From positions 1 to 64,000 of the forward strand of contig JAKCPI010003277.1 of the NCBI GenBank assembly GCA_023213315.1: 64,000 bases of DNA, written 5' to 3'. This stretch comes from Euborellia annulipes (taxonomy: Eukaryota > Arthropoda > Insecta > Dermaptera > Anisolabididae). Positions 1-64,000 of this stretch are shown here, one piece after another (positions within the stretch are counted from its first letter, which is position 1; each line of letters starts with the position of its first letter). The notes beneath the pieces are model-generated. The model was not told where the DNA came from. It ran no database searches and was given only the letters and a program-made list of their open reading frames with translations. The position numbers were made by a program, and so were the translations under genes.

Positions 1-1544
1 GATCTACTCCTTCTATCACACCATCTTATCCAAATTAGTTTGGATGTGTCTGTTTAAGGAAAAATCTTTCTTTTGAGCCCAAAAAAAAATAGAGAGTGAA
101 TCTATAATCATTGATCTCTAAGCTAGAGGCGAGGTGAGTGTGTTGTATTTGAATTTAATTTATTTTTATTTTATAATAATTTTCTTTTCTTACAAAATTT
201 TCTTAAATTATTTTTTTTTTGCAATTTATAGCACAAACGATGAAATAAAATCCTACAAATATACAAATATGTAAGCCGCTAGAAATATAATGTCAAAACA
301 AACTTCATTCATTTAGACCTTTCGTATCCTCAAATACTCAAACTTATGAGTGGTATCATTTGATAAATTTGATAAAACTAATCAAAATTAATCATATTTT
401 GATCGAATGAGGCTAAAGTATGATTAGCAGATAGGCCAAATTGAAAAATTATTTTAATTAAACTTTAAATTATTGAAATAAAATAAATAATCAACTTAAA
501 AGTTTAATAAAACCAAGAAAATGATTTTTTTTTTCACTTGTTTTGTTTGATTTATTGGAAAACTTTATATTTAATAGAATTTTTTATAGTAAATATTTTG
601 AGGCTCCGAATTGTTCTAGGCCAATGTATTTATTTGACCCATGCCTTTTTCTACTTTCCCCTATTCTTCACTCTTCTTTCAATGTAAATTTTATGCAAAG
701 GAGTGTTTTTATTCACTTTATTTAACCTTGACAATTTTTACTCATTTAGTCGTAACCTTTTGTGAATTTATGACCTACCCGGAACTTTTACGTTTATGAT
801 TTTTATATAAGAAAATGATTAGTTTTTTAATGATATTTGGGAAATTAAATATTTTATATTGATATTTAAGATAGGAGGCGTGTTAAATAAATAATCAATT
901 TGAAGTCCTTGGATTTTTACTTAATTTGGAAGATACAATATTTAAATATTTATAAATATTCTTGTATTTTCTTACTATCCGTATTATGGATCAAAGGTCC
1001 AATTAATTAATCCCTTAATTTCCTTTTTGGACTCAAAATAATTTTTATAATGGAGAACTGGAGATATCAGCCAAAGTGGGATTATCCAGGTTAAAATAAT
1101 TTTTATTTTACCTTTTTTTAAGTAATTCCGAAAACATTTTTTGTATCAAAATATTTTGTTTCTTCATTTATATCAGCCACGGGGAGTCCAAATCCCCACT
1201 CCCCCCCCCCTCTCCCATTAAATCTAAAAAATCAAAATAGGCTAAATAAAAATATTGAGAGAGATATATAGTGTTAATTTAAAATGCTGATAGAAATGAT
1301 ACAAAAATATAAAAATATTTACACTCATTGAAATTTTTGACTAGGGGGTAATCACCTGAAACGTGTAAATCCCCGAAAAAAATTCCTGGATTTTAATAAT
1401 TTTTTTTTTTTTTTTTTTTAATTGCAACTTTTTTATTCTGTGTATCAAAAATAAATATAGAAAGGCTTTTGTTTCATCATAATTAATAATTAGCAAACAA
1501 AAGCAAATTAATTAATTTCATAGTAATTAAAATATTATTATGAA
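1..1544. other. AT-rich stretch, no gene recognised
   Basis: No coding region, RNA gene or repeat copy recognised. Contains poly-T/poly-A runs and a short poly-C run near 1200. The 60-codon open frame at 543-725 has the Phe/Ile/Tyr-rich composition expected of random AT-rich DNA. Confidence 0.5.
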
Positions 1545-1652
1545 ATTATTATTAGGAGCCGACAGAAGTTTAGGTTTCGGTTACGGTTTTGGCCAAAAAT
1601 CCTGGTTTCGGCCATAGTTTCGATTCCGGCCAAAAAGAGTATAAGAAAAAAA

Positions 1653-2704
1653 TCTGGTGTGACTGGCGCACAGCACACAACTTTCTCTTACCCTTCGGTA
1701 AGAGAAAGTTGTGCACTGTGCTGGTCACACCAGATTTTTTGTGTCGAGATATATTTAGTTTCCGATAGCACCTTAGTTTCAAACTTGCATTTTAAATGTT
1801 GACTGCTTCAAATAAACTATGGTTATTTTTCAAAATTTTAATCTCATATTTGGACATTTTATACACAATATAGAATCGTAAATAAATACAAAATTTCATA
1901 AGAATTGGAAAAAAAAATTTTAAATGCCTAAAAAGTTCTAAAGGGGACCCCCTTTTGAATCGAAATTAACATACAAATCCCTATAGGAAATTAACATTGT
2001 TCCTATGCGAAGATAAGGTGGAAAGGGAATTTAAAAAGAGTAGAGAGAGACGATAATGTTTGCAAGTGAGAGAGAGACATATATGTTTTCTTTGAAACAA
2101 TTAAAGACACAAATAAATTTAAAAAAAATGGGAATTTAAATAATAATTGATTTTTAATCTAATAAAAAGAAAAAGATTTAAATTCCGTTACCATGGCAAC
2201 CATTTCTATCTTTCCTATGAAGAACAAGAGTAAAGTGGTCTTCAGAAGATTTCAACGGCAAAATGAGAATATACATTTTAAAGAGCATCTAAAAAATAGT
2301 TGATTTATGAATTTTAAAAAAAATCCTTGGAGGGAATTTTGAGAAAATCGAAAAAAACTGAAAAAGTACATCAGTAAAGTACTAGTACTTTTTGGCCGAT
2401 TTTGTTCAAAAGCTTATTTTGAGATTCTTCAAAGGTACCTAAGTTAAATATAAAATTTCAATCCGCTAGCTCAACTCCTTCATGCTAAAAATCTGTCCAC
2501 ACATACAGACGCACACACACACACACACACACACATACATACACACACACACACAGACCAATTTGCGGGACCCACTTTTTTGGACTCAGGGGACCTCAAA
2601 ACATGTATATCCATCAAAATCTCGACATCGAATTTTTGACATGATCGCAATACTTTCTCTCTATATATATATTACATATATACATAGGTAAGAGAAAGTA
2701 AAAA
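1653..2704 (+). mobile_element. HP element, long diverged copy
   Basis: The copy starts with the family hairpin (arms beginning TCTGGTGTGAC and ending GTCACACCAGA, 1653-1737). It ends with TACTTTCTCT...AGAGAAAGTA at 2651-2700. The inner part (1790-2180) is longer than in other copies and largely unmatched. The rest matches: X-box palindrome 2187-2200, AGTACTAGTACT motif near 2375, (CA)n at 2511-2560, and the segment from CTCAGGGGACC to TTGACATG. Non-coding. Confidence 0.85.
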
Positions 2705-2842
2705 CGTCGAATGACTAAAAAAAAGGACCTAAAAAAAAAAAAACCTAAAACCTAAAACCTAAAAAAAAGGTCAAATGATTTTCGCAAGAGGGAAAAATGG
2801 AATGATTGTGACTCATCAAGAAGGAAAATTTACTAAAAAAAA
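2705..2842. repeat. AACCT simple repeat and hAT-MITE-like fragment
   Basis: A (CCTAAAA)n-like tract at 2726-2768 is followed by a segment (2768-2835) that matches the interior of the hAT MITE at 35779-36008 (GGTCAAATGAT...GGAAAATTTACTAAA). It is probably a remnant of that MITE family into which the next HP element inserted. Confidence 0.55.
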
Positions 2843-3545
2843 TCTGGTGTGACTGGCGCACAGCACACAACTTTCTCTTACCTTCGGTAATCGAAAGTTG
2901 TGTACTGTGCTTGTCACACCAGATTTTTTGTGTCGACATGTATTTAGTTTCCGACAGTAGGGTACAATTGAATTCAAGATGTAAAATTTATAAGTATGGG
3001 AAAATATTTATATTTTGATACCATGGCAACCATTTCTCCTATCTTTTCTATGGAGTACAAGAGTAAAGTGGTCTTCAGAAGATTTCAATCACAAAATGAG
3101 AATATACATTTTATAGAGAATCTAAAAAATAATTGATTTTTGAATTTAAAAAAAAATCGTTGGAGCAAATTTAGAGAAAATCGAAAAAAACTGAAAAAGT
3201 GAATCAGTAAAGTACTAGTACTCTTTGGCCGATTTTGTTCAAAAGCTTCGTGTCACGTCCCATGGGGTGCCTAACTTAAATATAAAATTTCAACTTCCTA
3301 GCTCTTTTCGTTCTTGAGATATTTTGTTCACAGACACACACACACACACACACAGACAGACACACACACAGACAGACACACACACAGACACACAGACAGA
3401 CCATGTCGCGAAAACCACTTTTTTGAATTCAGGGGACCTCAAAACGTGAAGATCCATCAAAATCTCGACATCGAATTTTTGACATGAATCCAATACTTTC
3501 TCTCTCTATATATTAACATATATATAGAGGTACGAGAAAGTAAAA
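2843..3545 (+). mobile_element. HP element, full-length copy
   Basis: Near-complete ~0.7 kb copy. It has the 5' hairpin (2843-2930), a GATACCATGGCAAC X-box variant (3017-3030), a CA/GA microsatellite (3330-3402) and the 3' stem-loop ending in AGAAAGTAAAA. The open frame at 3290-3493 on the minus strand is only the translated GT repeat. Inserted inside the hAT MITE 1553-3671. Confidence 0.9.
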
Positions 3546-3679
3546 AAAGTAAATGATATGAATTTTGTATAGGAAATTTTTCGGTTTCGGTTACGGTTTC
3601 GGCCAAAACCAAGATTGAGGCCGAAATTTGGTTTCGGTTACGGCTGAAAATCTTGTATCGGTCGGACCCTAATTATTAT

Positions 3680-4222
3680 AAAGAGGTTTGATATTTTGTT
3701 TTTCATTTACTTCTCCTAATTTTTTATCAAGACTAAACAAAAGATAGAGTTTGTATATTTATTTTGCGCAAAGTATTTGGCCCACGTACGTCTCAGCAGC
3801 CCTGATTAGTAGGACTTCAAAAGATTCTGTGATGCTCAAATATACATAGCCTTATTTTAATTTACATCTCTGGAAGCCCTGAAATTGAATTGGATGCTTT
3901 GCATACTTATTGTGGGAGGCGGGGAATTGAATCTATTAAGATTTGGTTCAATCGATTCAGGGTCGAGTTGAGAGAAACTGAAGGTTGCTTGGGTAGATTT
4001 AAAAAAATAATACATTTTGGGACCGCATAGGTTCAAAAAATTAAGCACAGGTTTGGAAAATTAAAAAAAAATCCAAATAAGAGAGCTAAGCGGTTTAGGA
4101 TAAAAAAATTATTTTTTTCCAAAAAAAACCTAGTTATAATTTTTTCAATATATGTCCAATTTTCTAAAAAAAAATTTGATTATGATGTTCTTTTTTGGAA
4201 GAAATTAAGAATATAGATCTAC
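3680..4222. other. AT-rich stretch, nothing recognised
   Basis: No repeat relative or coding signal seen. The open frame at 3857-4048 (minus) has no splice or composition support. Confidence 0.4.
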
Positions 4223-4237
4223 GTGTATAGGCACATC

Positions 4238-4476
4238 TTCTGTCCTCGCCTTATTCCCGCGATTCGGGGTCGGCGGACCTCAATTTTTCCCTCCAACCCT
4301 ATCTTGCGTTTTTGCGACCGGAAGAAATAGGACAGGCCGGCCCGTCACACGGTCTGACGCCTGTTGAAAAGAGTAAAGAAGAGACAGACATACAAAGAAC
4401 TGAAGGACTGCCCGTCCCAGCTCGGGCAGCTCGTGGTTGCCATCCACGTAGCCACAAGATGTGGGCCCCTGAGCAA
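4238..4476 (+). repeat. GC-rich retroposed repeat with 15-bp target duplication
   Basis: Flanked by an exact 15-bp direct repeat GTGTATAGGCACATC (4223-4237 and 4477-4491). The interior is much GC-richer than the surroundings and contains CCGGAAGAAATAGGACAGG and a CGGGGTCGGCGG motif. A second copy lies at about 60360-60556, matching from the CGACCGG motif to GTGGGCCCCTGA. Both strands give ~80-codon open frames, but none shows a recognisable domain. The long duplication suggests target-primed retroposition; the parent sequence is not identified. Confidence 0.65.
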
Positions 4477-4991
4477 GTGTATAGGCACATCAAAAATTTA
4501 AAAAAAAAATATCTACCGATACTTGTCATTCATTATTTGTTCATATGTAGATAATAGCATAAATTAATAAAAATTATTTTGTTCATTATTCACTTTCAAG
4601 ATAATTGAGAAGAGTTTATTTTTTATTTTTACCCATTAAGTCGTTCTAAAAAAAGAGAGAAGGCTTTAAAAAATATTTTGGAATGATCGGATTTTCTAAA
4701 GATAGATTGAAGGCGGAAACATTTTTTAAAGATATGTCTTTCTCTCAAAGATCTATCATTTATTAACTTTTAAAGTACAGCTGATCTATATTTAAAATAA
4801 ATAAATGCGATATTTTAGCCAAGTCTCTGAGCAAAAAAAAAATCCTCTCTGCTTGATATTCATTCATAAATAGGCCTACCTAGTTTGTATGCCGATTTGA
4901 AAATTGTAAAAAAAAAATTTCAATTTAAAAAATTTACTTCTGTAACAAGATTAATAAATGTTTTCCTTTTTGAATTATTTTTAAATAATAA

Positions 4992-5521
4992 TCTGGTGTG
5001 AGTAAACACACAACAACTTTTAACTTCGGTATTTGAAAGTTGTGTGAACGCCAGATTTTTTAAGTCAACATACACTGTGTATTTAGTTTCCGATAGTATA
5101 TTAAAATCCAACATGTCAAATTTATAATCATAGGAAAACATTTATATTTTATCTTTAAAAAATAGTTGAGTTATGATCAAAATCGTATCAGAATTTTATA
5201 AAAAATCAAAAAAAAAAAAAAAAAAAAAAACCCTACACTTTGTTCGATTTTATTTAAAAGCTTCGTATTATGTACCGGGAAGGAGGGAGAAGGGGGGAAG
5301 GGGGATAACTAATTTAAATATATAAAATTTAAAGCCCGTAATTCTTTCCGTTCTTGGCATATTTTGTTCGCCGAAGGCGGGCTTTACCACTTATAATCTA
5401 TTATTTTTACTTTTTATCTATATATCTAAGTTTCATCAAGTTAATAGTAAAATCGTAGTATATCGTATTTATTAAACAATACTTTCAAATATATTACATA
5501 TATAGGTAAGAGAAAGTAAAA
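4992..5521 (+). mobile_element. HP element, decayed, with Helitron-hairpin remnant
   Basis: The shortened 5' hairpin (4992-5060), the TTTAGTTTCCGATAGT segment and the 3' end (ATATAGGTAAGAGAAAGTAAA, to 5521) are recognisable, but the middle is eroded. At 5371-5391 a CGCCGAAGGCGGGCTTT hairpin resembles the Helitron 3' hairpin at 14160, so the copy was probably interrupted by a Helitron fragment. Confidence 0.7.
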
Positions 5522-6060
5522 ATAATAATCCAAATACTAAAAATAAAATAAACACGTGCTATGAAATTTTGTCCGAATGATGTCATTCCTAGAGTTAAAA
5601 AGGCCATTGCCCTTCTCCTTGCCCTTCTGCTAAAAATATAATAAATTCAGCATAATGCAGGAGATTTATATCAGGATATCATTCAAATATTATTAATTTT
5701 CGTAACACTCGATGCACTCTGTTTAATTAACTTCACCGCTCTATTCGTAATTGGATTTTAGCAAATTTCGTATTACACAAGTCATTATAAATAAATGAGA
5801 ATACGGGAATACAAACTTAATTTTTGGCGAACCGTAATTACCTCTACTCTTGAGAAAAACTCGATATTAACATATTTAGCACAAAATTTTAAATTTCAGT
5901 AGTAATTCACGCACAACAAAAAATTACTAATTATTTTAGATTCAAAATTACCTAACATATCATTTTTCAAAAAATAGAGGGGTGAATTTCTATCTACTTA
6001 TACTTTATAAAAGTAATGTGTCAAGAAATTTTTTTTTTTTTTGAAAATTATATATAATTC
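5522..6060. other. AT-rich stretch, nothing recognised
   Basis: No coding, RNA or repeat signal found. Confidence 0.4.
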
Positions 6061-6262
6061 CCGAGAGGGTCAAATGTCAATTTTGATAATCTGAAAGCCA
6101 AGAGGAGTGAATTTGAACCCCAGGCAGTTGGATGAATTTACTTAAATCATTTGGATACAAATGGAATAAATAAATATGCCTTGACCCCAATATATATAGC
6201 CTATATATCTCAATTATTACAAGTATTGGTTAAAGTCTAAATGCCTACGATGCCGAAAAAAC
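6061..6262 (+). repeat. SINE-alpha fragment (tRNA-derived)
   Basis: Shares the family order: box-B-like TTTGAACCCC, the CAGGCAGT motif, an ATTTACTTAAATCATTTGGATACAAATGG-type segment (imperfect hairpin), a TGCCTTGACCCC motif, then AAAGTCTAAATGCC...TGCCGAAAA. The tRNA head is diverged. The TSD of the hAT MITE at 6280 starts ten bases downstream. Confidence 0.6.
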
Positions 6263-6279
6263 TTATTAGACTATTAGAT

Positions 6280-6539
6280 CATGGGCGTAGCCAGACTTCT
6301 TGTTAGGAGGGGGGGCCAACCCCTCGTTAGAGCGACAGAGAGGGGGTTTGCAATTAATATATACATAGAGTATTAATTATTTATTTAAATAAAAAAAAAT
6401 TAAATTAATGTAGTGAATTGGGGTGTTAAAAAAAATTTCCAATGGAAAAATATATATATATATATTTTTTTTTTAATTTTTAGGACCAGCCAGGGGGGGG
6501 GGCAACGGCCCCCCTGCCTCCCCCCTGGCTACGCCCATG
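6280..6539. mobile_element. hAT MITE (CATGGGCGTAGCCAG family)
   Basis: 260 bp. The 15-bp terminal inverted repeats are CATGGGCGTAGCCAG and CTGGCTACGCCCATG. An exact 8-bp duplication TATTAGAT lies at 6272-6279 and 6540-6547. The interior is low complexity, with G/C runs next to the ends. Same family as 39385-39556. No coding capacity. Confidence 0.9.
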
Positions 6540-6547
6540 TATTAGAT

Positions 6548-8070
6548 GTCCTTTCAGTTTTTTCTTGAAGGGGATTATCAAACAAAATTACTATCTATTT
6601 TTTTACTTCCTTTACTCCTTAGTTAAATATAATTTTATATACATACAGTATATTTATTATTGTAATATTGTAAAAGTAAATTTAAATTTAAAATATCTTA
6701 AAAACACTTCTGCATATATTCCGGTATAATTTTGATATTTTTGTTATTTATTGAAAAATATAAGTTTTAACATGTTTTTGATTAATATTTTTTCTTTTTT
6801 TCACTAAAATCTTGAGTGAAGGGTCAATTGATATCCTTGTTAGCTTTTAAAGTTTTTTTTCTTTTAATTTCTGGTTTTAAATACTTTCTTTTTAATTTTC
6901 CAATACAATTTGTTATGAAGATTAGATAAAAATCCAGGTCAAGAACTTTGTGATAGTAGTACCTTTTAAATTGCTAATAAAAATTTATGTCTATGTAAAT
7001 GAATATAATTTATTTTCAAGATGATTAAATTATTATATTATTGTATCTTGCTTGGAAAAATTATTATTAATTTATGTTGATATTTTTATTTATGCGTAGA
7101 ATTCACTCTTATCTTCAAAGTCATTACTAGCATTTATCATATATTCAAATAGATGTTTTTTTTTTTTTAATTTGTTATTAAAAAGTCTTTCATATTTTAA
7201 TATTTATAATAAGCAAATTTCTTCTTCTTAATATAATTAAAATTTATTTTAAAATTATCATTGAATTTTATTTATTTATTTTTTTTTATAAAAAGACTTC
7301 ATTGTACAAACAAGAAATTCTACTGAATGACATCTGAAACAGGCAACATTCATTCTTCCTTAGGGAGAGAACTTTGTAATTAAATAAATAATTTTTCGAT
7401 AATAAAAAAAAATTTTGAATAAAACTAGTTTTATCTAGTCTCTATATTTATAGAAAAAAATTCGACCTAGAAAATATACCAAAATATTTAATTCTCATTT
7501 GAAAACTCGCCCCCTTTTTTATTCAATTGGTTTGTAATTAATTTTATTCTTATTACCTTGAATATTTATGGTACTTTTTAAGTTATATAACAGCCAATTC
7601 ATTTGTAACTGGATACACATTTTACTAATTTTAACTCAAAATATTTCAAAAATCATATATTATTGATCAAATCAATTGTAGTAAAGACAAATACCCATCC
7701 ACAAAATTCTAATTTGGCTTGCCCTATTGAGATTTATTTAAATTTCAAGTGCTGTAAAAGATTCTATAACCACTCTGAATCTAGAATCTTTTGTTACTAT
7801 CAGTTAAATATTTGGTAACCAATTGAAGTTAACACTTCCATATTTTCCGTGGAATGATACCCATTTATAACCAAAATATAAATTAAATCCTTGTCTGGAT
7901 TTATAATAGCCAATATTTATTATTATAATAGGAAATAAATACTTTGATGGTTGTTAGTGATAAAAAAAACACCGTAATATTTTTAAATCCCTAGTTATAG
8001 TATTAGTTGTTGTGTTGGGTAATGTTTTTGAGAAAAAGGCGAGTTGTATTAAAGAGAAACCAGTTTTCTG
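6548..8070. other. Very AT-rich stretch, nothing recognised
   Basis: Long A/T-dominated unique sequence with poly-T and poly-A tracts. No frame, splice pair or repeat relative was convincing. Confidence 0.4.
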
Positions 8071-8104
8071 AACCATGGGAGTTGAAGTTGAACCTCGTGC
8101 AAAG

Positions 8105-8105
<1 letters not shown>

Positions 8106-8140
<35 letters not shown>
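8106..8140 (+). repeat. (GA)n microsatellite
   Basis: About 17 GA units, GC-richer than its surroundings and directly upstream of the first-exon candidate at 8211. GA tracts are common near arthropod promoters and bind GAGA-type factors in insects; a promoter role here is inference. The two minus-strand open frames of ~125 codons across 7954-8386 are produced by this dinucleotide repeat and are not counted as genes. Confidence 0.8.
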
Positions 8141-8142
<2 letters not shown>

Positions 8143-8210
8143 CTTGTGCACGCGCCCGTTTCTCAATCGATAAATAAAGCCAAGAGAGTTCTGGAGCCAG
8201 ACTCTGAGAG

Positions 8211-8296
8211 ATGAGCAGACAGGCCAAGGGCTGGTCAAGGGATCTTTCAAAGGACCAGAGCCGGCTCCAGAACAACGAACGAGAAGGGGGGAACAA
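8211..8296 (+). CDS. candidate first coding exon (hypothetical)
   Basis: The ATG at 8211 opens 28 codons plus two bases (MSRQAKGWSR..., ending NEREGGN). An in-frame TGA lies two codons upstream, and a strong 5' splice site GTAAGA follows at 8297. The exon is about 50% GC in a ~25% GC neighbourhood, hydrophilic and rich in R, K, Q and N, with no recognised domain. Without splicing the frame ends at TAA two bases into the intron. The exon ends in phase 2 and could join the acceptor at 16146, which begins in the matching phase, but that 7.8 kb intron is only inferred. It could instead be a 5' UTR or lncRNA exon. Confidence 0.3.
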
Positions 8297-8302
8297 GTAA
8301 GA

Positions 8303-9860
8303 CCAAGCACAATAGCATACACACACACAAAACCATATCTTGATAGATCTTTTATGCAAAATATTGTAGAAAGTTAGGAAACACATATTTTAAATTTTGT
8401 ATAAGTGAGGTGAATGACTTTATCGTATATTGCAATGTTTCCTGAACATTACAGGCTGATTTGTGTAATATTATTACGAGATGTAAGTTGATATTTTAGC
8501 TCTCTTAGCAAAAGCAAACTATCATAGGAAAAAATATCATTCAAATGCAAAGTAAATACTTATAACGGAATATATCCAATTCTAATCTTTTTGTGCTTCA
8601 TAAAAAAAAACCTATGATATTTTTCTATGAATAAATTAATCAAATTTAAATTAATTTTTAGTTAATTCTCGATCTGGCTCAACTGAATGAAAGTAAATAT
8701 TATAAAAATTTATTTATAATATTTTTTTGATTGAACTGATTACAAAAGAACCTATTTGTATTAATGTAATTTTATCAAATGTACACTACAAAGCGATAAA
8801 AATCAAAAGACCCACCCCAAGTATTGAAGAATAAAACGAGTATAAAAGAAATAAAAGATTAATAGGGGAATAGATTTCTATCTAAAACAAGATTGATACG
8901 CCTGCTATTCTCAACACAAGTTTTTTTTACCCATCCATGGGATTCACTCTAAATAATGTGTGAGCTAACAATATAATAGAAAAATTTTATTCTGACCTTT
9001 CATATATACCGTCTCAGTTATTATCTAATCAAGAAAATAAATAAATAATTTAACTATAATAAGTGGAACTTAAAAACCTAATATGAAATTTAAAATAAAT
9101 TATCTTTTATATAAAAGGTGTCTTAGAGGGGCTTAAATTTTCAACTTTATTATAACCTGCTTATTATTGGATTATATAAATAAGGTTAAATCGTTGGTAA
9201 TTTCTTAATCATACTTGTAACAAATTTGTTAAGTAATAAATGGATAAAAAAATTTATAAATATATCTTAAAAACTCAAAGTATTATTTTTGAAACTTCAA
9301 ATTTCAAATATTGATAGTTAAAAATTAATTACTATTATCACATATTTAAACTACCAAAAAAATTTTAATTAAAAAAAAAAATATATTTAAGTCTTATTTT
9401 TTTTTTTTTTTTTAAGCATAAACAATAAAAAAAATGTCTTTTGTAACAATTAGTTTCCCCAGATTAACAATTGAAAATTTACAAAAAGAAATCAAACTTT
9501 AGGCCCTTTCCCGAGTTTTATTAATCTTAAAATACCAAGAATAGAAAATAAAAAATTTAATCTATCGCAAATGCAACCATAAATGATTAGCATATGAAAA
9601 AAATTGTATTTAATAGGCCTATCCATAAAGAATAACTAAATATTTTCCACCTCAACATATTTCAATATTATAATATCTTTAGGAAAAATAAAAAATACCT
9701 TAATCGAATCTCCAAACCTTATAATTTAATCTTCGAAAGCGTGTAAAATTTATTGTTAATGCTTTGAATATTATTTTTTTTAATATTCCGAAAGTATTTT
9801 TATTTTGTTTTTATATAGAAATGTTTTTTTAATTTTAATAAAAAGAGCGGTGACTGATAT
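8303..9860. other. AT-rich stretch, nothing recognised
   Basis: Unique AT-rich DNA with poly-A/T runs. No supported gene or repeat. Confidence 0.4.
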
Positions 9861-9928
9861 AGTAATTACGAATATTACAAGATGAGAGAGAGGATCTAAA
9901 ATTTCAACAGTTCATTAGTTGTTGCTGC

Positions 9929-10039
9929 TAAGAAAATATTTTATCAGATGCGGAAGAGTTTTATGAAAAAAAGCCAGACTTAATTAATTCTTTTATGGGA
10001 ATTTTGTTTAGTGAAAAAATCCTGGGAAATTTAAGATAA
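9929..10039 (+). other. weak open frame with protein-like composition
   Basis: After an AG acceptor-like site (GCTGCTAAG) a 35-codon frame reads LSDAEEFYEKKPD... to a TAA at about 10037. Composition (D, E, P, G) is better than random AT-rich DNA, but a frame this short is expected by chance. No family recognised. Confidence 0.12.
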
Positions 10040-10550
10040 AGATAATGAATGCACTATTAACAACTAAAAACTGTGTTAATTAAAATCAATTTTAATTATT
10101 TTTTTTAAATCTTTGCGATAAATTATTTCAATTAGTCCTTTTAATTTTACCAGACATTTAATTTTGCAAATTTTTTATACACCTCAATTCTTAATTAGAT
10201 TAAAGTTGCCGTGTCTTAATAGATAATTAGGGAAAAGTCAAATTCATAGTTTCATTTTTTTTTCCTGAATCTGCCTTATTTTCCTCCCCAAAATTAAGTT
10301 GAAAATAGTTTTTAACGTTTCAATGGCAATTTGAAAAAAAAAAAAATTGTAATAATAATGTAATGCGCAATTACAAGATAGGGCAATCGTTTTTTTTTTT
10401 TCAACTTAAGAGGTTTTGAAATTTTTTAGATATAATATTCTGAATCATAGTCAGAGAGAATGATGAAATAAGATAGTGTAAATCAAACCACCTAATGATG
10501 TTTTTTTTATGAGAATCAACATTTAAAAGGGAATTTCTCCATGAAACAAA
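10040..10550. other. AT-rich stretch, nothing recognised
   Basis: No supported feature. Confidence 0.4.
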
Positions 10551-10554
10551 AAAA

Positions 10555-10622
10555 TCTGGTGTGATGGTAGCACAGCACACAACTTTCTCTTAACTTTGAT
10601 AAGAAAAAGTTGTGTAATATAT
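10555..10622 (+). mobile_element. HP element, solo 5' hairpin fragment
   Basis: Left arm TCTGGTGTGATGG...CACAACTTTCTCTTA and the start of the right arm (AAGAAAAAGTTGTGTAA). The outer right arm and the rest of the element are missing. Confidence 0.7.
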
Positions 10623-11045
10623 AAAACTCGGAAATATTTAATGAAATAATATTTAAGCGAAAAATTATTTTTCAATTTTCGAGTCTCACTGGGCCTGATC
10701 TATATTTTTATCTGCACTACTTTTTTCCATTTCAAAATTTGGTTTTTTTGTACCCGAGGTATAGAGTTTATTTTACCCTACCGTTGTTTTTTTTACCCCA
10801 CCCACATATTTACTTCTCCCGTCGCGCCCTCTTTTGAACCCTTCCCAAAAGGGGTGTGTCCCATATTTTAGCTTTAGTAAAATACTGTCATCAGCAGCGA
10901 GCATCTAAAATAAGATTTCTGGATATAGTCAAAGTATCAGATGTACATTACATGAGTATAAATTCTAGAAACATTTATATAAGCTTATAAAAAAATACAA
11001 TGCTAAATAGATAAAAATTAAAGTTAATATAATCTCGTTATATAC

Positions 11046-11139
11046 CTTTAATTCACGAAATAATGAGCTGAGGTCATGCAGACGCACTGATCCAATATCA
11101 AGAAGCACCGCTCATTTTAAAAAGTTTTCAAGAAAGGAT
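11046..11139 (-). other. splice-bounded, non-coding exon candidate
   Basis: On the minus strand a textbook acceptor (T-rich tract then TTTGCAG, just above 11139) and a donor AAAG|GTATAT (exon end 11046) bound 94 nt. All three frames contain stops, so it would be a UTR or lncRNA exon. The plus strand has an open frame here (NELRSCRRTDP...), so assignment is uncertain. Confidence 0.2.
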
Positions 11140-11344
11140 CTGCAAAGAAAAAAATTATTTAAGTAGCCTATATACAGTATATTCAAAATTAATTATATTA
11201 ATAATTTGGATTTATTATAGGATCCTGAGTGATCGAATAAAGCTTGCAAATAACAAGTGTATATGGAGCAATTAAAAAAAGAGAAAAAATTTTTAAGATA
11301 ATCAAGGAAAATTATTATTAATACTTCCTCTTAGCCTATATTTA

Positions 11345-11590
11345 TGAAATATATATATAGAGAGAGAGAAAGTATTGTTATAATGTCAAAAATTCGATGT
11401 CGAGATTTTGATGGATATACAGGTTTAGAGGTCCCCTGAGCCCAAAAAAGTGGGTCTCTCAAATTGGTCTCTCTGTGAGTGTCTGTGTGTAATGATTTTA
11501 AGCATGAAGGAATTGCTGGATTGAAATTTCATATTTATGTTAGGTACCCTCCCGGACACTCAAAATACGCTTTTGAACCAGATTTTTTAT
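11345..11590 (-). mobile_element. HP element, 3'-half fragment
   Basis: The reverse complement of the family's 3' half: AGAGAGAAAGTATTG, GTCAAAAATTCGATGTCGAG, GAGGTCCCCTGA, a short GT repeat, TTTAAGCATGAAGGAATT, then the TTAGGTACCC segment. It stops before the AGTACT palindrome. Confidence 0.8.
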
Positions 11591-11927
11591 ATTTCTTTAA
11601 ACGAAATTTCTTTATCCCCTCCCCCACCCTCCCTTTTTTTCAGAATCTACTGTTAATAAATAAATGCATCCCTTCTTTATAAGTTTTTTGGATTCTCTAG
11701 GGATATTTGCTCTTAATGAATTCCTGGCGTGTTTCGGGTCTAAGTGATTTAAACTACATAATCCCTGGTCCCAAATTCCCTCCTCCCCCACCAAGAAACT
11801 AATTGCTTGGACCATCTGCTCTTTTCTCTACACTCGGAGCTTAAAAATCGATACATAATTTTGGCATTAGATTATTTACGATATACAGTAAGCACATGTT
11901 TATAAGTTGTGTTTCCCTTGCGTGTAG

Positions 11928-12119
11928 AAAAAAAGGGCCGCCCTAGAAGGGACACCTGCTATAGGAGGAAAAAGAGAGAGGAGAGAGGCTCCAGCTGGAG
12001 TCACCCTATTGACACTATCCAACAAAAAAAACCTTTTAAATGTAGAAACCTTTTCCAACATCTTGTATCGTTTTATTTTATTTTCCCAATCATTGGACAA
12101 TTTTCATCATAGTTGTTGA
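11928..12119 (+). other. ambiguous coding island
   Basis: After CCCTTGCGTGTAG an open frame of 63 codons runs to TGA at 12117 (RAALEGTPAIGGKRERRE...). A second plus frame and a minus frame are also open, so strand and frame are undecided. GC is raised only at 11935-12010. It may be an exon or a decayed repeat. No domain recognised. Confidence 0.18.
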
Positions 12120-12129
12120 ACTAACAAAA

Positions 12130-12310
12130 TGTTATTTTAAATAATTATAAAGAAAAAGTACAGATGTATCAATCGTTGTCAATGGGGTAAAAGGGTAAAA
12201 CATTGGAAATAGTCAAGTGTCAATCTTAGCTCAGGTAACTCTTAGTGAACAATCATATCTAAAATAATTCTATCATAATTTCACTTTTTCCACCCATTTC
12301 TTTTTCATTT
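12130..12310. other. unassigned spacer
   Basis: No feature recognised between the island at 11.9-12.1 kb and the next HP copy. Confidence 0.4.
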
Positions 12311-12315
12311 ATAAA

Positions 12316-12542
12316 ATTCTGGTGAGACTGGTCGCACTAGATTTTTTGTGTCGAGATATATTTAGTTGCCCTTAGCACCTTGACCACGCGATTCATAGAT
12401 GGCGCTGAGTTACAAATGGTTCCACATCAGTGAAATGTACTTCAAACAAATTTCATGAAAAATTTCACTGATATACTTTTTAAAGAGCATCAAAAATAGT
12501 TGATTTATGAATTTTAATCAAAATCGTTGGAGCAAATTTTGG

Positions 12543-12575
<33 letters not shown>

Positions 12576-12837
12576 CACTTTTTGGCCAATTTTGTTCAAA
12601 AGCTTATTTTCACCCCTAGGGGGGGGGGGTTCCTAACTCAACAAAATGTCAACCTTCTAGCTCTTTTAGTTCTGGAGATATTTTGTTCACAGACAGACAC
12701 ACAGACCAATTTGCGGGACCCACTTTTTTGGACTCATGAACCTCAAAACGTGTATATCTATCTCGACATCGAATTTTTGACATGATCCAATTACTTTCTC
12801 TCTATATATTTCATATATAGGGTAAGATAAAGTAAAA
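12316..12837 (+). mobile_element. HP element, internally deleted copy
   Basis: The 5' hairpin has lost its centre (TCTGGTGAGACTGG joins directly to TCGCACTAGATTTTTT). The X-box region is missing. The body from TAAAGAGCATC to the 3' stem-loop is present. A 30-base poly-A at 12542-12572 expands the family's A-run. Confidence 0.8.
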
Positions 12838-13480
12838 ATTGGCTAGTAATGAGTATACTTTAAGTATAAATAATTAATCAAATTCGTTATACCGGTACAT
12901 ACTTATAAATCACCAAATACTGTATTTTCCCTATAAATCCAGTTTAAAAAGTATTATAATAATGTATATACAAAAAACAATATATCCTATTGTAGCCTAT
13001 CTGTGCCTCAAAGGTATTTTGTCCAATGGAGTCGTTATATTTTTTTCTTTTTAATAAAAATCTTTAACGTCGTGTTTGTTCTATATTTGATTTAGTATTC
13101 ACTTTGGGGCCCATGTATTTTAGTAGAAAGCTCGATTCCATATGATAAACGCTCATTTTAAGAGCGGATGTCATACTGATTAAAGCTCTATTCAATTATA
13201 TCAGTAGAATGTCATTTCCAAAAAGGAGAAAGAGCAAAAATAGACATGTATGTATTTGACATCTTAATAACAATATAATTTTGCCAGAGAAAAGTAAATA
13301 GTCCCAGAGGAATAATCAAACATAAATAGCATTTAATGTAATATAAAAGGTATAATACAACTAGTGTTGCCAGATGCCCTAAGCTTTCATCGCCCTGAGA
13401 TTTTGTTTTAAAATATGGCATTAACTACCTTAAAAAAACTGTTATCATTGCCAGCAGAGTAATAATCAATATATCTACAG
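12838..13480. other. AT-rich stretch, nothing recognised
   Basis: No supported feature; the open frame 13212-13421 (minus) has no splice or composition support. Confidence 0.4.
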
Positions 13481-13487
13481 TGAAAAT

Positions 13488-13993
13488 CTGGTGTGACTGG
13501 CGCACAGCACACAACTTTCTCTTACCTTCGGTAATCGAAAGTTGTGTACTGTGCTTGTCACACCAGATTTTTTGTGTCGACATAGATTTAGTTCCCGGCA
13601 GTAAGGAATATTTGAATTCAGATGTAAAATTTATAAGTATGGGAAAATATTTATATTTTGTTACCATGGCAACCATTTCTCCTATCTTTCCTATGAAACA
13701 CAAGAGTAAAGTGTGCTTCAAACAATTTTGAGGGCAAAACAAGAATATACATTTGAAAGAGTATCTAAAAAATAATTGATTTTTGAATTTTAATCAAAAT
13801 CGTTAGAGCGAATTTTGAGAAAATCGAAAAAAACTGAAAAAGTACATCAGTAAAGTACTAGTACTCTTTGGCCGATTTTGATTAAAAGCTTATTTTTCCG
13901 GTCCCGGGAGGTGTTTAACTTAAATATAAAATTTCAACCTCGTAGCTCAATTCCTTCATGCTTAAAATTGAACACACACACACACACCCACAT

Positions 13994-14025
<32 letters not shown>

Positions 14026-14670
14026 GACCATGTCGCGAAAACCACTTTTTTGGATTCAGCGGACCTCAAAACGTAAAGATCCATCAAAATCTCGACATCG
14101 AATTTTTGACATGAATCCAATACTTTCTCTCTATATATATATTACATACTAGACGCAAAGCCCCGCCTTCGGCGGGGCTTTCCGTCTAGCGGGGGCTGCG
14201 CCCCTGGACCCCCTTGCTCGCCTACTTATATACATACCGGTACATAAATTTTCCCTTTTCATTTTTATATATAGAGATTATTTTAACGGTTAATTAAGTT
14301 ATTCATGAACTTAATATTTTTTGTGAATCATATCCTTTCCGGGACTCTCCCGGTACACAGACAAACAATTTACGCCGATATTTTAGAATTCAAAATGTAA
14401 ATAAATAAAAAAAAATCGTAAACATGGGTAAATATTTATATTTTGTTAACATGGCAACCCTTTCTCCTAATTTTTATTTTTTCTTATTTTAACGCTTAAT
14501 TACTCATTAACTTATTGTTATTTGTGAAACAAAACCTGTCCGGGATTCTCACAAACATACACAGAAAATTTCATCATAATTGGTTCAGTCGTTTAGGAGG
14601 AGTTCAGTCACATACACACGTACAGAAGAATTTTATATATAAAGATATACATAGGTAAGAGAAAGTAAAA
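13488..14670 (+). mobile_element. HP element interrupted by a Helitron
   Basis: Complete copy: 5' hairpin 13488-13573, X-box GTTACCATGGCAAC 13660-13673, AGTACTAGTACT near 13855, (CA)n 13973-14020, and the 3' end at 14661-14670. A Helitron occupies 14149-14645 inside the 3' AT-rich stem-loop. Joining 14148 to 14646 restores ATTACATATATACATAGG, as in the copies at 2680 and 52126. Confidence 0.92.
14149..14645 (-). mobile_element. non-autonomous Helitron
   Basis: On the minus strand it starts TCTTTATATATAAAATTC and ends with a GC-rich hairpin (AAAGCCCCGCC/GGCGGGGCTTT) followed by GCGTCTAG. It lies exactly between A and T without a target duplication. TC start, 3' hairpin, CTRR end and A/T insertion are the Helitron hallmarks. 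Inside, two related AACGGTTAATTA/AACGCTTAATTA modules flank an HP-like fragment (about 14390-14475, with GTTAACATGGCAAC), probably captured. 497 bp, no Rep/helicase ORF. Confidence 0.88.
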
Positions 14671-15150
14671 AGCAACAAAACAATGTGTTATAAGCATATC
14701 AGTTAATTTACTTTTGAATCCTCACGTCATCTCAAGTTCCTCAAGAAGCGATTAAAATTAGTGTACAATTAATTTTTTTTTTTTGTAGAAAAAAATATAA
14801 AAATAAAATTGATTTTTTTTTAAATCTCCTGGAAATCTAGGAAAATTGAAATACGTCATGTTGCATTTACAATGACAATAGTTTCGGATTGTACGAGCTG
14901 AACTCGGTTTTTTTTTCCGATAAAATTGGATAAAACTGAAAAAATTCTTGTACTCAAATTTTCCCAAAGACGAGACCTAGCGCAATTTCATTTTGGTACC
15001 CGAAATAGTATAGGCCTATATTTAAAATTTGAAAAAAATCTTTAGAGCCGTTTCAAGAACAGTTGTGGTTACCTACTGTATACTGAATACAAAGAAACGC
15101 ACATTGCTCGTTTTGTAATTGCATTTTTATTGTGTTTATAAAATGTATGC
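14671..15150. other. AT-rich stretch, nothing recognised
   Basis: No supported gene or repeat; frame 14758-14967 (minus) is Lys/Phe-rich noise. Confidence 0.4.
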
Positions 15151-15152
15151 AC

Positions 15153-15236
15153 TTCTGAAGATGGCCCAAAGCTGGGACCGAAACTTTAGCCATGAGGGCA
15201 ATCTTAATAAAATAACATTGGCTGCTTGTTTTTTAT
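15153..15236 (+). repeat. Penelope/hammerhead-type tail
   Basis: CTGAAGATGGCCCAAAGC...GGGACCGAAACTTTAGCC, then AATAAAATAAC. The order CUGA(N)GAUG - stem II - GAAAC followed by an AATAAA-like motif recurs at 26.8, 32.8, 37.0, 47.0, 49.0, 49.3 and 61.7 kb. It resembles the degenerate hammerhead of Penelope-like elements. The core is imperfect (extra bases in CUGAUGA), so it is probably inactive. Confidence 0.5.
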
Positions 15237-15239
15237 CTG

Positions 15240-16040
15240 ACTTCAAAAAAAAGTTGTGAAAGTATTAAAAAAATTATTTAAGACCCAGACCATTCTGATA
15301 TTTATTTAAAAGAAATTCTTAAGTAAATATAATAAGTTAAATAAGAATGTCTTTCTTTGCTTAATTTATTCATATGCAAATCATCTCATTCACTTTCTTC
15401 AAATTCAGAAGCTTCGATTGAAATCAATTGGACTCATTCATGCAAAATTCTATTCATCCTTCTGTCCTTGATTGCTCATCCGTTGCAGAGTTGGCCTTAG
15501 AATTCATTTGGAAAAGATACAAGCTTTTCTAACGTAATATTAAAAAATGTTGGTGTTATTTTAAAAAAATAGTGGATGAATTATTCTTAAAAAAATTTAA
15601 ATTCTTGCCAATTTGACAATAATTGGTTACCAATTGAAAAAAATTTTCATCGTTTGGAAGAGGAAGTGAGTCCCTGGCTGTTATAGGTCAGCATAACAAA
15701 AGGGCGACACCTATACCTCTATGCTACAGGCCAGGGAGCATATTAATTATGGTTTTAAATCTTATTTATTATTATTTATTTATTTATTTATTTATTTTTG
15801 TTATTTTGCCTGTTGGCTGTAAAAAGGTTGAAAAGCGCTGCTTTAACCTATCATCAATAGAATAATTACTTTTTCTTATTCTATATAGAATTCTAAAACA
15901 AACCTTTTTTAAACTCTCTAATTAAGTAATCCATCTCTTCTTGACAGGATCTTACTTCTTTAAGTAAATAAGGGCATCACGTTTTTGTAAGCCTAATGAG
16001 CATCCAGATGATAAACATTTTTTAAAATTATATTCACTTT
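15240..16040. other. AT-rich stretch with (TATT)n
   Basis: Contains a (TATT)n run at 15761-15798 and an imperfect inverted repeat around TCCCTGGC (about 15673-15740). No gene recognised. Confidence 0.45.
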
Positions 16041-16145
16041 TATGTTCAAATTTTTTTTATTCCGAATTTATTGCCGAATCAAATATCGCCTTCTTAAGGC
16101 GTTCTGTTTCTTATCTTTAAATTATTCTCTTTTTTTTTTTCAAAG

Positions 16146-16374
16146 AGATGAGAATTTTTTTTTTGAATTTCAAGTTCTGGATTTAGATCTGATGATGAAA
16201 AACAGAGAACAGAATGGAGATTTATTAAATGGAAAGGAAATTTATTACTCCACTTTGGGGAAAGTTCTAAACAAGGCAGGCGGACATTTTAGAAATAGAA
16301 AGATTACATACATTAGTTATCTTAAGGATTATTCACAAAATGTAAAGAATCTCATTATGACATTTTTTCTTTAA
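16146..16374 (+). CDS. candidate terminal exon (hypothetical)
   Basis: A long poly-T tract ending CAAAG (acceptor AG at 16144-16145) precedes 75 open codons to TAA at 16372. The product is hydrophilic in its middle (REQNGDLLNGKEIYYSTLG...). An AATAAA motif lies ~65 bases after the stop, a usual distance for a poly-A signal. The exon starts with one base completing a codon, in phase with the donor at 8297. Against it: a frame of this length is expected by chance several times in a window this AT-rich, and no domain is recognised. The extended frame back to 16042 runs through the poly-T and is not favoured. Confidence 0.25.
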
Positions 16375-16439
16375 AAAAATTTATCTTCCTACTATATGAT
16401 ACAATAGGGAAAAATTTCTAACATAACTAATTGTAAGTA

Positions 16440-18190
16440 ATAAAGGCCAAGATATAATAGTTAAAGGCCAGAAAATAAATAATAGAGTAGTTAAGTCACA
16501 ATAAATTTTTTTTGAAATTTTGGGGCATTTCGATGATGGAAGGCTAATTTTTGGCATTTCAAAAAGGGAGAAGGGACAAGGTTCCTTGAGAACATTCTCT
16601 AAATTCTTCGCTATAGTAATTTGGACTTGATATTATTTTTTTCATGATTTTATAAGAAAATAGAGTTAACTTTAAAATTGCATATTTTTCTTTTCAGATT
16701 TTATTAAAAGCCTCTCCCCTCCGAGGTCGAGAGATTAAAGATAGTGAAAATGTCAATATTTTTAAAAAATATTTCTTCTCGGCTGCTGAGGCCATTTAGA
16801 GGTTTATTATAAGGCCATTTAGAGGTTTATTATATATAATACACTATACAGGTATTAAATGATATCATAGGGAAAATCGACCAATGGGTGTGCTATATTT
16901 CATATTTTTTTATATTTTGCCACAATATACATCTATTGCAATAGTATTGAGATTAAAGCCCGGTAGTTAGGCAGCCCAAATGCACACGTTCACTAAACTT
17001 TAGTTAAAAAGGATCATTCGGCCTATTTTCTGCTTTGGAAAAGGTATTTCTCACATGGACAAGCTGCCATATGGGCTGTCTAACTAGACTCAATATTATT
17101 GCAATGGTATGGTAGGCCTACATCCTCTGTCAAGATTTTAAAACGGGGTTAAATTTATTTATTTATTATTTTTTTACTTTTTTTTTCAATTTTGTTTAAT
17201 TTTGAGAGGCCATTATGTAGAGGTAGATAGATGAATTTTGCACTTTTTATAGTATGGAAATATTTGAATAATTATTAAATAAAATTATTTATAAATATAT
17301 TTCACGGAAAACCTACACCACTTTCCCTCCAAACTATGAATAATTATTATTTTAATAATTATTTATAGTGTTCCTCTCTTTGAACGTCTTCTTTATATTC
17401 TTGTATAAAATTAGTATTTCTTTATTGATATTTTTTCTTAAATAAATACATTTTAAAAGAGAGATGTTTAATCTTTTACCTGGTTATATGGGCTTAATAG
17501 TATTAATATTTATAAAAAAAAATTCATAGGAGTATTTTTAAAAATTATCATCTAAATATTGAAGTTGACTATAATTTTATTATTAGGCTAATATTTCGTG
17601 AATATAAAAGCAATAAATTCAGAATTCTAAGTTTCAACTCCCATCTTTAATTCAATGGTTCTAGTTCATCTTGAGAAATATCTCACTCGATATCTATGAG
17701 TTGGTTAATAAAATCTAACTACAAAGAGAAAGGAGGAATAGAAAGAGATTTTTTAAATTAAGAAAACGAGTAATGTAAATTGCATTATACAAGTCAAACT
17801 GAATAAGTAAAAGTTATTTCCTTCAAATTTTATATTTGTTAAAACTAGAACAAAAGTGACTTTCATAGATCTTTTTTCTTTGGCTTATCCAATTGAATAA
17901 ATTTTTGTATTATAGGTTGGGTGGGTCCTGAGCCTACGACCCCGGAAATGATAGACAATACATTACAATTATCTTTTACTAACAGGGGGGCGAGGGTCTT
18001 TATGTCGATAGTCGTGAAGCTGGGAACATCATATAAGTTTTAAATTCGTAAAAATAATGAATACAGAATTTTATTGGATTGAGAACCAGGTTCTAACTTA
18101 GGAGGAAGGAGGGGGGTGCAAAGTATATTTTGTGCACCAGAGTACAATACAAAATTGTAGAGCATTAAATTTGCTAAAATATGGTAGATA
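16440..18190. other. AT-rich stretch, nothing recognised
   Basis: Contains a short direct repeat (AAGGCCATTTAGAGGTTTATTAT-like, twice at 16785-16835) but no gene or known repeat. Confidence 0.4.
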
Positions 18191-18194
18191 AAAC

Positions 18195-18317
18195 GAATTT
18201 ATTGACCCAATATTAAACGAGTTACGGCCGATCAAAGTTAGACAAAGTTTCTCAAAATGAAAAAGAAATAGAAACTTTGATCGGCCGTATTTTGGTTAAT
18301 ATTGGGTCTGGAAATTC
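18195..18317. repeat. foldback element (palindrome)
   Basis: Arms 18195-18240 and 18272-18317 are inverted copies (GAATTT...GACCCAATATTAA / TTAATATTGGGTC...GAAATTC) around a ~30-base loop. They include ACGGCCGATCAAAGTT and its complement. No clear target duplication, so the class is unknown. Confidence 0.75.
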
Positions 18318-18319
18318 AT

Positions 18320-19360
18320 TTTAACAACATTTTTAACAAGCACTACAACTTTGCATTGTACTATGGTTCACAAAATACGTCTAGTTTACTAGATATAAGT
18401 GAAAAATTGAAAAGTCCTATAATTATAAGTTTTTGCACGACTCAGAGGCCTTTTGGTTATTATTTTGGAAGTTTGAGGTTCTTCACCTCTCTACTCCCTT
18501 AAAAAATCTCGGCCGGTCTTCAAAGCGATTCTATAAGAAATTATGCCATTAAATTTTAACAATTGTAATCGGTTGTTAGCCATGTCGGTACATTATTATA
18601 AGATTCTCATGTTATGCTAATTAAGATTCTTCTTAAAGAAAACAACTTATTTTTTATTTAAAAAAAAAAAAAACATTCATGCGAAGAAAATTGATTCTAA
18701 AGAGAAAATTAAGGCTGCAGTTAACATCTTAGCATGATTAGAGTTCCCTTCCAGAATCGTACACACTTGTTTTATTTATTTAGATTTAAAATTGAATTTT
18801 TAATTTTATTTAAAATCAAAATAAAATTGGTAATAATATTATCTTTAGGAAAATAAGATAAATCATCCCCGTTTCACAGTGATTGGTTTTCTACTCTTTA
18901 AATAAACATCTGTTTATGTCTCAAAATAAACATTTCTTTTTATAGTCTGTATTATGCACTAACAATCTCGTTATAGCATTCACCTTTGTCTCGGCGTAAA
19001 GCTGAAAGATGACTTAGTTCCTACAAAAGACTGATAAATTAAAAAAAAATAAAAAAATAAATATAACTTATATTGTTTTTGTTTTTTTTTTACTTGCCAA
19101 TTTGACTAACCAATTAAAATAATTTTTTTCCAAATTAATTTTTTTTCTTAAAGGGAAAATATGAATTAAATTCTCAATAAGGAAAATTTACGTTTAACTT
19201 ATAAAATATTTTTCAAAGACGATTAGCAATTCCCAAAAACAGAGTAGTAAACAAGAGAAATATTCTGTACCAGGTATATCATCCACAAAAAGAGAAAGAG
19301 TTTCCATTAAGACGACGATGTCTCTTTGCGAACTAATTAATTATTATGATGTAACAAACT
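18320..19360. other. AT-rich stretch, nothing recognised
   Basis: No supported feature; 18302-18502 is an unsupported open frame overlapping the foldback. Confidence 0.4.
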
Positions 19361-19372
19361 TAAAATTACGTA

Positions 19373-19643
19373 CAGTGGCGTCATTTCAACTTTTTCTTGG
19401 GGGGGGGGGCAAATTTTTTCTTGGGGGGGGCAAACATTTTTTTTTCTTAAAATTTACTTACAAATGGGTACTCAAATTTAGCCAAAACATATTTAATTTA
19501 ATTAATTGTTTAATTTTGTACAGTTTGTATACTCGTAGATGTATTTTGGAGCATTTTATTTAGAATAATATAAAATTTTATAAAAATCAGAGCCCTTGGG
19601 GGGGGGCAAATGCCCCCCCTGCCCCCCCCAAATGACGCCACTG
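19373..19643. mobile_element. hAT MITE (CAGTGGCGTCATTT family)
   Basis: 271 bp with inverted ends CAGTGGCGTCATTT / AAATGACGCCACTG and an exact 8-bp duplication ATTACGTA (19365-19372, 19644-19651). G-runs lie inside the left end and C-runs inside the right. The open frame across it is not a gene. Confidence 0.93.
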
Positions 19644-19896
19644 ATTACGTAAACTTTTCTTCGATTTTATATTTAAATAAAAAAAAAATAAACTTAAAAA
19701 AAAAAAATATTCAAATTTTTTTTAAGAAAAAAATAAGTAATATCTTCAAGGATATTATAATCAAATTGTTTTTTCTTCACAAGGGTTATTTAAAACTTAA
19801 CTGAAATCTTATACTAGAATATTAAACGATAATAATCTCCCCCTCCCCACCGATCCTTATGGACATTAATAAATATACAGTATCCAAATAGCCTAA

Positions 19897-20005
19897 TATA
19901 AATAATTCATCGGATTGCCTGGGATCCGAACCCGCGCTCCTTGGCTTTTAGACTATCAATATTGATATTTGTCAACATCTCTTAACCTCTCGGCTTTGGG
20001 TGGCG
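19897..20005 (-). repeat. SINE-alpha variant, head fragment
   Basis: The reverse complement carries a tRNA-like head with a long variable region: GCCGAGAGGTTAAGAG and box B GGGTTCGGATCCC, then CAGGCAATCCGATGAAT. The long variable arm suggests a Leu/Ser-type tRNA ancestor. Matches the plus-strand copy at 20706. Confidence 0.65.
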
Positions 20006-20009
20006 AGTT

Positions 20010-20387
20010 AATGAAAAATCATGAAAACTTTTAATTTGATTTAGCAATTAGTTTGATATATGGTTTACTTTAATACATCTTACCATTAAACTTGCAATAT
20101 TTTGTTTATATGTAAAGCACACGATTTCTCGAAAACGGCTCTAGCGATTTGTTTCAAATTTTGTTCTCAAATAGATCTTCTCAGTTCTAAATACGGCCCT
20201 GGGTGGCTTAATGATCATAATAGAAAGTATATTTTTGTAAAATTAATTATACTAGATATAATAAACAAAATGTACACCAAGTTTCCAATCTTTTGAGAAT
20301 CATACAAGTCTAGTCGGCTCTTGCGAAAAATCTTTGTCACATCTTGTAGTTTTTTCTTTTCACCTGGGTAATTTAACCAGCCGCCCT
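20010..20387. other. AT-rich stretch, nothing recognised
   Basis: Probable 3' flank of the exon candidate at 20388-20567 if that is real; no clear poly-A signal was fixed. The open frame 20102-20296 is unsupported. Confidence 0.35.
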
Positions 20388-20567
20388 TTAATGGTCAGGT
20401 TTAGCAAAGCATTTGTTGTCTGAACCATAAACGATACAATATGAATGCCTAAGCACGATGCAGTTGCGGAGTTTGCATTCATTCACCTCTCTCCAGTCTC
20501 CAGTTCTGCAGACGGCATTAATACCCTTTGTCACCATAAATGGACATTTTAAAGAAAATTCTCCTTT
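20388..20567 (-). CDS. candidate terminal exon of a Cys-rich protein
   Basis: On the minus strand, after an acceptor-like TAG at 20568-20570, 59 codons run to TAA at 20388. Six cysteines sit at residues 8, 20, 31, 36, 44 and 53, with a GxW-containing middle (VCRTGDWREVNEC) and a C-terminus KCFAKPDH. The Cys spacing and the G-x-W before a Cys recall half of a sushi/CCP-type module, but the match is not complete; secretion is inferred only from the cysteines. GC is ~43%, well above the flanks, and amino-acid composition is far from that of random AT-rich DNA. The polypyrimidine tract is weak and no upstream exon was identified. It may be the 3' end of a minus-strand gene whose introns contain the TE-rich DNA to the right. 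Confidence 0.5.
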   Translation of the reverse strand, partial: KGEFSLKCPFMVTKGINAVCRTGDWREVNECKLRNCIVLRHSYCIVYGSDNKCFAKPDH

Positions 20568-20612
20568 CTATCACTTCATTACAGATTTATAAACATCCTC
20601 CCATTGTTTTTT

Positions 20613-20628
20613 TTTTTTTTTTTTTTTT
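20613..20628. repeat. poly-T run
   Basis: T homopolymer upstream (on the minus strand) of the Cys-rich exon candidate; no element attached. Confidence 0.5.
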
Positions 20629-20705
20629 AGAGATTTATTTTTATTTCTCCCCAATTCTGTTCTATCATTTTTAATTTAATACACATATAGTATGTTACCT
20701 GCTTT

Positions 20706-20890
20706 AGACCCGGCCGAGGGGTTAGAGATGTTGACAAATGTCAATATTGATACCTAAAAGTCAAGGCGAGTGGGTTCGGATCCCATGCAGTCCGATGAAT
20801 TTATTTAAATTATTTGGATATCAAATAGTGTAATTGAATGTGCCTGAATAATTTATATAGCCTATTGTATACCGTTTAAAGTCTATAGAT
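20706..20890 (+). repeat. SINE-alpha variant copy
   Basis: Head CCCGGCCGAGGGGTTAGAG, box B GGGTTCGGATCCC, then CAGTCCGATGAATTTATT, the TTTGGATATCAAAT element and TGCCTGA. The tail is eroded. Inverted relative to the copy at 19897. Confidence 0.7.
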
Positions 20891-20991
20891 TAAGAATTCT
20901 TAAATAAAATACTTCTAAACAGAAAATTTTGCGAAATACTTGAACAATAAATTCTGAATGCCATACTCATATCTTACAAATGCCAACTAAT

Positions 20992-21011
20992 AGGTTAGGT
21001 TAGGTTAGGTT
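20992..21011 (+). repeat. (TTAGG)4 tract
   Basis: Four TTAGG-type units, the arthropod telomere motif. Too short and internal to be a telomere; it abuts a tRNA-like SINE fragment, as in several arthropod repeats. Confidence 0.75.
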
Positions 21012-21185
21012 GAAGTGGCCGTTCCCAGAGAGGGAACACAATTAGGCCCTTTATGATACCACGGTGGGGCTATTCCTCTACCTTCCCTAAGAGGAGACTG
21101 GGGCAGGATGTTTGAATTATTTGCCGCAAGCTGGATTCGAACCCGAGTCGTGTTGAGACTCCGTAATCCTCAGCTTAGCCAATGA
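21012..21185 (-). repeat. tRNA-like SINE fragment next to TTAGG tract
   Basis: The minus strand gives TTGGCTAAGCTGAGG (box-A-like) and GGGTTCGAATCC (box B) within 21125-21180, followed by a GC-richer body ending at the TTAGG units. Confidence 0.5.
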
Positions 21186-21189
21186 CAAT

Positions 21190-22370
21190 AACAATTCGAA
21201 CTACTGTTAAAGCATTTTTAAAAATGTATGGGGGAGGTTCGAAATCACTTGACACCAACATCCTGACATTCTATGAAAGAAGAGGAAGTTGAAGAAAGAA
21301 AATTCTTAAATTCAGTATAGGTATAAAATAACTTTGAGATTCTATTTCTTCTTTCTTTTTGTTAAACAAATTGTTTAGTAAGGCTGGGATGTAGGCCTAT
21401 TAAAAAAACCTGACACCAAGGGATTCGAAATGAGCAATATTTTTGCCTATAAGTTAGCAACAAATGTATTAGTCAATATAAAAATAGTGAATACAACTTT
21501 ACTACTTCCTAAACGATGCTGAAAAAGATTTTATACGAATAAGAAAAACGTTTCTTAGTCCTTTGAGGGCTGTTCCACTCTAATAATTAAAATAGCTCAA
21601 CTTCATAATTATGTAACCAAAAGTCACAAACTTTATTGTTACTAAAAATATCTCAAATAATAATGAAGATAATAATGAAGCCAGTAGTAAGCCAATAATG
21701 ATCACCAGCCACAACCTCAAAAAGCAACTATCTCAAATAATTTAGCTACTAGAAAAAAGGAGAATTTTCAATTATTTTAAAAATAATAATGAAAAAACAT
21801 GTACAAGCGTTTGCTGATTGTTCTTTTGCTATCCATTATTTTTCTAATGATTTAAAATTATTTTACAAGAGTTTCAACAAGTTCAAAAGTAAAAAAAATA
21901 GTTTCCGGAAAAAAATTATTAATTAATAATCTGTTTTAATGATATTCCTTATCTGAGTGGTCGGATTTCTATGGCCCGAGACCTAATTTATCAAATTAAA
22001 TGGTCTGTTGCCCCTCCCCACTCTCGTCTTCTTTTAAGAGCAATTATCTTATTAAGACGTTTTTTGATCTTTCTCTCTTTTTCTCGACCGACACCACATC
22101 CTTATAAGATATGTAGATTTGTATCTTATATGATGGTTACTATCATAAGACATATTTATCTTTAAATAAGTTCTTTCAGAGATTATAGCAAGTTTATTCT
22201 CTATTACCAAAAATAACTGAATTCTTTTTATACTTGAAAGATGCTTAACTTATTATTTTAGCCCAATGGCTGATGACTGAAAGGACGTATATATAAATAA
22301 ATTTTTTTTTTTAATATTGTTAAATTTTGTTTTCATTTATGCCTATTGGCGGCAATACTGAAAATTTACA
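21190..22370. other. AT-rich stretch, nothing recognised
   Basis: No supported gene. A run of ATAATGAAG-like short repeats lies near 21655-21710. Confidence 0.4.
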
Positions 22371-22376
22371 TTTTTT

Positions 22377-22557
22377 TAAATTTGCTTAGGGCCTTTTTCG
22401 GCGTCTAAGGCCATTTAGACCCCATCCCTATTTATTTCAAATGATTAGTAGCCAATTCAAATGAAATGAAATTTCTCGCTTGGGACGGTAAGTGAACCCG
22501 AGACCCTAGAAACGAGAAACTAATGTCTTCTCTCTGAACCACTGGTTACGGGCATTT
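22377..22557 (-). repeat. SINE-gamma copy
   Basis: On the minus strand: tRNA-like head (GTTCAGAGAGAAGACATTAG, GGGTTCACTTACCGTCCC), a paired TTCATTTGAATTGG/CAAATGA body and tail GGGGTCTAAATGGCC...CGAAAAAGGCC. Same family as 41105-41258. Confidence 0.65.
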
Positions 22558-22559
22558 TA

Positions 22560-24050
22560 TTACATAGATTTGTTCTAATATCGACTTTGCGATTTCTGCA
22601 AAGTATTTTCCGCAAATTCATGTGATGCAATATTTTTCTTTTTATAAAAATGAAATATGGTTGTTGATTGTTTTTACAAATTTTCATTTTTAATCTAACT
22701 TTGAGAATCGTCAATTAGTCATTATCATTATGTAATTTTTATACAATCAATAAAAAATTCATTCAATGGGTTTCATAAATTAATTTGTGTTTGATTGCTG
22801 GAAGATAGGCATGTAAAATAGAAAATGTCTATAGTCATTTGTTAATTTTAAGGGACTTTATGCATGGCCACTTACACATCTTGAATAATTTGTAGAAAAA
22901 TGCATTAGGGTTGTGTGGGATCACTACTTTGAGGCAAATGAAAATGAACAAATTTGGGTTATTAATAGGTTTAAAACCATAATTAAGATGTATCGCAGTA
23001 ACTAATTAATTGTGAAATTTATATTTGCTGGTAGTCCATACATCCCGTGGTCCCCGAACTTACATAGGCCTACATAGGCTATGCAGATCTCAATGCACAA
23101 TTAGTGACCAAGTAAAAATTCTTTCTACAAAAATTTCTCCCTTCTTCGGAGCCAATTTTATCAGTGAATGAACTTGGATAAAATTTCCTATTGTTGGCTC
23201 AGTCTTTGAAAGTTAGTGTTAAATTTTTTAAAATTTCGAGACAAATAGGCTATAGATTGAGATTTAAAAATATTGATCGAACTTCTTAGTCATCGTAAAT
23301 GTACAATTTAACTAATGGTGAGGGAGTCAGAAAAATACATCACCATTAAGCCTACAGCCAAAGTTCTTCATCAATTGTTCAATTTAACTAAGAAAATATG
23401 AGATTTATATACCTAATTTGCTGGTAAGCCAAACGTCTCCTGAACCCCCGGGATTCGTACCAGAGAACTTAAAGCCTACTTAAATATGTAATAATTTTTA
23501 ATGTCTTATAAACTAAAGATAAATCGTCCTAAAAGAAATTCAAAACAACTCTAAATTTTTTGCTCTTCACCCTGGCGTCTATATTTAAGAGTTCTTTTTA
23601 AGCTTTTAAAATTCCCCATTTCTTACTGATTGATATCCGTTTGATAAGAAACTCACTCGTTTGTTTGTCATTTGTTTGCCGAAGAGAATTGTTTATAAAC
23701 GGTCTTCGAATGACTTTGAACTTGTTTCAAAAAAGGATCAGCCAGTTGGCACATCTATCAGGTGTTCCTACTCCCAAGAATAGCTCTTACTCCTCTCTCT
23801 CTCTCACTCTCTCTACTTTGCTTTATATTTGAGACACAGGCTCTTGCCCTCGGCGACATCCGGGGTCCCCCCTTATACATAGGTCCCAATTAATAAGGCC
23901 TTTCAGACTAATAGGCTCTGAGCTTTAGGTTTGCTCACCTCCTCTATATCCGGTTGCACTTCTGGAAAATACCTTGTTTGTACGCATCCTGTCTGTATCT
24001 GAATTTTTTTCTTTTTTTAAGGAACCATTTTGATTAATATTTATTTTAAA
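22560..24050. other. mostly unassigned; SINE-like scraps
   Basis: At 23020-23075 and 23405-23480 are two related TTGCTGGTA...CC(G/C)...GAACTTA fragments that also resemble the tRNA-like repeat at 40773-40905. A 23641-23832 frame (...NGLRMTLNLFQKRISQ...) is protein-like in part but has no good splice pair. No gene assigned. Confidence 0.35.
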
Positions 24051-24127
24051 CCGATAGTAGCCTGGAGGTAAAGGCTTATCAATCAATATATAGAACTGTG
24101 ATTTATTATTTTTTTTGTTTTTGTTTT

Positions 24128-24221
24128 AGGTAAGTGTACATTCTTACGGATTTGCATGCTGAACTGAATTTAATTCGACTACTAATCCACATGAATTATT
24201 ATAATTTAACTCCAACTAAGT
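24128..24221 (+). promoter_or_regulatory. recursive-splice-like site with flanking pseudo-exon (copy 1)
   Basis: A long T-rich tract runs straight into TTTTAG|GTAAGTG: acceptor AG at 24128-24129 abutting donor GTAAGT at 24130. A second donor GTAAGT lies at 24220, bounding 90 nt with stops in all frames. This is the layout of a recursive ('ratchet') splice site plus RS-exon. A homologous copy with all three sites conserved is at 45875-45962. Function is inferred; it would imply a long plus-strand intron. Confidence 0.5.
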
Positions 24222-24229
24222 AAGTATAA

Positions 24230-24860
24230 ATATCAAAGATTTTTTTTTCATTTTCTCATTTTATAAAAACTTATTAATTTCTTTTTAAATTAAATTTTTA
24301 AATAGAGGAATGGGAGCTTTGATTTGAGAATGAACTTAAAATATTAAAAGCTAAAAAAGTAGGTTACCCTTTTCTTTAATTTCTTTTATTATAAATTTGC
24401 AACTATATAGTAGCTATGTGTTATATACCCGACTTCCTACTTCTATAATTACCTAAAAATTGGTTAAAACTGGACCCGACTTGACAAAGAGTGAATTTAA
24501 TATTTAAATTAAAGTAGTCTTTGAAACAAGAGATGGCCATTGAGACTATTCGAATTTGACTCTTCCTGTTGTTCTAAGGCACAAATAAAGACTTATCATG
24601 TTTTAGTTTGATAAAACTAAAAGATACCATAAAACTGACTAAGGCATCAAAGCAGTCTTTGGATAATATAGGCTTGGATTGAATATGAAATTTTGTATTT
24701 ATGGAGAGATACACTGTAAAAAATAAATATGAATTTTCAATCGTTTTTCATATACTGTCGTTCTTGAATTTTAATCGACCAATTTGTGAAATCAAATTCA
24801 TAGACTATCTTATTAAGTAAAAAAAAAAAAAAAAATATGAATCAAATTTAAAAAGGAAGA
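24230..24860. other. AT-rich stretch, nothing recognised
   Basis: No supported feature. Confidence 0.4.
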
Positions 24861-24869
24861 TATTCTTAA

Positions 24870-24962
24870 CAAAGTAAGTAAGTAGTCGAGATGGTAAAGG
24901 CGTCATACAATAAAAGGAAGAAACCAAGAGCTCGAGTTCAAACCTCTCGGGGGATGATTTTT
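24870..24962 (+). repeat. tRNA-like SINE head fragment
   Basis: GTAGTCGAGATGGTAAAGGCG (box-A region) and CTCGAGTTCAAACCTCTCG (box-B-like) with an extra arm between them resemble a Leu/Ser tRNA ancestor. The acceptor stem does not close as in a functional tRNA, so it is called a SINE relic rather than a tRNA gene. Confidence 0.45.
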
Positions 24963-24974
24963 TTTAACTAGGGT

Positions 24975-25690
24975 ATTTTATAAACCAGTTACATGTTTAT
25001 GTATATCCCTTGAAAATTTTTAACAGTGTAATAATAACAATTTGATCGGATTTTAGTTGAGATTCGCATCTATTTTCCCAAGAAAATGTGCTTAATTAAA
25101 AAATTATTCCTCATAATCAAATAATATTTACTTATTAAATAAAAAAAAATCAAGAGTTTATTAAATATATTGTATTGAAGGAATAAACTTTGAAAAAGGG
25201 ACATTAATTATCCGAAATGTCAACTTAAAAGTGATTTCTTATGGAGAAAAACAAAAAGATTTTTTTTTTATCTAAAAGAGAGTGTAGAGAAAGCAAAAAC
25301 AAGAACAATAAAATTAGATCGATAGATACGAACAAAAGTGGTTTTAATATTTCCTATTGCTAGCTTGATAAATTTCCCCCTCCCTCTCCTTTACCTTTCT
25401 AAATCCTCACCATCTGGCATTTAATATCAACGTTTTGTTTGCATTTGGTTTTTTTTTTTTTAATTCACCGTTTCTCTTTTATTTTCATTAAATCTTGTTT
25501 CAATTACCTTATTGTCTTTTATTAAATTTTTTTTATATGATTCTATAAAAGATAATTGTTTATTATCATATTCAATTATTTTACTTTCATGTACTTTTCG
25601 ATTATAATCAATGTTTTTTCATGGAATCCTAAAAGTGGTTGGAGTTTTTATAGTAATATTTAGCCTAACTCTACCAGAAATACCCGTATG
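24975..25690. other. AT-rich stretch, nothing recognised
   Basis: No supported feature. Confidence 0.4.
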
Positions 25691-25698
25691 TTAATGTA

Positions 25699-25776
25699 GA
25701 AAGAGAAAGTATTGCATCCATGTCAAAAATTCGATGTTAAGATGATGAAAATACACGTTTTGAGGTCCCCTAGTGC
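25699..25776 (-). mobile_element. HP element, 3'-end fragment
   Basis: AGAGAAAGTATTGCATCC, GTCAAAAATTCGATG and CGTTTTGAGGTCCCCT match the reverse complement of the family 3' end; truncated after that. Confidence 0.7.
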
Positions 25777-25879
25777 GGATACAATTTTAAAAACTAATAC
25801 TTTAAAATTTTAATTTCTACATATATTCTGGTAAACTACTACAGAATGCACCTTTAAATTACGAATAAGAAAAAAATCG

Positions 25880-25945
25880 TGTCCTGCGCTACCAGTCACA
25901 CCAGATTACCCCTCCCCCGAGAAACTCCTCTGGATCCGCCACTGC
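25880..25945 (-). mobile_element. HP 5'-tip joined to a hAT-type end
   Basis: CCAGTCACACCAGATT (25890-25906) is the HP 5' tip in reverse. It is followed by a G/C-run and CTCCTCTGGATCCGCCACTG, the complement of a CAGTGGCGGATCCAG hAT terminus. Only one end of each element is visible. Confidence 0.5.
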
Positions 25946-26372
25946 CCACCACCCCGTTAGTATTAAAATCAAGTGTTAATAAATATTTTTTGTATTGTTA
26001 AATTTCCATTAGTAAAATTAGTAAAAAACAAATAAGTTATAGTCCTATCTTAGATAGAAAAAAAATTTTCTAAGTAGCTATAGTATTAGAGTTTTACACC
26101 TTTTTACTTTCATAAATAATAATTTCTATTAAAATTTTTCACCCATAAAAACAATGAATGTAATAACCTTTTCAATCAAATCAAGGACACCCGGAGTTGC
26201 ATGTCCTATTTTGCTGGTCTTGACTTTATAATTACTCTATTGGAGACACTTGATAAAAATTTAATTTCCGCAATCGGCAGTCAAGTAACAAAAGTTGCCA
26301 GGAAATGTATTCTGTTTTCGATCATTTAATAAAGATTGAAGAAAAATATGATTTTTTTAATGACTTTTTTTT

Positions 26373-26484
26373 TAAATGGTGGTAGACAATTCAATTGAAA
26401 TAAATTTTACTCGCTTAGCTCGGGAAGCGAATTCCTTATCTCACACAAGAGTCGAGTATTCTACCACTTTGCTAAAGCCTAGGC
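26373..26484 (-). repeat. SINE-gamma-like fragment
   Basis: AATTCAATTGAAATAAATTTTACTCG and CTCGGGAAGCGAATTCC...CTACCACTTTGCTAAAGCC parallel the 41105 and 22377 copies. Interrupted at 26485 by the hAT element. Confidence 0.45.
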
Positions 26485-26594
26485 CAGGGTTCTCCAAACT
26501 TTTTCGACTGCGGCCCGGTACGTGGTTTTAAAATTTTTCGAGACCCACATCAAAAAACCATTTATTTACAAAACAAATTTTATTTTTTTAAAAT

Positions 26595-26650
26595 CAAATT
26601 ATAGCTACTGGGTCTAAATGGCCTCAGGTGCCGAACAAACCTTAAATTAA
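26595..26650 (+). repeat. SINE-beta tail fragment
   Basis: GGGTCTAAATGGCCTCAGGTGCCGAAC...CCTTAAATTAAAA matches the 3' end of the SINE-beta copy at 41985. Confidence 0.65.
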
Positions 26651-26663
26651 AAAAAAGGTGTTT

Positions 26664-26923
26664 CAAGCTGGTTTATAACTAATTACAATGATAAAAGAAA
26701 TGCATCTATGGTTTTTTCTTTTTTTATTATACTCAACACTCACGCTGAAGTTTCGATCCCGGTAGGGAGATTGGAATATAAGAAAAATCCCACAAATACA
26801 TTATGACCAGCCTCGATCCTCTGAAGATGATCCCTACCGGGATCGAAACGTCAACGTGAGTGCTGAGTATAATAAAAAAGAAAAAACCATAGCTACGTTT
26901 ATCTTCATTTCTTTTACCATTAT
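26664..26923. mobile_element. inverted pair of Penelope/hammerhead-type tails
   Basis: Flanked by an exact 12-bp duplication AAAAAGGTGTTT (26652-26663, 26924-26935). The left half on the minus strand and the right half on the plus strand share CCCTACCGGGATCGAAAC, GTGAGTG(T/C)TGAGTATAATAAA and the CCATAG...AAAGAAATG flank, so the unit is a palindrome with a ~60-base centre. The right arm has CTGAAGATGA, a perfect stem II (GATCCC/GGGATC) and GAAACGTC. Left-arm CUGAUGA is lost. Confidence 0.7.
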
Positions 26924-27344
26924 AAAAAGGTGTTTGTTCGTTTATTTCATACACAAAAATTGCAAAATAATTATATAAGAAAAATATAAGTAATTAAAAA
27001 ACTTTATGAAAATTATTTTATTTCTAAATAGCAAAATTTTTCTACAGCCCGATGCCGAGACGCGACCCATATTTTGGAAAACGTTAGACTAGGCGATATG
27101 AATAAATTAATTATACAATTTCCAACAATAGTTATCCATTTATGTTCATTCATTATTTTCCGTTTCTAATATTTGATATATTCTGTTAATTAAATAGATA
27201 TGGAATGCTAATTATCGAATAAAGATATTATATTATCCTATAAGCTCTCAGATACCCAAAAAGAAAATACAAAAATTTTCATGGGAAACTATAAAAACTT
27301 TTAGAAATTCAAGAAATCTAGGTTAAAAAAAAATAGCACCACGT

Positions 27345-27422
27345 AGCGATTCAGAAAAGATGCCACCCACCGAAGCCGAACGAAACGGAGAGGAAGAAAT
27401 TCGAGTATGCGGTCGTAAATAA
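27345..27422 (+). other. short protein-like frame
   Basis: A frame ending ...MPPTEAERNGEEEIRVCGRK and TAA at 27420 follows AG-type acceptors (AATAG, ATTCAG). It is GC-richer and charge-rich compared with its surroundings, but only about 30 codons long. Possible exon; not recognised. Confidence 0.2.
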
Positions 27423-27424
27423 GT

Positions 27425-28360
27425 CAAAATTCCAAAGTCGTATCCTGATACCGTCTATCCTTTTACTAGGTCAAAAAAAATTGTTGAAAATTCCGTTTTA
27501 AATATATCTTATTATCATTATTTAATGTCAAAGAAAGTGAAATTATATCAATATTGAAAAGATCTGCCAAATCACTGGTTTGTTGGATGAAAAGGCCTAT
27601 CATCTCATACTTTACGATCCCATTTTTTTTTTTTTTTCTTCAACTAAATCAAATATTTATTTCTCAAAATACGGAACTTTTCTTCAAAAATAAATTTATT
27701 ATAAGTTTTTAGACAAAACAATCAATATATTAGAGATAATTTACAAATTCTCTCTCTCTCACTCCCACTCCATTAGTCAGATTTTTTCTAGTATTCACTC
27801 TTAAAGTAAAAATAAAAGTTTTTTTCAAGAGAAACACAAATAAATTGAGTTCTCATGTTATTGTTTGAGTGTGAAAGGAATTCGTTTCTTTCTTCCATTA
27901 GGAAGTGGAAGGAAAACTCAAGCTCAAGCCATCCAAGAATAAAATTCATTAACTATTCATTCTCTTCTTTAGCCATTGAACAGCCAAGTTCTTTCCTCTC
28001 TCTTCCTTTTTCTTTCCTTATCCTTTTATTATAAGAATAAAAATAATAATCATCATTTTTCAATTTCCATATGTTATTTAAAAAAGAAAAATAATTCCTC
28101 AGTTCATTGTACTCTTGGGAAATTACATATGAAATTATACTCGGATGATCGGTGACCACAAGTTACGGTCTTTCATTTTTTTTGTGGTCATATTTTTTTG
28201 CCAATCTCTGAGATTAGATGAGGAATAAAGAATAAATAAACTGATGTGGCTAATACATAATTGAACCAAATAAAATCGTGATGATTACAATATCTTTCTT
28301 CTCTAGGAGCAGGTAAAAAATTTAATTCCCAATTGAATAGAAAATGATTTATATGAAAAA
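27425..28360. other. AT-rich stretch, nothing firm
   Basis: A TTCTCTAG|GAGCAG|GTAAAA arrangement on the plus strand near 28297-28316 is a tight acceptor-donor pair worth noting. Otherwise no feature. Confidence 0.35.
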
Positions 28361-28364
28361 AATC

Positions 28365-28548
28365 TGATTTGACAGGTCGCACAGCTCACAAATTTCTCTT
28401 ACTTTTGGTATTTAAAAGTTCTATGCATGTCACAACAGATTTTTTGTGTCGACATATATTTAATTTCTGGCATTACATTAGAATTCAAGATGTAAAACAG
28501 GAAAATATTTATATTTTGTTAGTATGACAACTATTTCTCCTATTTTTA
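28365..28548 (+). mobile_element. HP element, truncated 5' part
   Basis: 5' hairpin (TCTGATTTGACAGG...CACAACAGATTTTTTGTG) and body up to the ATTTCTCCTATTTTT segment, where it is cut by an inverted HP copy. Confidence 0.75.
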
Positions 28549-28850
28549 CTTTCTCGTATAGAGAAAGTATTGTAATCGTAAAAAAATTCGACTTCGAGAT
28601 TTTGATGTTTCTCCACGTTTGAGACCTCCCTGAGTCCAAAAATACCATTTTGGGCATTATGTCTGTGTGTCTGTGTGTGTGAAACACGATTGCCTAAAAA
28701 CCAAAGCAGCTAGATTGATGAAATTTTGTATATATGCTCCTTACACTAAAATTGTAGACTTCTATCAACTTTTGGAGTAAATACTTCACTTGTAAGTAGT
28801 ACTTAATAAGTTTTTTCAGAAATTTCGTAATTTTCAATTTCTTTGTTATA
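28549..28850 (-). mobile_element. HP-related element, inverted
   Basis: Starts ACTTTCTCGTATAGAGAAAGTATTG (stem-loop end) and continues TTCGACTTCGAGATTTTGATG, GACCTCCCTGAGTCC, GT repeat. The distal part (AAACACGATTGCC..., 28680-28850) does not match other copies, so it may be a subfamily. Confidence 0.65.
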
Positions 28851-28984
28851 TTATGATTAAATACTCATTTTAAAAAGTTTTTATTCTTTGGCATTTTTCC
28901 GAAAACTGAATACTTAGTTTTGAGATAATCACAGAAGAAAAAGAAAGGAATGAATTTGTTTATATTTACATGTATGCCTACCTC

Positions 28985-29372
28985 TATAGGCGCCGGAACT
29001 AGGGGGGGGGGGGCAAGGGTACATTGCAAGGGGGGGGGGGCAGAGGGGGGCAAAATTTCTTTTTTATTTCATTTAATTTTAAAAATGATATATTTTTACT
29101 TTTGAAAAATAAAATCTTCTAAATTAAAAAAAAATTAAAAGAGTAAGAATTTCATTTTTTTCTTCAAATTTTTTCCAAAAACTTTTGATAAAATCACTAG
29201 CAAATTTTTTAAAATTTCAATTTTATTAAAATTGTGATTTTATTTAAAATTTTTAAAGTTTTATAGTAGATTTGTTTTTGTTTTATACTATTTAAACATA
29301 TTAAATTATTTTAATTTTCTAAAAAAAATTTTTTGCCCCCCCCCCTGATTCAAATTCGTTTCTTCGCCTCTG
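28985..29372. mobile_element. hAT MITE (CAGAGGCG-type ends)
   Basis: 388 bp. Left end TATAGGCGCCGG and right end CGCCTCTG (complement CAGAGGCG), with G-run and C-run subtermini. Exact 8-bp duplication CCTACCTC (28977-28984, 29373-29380). It lies against the tRNA head of a SINE-alpha copy. Confidence 0.82.
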
Positions 29373-29626
29373 CCTACCTCCTATACCAAACGTCGCGGGT
29401 TCGGACCCAGACAGTCCGATGATTTATTTAAGCCATTTGGATACCAGATGGTTTAAATAGAAATGCCTGAACCCCCAATATATATATTAATTACAACGGT
29501 TATCGTCTAAAGTTTTAAATGGCTTGAGTTGCCGAAAAGACTGTGTGAATGTGTGTGTGTGTGAGTGTGAATGTGAATGAAAAAAAAGTGTGAATGTTTT
29601 TTATTAAAAAAAAAAAAAAAAAATAT
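29373..29626 (+). repeat. SINE-alpha copy
   Basis: CTATACCAAACGTCGCGGG, box B GGGTTCGGACCC, CAGTCCGATGA, the AAGCCATTTGGATACCAGATGG hairpin, TGCCTGAACCCCC, ACGGTTATCGTC, GCCGAAAAGACTGTGTGAA, GTGTGTG run, poly-A. The 5' head is missing or displaced by the hAT element. Confidence 0.85.
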
Positions 29627-29629
29627 TTA

Positions 29630-30070
29630 CATGTTTTTTAATGACACCTGTTCTAAATCTACCTATTCCCACCCCTCATCTATTATACATGTATAGACTG
29701 TCAAATTTCAACAAACATTTCATAAATGATAAATGTCAGATCAGGTAATTACCAACATAAAATCCTTATTCGAATCCCTTATCTAAAGATAAGAAATATC
29801 AATTTACTAAAAAGATAAATTAAATTTAACCTTCGGAAAAACTATAAAAATAAATAAATATAAATGAATAGTAAATAAGAATATTTGAAAACATTTATTA
29901 TTCTTTCAATAATATATTATTATAGAAATTTCAAATTTTGATAGGTAATAGACATTCTTAACCAATTGATTTATTATCCATAAAAATTCACAAATAATTT
30001 ACTGTTATTTGATTATAATTTTAAAATTCATGCATATAAAGAAGGAAAAATATTATTTTTAAATGAGTTC
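29630..30070. other. AT-rich stretch, nothing recognised
   Basis: No supported feature. Confidence 0.4.
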
Positions 30071-30083
30071 AAAAGCAATTTTT

Positions 30084-30263
30084 GCCCTCGGGCCTTGGTG
30101 TAGTGGTTAGCTTGCTGACCATTTGTACCAAGGGTCGCGGATTCTCATCCCATCTCATGGGACAATTCGTTTCAATTGGATTGGCTACCAATCCAATTGA
30201 AATAAGTAGAGACGGGGTGTTGCCTTTGATGCCTATAAAAGACCATAAATGAAATCTAAAAAG
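30084..30263 (+). repeat. SINE-beta copy with target duplication
   Basis: tRNA-derived head GGCCTTGGTGTAGTGGTTAG (box A) and GCGGATTCTCATCCC (box B). The body has TTCAATTGGATTGG / CCAATCCAATTGAA inverted repeats; the tail is ACGGGGT...AAAAGACC. 11-bp duplication AAGCAATTTTT at 30073-30083 and 30264-30274. Confidence 0.85.
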
Positions 30264-30320
30264 AAGCAATTTTTTTGATGTTTGGCAAAAAGCAACCAAA
30301 TCGGCACTATATACTAGTCC

Positions 30321-30360
30321 AGCGGTGGCGAACCTTTTTATATGGGCGTGTCTAAGATTA
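30321..30360 (+). mobile_element. possible hAT end
   Basis: CAGCGGTGGCGAACCTTTTT resembles a hAT terminal repeat; the opposite end was not found. Confidence 0.3.
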
Positions 30361-30680
30361 CAATTACTTTTTTGTCCAATCTCTGACTTGTAAAGATTAA
30401 TAGAGCTGTCGGGGAACTATTCTAAACCCAACTGAGTAATACTGCGGGCATTGCTTATTTTTCTCATCTTTCGTTGTAAAACGAGGATACAATTTGAAAT
30501 CTGATAATGTGCCCGAAAAATTCTAATATGTGCGTCCTATGTTATAGGTTCTTTCCCCCTGATCTAGTCCATTGGAATTCAAATCTTTATCTTTTGGCCA
30601 TAATAATGATTCGCTTTACTCTAAGCGTAAAAATTTCACAATCATCTATTGGCTTCTCATTATTATCCTCCATAATTTTT

Positions 30681-30843
30681 TTTTTTTTAATTTCATTAAG
30701 GTCTTCGTCAACGAAGGCCATTAGACCCCGTCTCTATTTATTCTAATTGGATTGGCAGCCAATCCCCAATGAGGCGGGATGCAAACCCGCTACCCTTGGT
30801 AGAGAAGGCCAGCACGCTAACCCCTACCCCAAGGCCCGAGGGC
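30681..30843 (-). repeat. SINE-beta copy
   Basis: Poly-T then AAGGTCTTCG..CCATTAGACCCCGTC; TTGGATTGGCAGCCAATCC; GGGATGCAAACCCGC (box B complement); GCACGCTAACCCCTACCCCAAGGCCCG (box A complement). Near full length, opposite in strand to the copy 0.4 kb upstream. Confidence 0.85.
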
Positions 30844-30930
30844 CTTCATAATATTAATTAGTTAGTTTTCTCTTTCTTTCCTGGCTAATTTCATTAACTT
30901 GAATTTCATTTTTATAAATTACCCTTTATC

Positions 30931-31125
30931 CACATTCACACAGTCTTTTTGGCAACTCAGGCCATATAAGACTTTTGACGATAACCGTATTTGAATATGT
31001 ATGTATTGGTATGTATGGTCCAGGCATTCTTATTTAAGCCATTTGGTATCGAAATGGCTTAAATAAAATCATTGGACTACCTGGGGGGGTCCGAACTCGC
31101 GACTCTTGGTATACAAGGACCTTTC
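30931..31125 (-). repeat. SINE-alpha copy
   Basis: Complement of the family: TTCACACAGTCTTTTTGGC, GACGATAACCGT, GGTCCAGGCATT, the AAGCCATTTGGTATCG..ATGGCTT hairpin, GGTCCGAACTCGCGA. The head is truncated near 31125. Confidence 0.8.
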
Positions 31126-31129
31126 GAAT

Positions 31130-32660
31130 TATTTCCTGCCTATACTTTATGATTATTATATTAAAAGGAATACGTAATAATTAATATCTTAAATTGAAGA
31201 TCAAAACAAGAAAAATTTCGTTTCCAAGAGGGAAAATCGTATGTAAGCAGTATAATTATTATTATACTTGAGTGAATTTTTATTTGCCTTTTAAATTTGA
31301 ATTTTTATTCGAAAAATGGAAAGATTAGGTATGAATTAATTTTAAGTCCCCAATGCGCGTAAAAAAAATGTTTTGGTGTGTATATATACGTATAAGTCTA
31401 ACGGTTTCCGTTATCACACCATGTTTATTTAATTAGATTTTACAATTTAAACTTATTTTCATTTGGGACTGGTATCGCATCACCAATACTTAAACATAAA
31501 ACAAGACTGATCCTAGACATATTGGCAAATGACCTGACCTAAAAGCCCGAAATACTAAAAAATATATAAAATTTTGCAAAATATAAATTAAATAACTCAC
31601 GCGATAGTTAGATCGTCTCTTACTTTTCTATCCTATTTTTTTTCTAGGGAAATCTAAAAACAGTTATGTCAAAAAAAAAAAAAAAATTTAATTATCTAAT
31701 TAAAAAATAATTTTCAGAGGTTCATGACTCTATCCGTTTTAATATTCAGTCGACCATAAAATGTTGACAAAATTATAACACACACAGATAGATACACGCA
31801 CACCACAGACTCAAGAGCAACTCTCCTGGAAAGAAATGCATTCAGCTTAGACTATATTAAGTGTAAATGGAAAACAGATGGATTTTTTTATTTATAAACA
31901 AAAGACCAAACGACGGCGGCCAACCCTGAATAAGGTTTAGGAGATGAGTTTGATGATCATCATTATATATATATACAGGGAGTTAGTTACTCACGCACAG
32001 ATCGTAAAATTAAATGAGTAAACGTTTTAATTACTTCTACTCAAACAAATTAGATTTAAAAGAAGAGGGAGAGGGGAAAGTTTGTTTGTAATTCTAAACT
32101 CTCAAATGGGGTGAGACGTTCACAGCTTACAGAGGTTTAAAAAAATTTTGTTTATGTGATAAAAGAGTGAATATTTGATATTTATTTTTCTTCTTCGCTT
32201 TTTAAAAATATATTTAGTAAATTCTTACAATAACAAACTGAAGTATATACAAGATAATTTTTTAAGGAGGACACAATTTTTTGAAAAACAGTCGGAGACG
32301 AAATGCCATTCCTCGCTTGAGTAACTCGTAGTTTCCAGCCAAATATTCCCCTAGCTTCTAAATAGTGATAACAATGATGTAGCTTGGCCAAGTTTTTTTT
32401 ATCTCCATTTTGATTTAATGTCTTTTTTTATTGATCAAACCTTTAGATCTTAGCCATATGCAAAAAAGGACCTAAGAAACTAGGCCAAGCTATACCATTG
32501 TTTACACTTTATCTTTTATCTTTATGGACAATTTTTAAAAAATAGGGATAAAACTTAGCACGTTTTTGATTTTTGATCTCTTCCACTTAAATTATTATTA
32601 AAGCTGGAGGCCAGAAATAAGGATTAGTTTACTAACTAGAGATGAACGCAGGTGAAAGAG
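31130..32660. other. AT-rich stretch with small hairpin and weak smORF
   Basis: A hairpin with TGGTGTG/CACACCA outer and AACGG/CCGTT inner pairs lies at 31373-31418. A 46-codon ATG frame (31762-31902, ...SRATLLERNAFSLDY...) is protein-like but partly built on an ACAC run. Neither is firm. 32182-32391 (minus) is an unsupported frame. Confidence 0.35.
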
Positions 32661-32673
32661 GTAGAGAGGAAAT

Positions 32674-32795
32674 AATTCAACTTCACTTAGAAGGCTACGG
32701 TCAGAGGCCGGTTGGCTTTGAGGTGTGTGTCTTCCCACCTCGGGTAAATAAACGGGAGTCCCGATAGGATCGGATCGTCCCTCAAAAAAAAAAAA
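32674..32795 (+). repeat. GC-rich retroposon-like repeat (copy 1)
   Basis: GGTCAGAGGCCGGTTGG...GAGGTGTGTGTCTTCCC, ACCTCGGGTAAATAAACGGG, AGTCCCGATAGGATCGG, then poly-A. An inverted relative lies at 50241-50355. The 3' poly-A suggests retroposition; family unknown. Confidence 0.55.
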
Positions 32796-32825
32796 ATTCT
32801 GGTCCCAAGGATATAAGAAAAAATT

Positions 32826-32886
32826 GTATTTCTTTTATTTATTATTGTCGACGTTTCGGTAAGACAATCTCTTTCTTCTTCAGACG
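32826..32886 (-). repeat. Penelope/hammerhead-type tail
   Basis: Minus strand: GTCTGAAGAAGAAAGAG...CTTACCGAAACGTCGACAATAATAAATAAA. CUGA-type core, GAAACGUC and AATAAA order as at 37.0 kb; core degenerate. Confidence 0.5.
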
Positions 32887-32937
32887 GATAAGTTTTCAAG
32901 TTTTATATAGAGATGAATGGCATGTATAATATAATAA

Positions 32938-33283
32938 TATTTATATATAATAGCGAAGTGTCCGTCTGTCCGTCTGTCACGCTCTGTTTGACCAACTTTC
33001 CATTATAATTTTGAAACGAAATTTTGCAGTCTTATAGAGGACGTTATGGAGAGTCCAGGACAAATACTCGGGTACCGGAATTCTTATAACTTTTTGAGTT
33101 ATTAATTCATAAAGTTACGATTTCTTCCATAGGAAATGTATTGAGAAATATCTATGTATTTTTTGCATTTATATATTCTATGAATGTAAACAAATATTCA
33201 AGCAGGCACTGAATTGTAATACGTAGTAATAATAATTTTCTTTTCATAGGCGAGGGTCCGCCGCAGACGGGCGGCGCGGCTAA
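32938..33283 (+). mobile_element. non-autonomous Helitron
   Basis: Begins with a TATATATAATAGCGAAGTGTCC-type 5' region (the TC dinucleotide appears lost). It ends with the GC-rich hairpin CCGCC-gcagacg-GGCGG, then CGCGGCTAA followed by T. CTAA is a CTRR end; no flanking duplication. The 5' boundary is approximate. Confidence 0.6.
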
Positions 33284-33576
33284 TAAATAATAATAATATA
33301 CTAATGCCTTATGTTTCGAAATAATATATTATTGTCTTGATCACTCAATGTTGAGGATAATTTATTAGATTTTTTCATTTCATCCTTGGCTGCTACCACC
33401 TCAATTCACAAGAATTTTCCTGTTTAAACGATGATATATTCTAATGAATAGAATCTACTTGGACAGATGTTCGATCGATAAAATATCTTTTTTTTTTCAC
33501 TTATCAGATTTTTTATCTTTGTAAAGCATTGTATTTTTTTTATAATATAATAATACTATATTAATAAAAAAGGCAC

Positions 33577-33880
33577 TTGTGTTGTTGTCGAGGGCCGAGG
33601 CCGTCACGCTCTTGCGCACGTGCTCGATCATCCGTCTTCGTATTCTCTTCTAGGGTAGAACCCAGGTGTGCCTCTTCCACCGAACATCGACTTCAAGATC
33701 CCGTTTGTCTCACTTTGCACATTGCTTTTGGCCACCAATTATTTCTTGCATTCTTATTCGCAACATCAAACATCGCAAAAAGATCGTCAGTCCTCTTAGC
33801 ACTTTCTTTTTTTTTTCGAAACAGCAGTGATATTAAGTTGATTGAAAGTGTGTTGATATATGGAGGTCAGACGTCACGAA
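33577..33880 (-). CDS. candidate two-exon coding island (hypothetical)
   Basis: On the minus strand an open frame runs from about 33875 (...AKRTDDLFAMFDVANK...NNWWPKAMCK) to GTGAGA, a strong donor at 33711-33716. After ~62 nt, TTCTACCCTAG ends an intron and the next bases (from about 33651) continue in the same phase: KRIRRRMIEHVRKSVTASALDNNTS. Splicing this short intron removes the only in-frame TGA. The unspliced downstream frame is also open after the TGA, so a frame-broken pseudogene is an alternative. GC is raised (especially 33577-33700). The 108-codon plus-strand frame over the same bases is Cys/Ser/Arg-rich, as expected for an antisense shadow. No domain recognised. Confidence 0.35.
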
Positions 33881-33904
33881 AAACGTGTTCTCTAGTTATT
33901 TAAA

Positions 33905-34227
33905 AAATTTTATGTAATATTCATAATATATTAACAAGTATAATATTGATTAAAGCTGAAATATCTGTCTTTTTAAATGTAGGGCATTTCTTAAAAAAAA
34001 TTTGTTATTTAATCTAAGAACCTCCTGAGGGAAAAGCTTTTTTTTTTTGGCTTAGCAATTTTCATCGTTTTGCTTTAGGATATTTTCAGGTCATGACAAA
34101 TAGAAATCTACAATCTTAAAAAAATACTCACTTTTGTGGTCAATTTATTATACAGTAACTTTAAAATAAATAAGTTTACTAGTCAATTTTGTTTTATTTC
34201 AAAACGGGGAAAACGTAAATTGACCTA
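33905..34227. other. AT-rich stretch, nothing recognised
   Basis: No supported feature. Confidence 0.4.
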
Positions 34228-34233
34228 CATTGC

Positions 34234-34239
<6 letters not shown>

Positions 34240-34265
<26 letters not shown>

Positions 34266-34512
34266 CATTCTCACTTTTTTCTGATTCACACTCGCACTCA
34301 CACACACATTCACACTGTCTTTTCGGCAGCCATATAAGACATTTACGATAACCGTTATTTATGAATTTATATATATTAGGGTCCAGGCATTTTTATTTAA
34401 GCCATCTGGTATCCAGATGGCTTAAATAAAATCATCGGACTGCCTGGGGTCCGAACCCGCGACGTTTGGTATATGAGGTTAGCACGCTAACCTCTACACC
34501 ACGCCCCGTGGG
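34240..34512 (-). repeat. SINE-alpha, full-length with target duplication
   Basis: 12-bp duplication CATTGCATATAT (34228-34239, 34513-34524). Poly-T, then TTCACACTGTC..TTTTCGGCAGCC, AACCGTTATTT, GGGTCCAGGCATT, GCCATCTGGTATCCAGATGGC hairpin, GGTCCGAACCCGCGACG, TTAGCACGCTAACCTCTACACC, CGCCCCG. Both Pol III boxes intact. Confidence 0.93.
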
Positions 34513-34558
34513 CATTGCATATATTTAAATTTTAGCCTACTGTTTTTAATAATAAACT

Positions 34559-34640
34559 AGCCCTGTCGCCCGTCTTCGGTGGGCTTTGAATCTCTAGGCG
34601 ACGGCGGATCCCTCGACCTTTCCTTAATTATGTAGACCAA
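34559..34640 (-). mobile_element. Helitron 3' end
   Basis: On the minus strand a GCCCACCGAAGACGGGC hairpin, GACAGGG, then CTAG followed by T at 34559. This is the same end architecture as the Helitron at 14149. The other end was not found. Confidence 0.5.
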
Positions 34641-34764
34641 TATTTCAGACAATTAATATAAATATAAAATATATTTGGCTTAATAAAAGAATCATCGAAA
34701 ACAATTGAGGTATCATATAAGAATAAACCCCTTGGAGCTGAGGCATTAGGGCAATCTCTATTTC

Positions 34765-35200
34765 AGAAAAGAAAAAATATGGCGTGATGATCTCACAACA
34801 CAAAACTTTCTCTACTTTCGGTTATTGAAAGTTGTTTAATACGACTTGATATCAGTGGTTTCCAAACTTTATGTTACCACGCCTCCCCCCCCCCCCCCAT
34901 TTTATACAAAAACACAAATTTTTAATGCTAAAAAATATGAATTTGTATAAAAATATTTTTTTAATTTTTACTTATTTATTATTTTATTTATAAAACTAGC
35001 AATCATTTGAAAAATTGCTTGCTCTGGCTAATAATCGCGCCTTCAATTTTGGAAAACCCTGGGTGTGTTTGATACACTGGATTTTCTGTATCGACAAATA
35101 TTTAGTTTCCTGAAGTCAATTAGAATTCAAGATATAAAATTTATAAATTTAGAAAAATATTTTGTTTCAAATCATTCAGTTACTATTATTTATTTATTTA
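34765..35200 (+). mobile_element. HP element split by a hAT-like MITE
   Basis: 5' hairpin left half at 34775-34852 (GGCGTGATGATCTC...AAGTTGTTTAATACGACTTGATAT) and right half from about 35063 (TTGATACACTGGATTTTCTG), then ATTTAGTTTCCTGAAGT...AATTCAAGAT. It ends in a poly-T near 35200. Confidence 0.7.
34853..35062. mobile_element. hAT-like MITE inside HP element
   Basis: CAGTGGTTTCCAAACTTTATG at the left, TTTTGGAAAACCCTGG at the right, with a poly-C subterminus. The host sequence resumes with TTGATAC after TTGATAT on the left, a likely duplication; the exact right end is uncertain by a few bases. Confidence 0.6.
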
Positions 35201-35214
35201 ATTTTTTTTTTTTT

Positions 35215-35770
35215 TTTTTTTTTTTTTCATTAAAGAGAAACAACCAATTTCATGTTCATCATCCGCAGGACTAAAATAAAAAAAAAAGTTCAGGCGCTTC
35301 TTAGATTTCTTTTTGCTGAGACTATGTATAGAAAAAAAAAAAAAAACAGCGACGACAGACGATCTGGTCTCTAAACACTCCAGGATATACAAGATATCAT
35401 TCAAATGTCAGCTAAGTGCCACTGACACTTGACAAGCCAGTGACAGTGCGAATTACATAAAAGGTAATCAGAGAAAAGAAGGAATTTAAACGAGTCAATG
35501 ACTTACCGCCTGTGTACAAATGTAATTTGTCAATCTTACATAAATTCATCATTCAGAATAATGTAAAATTGATTATGCGAGTTTATCTAATTTTCAAATG
35601 AATGATTATATTAAGCATCTATCTACGCGTAAAAAAAAAAAAAAAAAAATTTAATCCAATGAATTTAATAATCCAAGTTCCAAAAAAATATTTTTATTTA
35701 GTTTAAGATGAGAATTTAAAAATCTTCCTCTGGTGATAAGAAATAATAAATAAGCTTATTAATATCAAAT
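35215..35770. other. AT-rich stretch, nothing recognised
   Basis: Poly-T/poly-A-bounded open frames at 35065-35404 are unsupported. A GACACTTGACAAGCCAGTGACAGTG imperfect hairpin lies near 35424. Confidence 0.35.
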
Positions 35771-35778
35771 ACTAATTT

Positions 35779-36008
35779 CAGGGGCGTATATAAAGAGGCC
35801 GACAGCCCTCCCCCCTCCCCCCGAAAAATTTTTCAATGAAACTAGCATACAAAAAAAAAAAGGTCAAATGATATTCGCAACAGGAAAAAAATGGAGTGAG
35901 TTGAGTTACGAAGGGAAAATTTACTAAAAATAACGATGAGAGGATCCGGGCCCCTCGGGGCTATTTAAAAAAGAGCCCCCCCCTTAAAAAAGTATATATA
36001 CGCCCCTG
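35779..36008. mobile_element. hAT MITE (CAGGGGCGTATATA family)
   Basis: 230 bp with ends CAGGGGCGTATATAAAG / TATATATACGCCCCTG. 8-bp duplication ACTAATTT (35771-35778) versus ACTAATAT (36009-36016). The interior segment GGTCAAATGATATTCGC is shared with 2768-2835. Related end at 44178. Confidence 0.88.
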
Positions 36009-36016
36009 ACTAATAT

Positions 36017-36849
36017 AGTATATAAAGATTTTTATTTATTTTAATTTCAAAACCATTTAAGCTTGTTATTTACCAATTTTGTTAGCCCTATCCAAATTTA
36101 CTAATCCTAATACCGTTATGAAAATACACTTATATCATTGAAAAGACTTTGAGATTTGCGAAATATCTGTTTATTATTAATATGACTAATATTTGGTAGA
36201 AAAGAATCTTGCGAATTTTTTTTTTTTAATATTCTTTTTCTATTCGAAACAGAAAATTAAATTCTCATTCATGTAATTTCAATATTTTTGTTAATAAATT
36301 TTGTTATGTGCTGTACCAGTTTTTTCTTTTTTGAAAAATATCTTTAGGCAATTTAAAAAATGCTAGAGGATTCCAGGTGTTTATTCTTATTTTTATATTA
36401 TGTCCTTCAAGTCTTTTTGATGATTCATATAAGATAATTTTACTCAATTCTTTCTTTCTTTATCCGATTAATGACCTCTTTAGAGCATAAAATGATTTTT
36501 CTTAAAAGAACATTCGTGGGAAATTTAAATAAAGTAAAAATAATTTCTTGTACTTAAACTGAATTATAGTCATTGTTATATAGTAGCCTATAGATAGCAC
36601 ACCTAATTATATATTTAAAGTTTATGGATCCATTCCGTAATAAAATTAAATTGAAAAAAGGCAATTTGAAACTTTCCTAGTTCCCTTGCACTCACCTCAA
36701 ATCTATCAACTTTATAGGATAGTTTGGCCAAAAAAAAATTTCGATCTATTCAATCAAAGAATGGTTAGTATGATTTTTTATATTTTAAAATTAATACCAT
36801 TGATATATCCTCTCTATTTCGTTCTTAGATGTATGATAAACTCCAAATG
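36017..36849. other. AT-rich stretch, nothing recognised
   Basis: No supported feature. Confidence 0.4.
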
Positions 36850-36860
36850 TAATTTATTAG

Positions 36861-37109
36861 AAAAATTGATGTTTTATGGCTGTGGAGATTTACTCAGGAA
36901 TTCGCAGTGACTTTGCAGCCAGGAGATTAAACAAAAAATCTTTTATTTAAGGTTTCGGTCGCCAATCACAGCCCTTCATCAGGGCAAATATTGTCAAAAT
37001 GTGACTGATGAAGGTCGTGATTGGCGACCGAAACGTCGGCGAATAAAAAATTAAATAAAAGATTTTTTTATTTAATCACCTGGCTGCAAAGTCACTGCGA
37101 ATTCCTGAG
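36861..37109. mobile_element. palindromic hammerhead retroposon (head-to-head)
   Basis: Flanked by an exact 11-bp duplication TAATTTATTAG (36850-36860, 37110-37120). The right arm (plus) has CTGATGA 37005-37011, stem II GGTCG/CGACC (37013-37017 with 37025-37029), GAAAC 37030-37034, GTC and GGCGAATAAA. The left arm (minus) has CTGATGA at 36976-36982, GAAAC at 36952-36956 and a TTTGCC preceding the core. The two arms share the downstream CCTGGCTGCAAAGTCACTGC...CCTGAGT segment. Taken together the arms show all parts of a type I hammerhead (stem I UUUGCC/GGCGAA); each arm alone has a defect. No ORF. Confidence 0.8.
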
Positions 37110-37120
37110 TAATTTATTAG

Positions 37121-39370
37121 TCATTAATTATAAATATTATGGCTCAAAATTTTCAGAAATATAAGTAAGTCTACAATAAAAATTAAATTCGGCTTTTCAT
37201 TTTTTTTTCTCGGTCAAGAAATTGGAAGATAAGTCTAATTCCTGACCATGTTTTTATCGATACCCTTTTCGTATATTAGAGCATAAAAAAAACAAGATAT
37301 ATCAATAAAATAAATTTAAAAAAAAGTTATCAATCATTTTAATTTAAAAAAAAAAATCACTTTATATTAGGAAATTAAGTTGATTATTTCATTTAAGTTA
37401 GTTAATTGACAAAAAATTCAACAAATGTAAAAATTAAAAATATACACTTTTTATTTATTATCTTCTAAAACCAAAGGTCATTTAATATAAACGATTGCGA
37501 TGTTGCAAAATATTTTAAATACGTCTTAATATAAAAAATAAATAATGAATACATAATTTTTTAATTATTTAAAGAATTCTAAAAAAAAATTAAAATTAAA
37601 AGATCTGACGTTATAGAAATCACATAACTTCTCAAACATCCGGTAATTGAAAGTAATGTGAAGTGTTGTAAAGCATATTTTTCTACCTTGATGTATAATT
37701 TATATTAATTAGCATCCAAGAGGTATATCTATTTTTTTCAGTCCTAATTTTAGAATGATAAAAATATTTTTATTGTAAAATTTTCGAGTTATATACAAAA
37801 AGACAAGGTAATTTGCCCTAGTCAAATTCTACAGATATAAAGATAATTTTCTGTTTAATTGAAAAATAATTAGACAAATGGGATCCATTTGTTGAAATAT
37901 TCGGAGTCTGGATTTAGTAAATTAAAGTAAAAAAAATAAAATAAAAAATTTTCCCACTTGAATGGCCCAGATTCATATTCGTATATACTAGTAGATAGGG
38001 AATAATTTATCTTCCCCACTTAAGGGAGAGGGAGGTTTTGTCCTAATTCGGGATAAAAGAAAAGTTATGTGACATTTTTTTTGTCGAGGGATCTTAATTT
38101 TGCTCTATTGATGGTAAAAAGACTCCATAAAAAATATCATATAAAAAAATACACAGGGACTAGTTAAATAAATTTAAAAAATGCCATGGATTAATTATTT
38201 ATAATAATACTTGATTTGAGTCAGCCCCCTTTAAAGGGATCTAATGCAATACATCTTAAGAATACATTGAATCTAAGGTGCTTTTCAATGTAATGCAATG
38301 CAATCCAATCTGTGCTTAGCTTTTTTATTGATATTCATTATTTGTTTGGATTATTTTATGTATTTTTTTTTATGTATATATAATAAACTTCTAATAATAA
38401 TTTCTTCTGCATCACCTTGATTAGTTTGTTTAGATATTAATAATCTCTTTGACCTCCATTGCAATTTTTTTTACTTTTTTAATTTAAATATTTATTAAAA
38501 TTTTTATTTTTTCTACATCGCCAGTAAATTTAGAATTTCATCACCCACGAGACTTTTTTTTTTGTGAATATAAAAAAGAGAGAAAGGCTTTTGTTGCTAT
38601 TTGCCTGAACGTCGACTGTTTATTGTAACTCAATTAGAATTGACATTTGCATAAAATAAGCCAGGGAAGCCATCTGCTATTCCGAAGATCACACATATAA
38701 TTCATGTCCTATTTTTCGCTTCTCTTCCCATAAATATAATCTAATTTTTTTTTTTATAAATGACAAAACGAAATGTTTCTTTGAAATTGAGACATATAGA
38801 AGAGCTTTTGTTTTTAAAAAAAAAGGAAATCATGATTCACAAGACACACCGAGGTTTATAATAAAATAAACAGAGAGTTGAGTCATTGCCAAAAAAAATT
38901 TCGTAAATCAAATAAGGGCGGAAGGGAATGAAAAAGTGTAATTCAAATTGAAATGCATGCATACATAATTCAAGTCGTTAATAATGGTTGTTAATTTTTT
39001 ATTTTAAAGAGTAGGCCTATTATTATGGGGGTATCAGGGCACAGGATACCCGGAATTCGAAATGGGGATCTCCAGCCTTCTGAGGAACTACACGCTCAAA
39101 AATACTCAAAGGGGTGTCATAAAAACCTCAGCAAAACTTCTAAAGACCTTAGGTATTGTGAGGTTTCTATTTGAAAAAAATAAATATCAATAAATGAAAG
39201 AACCCCACTGAAAGCGGGCAGCGCTGTTAGTCATTTTTGACTAAATTGGCCCATTGATAGATAGGCTATATTTTAAATTTTATTTAGATCTTAAAAAAAA
39301 TTAAAATAATTAAATTGAGTTTCAATCCCGAAGATTGGATGCCATCCACCACTGCATATAAATGAATTAA
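37121..39370. other. AT-rich stretch, one decayed HP hairpin
   Basis: At 37597-37670 TCTGACGTTATAG...CACATAACTTCTC...TAATTGAAAGTAATGTG looks like an eroded HP 5' hairpin. A stop-to-stop frame of ~75 codons at 38658-38882 has no ATG and spans poly-T. No other feature seen. Confidence 0.35.
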
Positions 39371-39384
39371 TTAATTATCCTATC

Positions 39385-39556
39385 CATGGACGTAACTAGA
39401 GGGGTTCCGCGCCCCCCCCCCCCCAGAAGGGTCCCCGGCCCAAGAAAAATTGAGTGAGTCCTCCCCCCCCGGAGGATGGCTAGTCTCATGCTCCCCAGCG
39501 AGGATGGCTCATCCCATGCCCCCCCCCCCCAGCCAAATTTCCTAGTTATGCCCATG
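39385..39556. mobile_element. hAT MITE (CATGGGCGTAGCCAG family)
   Basis: 172 bp with ends CATGGACGTAACTAG / CTAGTTATGCCCATG and exact 8-bp duplication ATCCTATC (39377-39384, 39557-39564). Two CAGCGAGGATGGCT-like interior repeats and long C runs. Confidence 0.9.
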
Positions 39557-39599
39557 ATCCTATCTTCTAAATAAAAAATGGAAGTAAAATTTAACTAAC

Positions 39600-39665
39600 G
39601 GGGTCCAGGAGGTCGAAATTTGCCTGGCTAGGTCCCCACCGAAAACGGGCCGGCCACGCAGCTAG
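39600..39665 (+). mobile_element. Helitron 3' end
   Basis: GGGGTCCAGGAGG...CCTGGCTAGG, CCCCACCGAAAACGGG hairpin, CACGCAGCTAG then T. Same layout as the 14149 and 34559 ends. Confidence 0.5.
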
Positions 39666-39669
39666 TAGA

Positions 39670-40095
39670 TTTAAATGAAAAAATACGAGAAACAATTCAG
39701 TCAATTGCATGAAAAAAGATTGAGATATAAACAAGAATATTCCTATGCTTTGGTGTGAATTAGCCTATACGAATATTTGTAATCCATATGCAATGCTGAC
39801 TTGTATACTAACCAATTTTGGTTTTTTGAGTTTTGGTGTGCCAAATGAACAATTAAATGAAAAGGTAAATCGCTAAGATTTTGGCATCTTTGGAGTTTTA
39901 TAATCGATATCCGAAATATATGGATTATAAAACTCATCAAAATTAACTTTTATTTACTGCCAAAATCTTTGCGATTTACCTTTTCCTCCAATTGTATACT
40001 AACCCTTGCAAAAGAGTCAGAGAGAGCCAAATCAATTACTTTTATTATCGTGAAGAAATTAAATTTACCTCTAATGTCGTTCAAAGCGAGGCGCA
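39670..40095. other. AT-rich stretch with short inverted repeat
   Basis: AAATCGCTAAGATTTTGGCA (39866) and TGCCAAAATCTTTGCGATTT (39958) are inverted, each adjoining GGTAAA/TTTACC. The ~110-base unit may be a small foldback. No gene. Confidence 0.4.
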
Positions 40096-40099
40096 TTTT

Positions 40100-40323
40100 T
40101 TGGGCAAAAGTAGCTCTAGTGTTCTTGCTTATTTTGTTCTCACACTCACATATTGACAGACCGTTTTGCGGGACCCACTTTTTTGAACTCAGGGGACCTC
40201 AAAACGTGTATTTCCGTCAAAATCTTGACATTGGTTTTTGAAATGAATCGAATACTTTCTCTCTCTCTCTCTCTCACTAATAATAATAAAATACAATTTA
40301 TATTTAGGCAAGAGAAATTAAAA
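40100..40323 (+). mobile_element. HP element, 3'-half fragment
   Basis: TTATTTTGTTCTCACAC, GACCGTTTTGCGGGACCC, CTCAGGGGACCTC, TTGAAATGAATCGAATACTTTC and the GGCAAGAGAAATTAAAA end; the stem-loop has a (CT)n expansion. Confidence 0.8.
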
Positions 40324-40772
40324 AGATGAACCAGCAAAATAGTAGGGCCTATATTTAGGCTACGTATAACGCATATATAGTAGGAAAAGTAAAAAACAAA
40401 AAAAAACAAAAAAAAAGAAATGAATTTACACATCTAGTTTTAGATCCTATCCAAGAAAACAAATGACCCGCTAAGATCACGTTATGAATTAACTTAAAAA
40501 TATAAACAAAGAGTAACGAAATTTAATTAGGATTAGAAATTTTCCTAGAAGGAGATCAAAAAAAATTTCTTAGCGCACTTAGTCAAGTGACTTCGTAACT
40601 AGGCAATTTTATCTGCCAGATGGCGATGATTTTTACAATCAGAGAAGAACAAGTGGGAACAGAATAAAAATTCTTTTTATTCTTATTATTACTTTTTAAA
40701 TTTGAGCTCGGACAAAGTTTTTTTGTTTTATATATTTTTTTTAATAAAAAATATAAATTTAACAAGACTGTG

Positions 40773-40905
40773 AGTGTTGTTTATTGGTGAGGCCAAACAT
40801 CCCATGGCCCCCCGGGAATCAAACCCAGGATCTCCAGCCTTCCGTCGCATAGGCATAGAATGCTCCGGAATGTGCCGGAAAGACTGGAGATCCTGGGTTC
40901 GTCTG
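40773..40905 (-). repeat. tRNA-like repeat with internal inverted copy
   Basis: The minus strand reads GGGTTTGATTCCCGGGGGGCC (box-B-like). GGATCTCCAGCC (40830) and GACTGGAGATCC (40885) are inverted copies either side of a ~45-base centre. Fragments related to it occur at 23020, 23420 and 39055. Confidence 0.5.
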
Positions 40906-41104
40906 GTTGTGTGTCTGTCTGTCTGTGTGTGTGTGTTCAATTTTAAGCATGAAGGAATTGAGCTACGAGGTTGAAATTTTATATTTAAGTTAAACACCCC
41001 CCGGGACCGACAAAATACGGTAAGCTTTTAATCAAAATCGGCCAAAAAGTACTAGTACTTTTCCATTTTTTTTTTTTTTTTTCGATTTTCTCAAAAAATT
41101 TTCC
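40905..41104 (-). mobile_element. HP element, middle fragment
   Basis: GTCTGTCTGTGTG run, TTCAATTTTAAGCATGAAGG, TTAAACACCCCCCGGGACC, AAAGTACTAGTACTTTT, CGATTTTCTC. It joins a SINE-gamma tail directly at 41104 and a tRNA-like repeat at 40905: a three-part chimera. Confidence 0.8.
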
Positions 41105-41258
41105 GCATCTGAGGCTATTTAGACCCCATCATTTATTTCAAATGATTGGTAGCCAATTCAAATGAAATAACTTTTTCTCGTTTGGGACGGGAAGCGAACC
41201 CGGGACCCATGACACGAGAAGCTAATGTCTTCTCTCTGAGCCACTGGTCCCGGGCTAT
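41105..41258 (-). repeat. SINE-gamma copy
   Basis: CTGAGGCTATTTAGACCCC, CAAATGATTGG/CCAATTCAAATG, GGGAAGCGAACCCGGGACCC (box B complement), GAAGCTAATGTCTTCTC, GAGCCACTGGTCCCGGGC (box A complement). Confidence 0.75.
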
Positions 41259-41259
41259 A

Positions 41260-41970
41260 AACCAATTCTGTACTATTCTTTATAAGAAAGAACAAATTTT
41301 TATGAATTTTTATTGCACTCTCATGTTCTAACTTATTTTTTTCATTCAAAGGAATTAAAATTTACCTGTAATGATAAAAAACAAAACTCTTTCTAGCTGT
41401 ATTAAGTTGGAATACAATTTTCTCAAATCATTCTTTTTGATTTCTTTATTTACCTCTACACCAAAGAAAATAAATTTATTTTTTTAATCAATTCTTTTTA
41501 TTAATTTTTTATGGTAAAATTGAAATTAATTATCAATTCAATGTTTCGAAAAAGGTAATTTAAAAAAAGAAGTTGGAAGATTCTGTGATGAGAAAGCAAA
41601 AGACGATTTTTTTTTTTATTTGAAAGAAAAGTGAATAGTAAATTTTTAAAATAAGGAATAATTTGGAAAATAAGACTAAGTTTGTAGTTTTATTGTTAAA
41701 CGTAGTTCACACAAATGATCCTCTTGCTCTTTTGTTTATCTTTTCTTTTATCAAAAATAAGATGTTAATTTTTAATAATGATTTCTAATAACTGTAATAA
41801 ATTAGATGAATAGAAATTTCAGAAATTGGTGCTTCCAATTATTTAGCTAAATAAAAAATTATTATTTTCACACGATAAGAGAGAATTTCATTTCCTTTGG
41901 ATACATTCCGATACACAACAAAAAAAGCAGCCAACAATGAATACAACAAAGTTCAAAATTTTATAAAGAG
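41260..41970. other. AT-rich stretch, nothing recognised
   Basis: No supported feature. Confidence 0.4.
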
Positions 41971-41984
41971 AATATTGCCTATTG

Positions 41985-42201
41985 TCCTCGGGCCTTGGTG
42001 TAGGGGTTAGCGTGCTGGCCTTCTGTACCAAGGGTCGTGGATTCGCATCCCGTCTCATGTTACAAAAATTTATTTCAATTTAATTAAACTTAAACTTATA
42101 AATAGAGAAATAAATAGAGATGGGGTAGAGAAATAAATAGAGATGGGGTCTAAATGGCCTCAGATGCCGAAAAAGACCTTAAATAAATAAAAAAATAAAA
42201 A
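41985..42201 (+). repeat. SINE-beta, full-length with target duplication
   Basis: Exact 11-bp duplication ATTGCCTATTG (41974-41984, 42202-42212). GGCCTTGGTGTAGGGGTTAG, GTGGATTCGCATCCCG, GATGGGGTAGAGAAATAAATA direct repeat, GGGTCTAAATGGCCTCAGATG, CCGAAAAAGACC, A-rich tail. Confidence 0.92.
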
Positions 42202-42320
42202 ATTGCCTATTGGTCTTTCTAATATAATTAATAAAAAAGTTTTATTGGCCTACCTAAATGCTTTTCATGTAAAAATGTAATTGTTATTATGAATAGAAAT
42301 TGTGGATGAAATTTTCTGAT

Positions 42321-43004
42321 TTTTACTTTCTCTTACCTATGTATATATGTAATATATATATAGAGAGAAAGTATTGGATTCATGTCAAAAATTCGATGTC
42401 GAGATTTTGATGGATCTTCACGTTTTGAGGTCCCCTGAATTCAAAAAAGTGGTTTTCGCGACATGGTCTGTCTGTGGGTGGGTGTGTGGGTGGGTGGGTG
42501 GGTGGGTGTGTGTTCAATTTTAAGCATGAAGGAATTGAGCTACGAGGTTGAAATTTTATATTTAAGTTAAACACCCCCGGGACCGGAAAAATAAGCTTTT
42601 AATCAAAATCGGCCAAAAAGTACTAGCACTTTACTGATGTACTTTTTCAGTTTTTTTCGATTTTCTCAAAATTTGCTCCAACGATTTTTTTTAAAATTCA
42701 AAAATCAATTATTTTTTAGATGCTCTTTAAAATGTATATTCTCATTTTGCAATTGAAATCTTCTGAAGACCACTTTACTCTTGTACTCCATAGAAAAGAT
42801 AGGAGAAATGGTTGCCATGGTATCAAAATATAAATATTTTCCCATACTTATAAATTTTACATCTTGAATTCAATTGTACCCTACTGTCGGAAACTAAATA
42901 CATGTCGACACAAAAAATCTGGTGAGACAAGCACAGTACACAACTTTCGATTACCGAAGGTAAGAGACAGTTGTGTGCTGTGCGCCAGTCACACCAGATT
43001 TTTT
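42321..43004 (-). mobile_element. HP element, full-length copy
   Basis: Reads ACTTTCTCTTACC through the GTGGGTGGGT microsatellite variant, AGTACTAGCACT, X-box GTTGCCATGGTATC (42811-42824), and the long hairpin ending CACACCAGATTTTTTT. ~680 bp, little eroded. Confidence 0.92.
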
Positions 43005-43092
43005 TATTTACATTCTTAACAAAATTATTATTAGGAACAATTCTAATAAAAAAAATGTTTGCCTATTACATAAATTTTATTTTTGATTTAAG

Positions 43093-43236
43093 TTGAAGGT
43101 CCAGGAGACGAGGAACCACAAAGAGAGTGAGAATATAAATAGAGGTGAGAACAGAACTGGAGGATGTTTGTTTCGGTCAAGAGCATTTCAGCCACACCTC
43201 ATGGGGGAAATATCAAAATTAGAAAAACAAACTTAA
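43093..43236 (+). CDS. candidate exon (hypothetical)
   Basis: Acceptor TTTTGATTTAAG ends at 43092; 47 codons follow in phase 0 (LKVQETRNHKESENIN..., ...FQPHLMGEISKLEKQT) to TAA at 43234. A very good donor GAG|GTGAGA lies inside at 43145, so it may instead be a 52-nt internal exon 43093-43144. Composition is charged and unlike flanking DNA; GC ~42% against ~25% around. No domain recognised. Right next to an HP copy, but not part of it. Confidence 0.3.
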   Translation: MKVQETRNHKESENINRGENRTGGCLFRSRAFQPHLMGEISKLEKQT

Positions 43237-43239
43237 GCT

Positions 43240-44170
43240 CAAGGAACCATAGTGTGGGGCTCAGAAATTTAGCCATACAAATAAAAAAATAAAATAAAAT
43301 GAAAAAAAAGAATTCAAAGAAAATGACTAAACAAATGGACAAAATAAGAACAGAATTAATGTCTTATTTTACACATTAAGCCTTTTTTACAATGACAGTG
43401 TTTTTTCTTTTAGGAAGAGAGACTAGAGAATCACTTCTATATTTTTGGAATAAAGTTTCGCCATTGAAGTCTTCTTTAACCACCAAAAAATAATGAAATG
43501 CCCTATAGATTTATTTAAAGTTTAATCACAAAAGTTTAAAAATATCTAAAGTAGTAGCCTAAGTCTTTAAAGGCAACATTGCAGTAAACTCCGATTGATG
43601 GGAAAAGTTAATTAGGTTGAGATATCTCCAAGAACGCAAAATAATGTAATAATTGCTTTTTTTTAGTTCGTATATTTAAAATATATATTATAATTTAAAT
43701 TAACTTTCACATATGAATATGAAAGCAATAAAGGTTAAGTGTTAATAAATTTTTATTCATCTTTTCTAAATGAAATTGGCATTTGTTACTAAATTAAAAA
43801 AATTAATCACTATAAAATAAGATTAACTATAAAATGAGTTAAGCGAATTGAATGGAATGAAATGAATACTTTATAAGAATTTCTAACTCTTCTCTAAAAA
43901 AATTTTTTTTTTTAACGATGTGATAAAATATCATTTAAGAAAGTTTCACAATAAGAATAAAAAGTAAAAAGATGTCCTTTTACAAGTCATATTTCATCAA
44001 TAAATTATTTGATACATTAGCATGAGAATAAATTAATGAAGACAAGATGGGAGTTATAGCTTATCAAATTAGGTCCAAGAGAAAAAACGCATAAGTTTTC
44101 ATTTGATTTGCCTCATAGCTGATAATAAAAAGAAAATAAAATTAAATATTTTTTGTCTTTCTCACTTCAG
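43240..44170. other. AT-rich stretch, nothing recognised
   Basis: No supported feature. Confidence 0.4.
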
Positions 44171-44177
44171 TCAAAAC

Positions 44178-44310
44178 CAGAGGCGTATAAAGAAATTTTT
44201 TCGGGAGGGGGGCGAACTCATTTTTAATACCCCTCCTCCATACACAAAAATATTTTTAAAATACCGGATATTCCTCAGCCCTGAGGGGCCCGGGCCATCC
44301 TCTCAAAGAC
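44178..44310 (+). mobile_element. hAT-like MITE, one end
   Basis: CAGAGGCGTATAAAGAAATT matches the hAT end at 35779, followed by a G-run and GGGGCCCGGGCCATCC as in that element. The right terminus is missing. Confidence 0.5.
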
Positions 44311-44756
44311 AAAATTTTATTAGACAGCCCCAGTCCCAGTTTTGAAGCATCAGTTCTGCCCCAATACTGAGAGTGGTCCAAATCCTGGAAACTTTAGCTA
44401 CGAATTTAAAGAATTAAAAAAAATATTTGACCCTATTCTTTTATTTTATTTTTTCAATTTGCAATTTTTAATTGAACCAGAGTTATCGAAATTAAATCTC
44501 CCTCAAAATTAACAACTGAGAATCATGCGTGGTCTCTAGAGAAATTGTTAGAAGTGAGTTCGGCTGCCTATCTTCTAGTAAAAAGAAACAAAAGAAGTTG
44601 GTGTTAGGTTCAACTATTTTCCATCAAACTAAACAAGTGACGAATTAATTAATTATTAATAAAATTACAATAACACCTGCCTATATATTAGTAAGAGAAA
44701 AACTTTAATAACGTTTATTTAATGTATGAATTAAAAACTCAACAATATTTATCCTT

Positions 44757-44898
44757 TTTTTTTTATTAAAGTCTTTTTCAGCATCGAAGGTGATTTAGAC
44801 CCCGTTCCTGTTTATTTAAATTGATTTGTAGTAAATTCAATTTAAATAAATTGGGACAGGATGCTAACCCACGACCCTTGGTATAAAAGGCTAGTACG
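44757..44898 (-). repeat. SINE-beta with target duplication
   Basis: Exact 13-bp duplication AATATTTATCCTT (44744-44756, 44899-44911). Poly-T, GTCTTTTTCAGCATCG, TTTAGACCCCGTTCC, GGATGCTAACCCACGACCC. The box-A end is truncated. Confidence 0.85.
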
Positions 44899-44965
44899 AA
44901 TATTTATCCTTAGGAAATCATTATCCAATATTTCTAGTTTTATAATTATTATTATTTTAATATTA

Positions 44966-45319
44966 TTAATTGCAGGAGGGTACGATAATTAGAAGATGAT
45001 AATATTTATTTTTGATAGATATATTTGCCTTTTGTAGGAAAAAAAGCAAAAATGCGACACCCACATCTAATATTAACATAGTATGTAATAATTTGTTTAA
45101 ACAGAGTGGCCTAAATTGTGTCATAAAATGCCATGCATGAAAAATCCGAGATGATTTATGAAAAGTAGGCAAAAGTAAGTAAATATTTGAGTAAGGACAA
45201 AGATGTTGTAGAAAAAGAAAGTCAACTAAATTTAGAGTCTCTGAAGGGTTCTGTTTGTATTGTATAAGGAGATTTTCAACCACCCACGGAGAGAGGAAAC
45301 GATGGGAACTATTTAACAC
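44966..45319 (-). other. longest unexplained open frame (117 codons)
   Basis: A minus-strand frame from a GTG-type start near 45319 to a stop at 44966, with hydrophobic stretches (IYLLLPTF, MLILDVGVAFLLFFL) and an N-terminal SSHRFLSPWVVENLL. By rough stop-codon frequency about one such frame is expected by chance in this window. No splice sites, homology or GC rise support it strongly. It could be a membrane-protein exon. Confidence 0.15.
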
Positions 45320-45640
45320 ATTTCATCAATAAATAGTACAAAGTTTTCTTCCGTATTCTTCATAAATAATAAATAAGACAAAATGCGACTCATTCAAAGA
45401 TCATGTTTTTAGTTTCTTACGCCTATACTTTATTCATACAAAAATATTTCTTCTATTTGGGATGTATAAAATCTGAACAAAGAAGCTTGTATATATCAAC
45501 ATACACTAAAAAAAAAGTTATAAAAATATAGACCTGCCTAATATTATAGTAATAAAAATAGTTTCCAGATCTTTTTTGGATATATAATTATAGCAACACT
45601 TTAGTATATAAACAGATTTTAAAAAATAATTTGGTATTTG
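45320..45640. other. AT-rich stretch, nothing recognised
   Basis: No supported feature. Confidence 0.4.
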
Positions 45641-45641
45641 T

Positions 45642-45812
45642 ATTTTTTTTTTTTCAAGTCTTTTTGGCAACTTAGGATATAAAGACTTTAACTATACTCA
45701 TATACAATATAGGTGGGAGTCCATGTATATTTATTTATATATCATTTGATATCCATATGATTTAAATATTCATCTGACTGCCTGGGATCTGAACCCGGGT
45801 CTCTTCCTTGTC
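45642..45812 (-). repeat. SINE-alpha copy, truncated
   Basis: Poly-T, AAGTCTTTTTGGCAACTTAGG, the TCATTTGATATCCATATGATTT hairpin, CTGCCTGGGATCTGAACCCGGG. Ends before box A. Confidence 0.7.
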
Positions 45813-45874
45813 TTTAGTATATTTTAAGATTGGAGGCCTATTATTCTGTAAATAATTAATTTTTCTTTTGTTTT

Positions 45875-45962
45875 AGGTAAGTGTTTATTAGTTCGGAATT
45901 GAATGTGGAGTTCAATTGAATTCTTCAACTAATCCTCATGAATTATTATGATTTAAACAAGT
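45875..45962 (+). promoter_or_regulatory. recursive-splice-like site with pseudo-exon (copy 2)
   Basis: CTTTTGTTTTAG|GTAAGTG: acceptor AG 45875-45876 directly followed by donor GTAAGT at 45877. A second donor GTAAGT at 45961 bounds 84 nt with stops in every frame. It shares CTAATCC(T/A)CATGAATTATTAT and the upstream TGGAGG region with 24130-24219. Preservation of acceptor, abutting donor and distal donor in both copies is the main evidence. Confidence 0.5.
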
Positions 45963-45969
45963 AAGTTTT

Positions 45970-46297
45970 GAATAATTTTAATTTTGGAAAAATATATATT
46001 ACTATGTGCTAATCAAAACAAGATATTTTTGTATTCTATTTGCATAAAATGATAAAGAAAATATTTAGATTATCGGGAAGTCAGAGAACTGAACATTGAA
46101 CACTTAGTCATTTGATTAAAATTACTCTTACAAGTTGCTTATCAAATCAAAATTATGCTTGTATTAAATATTGAAATCAAAACGTATTGATAGATATAAT
46201 TATTTTTTTTTAAAGATTAACCCTATTAATTGAATTATTTTAGGACACTCTCTAAATTGCACACTAACAAGTCAGTGAATGTTTCTGAAATAAACAT
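45970..46297. other. AT-rich stretch, nothing recognised
   Basis: No supported feature. Confidence 0.4.
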
Positions 46298-46308
46298 TTC
46301 AATTAAAA

Positions 46309-46565
46309 GCCCGCCGGGCTTGGAGTAGTTGGTAGCGTGCCTACCTTCTATACCGAACGTCGCGGGTTCGGACCCCAGGCAGTCCGATAATTTTATTTAA
46401 GGCATTTAGATACCAAATGGCTTGAATAGAAATGCCTGGACCCCCAATAGATTTATTAAAACATCGAGTATCGTTGAAAGTCTTAAAAATTGGCCTAAGT
46501 TGCCGAAAAGACTGTGTGAATGAGAAAAAAAGTGTGAATGTTTACAAAAAAAAAAAAAAAAAAAA
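46309..46565 (+). repeat. SINE-alpha, full-length with target duplication
   Basis: Exact 11-bp duplication TTCAATTAAAA (46298-46308, 46566-46576). Head GGGCTTGGAGTAGTTGGTAG (box A), CGCGGGTTCGGACCCC (box B), TGCCTGGACCCCC, GCCGAAAAGACTGTGTGAA, poly-A. Confidence 0.93.
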
Positions 46566-46579
46566 TTCAATTAAAAAAT

Positions 46580-47000
46580 GTTATTGGCATATCTCACTAA
46601 TATCTTTTCTTGACAAGAATTTAATATTTATATTTATAAATCATATAATTAGTATTTAGGCTTATTAATTCAAACAACCGAAAAATATATCAATAGATAA
46701 TAGATACCGCCAGGGATCCACCAATTTGTACTCGGCATTCCCTACCACTAGTCCAGCGAATTGCACTCGGCTATTTGAATTTAATCGATTGCTAATTTTA
46801 TTCATCAGGAGGAATATCTCTCTTAACGAGATCACAAATTTCTCCGTCTCTAGTTCCAATATAAATGGAAAAAATAAGAAATTATATATAATAGGTATAT
46901 GGGTCTGTGAAGAAAATTGATATAATTAATATTAAGATAGAAAATTTGGTGGCTGTGTATATATTTGATTCTAATTCTAAAGCCTTTCTTTATATGCTTC
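46580..47000. other. AT-rich stretch, nothing recognised
   Basis: Overlapping open frames at 46665-46920 on both strands have no independent support. Confidence 0.35.
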
Positions 47001-47002
47001 TC

Positions 47003-47110
47003 GATGTCGGAGACGTTTCAAGATATATAAAACTATATTTAATGTCTCATTTTCAGATCGTATCCTTTAAGCAAAATTTCGATACGGATTGAAGATGAGA
47101 CATTAAATAT
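47003..47110 (-). repeat. Penelope/hammerhead-type tail with inverted repeat
   Basis: Minus strand: CTGAAAATGAGAC...TCTTGAAACGTCTCCGAC. The ATATTTAATGTCTCATTTTC arm (47034) is repeated inverted as GAAGATGAGACATTAAATAT (to 47110), so this is a third locus where the tail is paired head-to-head, in degenerate form. Confidence 0.45.
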
Positions 47111-47114
47111 TAAT

Positions 47115-47475
47115 ATATCTATAATATCTCAAAATCGAGAAACATATATAGGCTTTTTATTATTTGACTGAACCTGCACTCTATTAGAATCTAATAGTTA
47201 TTAATTCAAACGGCCGAGTGCGCCACAGCGTTCTAGTGTTAGGGCATGTATAATATATCACTAACCCAGAGATGTTCCTAAACTTTTTTGATCCTCGGCT
47301 CTCCTTTAATATATAAAATATATAAATTTTTCCACGACGCCAAAGAGAAAATATTGATCTTTCAAACACAGAATGCAGCATTTCGAGGTAAATTCGAGCC
47401 CCTTCGACAACAATAAGAATGGGTGTTCCTAACATAAAAAAAAATATTTTTTTAATAGTTTTGAAAGCTAATTAG
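47115..47475. other. AT-rich stretch, nothing firm
   Basis: A 47184-47435 (minus) frame is moderately GC-rich (CGGCCGAGTGCGCC near 47212) but not recognised. Confidence 0.35.
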
Positions 47476-47490
47476 ATAACAATAAATCTT

Positions 47491-47769
47491 GCCCCCGAGT
47501 TTGCCGTAGTAGGTAGCGTCCCTACCTCCTATACCAAACGTCGCGGGTTCGGACCCAGGCAGTCCGATGATTTTATTTAAGCCATTTGGATACCAGATGG
47601 CTTAAATAGAAATGCCTGAACCCCAAATTGATATATTACTTACAACGGTTATCGTCAAAGTCTTAAATGGCCTAAGTTGCCGAAAAGACTGTGTGAATGT
47701 GTGTGTGAGTGTGAGTGTGAATGAGAAAAAAGTGTGAATGTTTTTTAATAAAAAAAAAAAAAAAAAAAA
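47491..47769 (+). repeat. SINE-alpha, full-length with target duplication
   Basis: Exact 13-bp duplication AACAATAAATCTT (47478-47490, 47770-47782). GTTTGCCGTAGTAGGTAG, GCGGGTTCGGACCC, AAGCCATTTGGATACCAGATGG hairpin, GTTATCGTC, TGTGTGTGAGTG run, long poly-A. Confidence 0.93.
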
Positions 47770-47784
47770 AACAATAAATCTTTC

Positions 47785-48645
47785 AGCATATTTCTACAAT
47801 ATTGATAAGAGTTAATCTCTGTGCATGATGAATATGCATTGATTGATGTTTTTTAATTGTTAATTAGATACTCTAAAGATTATTCATAGAAAATGTTAAT
47901 TGATAAATTTACGAGATTATGCCCATATGTTTAAATAATGTTAATAGAAACTAATCAAATGGCTTTTAAGGCTTATTAATATTAAATAAAATAAATTTTT
48001 ATGTCGTGTTTTATGGAACATTTAATTTTTTTCCTTTTTTATTTTTTATGCTATAAAATCTGTGTTATTTTGTTTTTGTTTTCTCGAGGTCGATGTCCTT
48101 TTATTTTAACATGATAAGAATTCTAAAGGTGTTTCGAGACTTTAAGTCTCCACTTATTCGTTTTTCTGTCGCCAATTCCCCCACTTCCCGTTATGATACC
48201 TTATCATATGACGTCACAGGGCTGATTTATATTTTTTTTACTACACAAGGCTTTCGTTCAGTATATAAACACTAAAGCTTTTTTTTTTTTATTTGCATAA
48301 CTAGAAATTTGAGTAACATCCGGATGGATGAAAGAAATTTGGCGACAAATTCCCTAAAAGGATATTAACTTAAAATTCTTATTAAAAAAATGAGAGAATT
48401 ACTTTGAATATTATTTAGGCTATAAAATTTTCAGTAGCAAAAAAAATTATTTTCATTGACAATAGGGTATTCAAATTCTCTCATGAATAAATAATTTCTT
48501 AGGAATTAATTTAAATTCATATCTAAATGAATTATTGTTTTCCGATATTAAAGAATTAATTATTAAAAAAAAAAAAAAGGAAAATATTTTTTAATTCACT
48601 TTGCTACAGGAATAAGAGAAAGTTTAATATATTTCCAGTTTAAAT
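47785..48645. other. AT-rich stretch, nothing recognised
   Basis: No supported feature. Confidence 0.4.
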
Positions 48646-48649
48646 ATTG

Positions 48650-48885
48650 TTTGGATCCCAGGCAATCCAATAATTTTATTTAAGGCATTTATTTAGGCAT
48701 TATTTATTTAAGGCATTTGGACACCAAATGTCCAATTCAATAAGAATGGCTGGACCCCAATATATATACTGTATATTCATAATAACGGTTATCGTAAAAA
48801 GTCTTAAAGGGCCCAAGTTGCAGAAAAGACTGTGTGTATTTGTGTGTGAATGGGAAAAAAGTGTCTTAAAAAAAAAAAAATTTTA
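48650..48885 (+). repeat. SINE-alpha, 5'-truncated
   Basis: TTTGGATCCCAGGCAATCC, an internal duplication of the TTTAAGGCATTTAT segment, GGCTGGACCCC, AACGGTTATCGT, AAAAGACTGTGTG, poly-A. Confidence 0.8.
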
Positions 48886-48934
48886 AATAAAACCATTAAT
48901 GAGGAAACCAAGGCATTAAAAAAACATAAATAAA

Positions 48935-49022
48935 GAAAAATTATTTTTTTTTCTTTTGCTTTATTCATCGATACTGACGACGTTTCGGCCGCTACTTCCG
49001 TCCTTCATCAGGACAGGTATTT
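48935..49022 (-). repeat. Penelope/hammerhead-type tail (intact CUGAUGA)
   Basis: Minus strand: GTCCTGATGAAGGACGG...GCGGCCGAAACGTCGTCAG, then GATGAATAAAGC. CTGATGA is at 49005-49011 and GAAAC at 48982-48986. Stem I can pair with one mismatch next to GTC; stem II is imperfect. Confidence 0.55.
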
Positions 49023-49044
49023 TTTTGCTTCGATTTAAATTCAA

Positions 49045-49334
49045 AATTCGCTATAACGATTATATTTAAAATTCAAAAATCAATTATTTTTTAGATGCTC
49101 TTTCAAATGTATATTCTCATTTAGCCTTCAAAATTGTTTGAAGCACACTTTACTCTTGCAATCCATAGGAAAGATAGGAGAAATGGTTGCCAAGGTAACA
49201 AAATTTAAATATTTTCCCATGTTTATAAATTTGACATCTTAAATTCCAATATATTGGCTGAAACGAAATATATGTCTATACAAAAAATCTGGTGTGACAA
49301 GCACAGAACACAACTTTCGATTACCGAAGGTAAG
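49045..49334 (-). mobile_element. HP element, 5'-half, cut inside hairpin
   Basis: X-box GTTGCCAAGGTAAC 49196-49209, hairpin right arm AAATCTGGTGTGACAAGC...CACAACTTTCGATTACCGAAGGTAAG. It ends abruptly at 49334 and joins a Penelope-type tail. Confidence 0.8.
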
Positions 49335-49412
49335 ACCCATATGTGACCCAAACGTCGGCCCTGGTTTGACAATGAATTGAAATATAAACTAGCTGCTTTG
49401 CTAGCCAAATGC
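49335..49412 (+). repeat. Penelope/hammerhead-type tail fragment
   Basis: ACCCATATGTGACCCAAACGTCGGCCC...TGAATTGAAATATAAACTAGCTGC matches 61651-61721; GAAAC has become CAAAC. The 5' CUGA part is missing. Confidence 0.6.
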
Positions 49413-49414
49413 AT

Positions 49415-50235
49415 CGAGTTCTTTAGAGTTTTTCATTTTTTTACAACGCTTTTATTAACTTGCTTCCCTGTTTTTTCCGACAAATCTGCAAATCAAAATT
49501 ATGACCACTTCTACTTAATCTAGAGCTATGAAATTTTATCCACATATGTAACTCCCGTGACAATGCAATATTTTCTATGTCTCATCTTTGTATCTCAATT
49601 AATTTCAAGTTCATAATAAGTAGGTATGTTCCTTTATAAACAATATTTTCATAAATGCATTTACAATTGAGTATTTTCCACATAAAAGACAGCGGAAGTA
49701 TTGTAATTAAATTTTTAAAAAGTCCTTTCTTTGTCAGAGATCAACGATGTAAATATAAAATACCGCAAAAATTCAGAAAGAAAAAAATGAGATAAAAATC
49801 TTATGTGACGTTAATTAGCCGAATAAATGAAGAGCTTTGAAGTAACTGGCGCCAGAGCAAAAAAAAAAAAAAACAGAAAAAGTTGAGGAATATGAGTAGC
49901 AAATTTACAAGAAGAGCAATACACATTAATTAATTGACTAATTAATGATGTCTTCCAGAAACGAGTGAAATCCTTTCCATTTAGTGTTAGTGTTAATATT
50001 CTTTTGTAGGCTACTCATTATTAAACAAAATTTCAAAATGTTCTTTTATTGTGTTAGGTTCTAGAGTCCCTTAAATTCATTTGATAGAGGGGAATACTTT
50101 TCGGATCATTTGAACTCCCCCCCCCCCCCGAAAACCTTTTCTTGCAATGACCCTGGTGTTGTTTAAACGTCTATAGGAAATTTACAACGGTGGCAAAACT
50201 TAAAATTTGAAATACCTATATGGTAAATCATTATT
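49415..50235. other. AT-rich stretch, nothing recognised
   Basis: A C-run at 50116-50129 with flanking sequence may be a hAT subterminus, but no ends were found. Confidence 0.35.
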
Positions 50236-50240
50236 ATTAA

Positions 50241-50355
50241 TTGAAATTCCTATCGGGATCCCCGTTTATTTACCCGAGGTGTTTTCGGGCACGGAAACAC
50301 ACACCTCAAACCCAACCGACCTCTGGGCGTAGTCTTCTACCGGCACCCCGTGAAG
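50241..50355 (-). repeat. GC-rich retroposon-like repeat (copy 2)
   Basis: CCTATCGGGATCCCCGTTTATTTACCCGAGG, CACACACCTCAAACCCAACCGACCTCTGG, inverted relative to 32674-32795. No poly-T at the expected side, so truncated. Confidence 0.5.
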
Positions 50356-50359
50356 TTAC

Positions 50360-51105
50360 ATCGTGTTTGTAGATATACTTGCGGACAAATAGATTGAAAC
50401 AAAATTGTCCTAAGCGTCATTTTAAACAACTTTTCTTCAAAAATATTACTTACGAGCTAAAAATGTCTCTAAAATAAAAGAGAAAAGAAATCCGCCATTT
50501 TATTTTTCTTTTCTCTCTATTTTGATTGGTTATTTTAAAGGACCAATAACAAATAAATCTTTTTAATTATTTTATGATTTGGGAGGAGTTAAATTCTTTT
50601 TTATTTAAAGAAATACATTTTTTTTCAACCGTCTTTTTCTAAATCCCTCCCTCAATCATAAAATAACTAAAGGACAAATATTATTGGTTCTGTAAATTAA
50701 CAAATCGGTTTATTCCAGGTCAGTTCACCCAAATTCTCAGATTTTTATGAAACTTGGTATGTTGGTTCTATATAATAAGATAATTAACAGCACCAAATTT
50801 CGATTTTTTATCTCACTTAGCTTTCGAGTTATGGCACTTTAAAGTTTTGATGTTTTCACCCTTTTATCCAACTATGCTAGGGAGGATATCCTAGTTTGAG
50901 GAGAGACTTCCTCAGTTTCGGCGTGTAGCCTACTCCTTTCGAAGAAAATATAAATCATAATATGAAAAATGAATACTCTAATTTAAAAAAAAAAAACGCC
51001 TAATTAATACGAATAAGATGATATCGATGATGATTACCTTATGAGAGTTTCCCTCCCTCGATCTTGACATATGGAGGCCATGCGGATTTCTCTCTTTCTT
51101 TCTCT
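50360..51105. other. AT-rich stretch; possible repeat 3' end
   Basis: 50700-50890 (TTTCGAGTTATGGCAC type text) has the style of a retrotransposon 3' end but no second copy is in the window. Confidence 0.3.
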
Positions 51106-51107
51106 CT

Positions 51108-51257
51108 TCAGCTTTTTGATCCTTTTCCGAAAAGAGCCACCTGCTGCAGCGGTTTCCTCTTTAGCAGTCTATGACCTCGGATCTTGGAGGTAACCGGACT
51201 CTCGGAAGCCAACAGCGAAATTTGATCCGTAAATCCGGGGCTTCCCACGCCTTTCTT
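51108..51257 (-). CDS. candidate terminal exon (hypothetical)
   Basis: Minus strand: acceptor AATCTCTTCCAG (just above 51257), then 49 codons in phase 0 (KKGVGSPGFTDQISLLASE..., ...LLKRKPLQQVALFGKGSKS) and TGA at 51108. ~50% GC, an abrupt island. Internal donors CAG|GTGGCT and GAG|GTCATA are possible. The plus strand also shows a canonical exon (long pyrimidine tract TTTCTCTCTTCAG at 51111, 78 nt, donor GAG|GTAACC at 51190) with one open frame, so strand is not settled. No domain recognised. Confidence 0.35.
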   Translation of the reverse strand, partial: KKGVGSPGFTDQISLLASESPVTSKIRGHRLLKRKPLQQVALFGKGSKS

Positions 51258-51456
51258 CTGGAAGAGATTCAATTTATCTTAGAAAATACCTTTCTTTAAA
51301 ATACAAATTGAATTAAAAGAATTATTATTCCAGTGAATATTCAACCGCTATTACTTTAAGAAGAGTATTCTGGTGAAGTAATATTTTTTTGTGAGAGGGG
51401 TGTGTTTTATGAATAAAAAATTTCGTAATAAATAATCTCTTTTCAAATAAAAAAAA

Positions 51457-52158
51457 TCTGGTGTGACTGGCGCACAGCACACAACTTTCTCTTACCTTCG
51501 GTAATCGAAAGTTGTGTACTGTGCTTGTCACACCAGATTTTTGTGTCGACATATATTTAGTTCCCGACAGTACGGAACATATGAATTCAGATGTAAAATT
51601 TATAAGTATGGGAAAATATTTATATTTTGTTACCATGGCAACCATTTCTCCTATTCTTCCCTATGAAATACAAGAGTAAAGTGGTCTTCAGAAGATATCA
51701 ATCGCAAAATGAGAATATACATTTTAAAGAGCATCTAAAAAATGATTGATTTTTGAATTTAAAAAAAAATCGTTGGAGCAAATTTTGAGAAAATCGAAAA
51801 AAACTGAAAAAGTACATCAGTAAAGTACTAGTAATCTTTGGCCGATTTTGATTAAAAGCTTATTTTTCCGGTCCAGGAGGATGTTTAACTTAAATATAAA
51901 ATTTCAGCCTCATAGCTCAATTCCTTCATGCTTAAAATTGAACACAGACACACCCACACACACACACACCCACACACACACCCACACACCCACACACACA
52001 CACACAGACAGACCATGTCGCGAAAACCACTTTTTTGGATTCAGGGGACCTCAAAACGTGAAGATCCATCAAAATCTCGACATCGAATTTTTGACATGAA
52101 TCCAATACTTTCTCTATATATATATATTACATATATACATAGGTAAGAGAAAGTAAAA
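51457..52158 (+). mobile_element. HP element, best full-length copy (reference)
   Basis: 702 bp. Hairpin 51457-51540 (arms TCTGGTGTGACTGGCGC... / ...GTCACACCAGA); GTTACCATGGCAAC 51629-51642; CTAGTA palindrome region about 51830; (CA)n with CCC interruptions 51947-52006; GGACCTCAAAACGTG; TTTGACATGAATCC; 3' stem-loop TACTTTCTC...AGAGAAAGTA. ACTTTCTCTTACC (51484-51496) and GGTAAGAGAAAGT (52142-52154) form 13-bp subterminal inverted repeats. This resembles Helentron-associated DINE-1/HINE elements (subTIRs, microsatellite core, terminal hairpin); no autonomous partner is in the window. Confidence 0.9.
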
Positions 52159-52159
52159 A

Positions 52160-52828
52160 TAGTATTAATATTTATATCCCGTAGAAATGCTGCTCGGTTT
52201 GCTTTCTTTGGAACTAATTTTCCACATTAAACGGGAGTTGCAATGAGATGAGTATTATTAATTATGCATGTTTTGCAAAGCTTTTATTCCATTCAATATG
52301 AAAAAAAAGGTAAGCTCAGGTTATCACCATAAATTTAATTAAAATTAATAACTCTGAGGATGATGTCAAAATATTGATATAGAAATTCTGTATTTACAAT
52401 ACTCAGAACAAAACGCAAATGTTAGTTCGGGATCTAATAACTTCTAAGTAAATTGTAATCAAAGATAGTGATTATAAATTAAATATAATTATTATTCGTG
52501 TATATGTAAGGACACCATTTCTCAAAAACGGCTCCAACTAATTTTTTTACACTGTATCCGGTGCCATTATTAATTGTGCTAGGTCTCTGTCTTTGTAAAA
52601 ATTTGTTCTAGTATAGGAACAATAAAAAAGTTAATCACAGTTAATTATTTCTAGACTTTATTGGTCATCTATAATCAAATTTAATTTTTCCCGGGACATG
52701 AAGTGAAACCGGCCGGGACTTTGTCTGAAAACCGGGACGTCTGGCAAGCATAAATATAGGGAATGTCCAATTGAGAAATACAATATTATAAAATCTTTGT
52801 TTTAAGCAAAAACATTTTATTATTACTC
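52160..52828. other. AT-rich stretch, nothing recognised
   Basis: No supported feature. Confidence 0.4.
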
Positions 52829-52831
52829 TAA

Positions 52832-53885
52832 GGGCCGGTTGCTTCATCCTGGGTGAGTTTGTTAGCCCCGGGCTAAATGGCTTTTTTTTGTAATGCAGAA
52901 ACCCTCTTCCGGGGGAACAAATCATGTTCTGTTTGTGAAGTTTGCAACTCCATTAAGGCATCTTATAAAAATTATTAAAAATAAAAATTGATATTATCAC
53001 CCATAATTTAAATAAATATTATTAATATACATTTAAATATAAGAATTTAATTTTTTTTTGCTAAAATTTGAAAATTTTAAAAAAATAAACAAGATTTATT
53101 AGTTTTCACATAACAATTAGTCAATTGTTCCAATCTTCACAACTATTTTGACAAATTGCCAGCTGTGTGGCTCAAATAAAGATAATTTCAAAAAGAAATA
53201 TATCTTTTATTTTCACCTGACAAGAAGTAATATCAACTGAAAATATTCATATAAATATTTAATATCAATTTGCATTCAATTTGAAAACAAATAGTTTTAT
53301 TAACAAGACATGTGCAATGCCTTAGATGAAGTTAGGAGAATATTCAACAACTTGCAATATATCCTGGATATACGAGTATAATCCTGATTGACATAAAATG
53401 AATAATAACAAAAAAACGGTAGATTCCATATTGCATTTATATTATTTTTTACATTTATATTGGTGAAGTTAGGATGCTTGAGTTCATAATACATGTTCGT
53501 ACGTGTCAACCCAGGGCTAAGTCTTAGCCCCACCTTTGGGTCTGGGCTAACTTTAGCCCGGACCTTGGCTCCAATTCCCCATATATCTATATGAAATTAC
53601 TCAAAAGTGAGGTTAACTCAGGGCTAAATATGGCGACGAGATCTGATGCAAGCGGGCCCTAGCCTATAACATATTTTATAAAATATACAACATTTCATCA
53701 TTTTATTGATAAAATAAGTAGAATATAAAGTAAAGTAACAAATATATGTACTTCTAGAATACTTCTTTTAGCAATAAAATGATGAAATATCGTATATTTT
53801 ACTATAAAAATAAAACTGAAGTGGGTTTCTGCACTACAAAAAAAGTCGGGGCTAACAAGCTCACCCAGGATGAAGCAACCGGCCC
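52832..53885. mobile_element. Harbinger-like MITE, 1.05 kb
   Basis: Long inverted ends GGGCCGGTTGCTTCATCCTG...GTTAGCCCCGG / CGGGGCTAACAAGCTCACCCAGG...GGCCC, with the 3-bp duplication TAA (52829-52831, 53886-53888) typical of PIF/Harbinger. The interior (53510-53670) has further GGGCTAA...TTAGCCC inverted motifs and a second GGGCCCTAG end-like site near 53655, suggesting an internal or nested partner. No transposase. Confidence 0.85.
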
Positions 53886-53889
53886 TAAG

Positions 53890-54510
53890 ACATTTCCTAA
53901 TGCCAAAGGATGATGTTAAATATTTTATCTACCTTCTCTTTTCTAAGATGCTTTTAGAGAGATGATAAACCCTTTTAAATAGAAGGTAGATAAATATGTG
54001 AAAAGGTCAAAGCAAACTAAGCATTTCATTCCTAAACGACATGTTAAAAAAAAAGGTAGGGAAGGGAATAAGAATTTTAAAAAATTTGGAAAAAATCTAT
54101 TCATATATAATTATAAATATATTTTTATTAAGATAAAATATTTTTATTTCCCCCAATAGTTGAGTTCATCCGTCATTACCTTACCCTTTTGAAATAATAT
54201 AATTTTCAATATCATCCTCTTTTTAATTAGTGAAAAAAAGAAAGTTTATTTTAGCTTATTTATGTTGATCTCTGCTCGTCTAGAAAATCCAAAAAATTAA
54301 TATAAGGATTTAAATATTAAATATTCCTATTGAATATACTGTGCATTAAAATAACATTGCTTAAAATATTTGGCATTCCCCCGATTAATAGAGCTGCCAA
54401 TTAGTCCGAAGGGTTGCTCGAGGAGGGCTGATCATAAGGGTTCTCTCCCCACTCTCAGCTTTTAAACATTGATTTTTTGAAGAGATTAAAAAATTGTCAA
54501 CTTTAAAAAA
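53890..54510. other. AT-rich stretch, nothing recognised
   Basis: No supported feature. Confidence 0.4.
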
Positions 54511-54514
54511 AAAA

Positions 54515-55174
54515 TCTGGTGTGACTGGCGCACAGCACACAACTTTCTCTTACCTTCGGTAATCGAAAGTTGTGTTCTGTGCTTGTCACACCAGATTTTT
54601 TGTGTCGACATGTATTTAGTTTCCGACAGTACGGTACATTCGATTTTCAAGATGTAAAATTTATAAGTATGGGAAAATATTTATATTTTGTTACCATGGC
54701 AACCATTTCTCCTATCTATTCTATGTAGTACAAGAGTAAAGTGGTCTTCAAAAGATTTCAATCACAAAATAAGAATATACATTTTAAAGAGAATCTAAAA
54801 AATAATTAATTTTTGAATTTAAAAAAAAATCGTTGGAGCAAATTTAGAGAAAATCGAAAAAAACTGAAAAAATGAATCAGTAAAGTACTAGTACTCTTTG
54901 GTCGATTTTGTTAAAAAGCTTCGTGTCACGTCCCATGGGGGTGCCTAACTTAAATATAAAATTTCAACCTCCTAGCTCTTTTCGTTCTTGAGATATTTTG
55001 TTCACAGACACACACACACACAGACAGACCATGTCGCGAAAACCACTTTTTTGGATTCAGGGGACCTCAAAACGTGAAGATCCATCAAAATCTCGACATC
55101 GAATTTTTGACATGAATCCAATACTTTTTCTCTATATATATATTACATATATACATAGGTAAGAGAAAGTAAAA
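54515..55174 (+). mobile_element. HP element, full-length (left arm of inverted pair)
   Basis: Hairpin 54515-54600, X-box 54690-54703, AAGTACTAGTACTC, CA/CAGACAGACC tract 55007-55030, 3' end 55174. Pairs tail-to-tail with the copy at 55291. Confidence 0.93.
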
Positions 55175-55290
55175 AAAAAAAAAAATTTTACGAAGACTAA
55201 CTTTTCCATCAAGTAAAGGAAGGTGATTTTTTTAAGATAATTCCTCAAAACCATTTGCATTGTAATTGGCTCTTACGAAATATGAATACT

Positions 55291-56000
55291 TTTTACTTTC
55301 TCTTACCTATGTATATATGTAATATATATATAGAGAGAAAGTATTGGATTCATGTCAAAAATTCGATGTCGAGATTTTGATGGATCTTCACGTTTTGAGG
55401 TCCCCTGAATCCAAAAAAGTGGTTTTTGCGACATGGTCTGTCTGTGTGTGTGTCTCTGTGTGTGTGTCTGTGTGTGTGTGTGTCTGTCTGTGTGTGTGTG
55501 TGTCTGTGAACAAAATATCTCAAGAACGAAAAGAGCTAGGAGGTTGAAATTTTATATTTAAGTTAGACACCCCATGGGACGTGACACGAAGCTTTTGAAC
55601 AAAATCGACCAAAAAGTACTAGTACTTTACTGATGCACTTTTTCAGTTTTTTTCGATTTTCTCAAAATTTGCTCCAACGATTTTTTTTTTTTAATTCATA
55701 TATCAACTATTTTTTAGTTGCTCTTTAAAATGTATATTCTCATTTTGTGATTGAAATCTTCTGAAGACCACTTTACTCTTGTTCTCCATAGAAAAGATAG
55801 GAGAAATGGTTGCCATGGTAACAAAATATAAACATTTTGCCATACTTATAAATTTTACATCTTGAAAATCGAATGTACCATACTGTCGGAAACTAAATAC
55901 ATGTCGACACAAAAAATCTGGTGTGACAAGCACAGTACACAACTTTCGATTACCGAAGGTAAGAGAAAGTTGTGTGCTGTGCGCCAGTCACACCAGATTT
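55291..56000 (-). mobile_element. HP element, full-length (right arm of inverted pair)
   Basis: Starts ACTTTCTCTTACC, GT/CT tract 55435-55508, AGTACTAGTACTTTA, X-box GTTGCCATGGTAAC 55809-55822, hairpin to CACCAGATT at 56000. Only 116 bp separate it from its inverted partner. Confidence 0.93.
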
Positions 56001-56009
56001 TTTTTTTAC

Positions 56010-57180
56010 TTTTGGAAAAATTTATTATTAAAATAAAATTAACATATTTGTGATCATTCATAAAGAATACCTCTCCTAATTTTAAATGAGAATAAAATTC
56101 TAAAAGTATTTTAGATTCTTTTTCTCACTACAAGAGAAAGATTCTCATGGTTTTTTTCACTGTTTTCTTCCCACCTTAAAAGGTTTTGTTATTTCTTTCT
56201 CTCTCTTTAAAAAGCATTCCATCGTCATTTATTTGCCTTACTTTTCGCTTCTTAGTCTCTTAAATTGGATCTCACAATTGTCAAACAAAAACAACGTTCT
56301 TAATTTTATTAAATTATAGCCGGGTATTTAAGAATCTAAGATTCATTCACCCATGAAATTTTTTTTTTAATTTATAACATTTTAAAATAAAACAAGTCTT
56401 TAGAAATACATAGGATTCGCTGACACACCAAAATAACATGAGTAAAATACTAGTATTCGAAGTTTCTCATAGACAAACGTAGTTTGTTTTGTAACCGGGA
56501 AAAAGTAGGTCTATATATAAAATTTAAAATTTGAAAAAAAAAAAAAAAAATCATTAGAGCCGTTTTCGAGAACTGATATGCTTACATATAAATATATAAG
56601 CAAACGTACATTGCTTGTTTAATAGTATAAGATAAGACTATATTAATTAAAGAAAAGAAAATTTAACATAAACTCTCAAAACAAAATTTTACAAACAATA
56701 AGAATTGTCCCAAAGAAATTTTTAAGAAATAGGGGCACACGATTTTATTTGTGATGTTTATATTTGTACTTTTCACTTTTAAAATAAATAAATATATTTA
56801 CAATAGTTATATGTGATTAATAAATAATTCATTAATTTCATTCAGTTAAATTTTATAAATTAATATTTTTTCATTGATTAGGCAATTTTCCCATTAAAAT
56901 GAGTCAATATTAATACGCGGTGATTCATTCAAATTCTCACGACCTTTGCAGAAAAAAACCTGACTTAATTACAATAGCTTGCGTTTTTCTTTTTTTCTTT
57001 GTATAACAAGTCAGAAAACAATGTTATGTTCAAAAAAAAAAAAAAAACAGCTGACTGTATTGACTGACTTGAATTGAGCAACCAAAGATGAATGCATGAA
57101 CAGCTGGTTGCCTATATTTAATTGGCTCTACAATTAAAAAGTTCAAAATAGACTCAGCATCTTATTTTATAATTTGGTCT
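56010..57180. other. AT-rich stretch, nothing recognised
   Basis: 56430-56600 has a 'GTTTCTCATAG...TAGAGCCGTTTTCGAGAACT...' style also seen near 15050 and 20135 (possible old retrotransposon 3' end). No gene. Confidence 0.35.
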
Positions 57181-57186
57181 TTTATG

Positions 57187-57230
57187 GATCTCTATATATA
57201 TTTCATATATACGTGAAGAGAAATTAAAAA
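57187..57230 (+). mobile_element. HP element 3'-end stub
   Basis: ATCTCTATATATATTTCATATATACGTGAAGAGAAATTAAAA is an HP 3' stem-loop in plus orientation with no body, directly before the next copy; a tandem relic. Confidence 0.6.
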
Positions 57231-57499
57231 AAAAAATGGTGTGACTGGTCGCACAGCACACAACTATCTCTTTCACTTCGGTAAGAGAAAGTTGTGTTCT
57301 GTGCTTGTCACACCAGATTTTTTGTGTCAACATTTATTGTGTTTCCAGCAGTATTTGAATTTCAAGATGTAAAATTTATAAGTATGGAAAAATATTTATA
57401 TTTTGTTACCTTCGCAACCATTTCTCCTATCTTACCTATGGAGTACAAGAGTAAAGTGGTCTTCAGAAGATTTCATTGTCAAAATGAGAATATACATTT

Positions 57500-57578
57500 A
57501 AAAAAAAATGAGTTTTTTGGCATGGCTTTAGGTCGAAAGCCAAATAAATGAAAAAAAAAAAAAAAAAAAAAAAAAAAG
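57500..57578 (+). mobile_element. short poly-A retroposed fragment
   Basis: GAGTTTTTTGGCATGGC, TTTAGGTCGAAAGCC, then AAATAAATG and a ~37-base poly-A. Bounded by AATATACATTT at 57489-57499 and 57579-57589. AATAAA close before the poly-A is consistent with the 3' end of a polyadenylated transcript; source gene unknown. Confidence 0.55.
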
Positions 57579-57590
57579 AATATACATTTT

Positions 57591-57862
57591 TTTTTTTTTT
57601 TTTTTAAACATTCACACTTTTTTCTCATTCACACTCACACTCACACACACATTCACACTGTCTTTTCGGCAGCTCAGGCCATATAAGACATTTACGATAT
57701 CCGTTATTTATGAATTTATATATATAGGGGTCCAGGCATTTTTATTTAAGCCATCTGGTATCCAGATGGCTTAAATAAAATCATCGGACTGCCTGGGGTC
57801 CGAACCCGCGACGTTTGGTATATGAGGTTAGCACGCTAACCTCTACGCCATGCCCCGAGGGC
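57591..57862 (-). repeat. SINE-alpha, full-length with target duplication
   Basis: 12-bp duplication AATATACATTTT (57579-57590, 57863-57874). Poly-T, TTCACACTGTCTTTTCGGC, GGGGTCCAGGCATT, GCCATCTGGTATCCAGATGGC, GGTCCGAACCCGCGACG, TTAGCACGCTAACCTCTACGCC. Nearly identical to the copy at 34240, so recent. Confidence 0.95.
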
Positions 57863-58302
57863 AATATACATTTTAAAGAGCAACTAAAAAATAATTGATT
57901 TTTGAATTTTAATCAATTGAATAATCGTTGGAGCAAATCTTGAGAAAATCGAAGAAAAAAAAAAACTGAAAAAGTACATCAGTAAAGTACTAGTACTTTT
58001 TGGCCGATTTTGTTTAAAAGCTTATTTTCACCCCCCAGGGAGGTGTCTAACTTAAATATAAAATTTCAGCGTAATAGACCATGACGCGAAAATCTCTTTT
58101 TTGGATTCAGGGGACCTCCCTCAAAATCTCAACATCGAATTTTTGACATGAATCCAATACTTTCTCTCTCTCTTTATTAACAAATATATAGAGGTAAGAA
58201 AAAGTAAAAATATCGATTTCATTTATAGATTCAAATTGAGAATTATCAAAAATGTTAATTATTGTAATGCAATTTGGAATAAGAAATCTTCTTTTATAAA
58301 GA

Positions 58303-58411
58303 TTATATGGACCCTGTTATGCAATGGTGTGTCAAAGACCAAAAAATTCGATTTTCTCAAAACTCGGTGTTTGGTCTTTGACACACCATTGCTTAACAGG
58401 GTCCATATATA
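58303..58411. repeat. foldback element (near-perfect palindrome)
   Basis: Arms about 58304-58343 and 58370-58411 (TATATGGACCCTGTTATGC... / ...GCTTAACAGGGTCCATATA) enclose a ~26-base loop. TA flanks suggest a Tc1/mariner-type TA target, but ends are not certain. A transcript would form a ~40-bp hairpin. Confidence 0.8.
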
Positions 58412-58620
58412 CTCCAAGATTAAATGTTTAGAATCCACTTGAGAATTTTTTCCTCGAGAAAAATATCACACCTTTACAAACACACACCTTTAAATTTTAA
58501 TTTAACATTAATATGTCAAATGTGTTTCGTGTAACATATATAGACCCTTTTAAGTTTTAGATAAGAAGTTTAGATCATTGGTAAGATCAAGAATTTTTTT
58601 TTTTACAAATTAAATATGAA
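58412..58620. other. AT-rich spacer, nothing recognised
   Basis: No supported feature. Confidence 0.4.
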
Positions 58621-58622
58621 TA

Positions 58623-58844
58623 TTAGTATAGGCGGCCTTGATGAGCACGTTTCTCACAATCAGCATGCCGGTCTTTGACCGGCTTGGTGTTTCGTTGAAT
58701 GACTGCCATTGGCATGCGAAGCATAATCGTGCGTAAACGACTAGTGGGGGACAGAACTAAGGGGATCTCCCCTGATAGAACAAAGAACTTGTCCCGTATG
58801 GGATTAGGATTTGGATTGTCAATGGGATCTCCCATTACACTTCC
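58623..58844 (-). CDS. candidate coding exon (hypothetical)
   Basis: Minus strand: TTCAGTTTCAG acceptor just above 58844, then codons SVMGDPIDNPNPNPIRD..., ...LRTIMLRMPMAVIQRN..., ...CEKRAHQGRLY and TAA (58623-58625). An ATG lies at 58833-58835. About 72 codons at ~47% GC with balanced composition and little antisense rival (a 34-codon plus frame). A donor-like T|GTGAGA lies inside (codons GAT TGT GAG). It could be a 70-residue complete small protein, a terminal exon, or an internal exon if that donor is used. No family recognised. Confidence 0.45.
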   Translation of the reverse strand, partial: GSVMGDPIDNPNPNPIRDKFFVLSGEIPLVLSPTSRLRTIMLRMPMAVIQRNTKPVKDRHADCEKRAHQGRLY

Positions 58845-59055
58845 TGAAACTGAACTCTATTAAAAAGGAAACGATAGTAAGAGGAGGAAGTTGTGACAAA
58901 GTTTTAAATTATTGTGAAATAATAATAGATTATTAGCCAATAATTTCAAAATTGATGGTTCTATCAAGACCAACAAAATATATTGATAATATTTATAATC
59001 AGAAAAATTAGTTTTGAATAAATAAAATTTAAAATCTAATTAACGAAATATTTCA

Positions 59056-59197
59056 TTTAAGATAACAAATTTGCGAGATAAGTTCGTGTTTGATAGGGCA
59101 AAAAATGCGCCCTCTGGAGTCGAACCATGAACCTCACGCATTGCCCTATCATTGCCCTATCAAACACGAATTTAACTTGCAAATTTGTTATCTTAAA
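59056..59197. repeat. foldback element with tRNA-like centre
   Basis: Arms 59056-59102 and 59152-59197 (TTTAAGATAACAAATTTGC...TTTGATAGGGCAA and its complement). The loop contains CCCTCTGGAGTCGAACCATGA, resembling a tRNA T-arm region, and a duplicated TTGCCCTATC at its right edge. Confidence 0.7.
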
Positions 59198-59329
59198 CGA
59201 TATATTGACTGGCTTATTTACATTAAGTTCCATCTCTTTTCAAACAAAGCTCTACCTAGGAAATATTTCATATTACATTTTGTCAATAATAAAACTACAA
59301 TGGAGCTAATTAATGTAAAGTTAATTAAT

Positions 59330-59573
59330 TAATCTTTCCTATGAAGTTCAAGAGTAAAGTGTGCTTCAAACAATTTTGAGGACAAAATGAGAATGTACTA
59401 AAATTGAACACTGACACACAGACAGACAAACCATGTCGCGAAAACCATTTTTTAAATTCAGGGGACCTCAAAACGTGTATATCCATCAAAATATCGACAT
59501 CGAATTTTTGACATGAATCCAATACTTTCTCTCTCTATTTATTAACATATATAGAGGTAAGAGAAAGTAAAAA
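59330..59573 (+). mobile_element. HP element, internally deleted
   Basis: AAGAGTAAAGTGTGCTTC...AAAATGAGAATGTAC joins directly to AAATTGAACACTGACACAC, skipping the middle; 3' part and end present. Confidence 0.85.
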
Positions 59574-59622
59574 GTAGGAGACCTACCAATCTGATTCTAA
59601 TTACTTTCCTTTTAAAATTTAG

Positions 59623-59792
59623 AATGTGACGAACCTCCAGAAGTAATTATCCTTCATCAGACCCGACCGTACGATGATCCAATATGTTCATTTTTTTTTT
59701 TCTGTCAAATCAACCAACTAATTATCATGAGTTACGTTTTCTATTATTGGAATTTTCATTCGATAGAGGTTGACTTCCTCTCGTTTTATTGA
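59623..59792 (+). CDS. candidate exon (hypothetical)
   Basis: Acceptor TTACTTTCCTTTTAAAATTTAG ends at 59622; two bases then 55 codons to TGA at 59790 (CDEPPEVIILHQTRPYDDPICS, then a Phe run from poly-T). The first ~22 residues are protein-like; after the poly-T the frame looks random, so a real exon may end earlier. No domain recognised. Confidence 0.25.
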
Positions 59793-59794
59793 TC

Positions 59795-60340
59795 TAATCG
59801 GTGAACAGTCACTTCTCACATCGGAATCATTAGTTACCATTAGATATCACATAAGAAAATTTGAATGATGGAATAAAAAATCTAAGTAGTTATAACATTT
59901 TTCTTTGATGGGCTATAAATGCCCAAATTACAAAAAATAAATCATTTGATTAATTTTATGGATCATTAATTAAATATTCTTGACAAAAATATTTGATATA
60001 TCTACTAGTACAGACTCCCCAGGGCAATCATCAGCAAATTTTATTTTAATTGGATATATCATTTTTTAACCTCACAGAGACAAGCAAAGCAAGAAATTCT
60101 TTAAGTGGTCATTTATTTTCTTTATTATAGGCTTTTAATGATAATAATACTGTGTTGAAGAAAGAAAATATAGCTCTAGTTCAAGCCAGCGTCATCCCGA
60201 GGGATTTTTTTCCACGAAAGTAAATGATTGAATAAATAATACAACTCTCAACCAAAAACGGAACTCGAAGACAAATCTTAATTAAACAATAAATGGGGAA
60301 TAATTTACTCTTTTTTTTCTTTCCATTGTCAGTCATCAAT
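59795..60340. other. AT-rich stretch, nothing recognised
   Basis: No supported feature. Confidence 0.4.
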
Positions 60341-60359
60341 CGCAACTCATTGTCTTCTT

Positions 60360-60556
60360 CTTGCAGTGCGGAATCAGCGGATTGGGATTTTTACGACCGG
60401 AAGAAATAGAACAGGCTGGTCGGTCGCACGGACTGACGCCTATTGAAAATATAGAAAGAAGGGACAGATATATAAAGAACAAAAGGACTGTCAGTCCCAG
60501 CTCGGGTAGCTCGTGGTCGCCATCCACGTACCCACAAGATGTGGGCCCCTGAACAT
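60360..60556 (+). repeat. GC-rich retroposed repeat (copy 2)
   Basis: TTACGACCGGAAGAAATAG, GCACGGACTGACGCC, GTCAGTCCCAGCTCGGG, CATCCACGTACCCACAAGATG, GTGGGCCCCTGA: the same order as 4310-4472 with ~15% differences. No flanking duplication seen. Confidence 0.65.
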
Positions 60557-60559
60557 AAC

Positions 60560-61640
60560 AACTACCATCATTATTATGCAATTATTTATCAAGTTTTATT
60601 TAAATAAGCGTGAAAGTCCAAGTGTCAAGCGGAAGCCTACTTTAGAATAATTTTTTGGACACCAATTATTATTAGCATTAACCTAATTGGAAGATAATTA
60701 AACATCTCATTTTTTTTTGGACTGATTTCCAAATAACTGCTGTCATTTTGTATCAACGCTCAATTATTGCTGAGTTAGGGAGATTATTTTTTAACGGGTC
60801 GTTACTTCTTAGGTCAGTGTACACAAACTCGTTTAATTAAGACGAGATCAATTTTTTCGAGGTTAAGGTCCTTTCTCCTTTTAAGCAAATTTAATGCAAA
60901 AATCAAAAACTATTTTATTTTTACCACGTATAAAAGTTTAGGCTCTTACAAAAAAATTATTATTATAATTTTAACTATAATATGGTGAAACATAAGGGAG
61001 TTTATTGTCTACCAGTTGATTTGATAATTCACTCTAAAGCTGGAAAATTTAAGTAGCAATTTTTTTTGGTTTTGATTATTTTCCTCTTTTGTTAGTTATA
61101 TAAAATTTCTTTACACTAACCCTCCCCCCTCAAATTCCTTGATCTCACATTGTTAAACAATATCAACATTAACCACTAGATCAAGGAGCAAGGACAAATT
61201 TATAATCTAAAAAATAAATTAATAATTAAAAAATAAATCATTTCATGAACATATTAATGAAATCAACTTTCTTTTATTTTTTCATGAACTTTTTTATGTA
61301 CTCAGGCCTTGAGATTATTTTCCAACAAGTAAATATTGGATCCTTATCGAACCCGGAACAATAAAACATGTTTGTAAATATTAAACTAAAATATTGTTTT
61401 TGTCATGTTTAACATTTAAAAAATTCTCATAGACCGGAGATAAAGTTTTTTTTTTTTGCCAATATTTCAAAAGTAAATTTTTGACCAATGAATTAATTAT
61501 TCATCATTAATCAGTCATTCACTCTCTGTTCATGGTATGATAATAATAAAATTTGTGGCATTATCATGATTAAGATACGTACGATTCTGTATGTCCAATA
61601 TAACTTGGCGAAAATTATATATATTTTAAGACATTAACCT
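60560..61640. other. AT-rich stretch, nothing recognised
   Basis: No supported feature. Confidence 0.4.
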
Positions 61641-61644
61641 GGCC

Positions 61645-61721
61645 CTGAGGATGGTCCCATATGTGACCGAAACATCGGCCCTGGTTTATTAATAAATTGA
61701 AATATAACTAGCTGCTTGCTC
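61645..61721 (+). repeat. Penelope/hammerhead-type tail
   Basis: CCTGAGGATGGTCCCATATGTGACCGAAACATCGGCCC, then AATAAATTGAAATATAACTAGC. Stem II GGTC/GACC intact; CUGAUGA has an inserted GG. Same subfamily as 49335. Confidence 0.55.
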
Positions 61722-61724
61722 ATT

Positions 61725-62300
61725 CATTCTTCCTAATTGATTATCAACACTCAACTATATATACCTCCTTGAAATGAATTATTATAATTGTATGCTCTAT
61801 AATTTTTATTCTCTACCCTTCGATTGTTAATTTGACTGAAAAGAAGATACAATATTCCTAAAATGAAAAAATAATTTGTCAAAAAAAAAAAAAATATTAA
61901 ATAGCAATTTAACTCTATTTTACTCAAATAAATTTTAGCAAATAAGTATTGATTTGATGCAGAATTTGACCCTTTACCAATCTACAGAATATCACTCTTG
62001 TCTAATTAAAGTTATTTTTTTAGAAGACATAATTTCGGAGTTATTTAAGAGAAACTAAAAAAAGACCGAAATTTTGCGACTTTTTTAAGATAGCGATTGA
62101 AATTCGTTTCGGAATGAGGGTAAACTTGTTGGAAACAATTTTCACCATTACTCTAATTATTTCCAATTGAACAATGTTTTATAATAAAAAAGCACGGGGG
62201 AAAAGGAGGGAGTAATTAAATACTCTTTGTTTGTATCTGCTCTTGTTCTGCATACACATACATATAGGGTAATTATTGACGTGCTGTTAATTTCTATGCG
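61725..62300. other. AT-rich stretch, nothing recognised
   Basis: No supported feature. Confidence 0.4.
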
Positions 62301-62308
62301 TTGTGTAT

Positions 62309-62545
62309 TTATTTGAAATACAGCAGGGTATGTTTGATAATGATCCCTTTGATAGCATCTAGTTTATTATCTGTTTGTTTGGCAAATGCTTGACCCCCAG
62401 AAACCTTTGGCGATTGATCAAGCTGATTGCTGATTAGATAGATCTCTGAATGAGGAGAAAGGTATGGCAATGGGACACACCCAGGCGGGTGGATGCGGCA
62501 CGCCTCTCTCATCTCTCTTTCTGTCTCTCGTTCTTTGTGGTCCAT
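62309..62545 (-). CDS. candidate coding exon / small ORF (hypothetical)
   Basis: Minus-strand ATG at 62545 opens 78 codons to TAA at 62309: MDHKERETEREMREACRI..., ...LSPHSEIYLISNQL..., ...SGGQAFAKQTDNKLDAI. Composition is charged and balanced, GC ~45%. AATAAA overlaps the stop region. Rival reading: plus strand from ATG 62464 gives 47 residues with a hydrophobic, signal-peptide-like start (SLFLSLVLCGPSEV) ending at TAG near 62604, and includes an AG|GTGTAT pair after a pyrimidine tract at 62550. Strand and splicing are unresolved. No family recognised. Confidence 0.4.
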   Translation of the reverse strand: MDHKERETEREMREACRIHPPGCVPLPYLSPHSEIYLISNQLDQSPKVSGGQAFAKQTDNKLDAIKGIIIKHTLLYFK

Positions 62546-62605
62546 CCGAGGTGTATTTCTACGATCCGAGACTTGAGAAATTTATCACTCTAAACATTCC
62601 ATAGA

Positions 62606-63920
62606 AAACGATCAAGTCAGCATAAATCAAAAAGTTGGTTATTTACGACAATTGACTCATAATTTTTAGAGCACTTTTTTTGTATTTTCACATTCAAGAC
62701 TATAAACATAAATATGTCTATAAGAAGTAGAAAGAGTTTTAGAGAAAGAAAAAGATCACCGAATTTTGTTCGATTGTCTGTCTAACTCCAGAATGATAGA
62801 TTTTATTTTCAAACAAATTGACTAATTAAAACCAAATTTGAAATATGACTATTGTTTATAAAATTAGAAGACAGTTCAACTTATGATAACAATAGGAAGC
62901 TCATGGCCAAAGCGATAAACTGCAGATTACGAATTTATATAAAGATCAAGTCCCCCTTGCCGTAAAAAATTATCAAAAAATTCCAATATCTCCTGCTGGG
63001 GTAGATAACTGGAAGATACACCCCCCCCCCTAGGCTTGGTGTGCTAACACAAAGGGCCTTAAAGGTCTTAAAGAGACACTTTAACCGAACCTATGATAAC
63101 AATAGATATCATTGTTGAATTTTTTTTGAGGAAGGCATAAAACATTTGCCGAAATATTAGATTAAGCAATAGTAAATATCTAGTTTTTATACCCCTCAGT
63201 TATTATATATATAATTATAACAATTATAAAAAAATGTTATATTTAAAAGAGACATTAAATTGCATTCCAAGTATGATGTATGAATAATATAATAAAAATG
63301 GAAGAACGCTATATCAGATTTAATTTCTTTAGACGTCTTTAAATCCCATTTGAGATCGGGATTTTTATGTGTCTTATAATAATAAAACAGTGTTGGCCAT
63401 TTTAAATCAGGTTACTCGGCTTTGATGTGTATCTTATTCATCTTAAGGTCTGCAGAATAGTAAGAAACGAATTTTCTGCAAGACCAACAAAACTATTTTT
63501 CATTATACCTGGTATTATTATTTTTATTTCTTTATAACATTCCCCCTCCTGAATAGATAAACTATTTTAAACGATTTTTTTTTTAAATAATTAAATTCTA
63601 ATCTAATCATAAAATATTATCATTTCTTGTTCAAATTTTCTCTGAGGTTTGTTTAATCAACGATTTGATCAAAAACAAGTAATCTATTTTCTATTGACTG
63701 ATTTCTGCATCAGCTAAATAGAATCGAAAATTTTCCCTATGTTTACTTACAAATCCACTAAATTTCAATGTTTTTTTTCACGAAACTTAATCAATGTTCT
63801 ATTTCGCATCAAACAAACCAGAAAATGCCATAAGGAGTTAGATTTGGTGGAAATGTAAAGATTACAGCCGATGGGAGCCATCTCCCTCAGAAAGTACAAT
63901 ATATTATTTTAATTAGACAT
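62606..63920. other. AT-rich stretch, nothing recognised
   Basis: A C-run at 63019-63030 and short poly-A/T. No supported feature. Confidence 0.4.
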
Positions 63921-63921
63921 T

Positions 63922-64000
63922 TTTTACTTTCTCTTACCTCTATATATATGTTAATATATATAGAGAGAGAAAGTATTGGTTTCATGTCAAAAATTCGATC
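63922..64000 (-). mobile_element. HP element, cut by window end
   Basis: ACTTTCTCTTACCTCTATATATATGTTAATATATATAGAGAGAGAAAGTATTGG and GTCAAAAATTCGAT: the 3' stem-loop of a minus-strand copy that continues past the window. Confidence 0.85.

What the first reader, a model, noticed from the sequence alone, without database searches (positions are those of the whole stretch)
45875..45962. Second, homologous recursive-splice-like site 21.7 kb away
Seen: CTTTTGTTTTAG|GTAAGTG again, with a donor 84 nt on. The sequence is related to copy 1 across the pseudo-exon (CTAATCC.CATGAATTATTAT) and upstream, while its surroundings are unrelated. All three splice sites survive in both copies although the rest has diverged. 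Two paral ratchet points, or duplicated poison/alternative exons, would be unusual.
Basis: partly seen in the sequence, partly recalled or inferred. Interest (0 to 1): 0.75.

Follow-up and report, generated by a model that had tools for sequence, protein, structure and literature searches.

The report
Twin recursive-splicing exon candidates
Two related stretches of about 125 bases, 22 thousand bases apart on the same strand, each look like the stepping-stone exons that let a cell cut out a very long intron in pieces, but whether they are used, and whether the genome holds more copies, could not be checked here.

Summary
TTTTGTTTTAG|GTAAGTGT followed by a second GTAAGT occurs twice on the + strand: exon 24130-24219 (90 nt) and exon 45877-45960 (84 nt). 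The copies match at 96 of 126 columns (E 9e-20). Homology starts 31-34 nt before the junction and ends around the second donor; flanks score like shuffles. No third copy was seen in the window. They are its only YAG|GTAAGT sites behind a strong pyrimidine tract (0.005-0.04 expected per strand). Every frame has a stop and codon-position bias is absent. Best reading: two paralogous recursive-splicing exons, as in Drosophila (PMC8605326), unusual in that the exon body is conserved (27/30 in its 3' part). Main rival: a low-copy retroposon in antisense whose A-rich tail gives the pyrimidine tract. Caveat: the second donors are not aligned with each other by BLAST or MAFFT; my register needs a 6-nt gap set by hand. 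The genome search did not complete (13 calls), no host gene was found and there are no RNA data, so splicing is inferred, not shown.

The parts
45846..45876 (+). Copy 2: upstream region, polypyrimidine tract and acceptor TTTTCTTTTGTTTTAG|
   Evidence: Sequence; last 16 nt before the junction 14/16 identical to copy 1
45877..45882 (+). Copy 2: ratchet-point donor GTAAGT directly abutting the acceptor
   Evidence: TAG|GTAAGT matches 8 of 9 positions of CAGGTAAGT
45877..45960 (+). Copy 2: 84-nt cryptic exon, a stop in each frame; its 3' part ACTAATCCTCATGAATTATTATGATTTAA nearly unchanged between copies
   Evidence: 27/30 identity in exon columns 51-80, 27/42 in columns 9-50, 8/8 in columns 1-8
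45961..45966 (+). Copy 2: downstream (RS-exon) donor CAA|GTAAGT
   Evidence: register with copy 1 needs a 6-nt gap set by hand
24096..24129 (+). Copy 1: upstream region, polypyrimidine tract and acceptor
24130..24135 (+). Copy 1: ratchet-point donor GTAAGT
24130..24219 (+). Copy 1: 90-nt cryptic exon, a stop in each frame (in frame 1 only the TAA of the initial GTAAGT)
24220..24225 (+). Copy 1: downstream donor TAA|GTAAGT
45801..45817 (+). Extra strong acceptor (CTCTTCCTTGTCTTTAG) 59 nt upstream of the copy 2 ratchet point, just after the end of a repeat; the same filter finds none at copy 1
   Evidence: repeat 45643-45797

Best explanation
Two paralogous recursive-splicing exons (RS-exons) in one long intron or transcription unit on the + strand. 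The polypyrimidine tract/AG together with the donor 84-90 nt downstream let the splicing machinery recognise a short cryptic exon. The upstream exon is joined to it, which rebuilds a donor at its 5' edge (..AG|GTAAGT). That donor outcompetes the downstream one, so the cryptic exon and the next intron stretch are removed together. If kept, the exon would act as a poison exon, because every frame has a stop. The pair arose by duplication of one exon unit, after which the flanks decayed while the unit was kept. Shown: anatomy, homology, sharp limits, stops, rarity in the window. Inferred: transcription, splicing, step order, selection, a common gene.
For: YAG|GTAAGT sites behind a pyrimidine tract (at least 11 or 13 of 15) occur only at these two places on both strands of the window. 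Both have a GTAAGT 84/90 nt on; 0 of 150 simulated strands gave such a triple at either threshold. The 4 strong-acceptor plus GTRAGT pseudo-exons of the window (4 on +, 0 on -) all lie at the two copies. Homology covers about the exon-definition unit and stops around donor 2. A 19-column run across acceptor and ratchet donor is unchanged. The ratchet donor matches CAGGTAAGT at 8/9 in both copies, donor 2 at 7/9 and 8/9. Published RS-exons have this layout and are cryptic and skipped. Several recursive sites in one intron are known: 98 fly introns.
Against: No RNA evidence, no host gene, no genome copy number. Other two-copy repeats exist in the window (4 further pairs, one an overlapping inverted pair). 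BLAST and MAFFT do not pair the two second donors. Cryptic RS-exon bodies are described as poorly conserved and mostly out of frame; here the body is partly well conserved and both lengths are multiples of 3. The lengths (84/90 nt) exceed the ~50 nt given there. In copy 2 the second donor matches the consensus as well as the ratchet donor (8/9 each), so donor competition is not clear-cut. Both acceptors are TAG where the published ratchet consensus has CAG. Frame 0 shows conservative replacements (P 0.005 in one of six frames), which could hint at a coding past.
Confidence: 0.48

Rival explanations
1. Two copies of a low-copy retroposon lying in antisense. Its A-rich 3' tail, read backwards, is the polypyrimidine tract, and its body happens to hold an acceptor and donor-like motifs. 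The copies may be inert or splice-competent, as antisense Alu elements can be in primates (recalled).
For: On the - strand each copy is a body of roughly 95 nt ending in an A-rich stretch (for copy 2; copy 1 by reading). The window is repeat-rich: 23% lies in self-hits, and 4 further isolated two-copy pairs exist. Copy 2 lies 48 nt from another repeat (45643-45797). No comparison was possible that would rule this out.
Against: Only two copies, in one orientation, in 64 kb. No convincing target-site duplication: best shared flanking words of 6 and 7 nt, not at the ends. Both ends of homology lie at splice signals, and the triple of splice signals was not met in 150 simulated strands.
Confidence: 0.27
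2. Duplicated poison or alternative exons (ordinary cassette exons, 5'-untranslated or regulatory), whose initial GTAAGT is incidental and not used as a donor. Inclusion adds a stop or an untranslated exon and tunes expression.
For: A stop in each frame of both copies; the 3' exon body conserved at 27/30 suggests that exonic sequence matters; donor 2 is strong in both (7/9 and 8/9).
Against: The exon begins with an unchanged near-perfect donor in both copies, an arrangement rare by chance, which this reading leaves unexplained.
Confidence: 0.15
3. Decayed copies of a once-coding (perhaps terminal) exon read in frame 0, VSV..STNPHELL*, each now broken by a stop.
For: Frame 0 replacements are more conservative than in simulated pairs (P 0.005, about 0.03 after six frames), and both copies end in a stop at the same codon, TAA against TGA.
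Against: No excess of third-position changes (6/5/7); each copy has its own internal stop; copy 2's reading matched no solved structure; a strong donor follows.
Confidence: 0.06

Closest known systems
Intronic ratchet points with cryptic RS-exons of Drosophila (Joseph et al. 2021, PMC8605326; abstract, introduction and passages seen)
   Same: Juxtaposed acceptor and donor with AG|GTAAGT, a short downstream exon ending in a second donor, stops that would make inclusion harmful.
   Different: Here two sites are homologous to each other including much of the exon body; lengths 84/90 nt and multiples of 3, whereas fly cryptic RS-exons are about 50 nt, poorly conserved in the body and mostly out of frame. 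Use in splicing is not shown here.
Ubx m1 and m2 recursive microexons (Hatton et al. 1998, as told in PMC8605326)
   Same: Two RS-exons in one very long intron, each starting with a regenerated donor.
   Different: m1 and m2 are 51-nt frame-preserving exons included in some mRNAs; these two have a stop in each frame. The passages seen do not say that m1 and m2 are homologous to each other.
Poison exons (named in PMC8605326, which cites Lareau et al. 2007; otherwise recalled)
   Same: A stop in each frame; conserved non-coding exon body.
   Different: Poison exons need no donor at their 5' edge.
Exonised antisense retroposons such as Alu (recalled)
   Same: An A-rich tail in antisense gives a polypyrimidine tract.
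   Different: Alu exists in very many copies; here two copies in the window and the genome not searched. No Rfam match at the element; no SINE library was searched.

Membership tests
Recursive-splicing (RS) exon / ratchet point | Juxtaposed acceptor and donor, (y)nncag|gtaagt (consensus as given in PMC2773006) | tested here: met
   13 of 15 pyrimidines, then TAG|GTAAGT in both copies; T instead of C before AG
Recursive-splicing (RS) exon / ratchet point | Second donor a short distance downstream, permitting exon definition | tested here: met
   GTAAGT at +84 and +90
Recursive-splicing (RS) exon / ratchet point | Ratchet donor stronger than RS-exon donor | tested here: inconclusive
   8/9 against 7/9 (copy 1) and 8/9 against 8/9 (copy 2); the bases before the rebuilt junction come from an unknown upstream exon
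Recursive-splicing (RS) exon / ratchet point | Lies inside a long intron of a transcribed gene on the same strand | tested here: inconclusive
   No coding exon recognised among the 300 longest of 569 filtered ORFs; compatible with a long intron or with intergenic DNA
Recursive-splicing (RS) exon / ratchet point | Junction or lariat reads, sawtooth nascent RNA profile | not testable with these tools
   No RNA data
Recursive-splicing (RS) exon / ratchet point | Conservation of AG|GT across species | not testable with these tools
   No collection of animal genomes; only likeness between the two copies seen
Dispersed repeat family | Many genomic copies | not tested
   The genome search 'own' unanswered in 13 tries; two copies within the window
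Dispersed repeat family | Target-site duplications at the ends | tested here: inconclusive
   Best shared flanking words 6 and 7 nt, not adjacent to the ends; copies this diverged may have lost them
Coding alternative exon | Open frame and third-position bias | tested here: not met
   A stop in each frame of each copy; mismatches 6/5/7 by codon position

The most novel reading that the evidence does not exclude
Ratchet points can multiply as a unit: an RS-exon (acceptor, regenerated donor, regulatory exon body, downstream donor) was copied within one giant intron and both copies have been kept by selection, including a 29-nt exonic element (ACTAATCC.CATGAATTATTATRATTTAA) that may control skipping. 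That would make recursive exons a duplicable intron-splitting module, and their exon bodies functional rather than inert.
Probability: 0.3. Interest if true: 0.7.

Novelty: new variant of a known kind. Interest (0 to 1): 0.5.

Why it matters
How long introns acquire ratchet points is, as far as I know, open. A homologous pair in which the exon-definition unit survives while its surroundings have decayed would point to an origin by duplication and to an exonic element under constraint that can be tested in a minigene. If the genome instead shows many copies, it would be a case of a mobile element seeding recursive splice sites, which is also testable.

Tried and rejected
Chance likeness: rejected (E 9e-20; simulations). 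Longer segmental duplication: no collinear homology in 6.5-kb stretches holding the copies (about 3 kb on each side; top 24 hits listed). The one other strong hit there, 22361-22473/44744-44852, belongs to a multi-copy repeat. Structured RNA: no Rfam match at gathering score in the window; one hit each at E 0.37 and 0.71 near the two sites, not on the elements; four folded stretches have z-scores from 1.70 to -1.08. Coding exon: stops and no codon bias. Host gene: Pfam scan of the 150 longest ORFs per strand, 300 of the 569 that passed a composition filter (621 of 38 aa or more before it; shortest scanned 47-48 aa, so short exons would be missed). It gave 15 single family hits with E up to 0.05, best 0.0089, about what 300 scans give by chance. 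Seven ORFs and one solved-structure search gave nothing significant. Organism: a protein search with a repeat ORF found nothing; the organism is not known. Copies elsewhere: none for a 21-base pattern in viral and prokaryotic contigs, a 19-base pattern in viral contigs, or copy 2 against phages; none of these holds animal genomes, so this says little.

Literature: no paper on paralogous or duplicated recursive exons was noticed in the listings (20 of 36 listed; 15 of 2,672; 4 of 4; 1 of 1; 5 of 5; 7 of 7), nor in the passages seen of PMC6110457, PMC10156609, PMC6224609 and PMC13149111. PMC2773006 was seen in passages. Of PMC8605326 I saw the abstract, the introduction with one legend, and passages. 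The library holds open-licence papers only, so this is no proof of absence.

Full report
What is there. At 45871-45882 the + strand reads TTTTAGGTAAGT, with a second GTAAGT at 45961. The only other exact copy of that 12-mer in the window is at 24124-24135, with a second GTAAGT at 24220. The two stretches align at 96 of 126 columns (88.7 bits, E 9e-20 against the window). The pseudo-exons are 84 and 90 nt. A profile of the pair, searched with nhmmer's filters off, finds these two; the next hits have E 0.59 and 0.81 and are the copies' own reverse strands.

Limits of homology. Anchored on the acceptor junction, identity in 10-nt bins rises from about 30 nt before it, stays at 6-10 of 10 through exon position 80, and then falls to background. 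Flanks of 60 and 200 nt score no better than shuffled sequence (left 75 and 247, right 396 and 91 of 500 shuffles reach the observed score; element 0 of 500). So the shared unit is roughly polypyrimidine tract, acceptor, exon and donor, the unit that exon definition needs. One caveat: around the second donor the copies differ by 6 nt. BLAST pairs the copy 2 GTAAGT with CTAAGT of copy 1, 4 nt before its GTAAGT, MAFFT pairs neither, and my register with a 6-nt gap was set by hand. The second donor is present in both, but its one-to-one descent is an inference.

Within the unit. The acceptor/ratchet-donor block is an unbroken run of 19 identical columns. The first 8 exon bases are 8/8, columns 9-50 27/42 and columns 51-80 27/30. 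One search also printed 0.005 for a mismatch-free first 20 of 92 columns; this is not a valid test, since the run was chosen after it was seen and the first of those columns does differ. Each frame holds a stop in both copies; in frame 1 of copy 1 the only stop is the TAA inside the initial GTAAGT. Mismatches fall 6/5/7 over codon positions. One of six frames, frame 0, shows more conservative replacements than simulated pairs (P 0.005 before correction), which goes somewhat against a purely non-coding reading. No fold stands out.

Is it more than chance? YAG|GTAAGT behind at least 13 of 15 pyrimidines: 2 on +, 0 on -, against means of 0.005 (200 first-order simulations) and 0.02 (150 fourth-order simulations); at 11 of 15 the count is the same and the mean 0.04. 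The full triple was seen in 0 of 150 simulated strands. These thresholds were set after the site was seen. A simpler definition, strong acceptor plus GTRAGT 30-250 nt on, gives 4 pseudo-exons on + and 0 on -, all 4 at the two copies; two of the four use an extra acceptor at 45817, just after a repeat. From the counts of 26 acceptors and 25 donors about 2 such pseudo-exons would be expected on + anyway (my arithmetic), so it is their coincidence with the homologous pair, not their number, that counts. Five isolated two-copy pairs are in the window, this one included; one of the other four is an overlapping inverted pair.

Setting. The window is about 30% G+C, with 23% of it in self-hits, no tRNA by ARAGORN and no Rfam match. 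Pfam hits among 300 of 569 filtered ORFs were at chance level. This fits a long intron or an intergenic stretch of a large animal genome; which one is unknown.

How it would work. In published recursive splicing (PMC8605326) the cryptic exon is first recognised, the upstream exon is joined to it, and the donor regenerated at its 5' edge is then preferred, so that the exon is discarded. Here the ratchet donors match CAGGTAAGT at 8 of 9 positions in both copies; the second donors match at 7 (copy 1) and 8 (copy 2). Copy 2 would therefore depend on the bases supplied by the upstream exon or on exonic elements for its preference. The same paper reports that exonic sequence can decide RS-exon fate, which would give the conserved 3' block a role. 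I recall, without a test, that ACUAAU resembles STAR-protein (HOW/Quaking) sites.

Rivals. The strongest is an antisense retroposon: the reverse complement has an A-rich end, the region is repeat-rich, and copy 2 lies 48 nt from another repeat. Against it are the lack of clear target-site duplications, the fact that both ends lie at splice signals, and the low copy number in the window. Poison or cassette exons without ratcheting are possible but leave the shared initial GTAAGT unexplained. I put about one half on paralogous RS-exons, one quarter on the retroposon and the rest on the others.

Novelty. Single ratchet points and several per intron are known: 98 fly introns with more than one (PMC6110457), and Ubx m1/m2. 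A homologous pair with a conserved exon body was not met in the six paper searches named in Tried and rejected. If real it would be a variant of a known kind.

Noticed in passing
window 45801-45817: Second strong acceptor (CTCTTCCTTGTCTTTAG) 59 nt upstream of the copy 2 ratchet point, just after a repeat; it would make a 59-nt exon ending at the ratchet donor.
   Followed up: partly
window 4309-4475 and 60388-60555: Isolated two-copy direct repeat, 86% identical over 168 columns.
   Followed up: no
window 46306-46450: Short dispersed repeat with up to 9 overlapping self-hits and a tRNA-promoter-like stretch (GCGGGTTCGGACCCC); a related fragment lies at 45743-45797. The label tRNA-derived SINE is recalled, not from a call.
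   Followed up: no
window 18126-18377: Stretch of about 250 nt that matches its own reverse complement at 73%, perhaps a hairpin-forming element.
   Followed up: no
window 16015-16371 +: 119-aa open frame without self-hits in its kilobase; only a weak match to the MotA C-terminal domain (E 0.022), probably chance.
   Followed up: partly
window 57438 -: A weaker acceptor-donor junction, CTCCATAG|GTAAGATAGG, on the minus strand.
   Followed up: no
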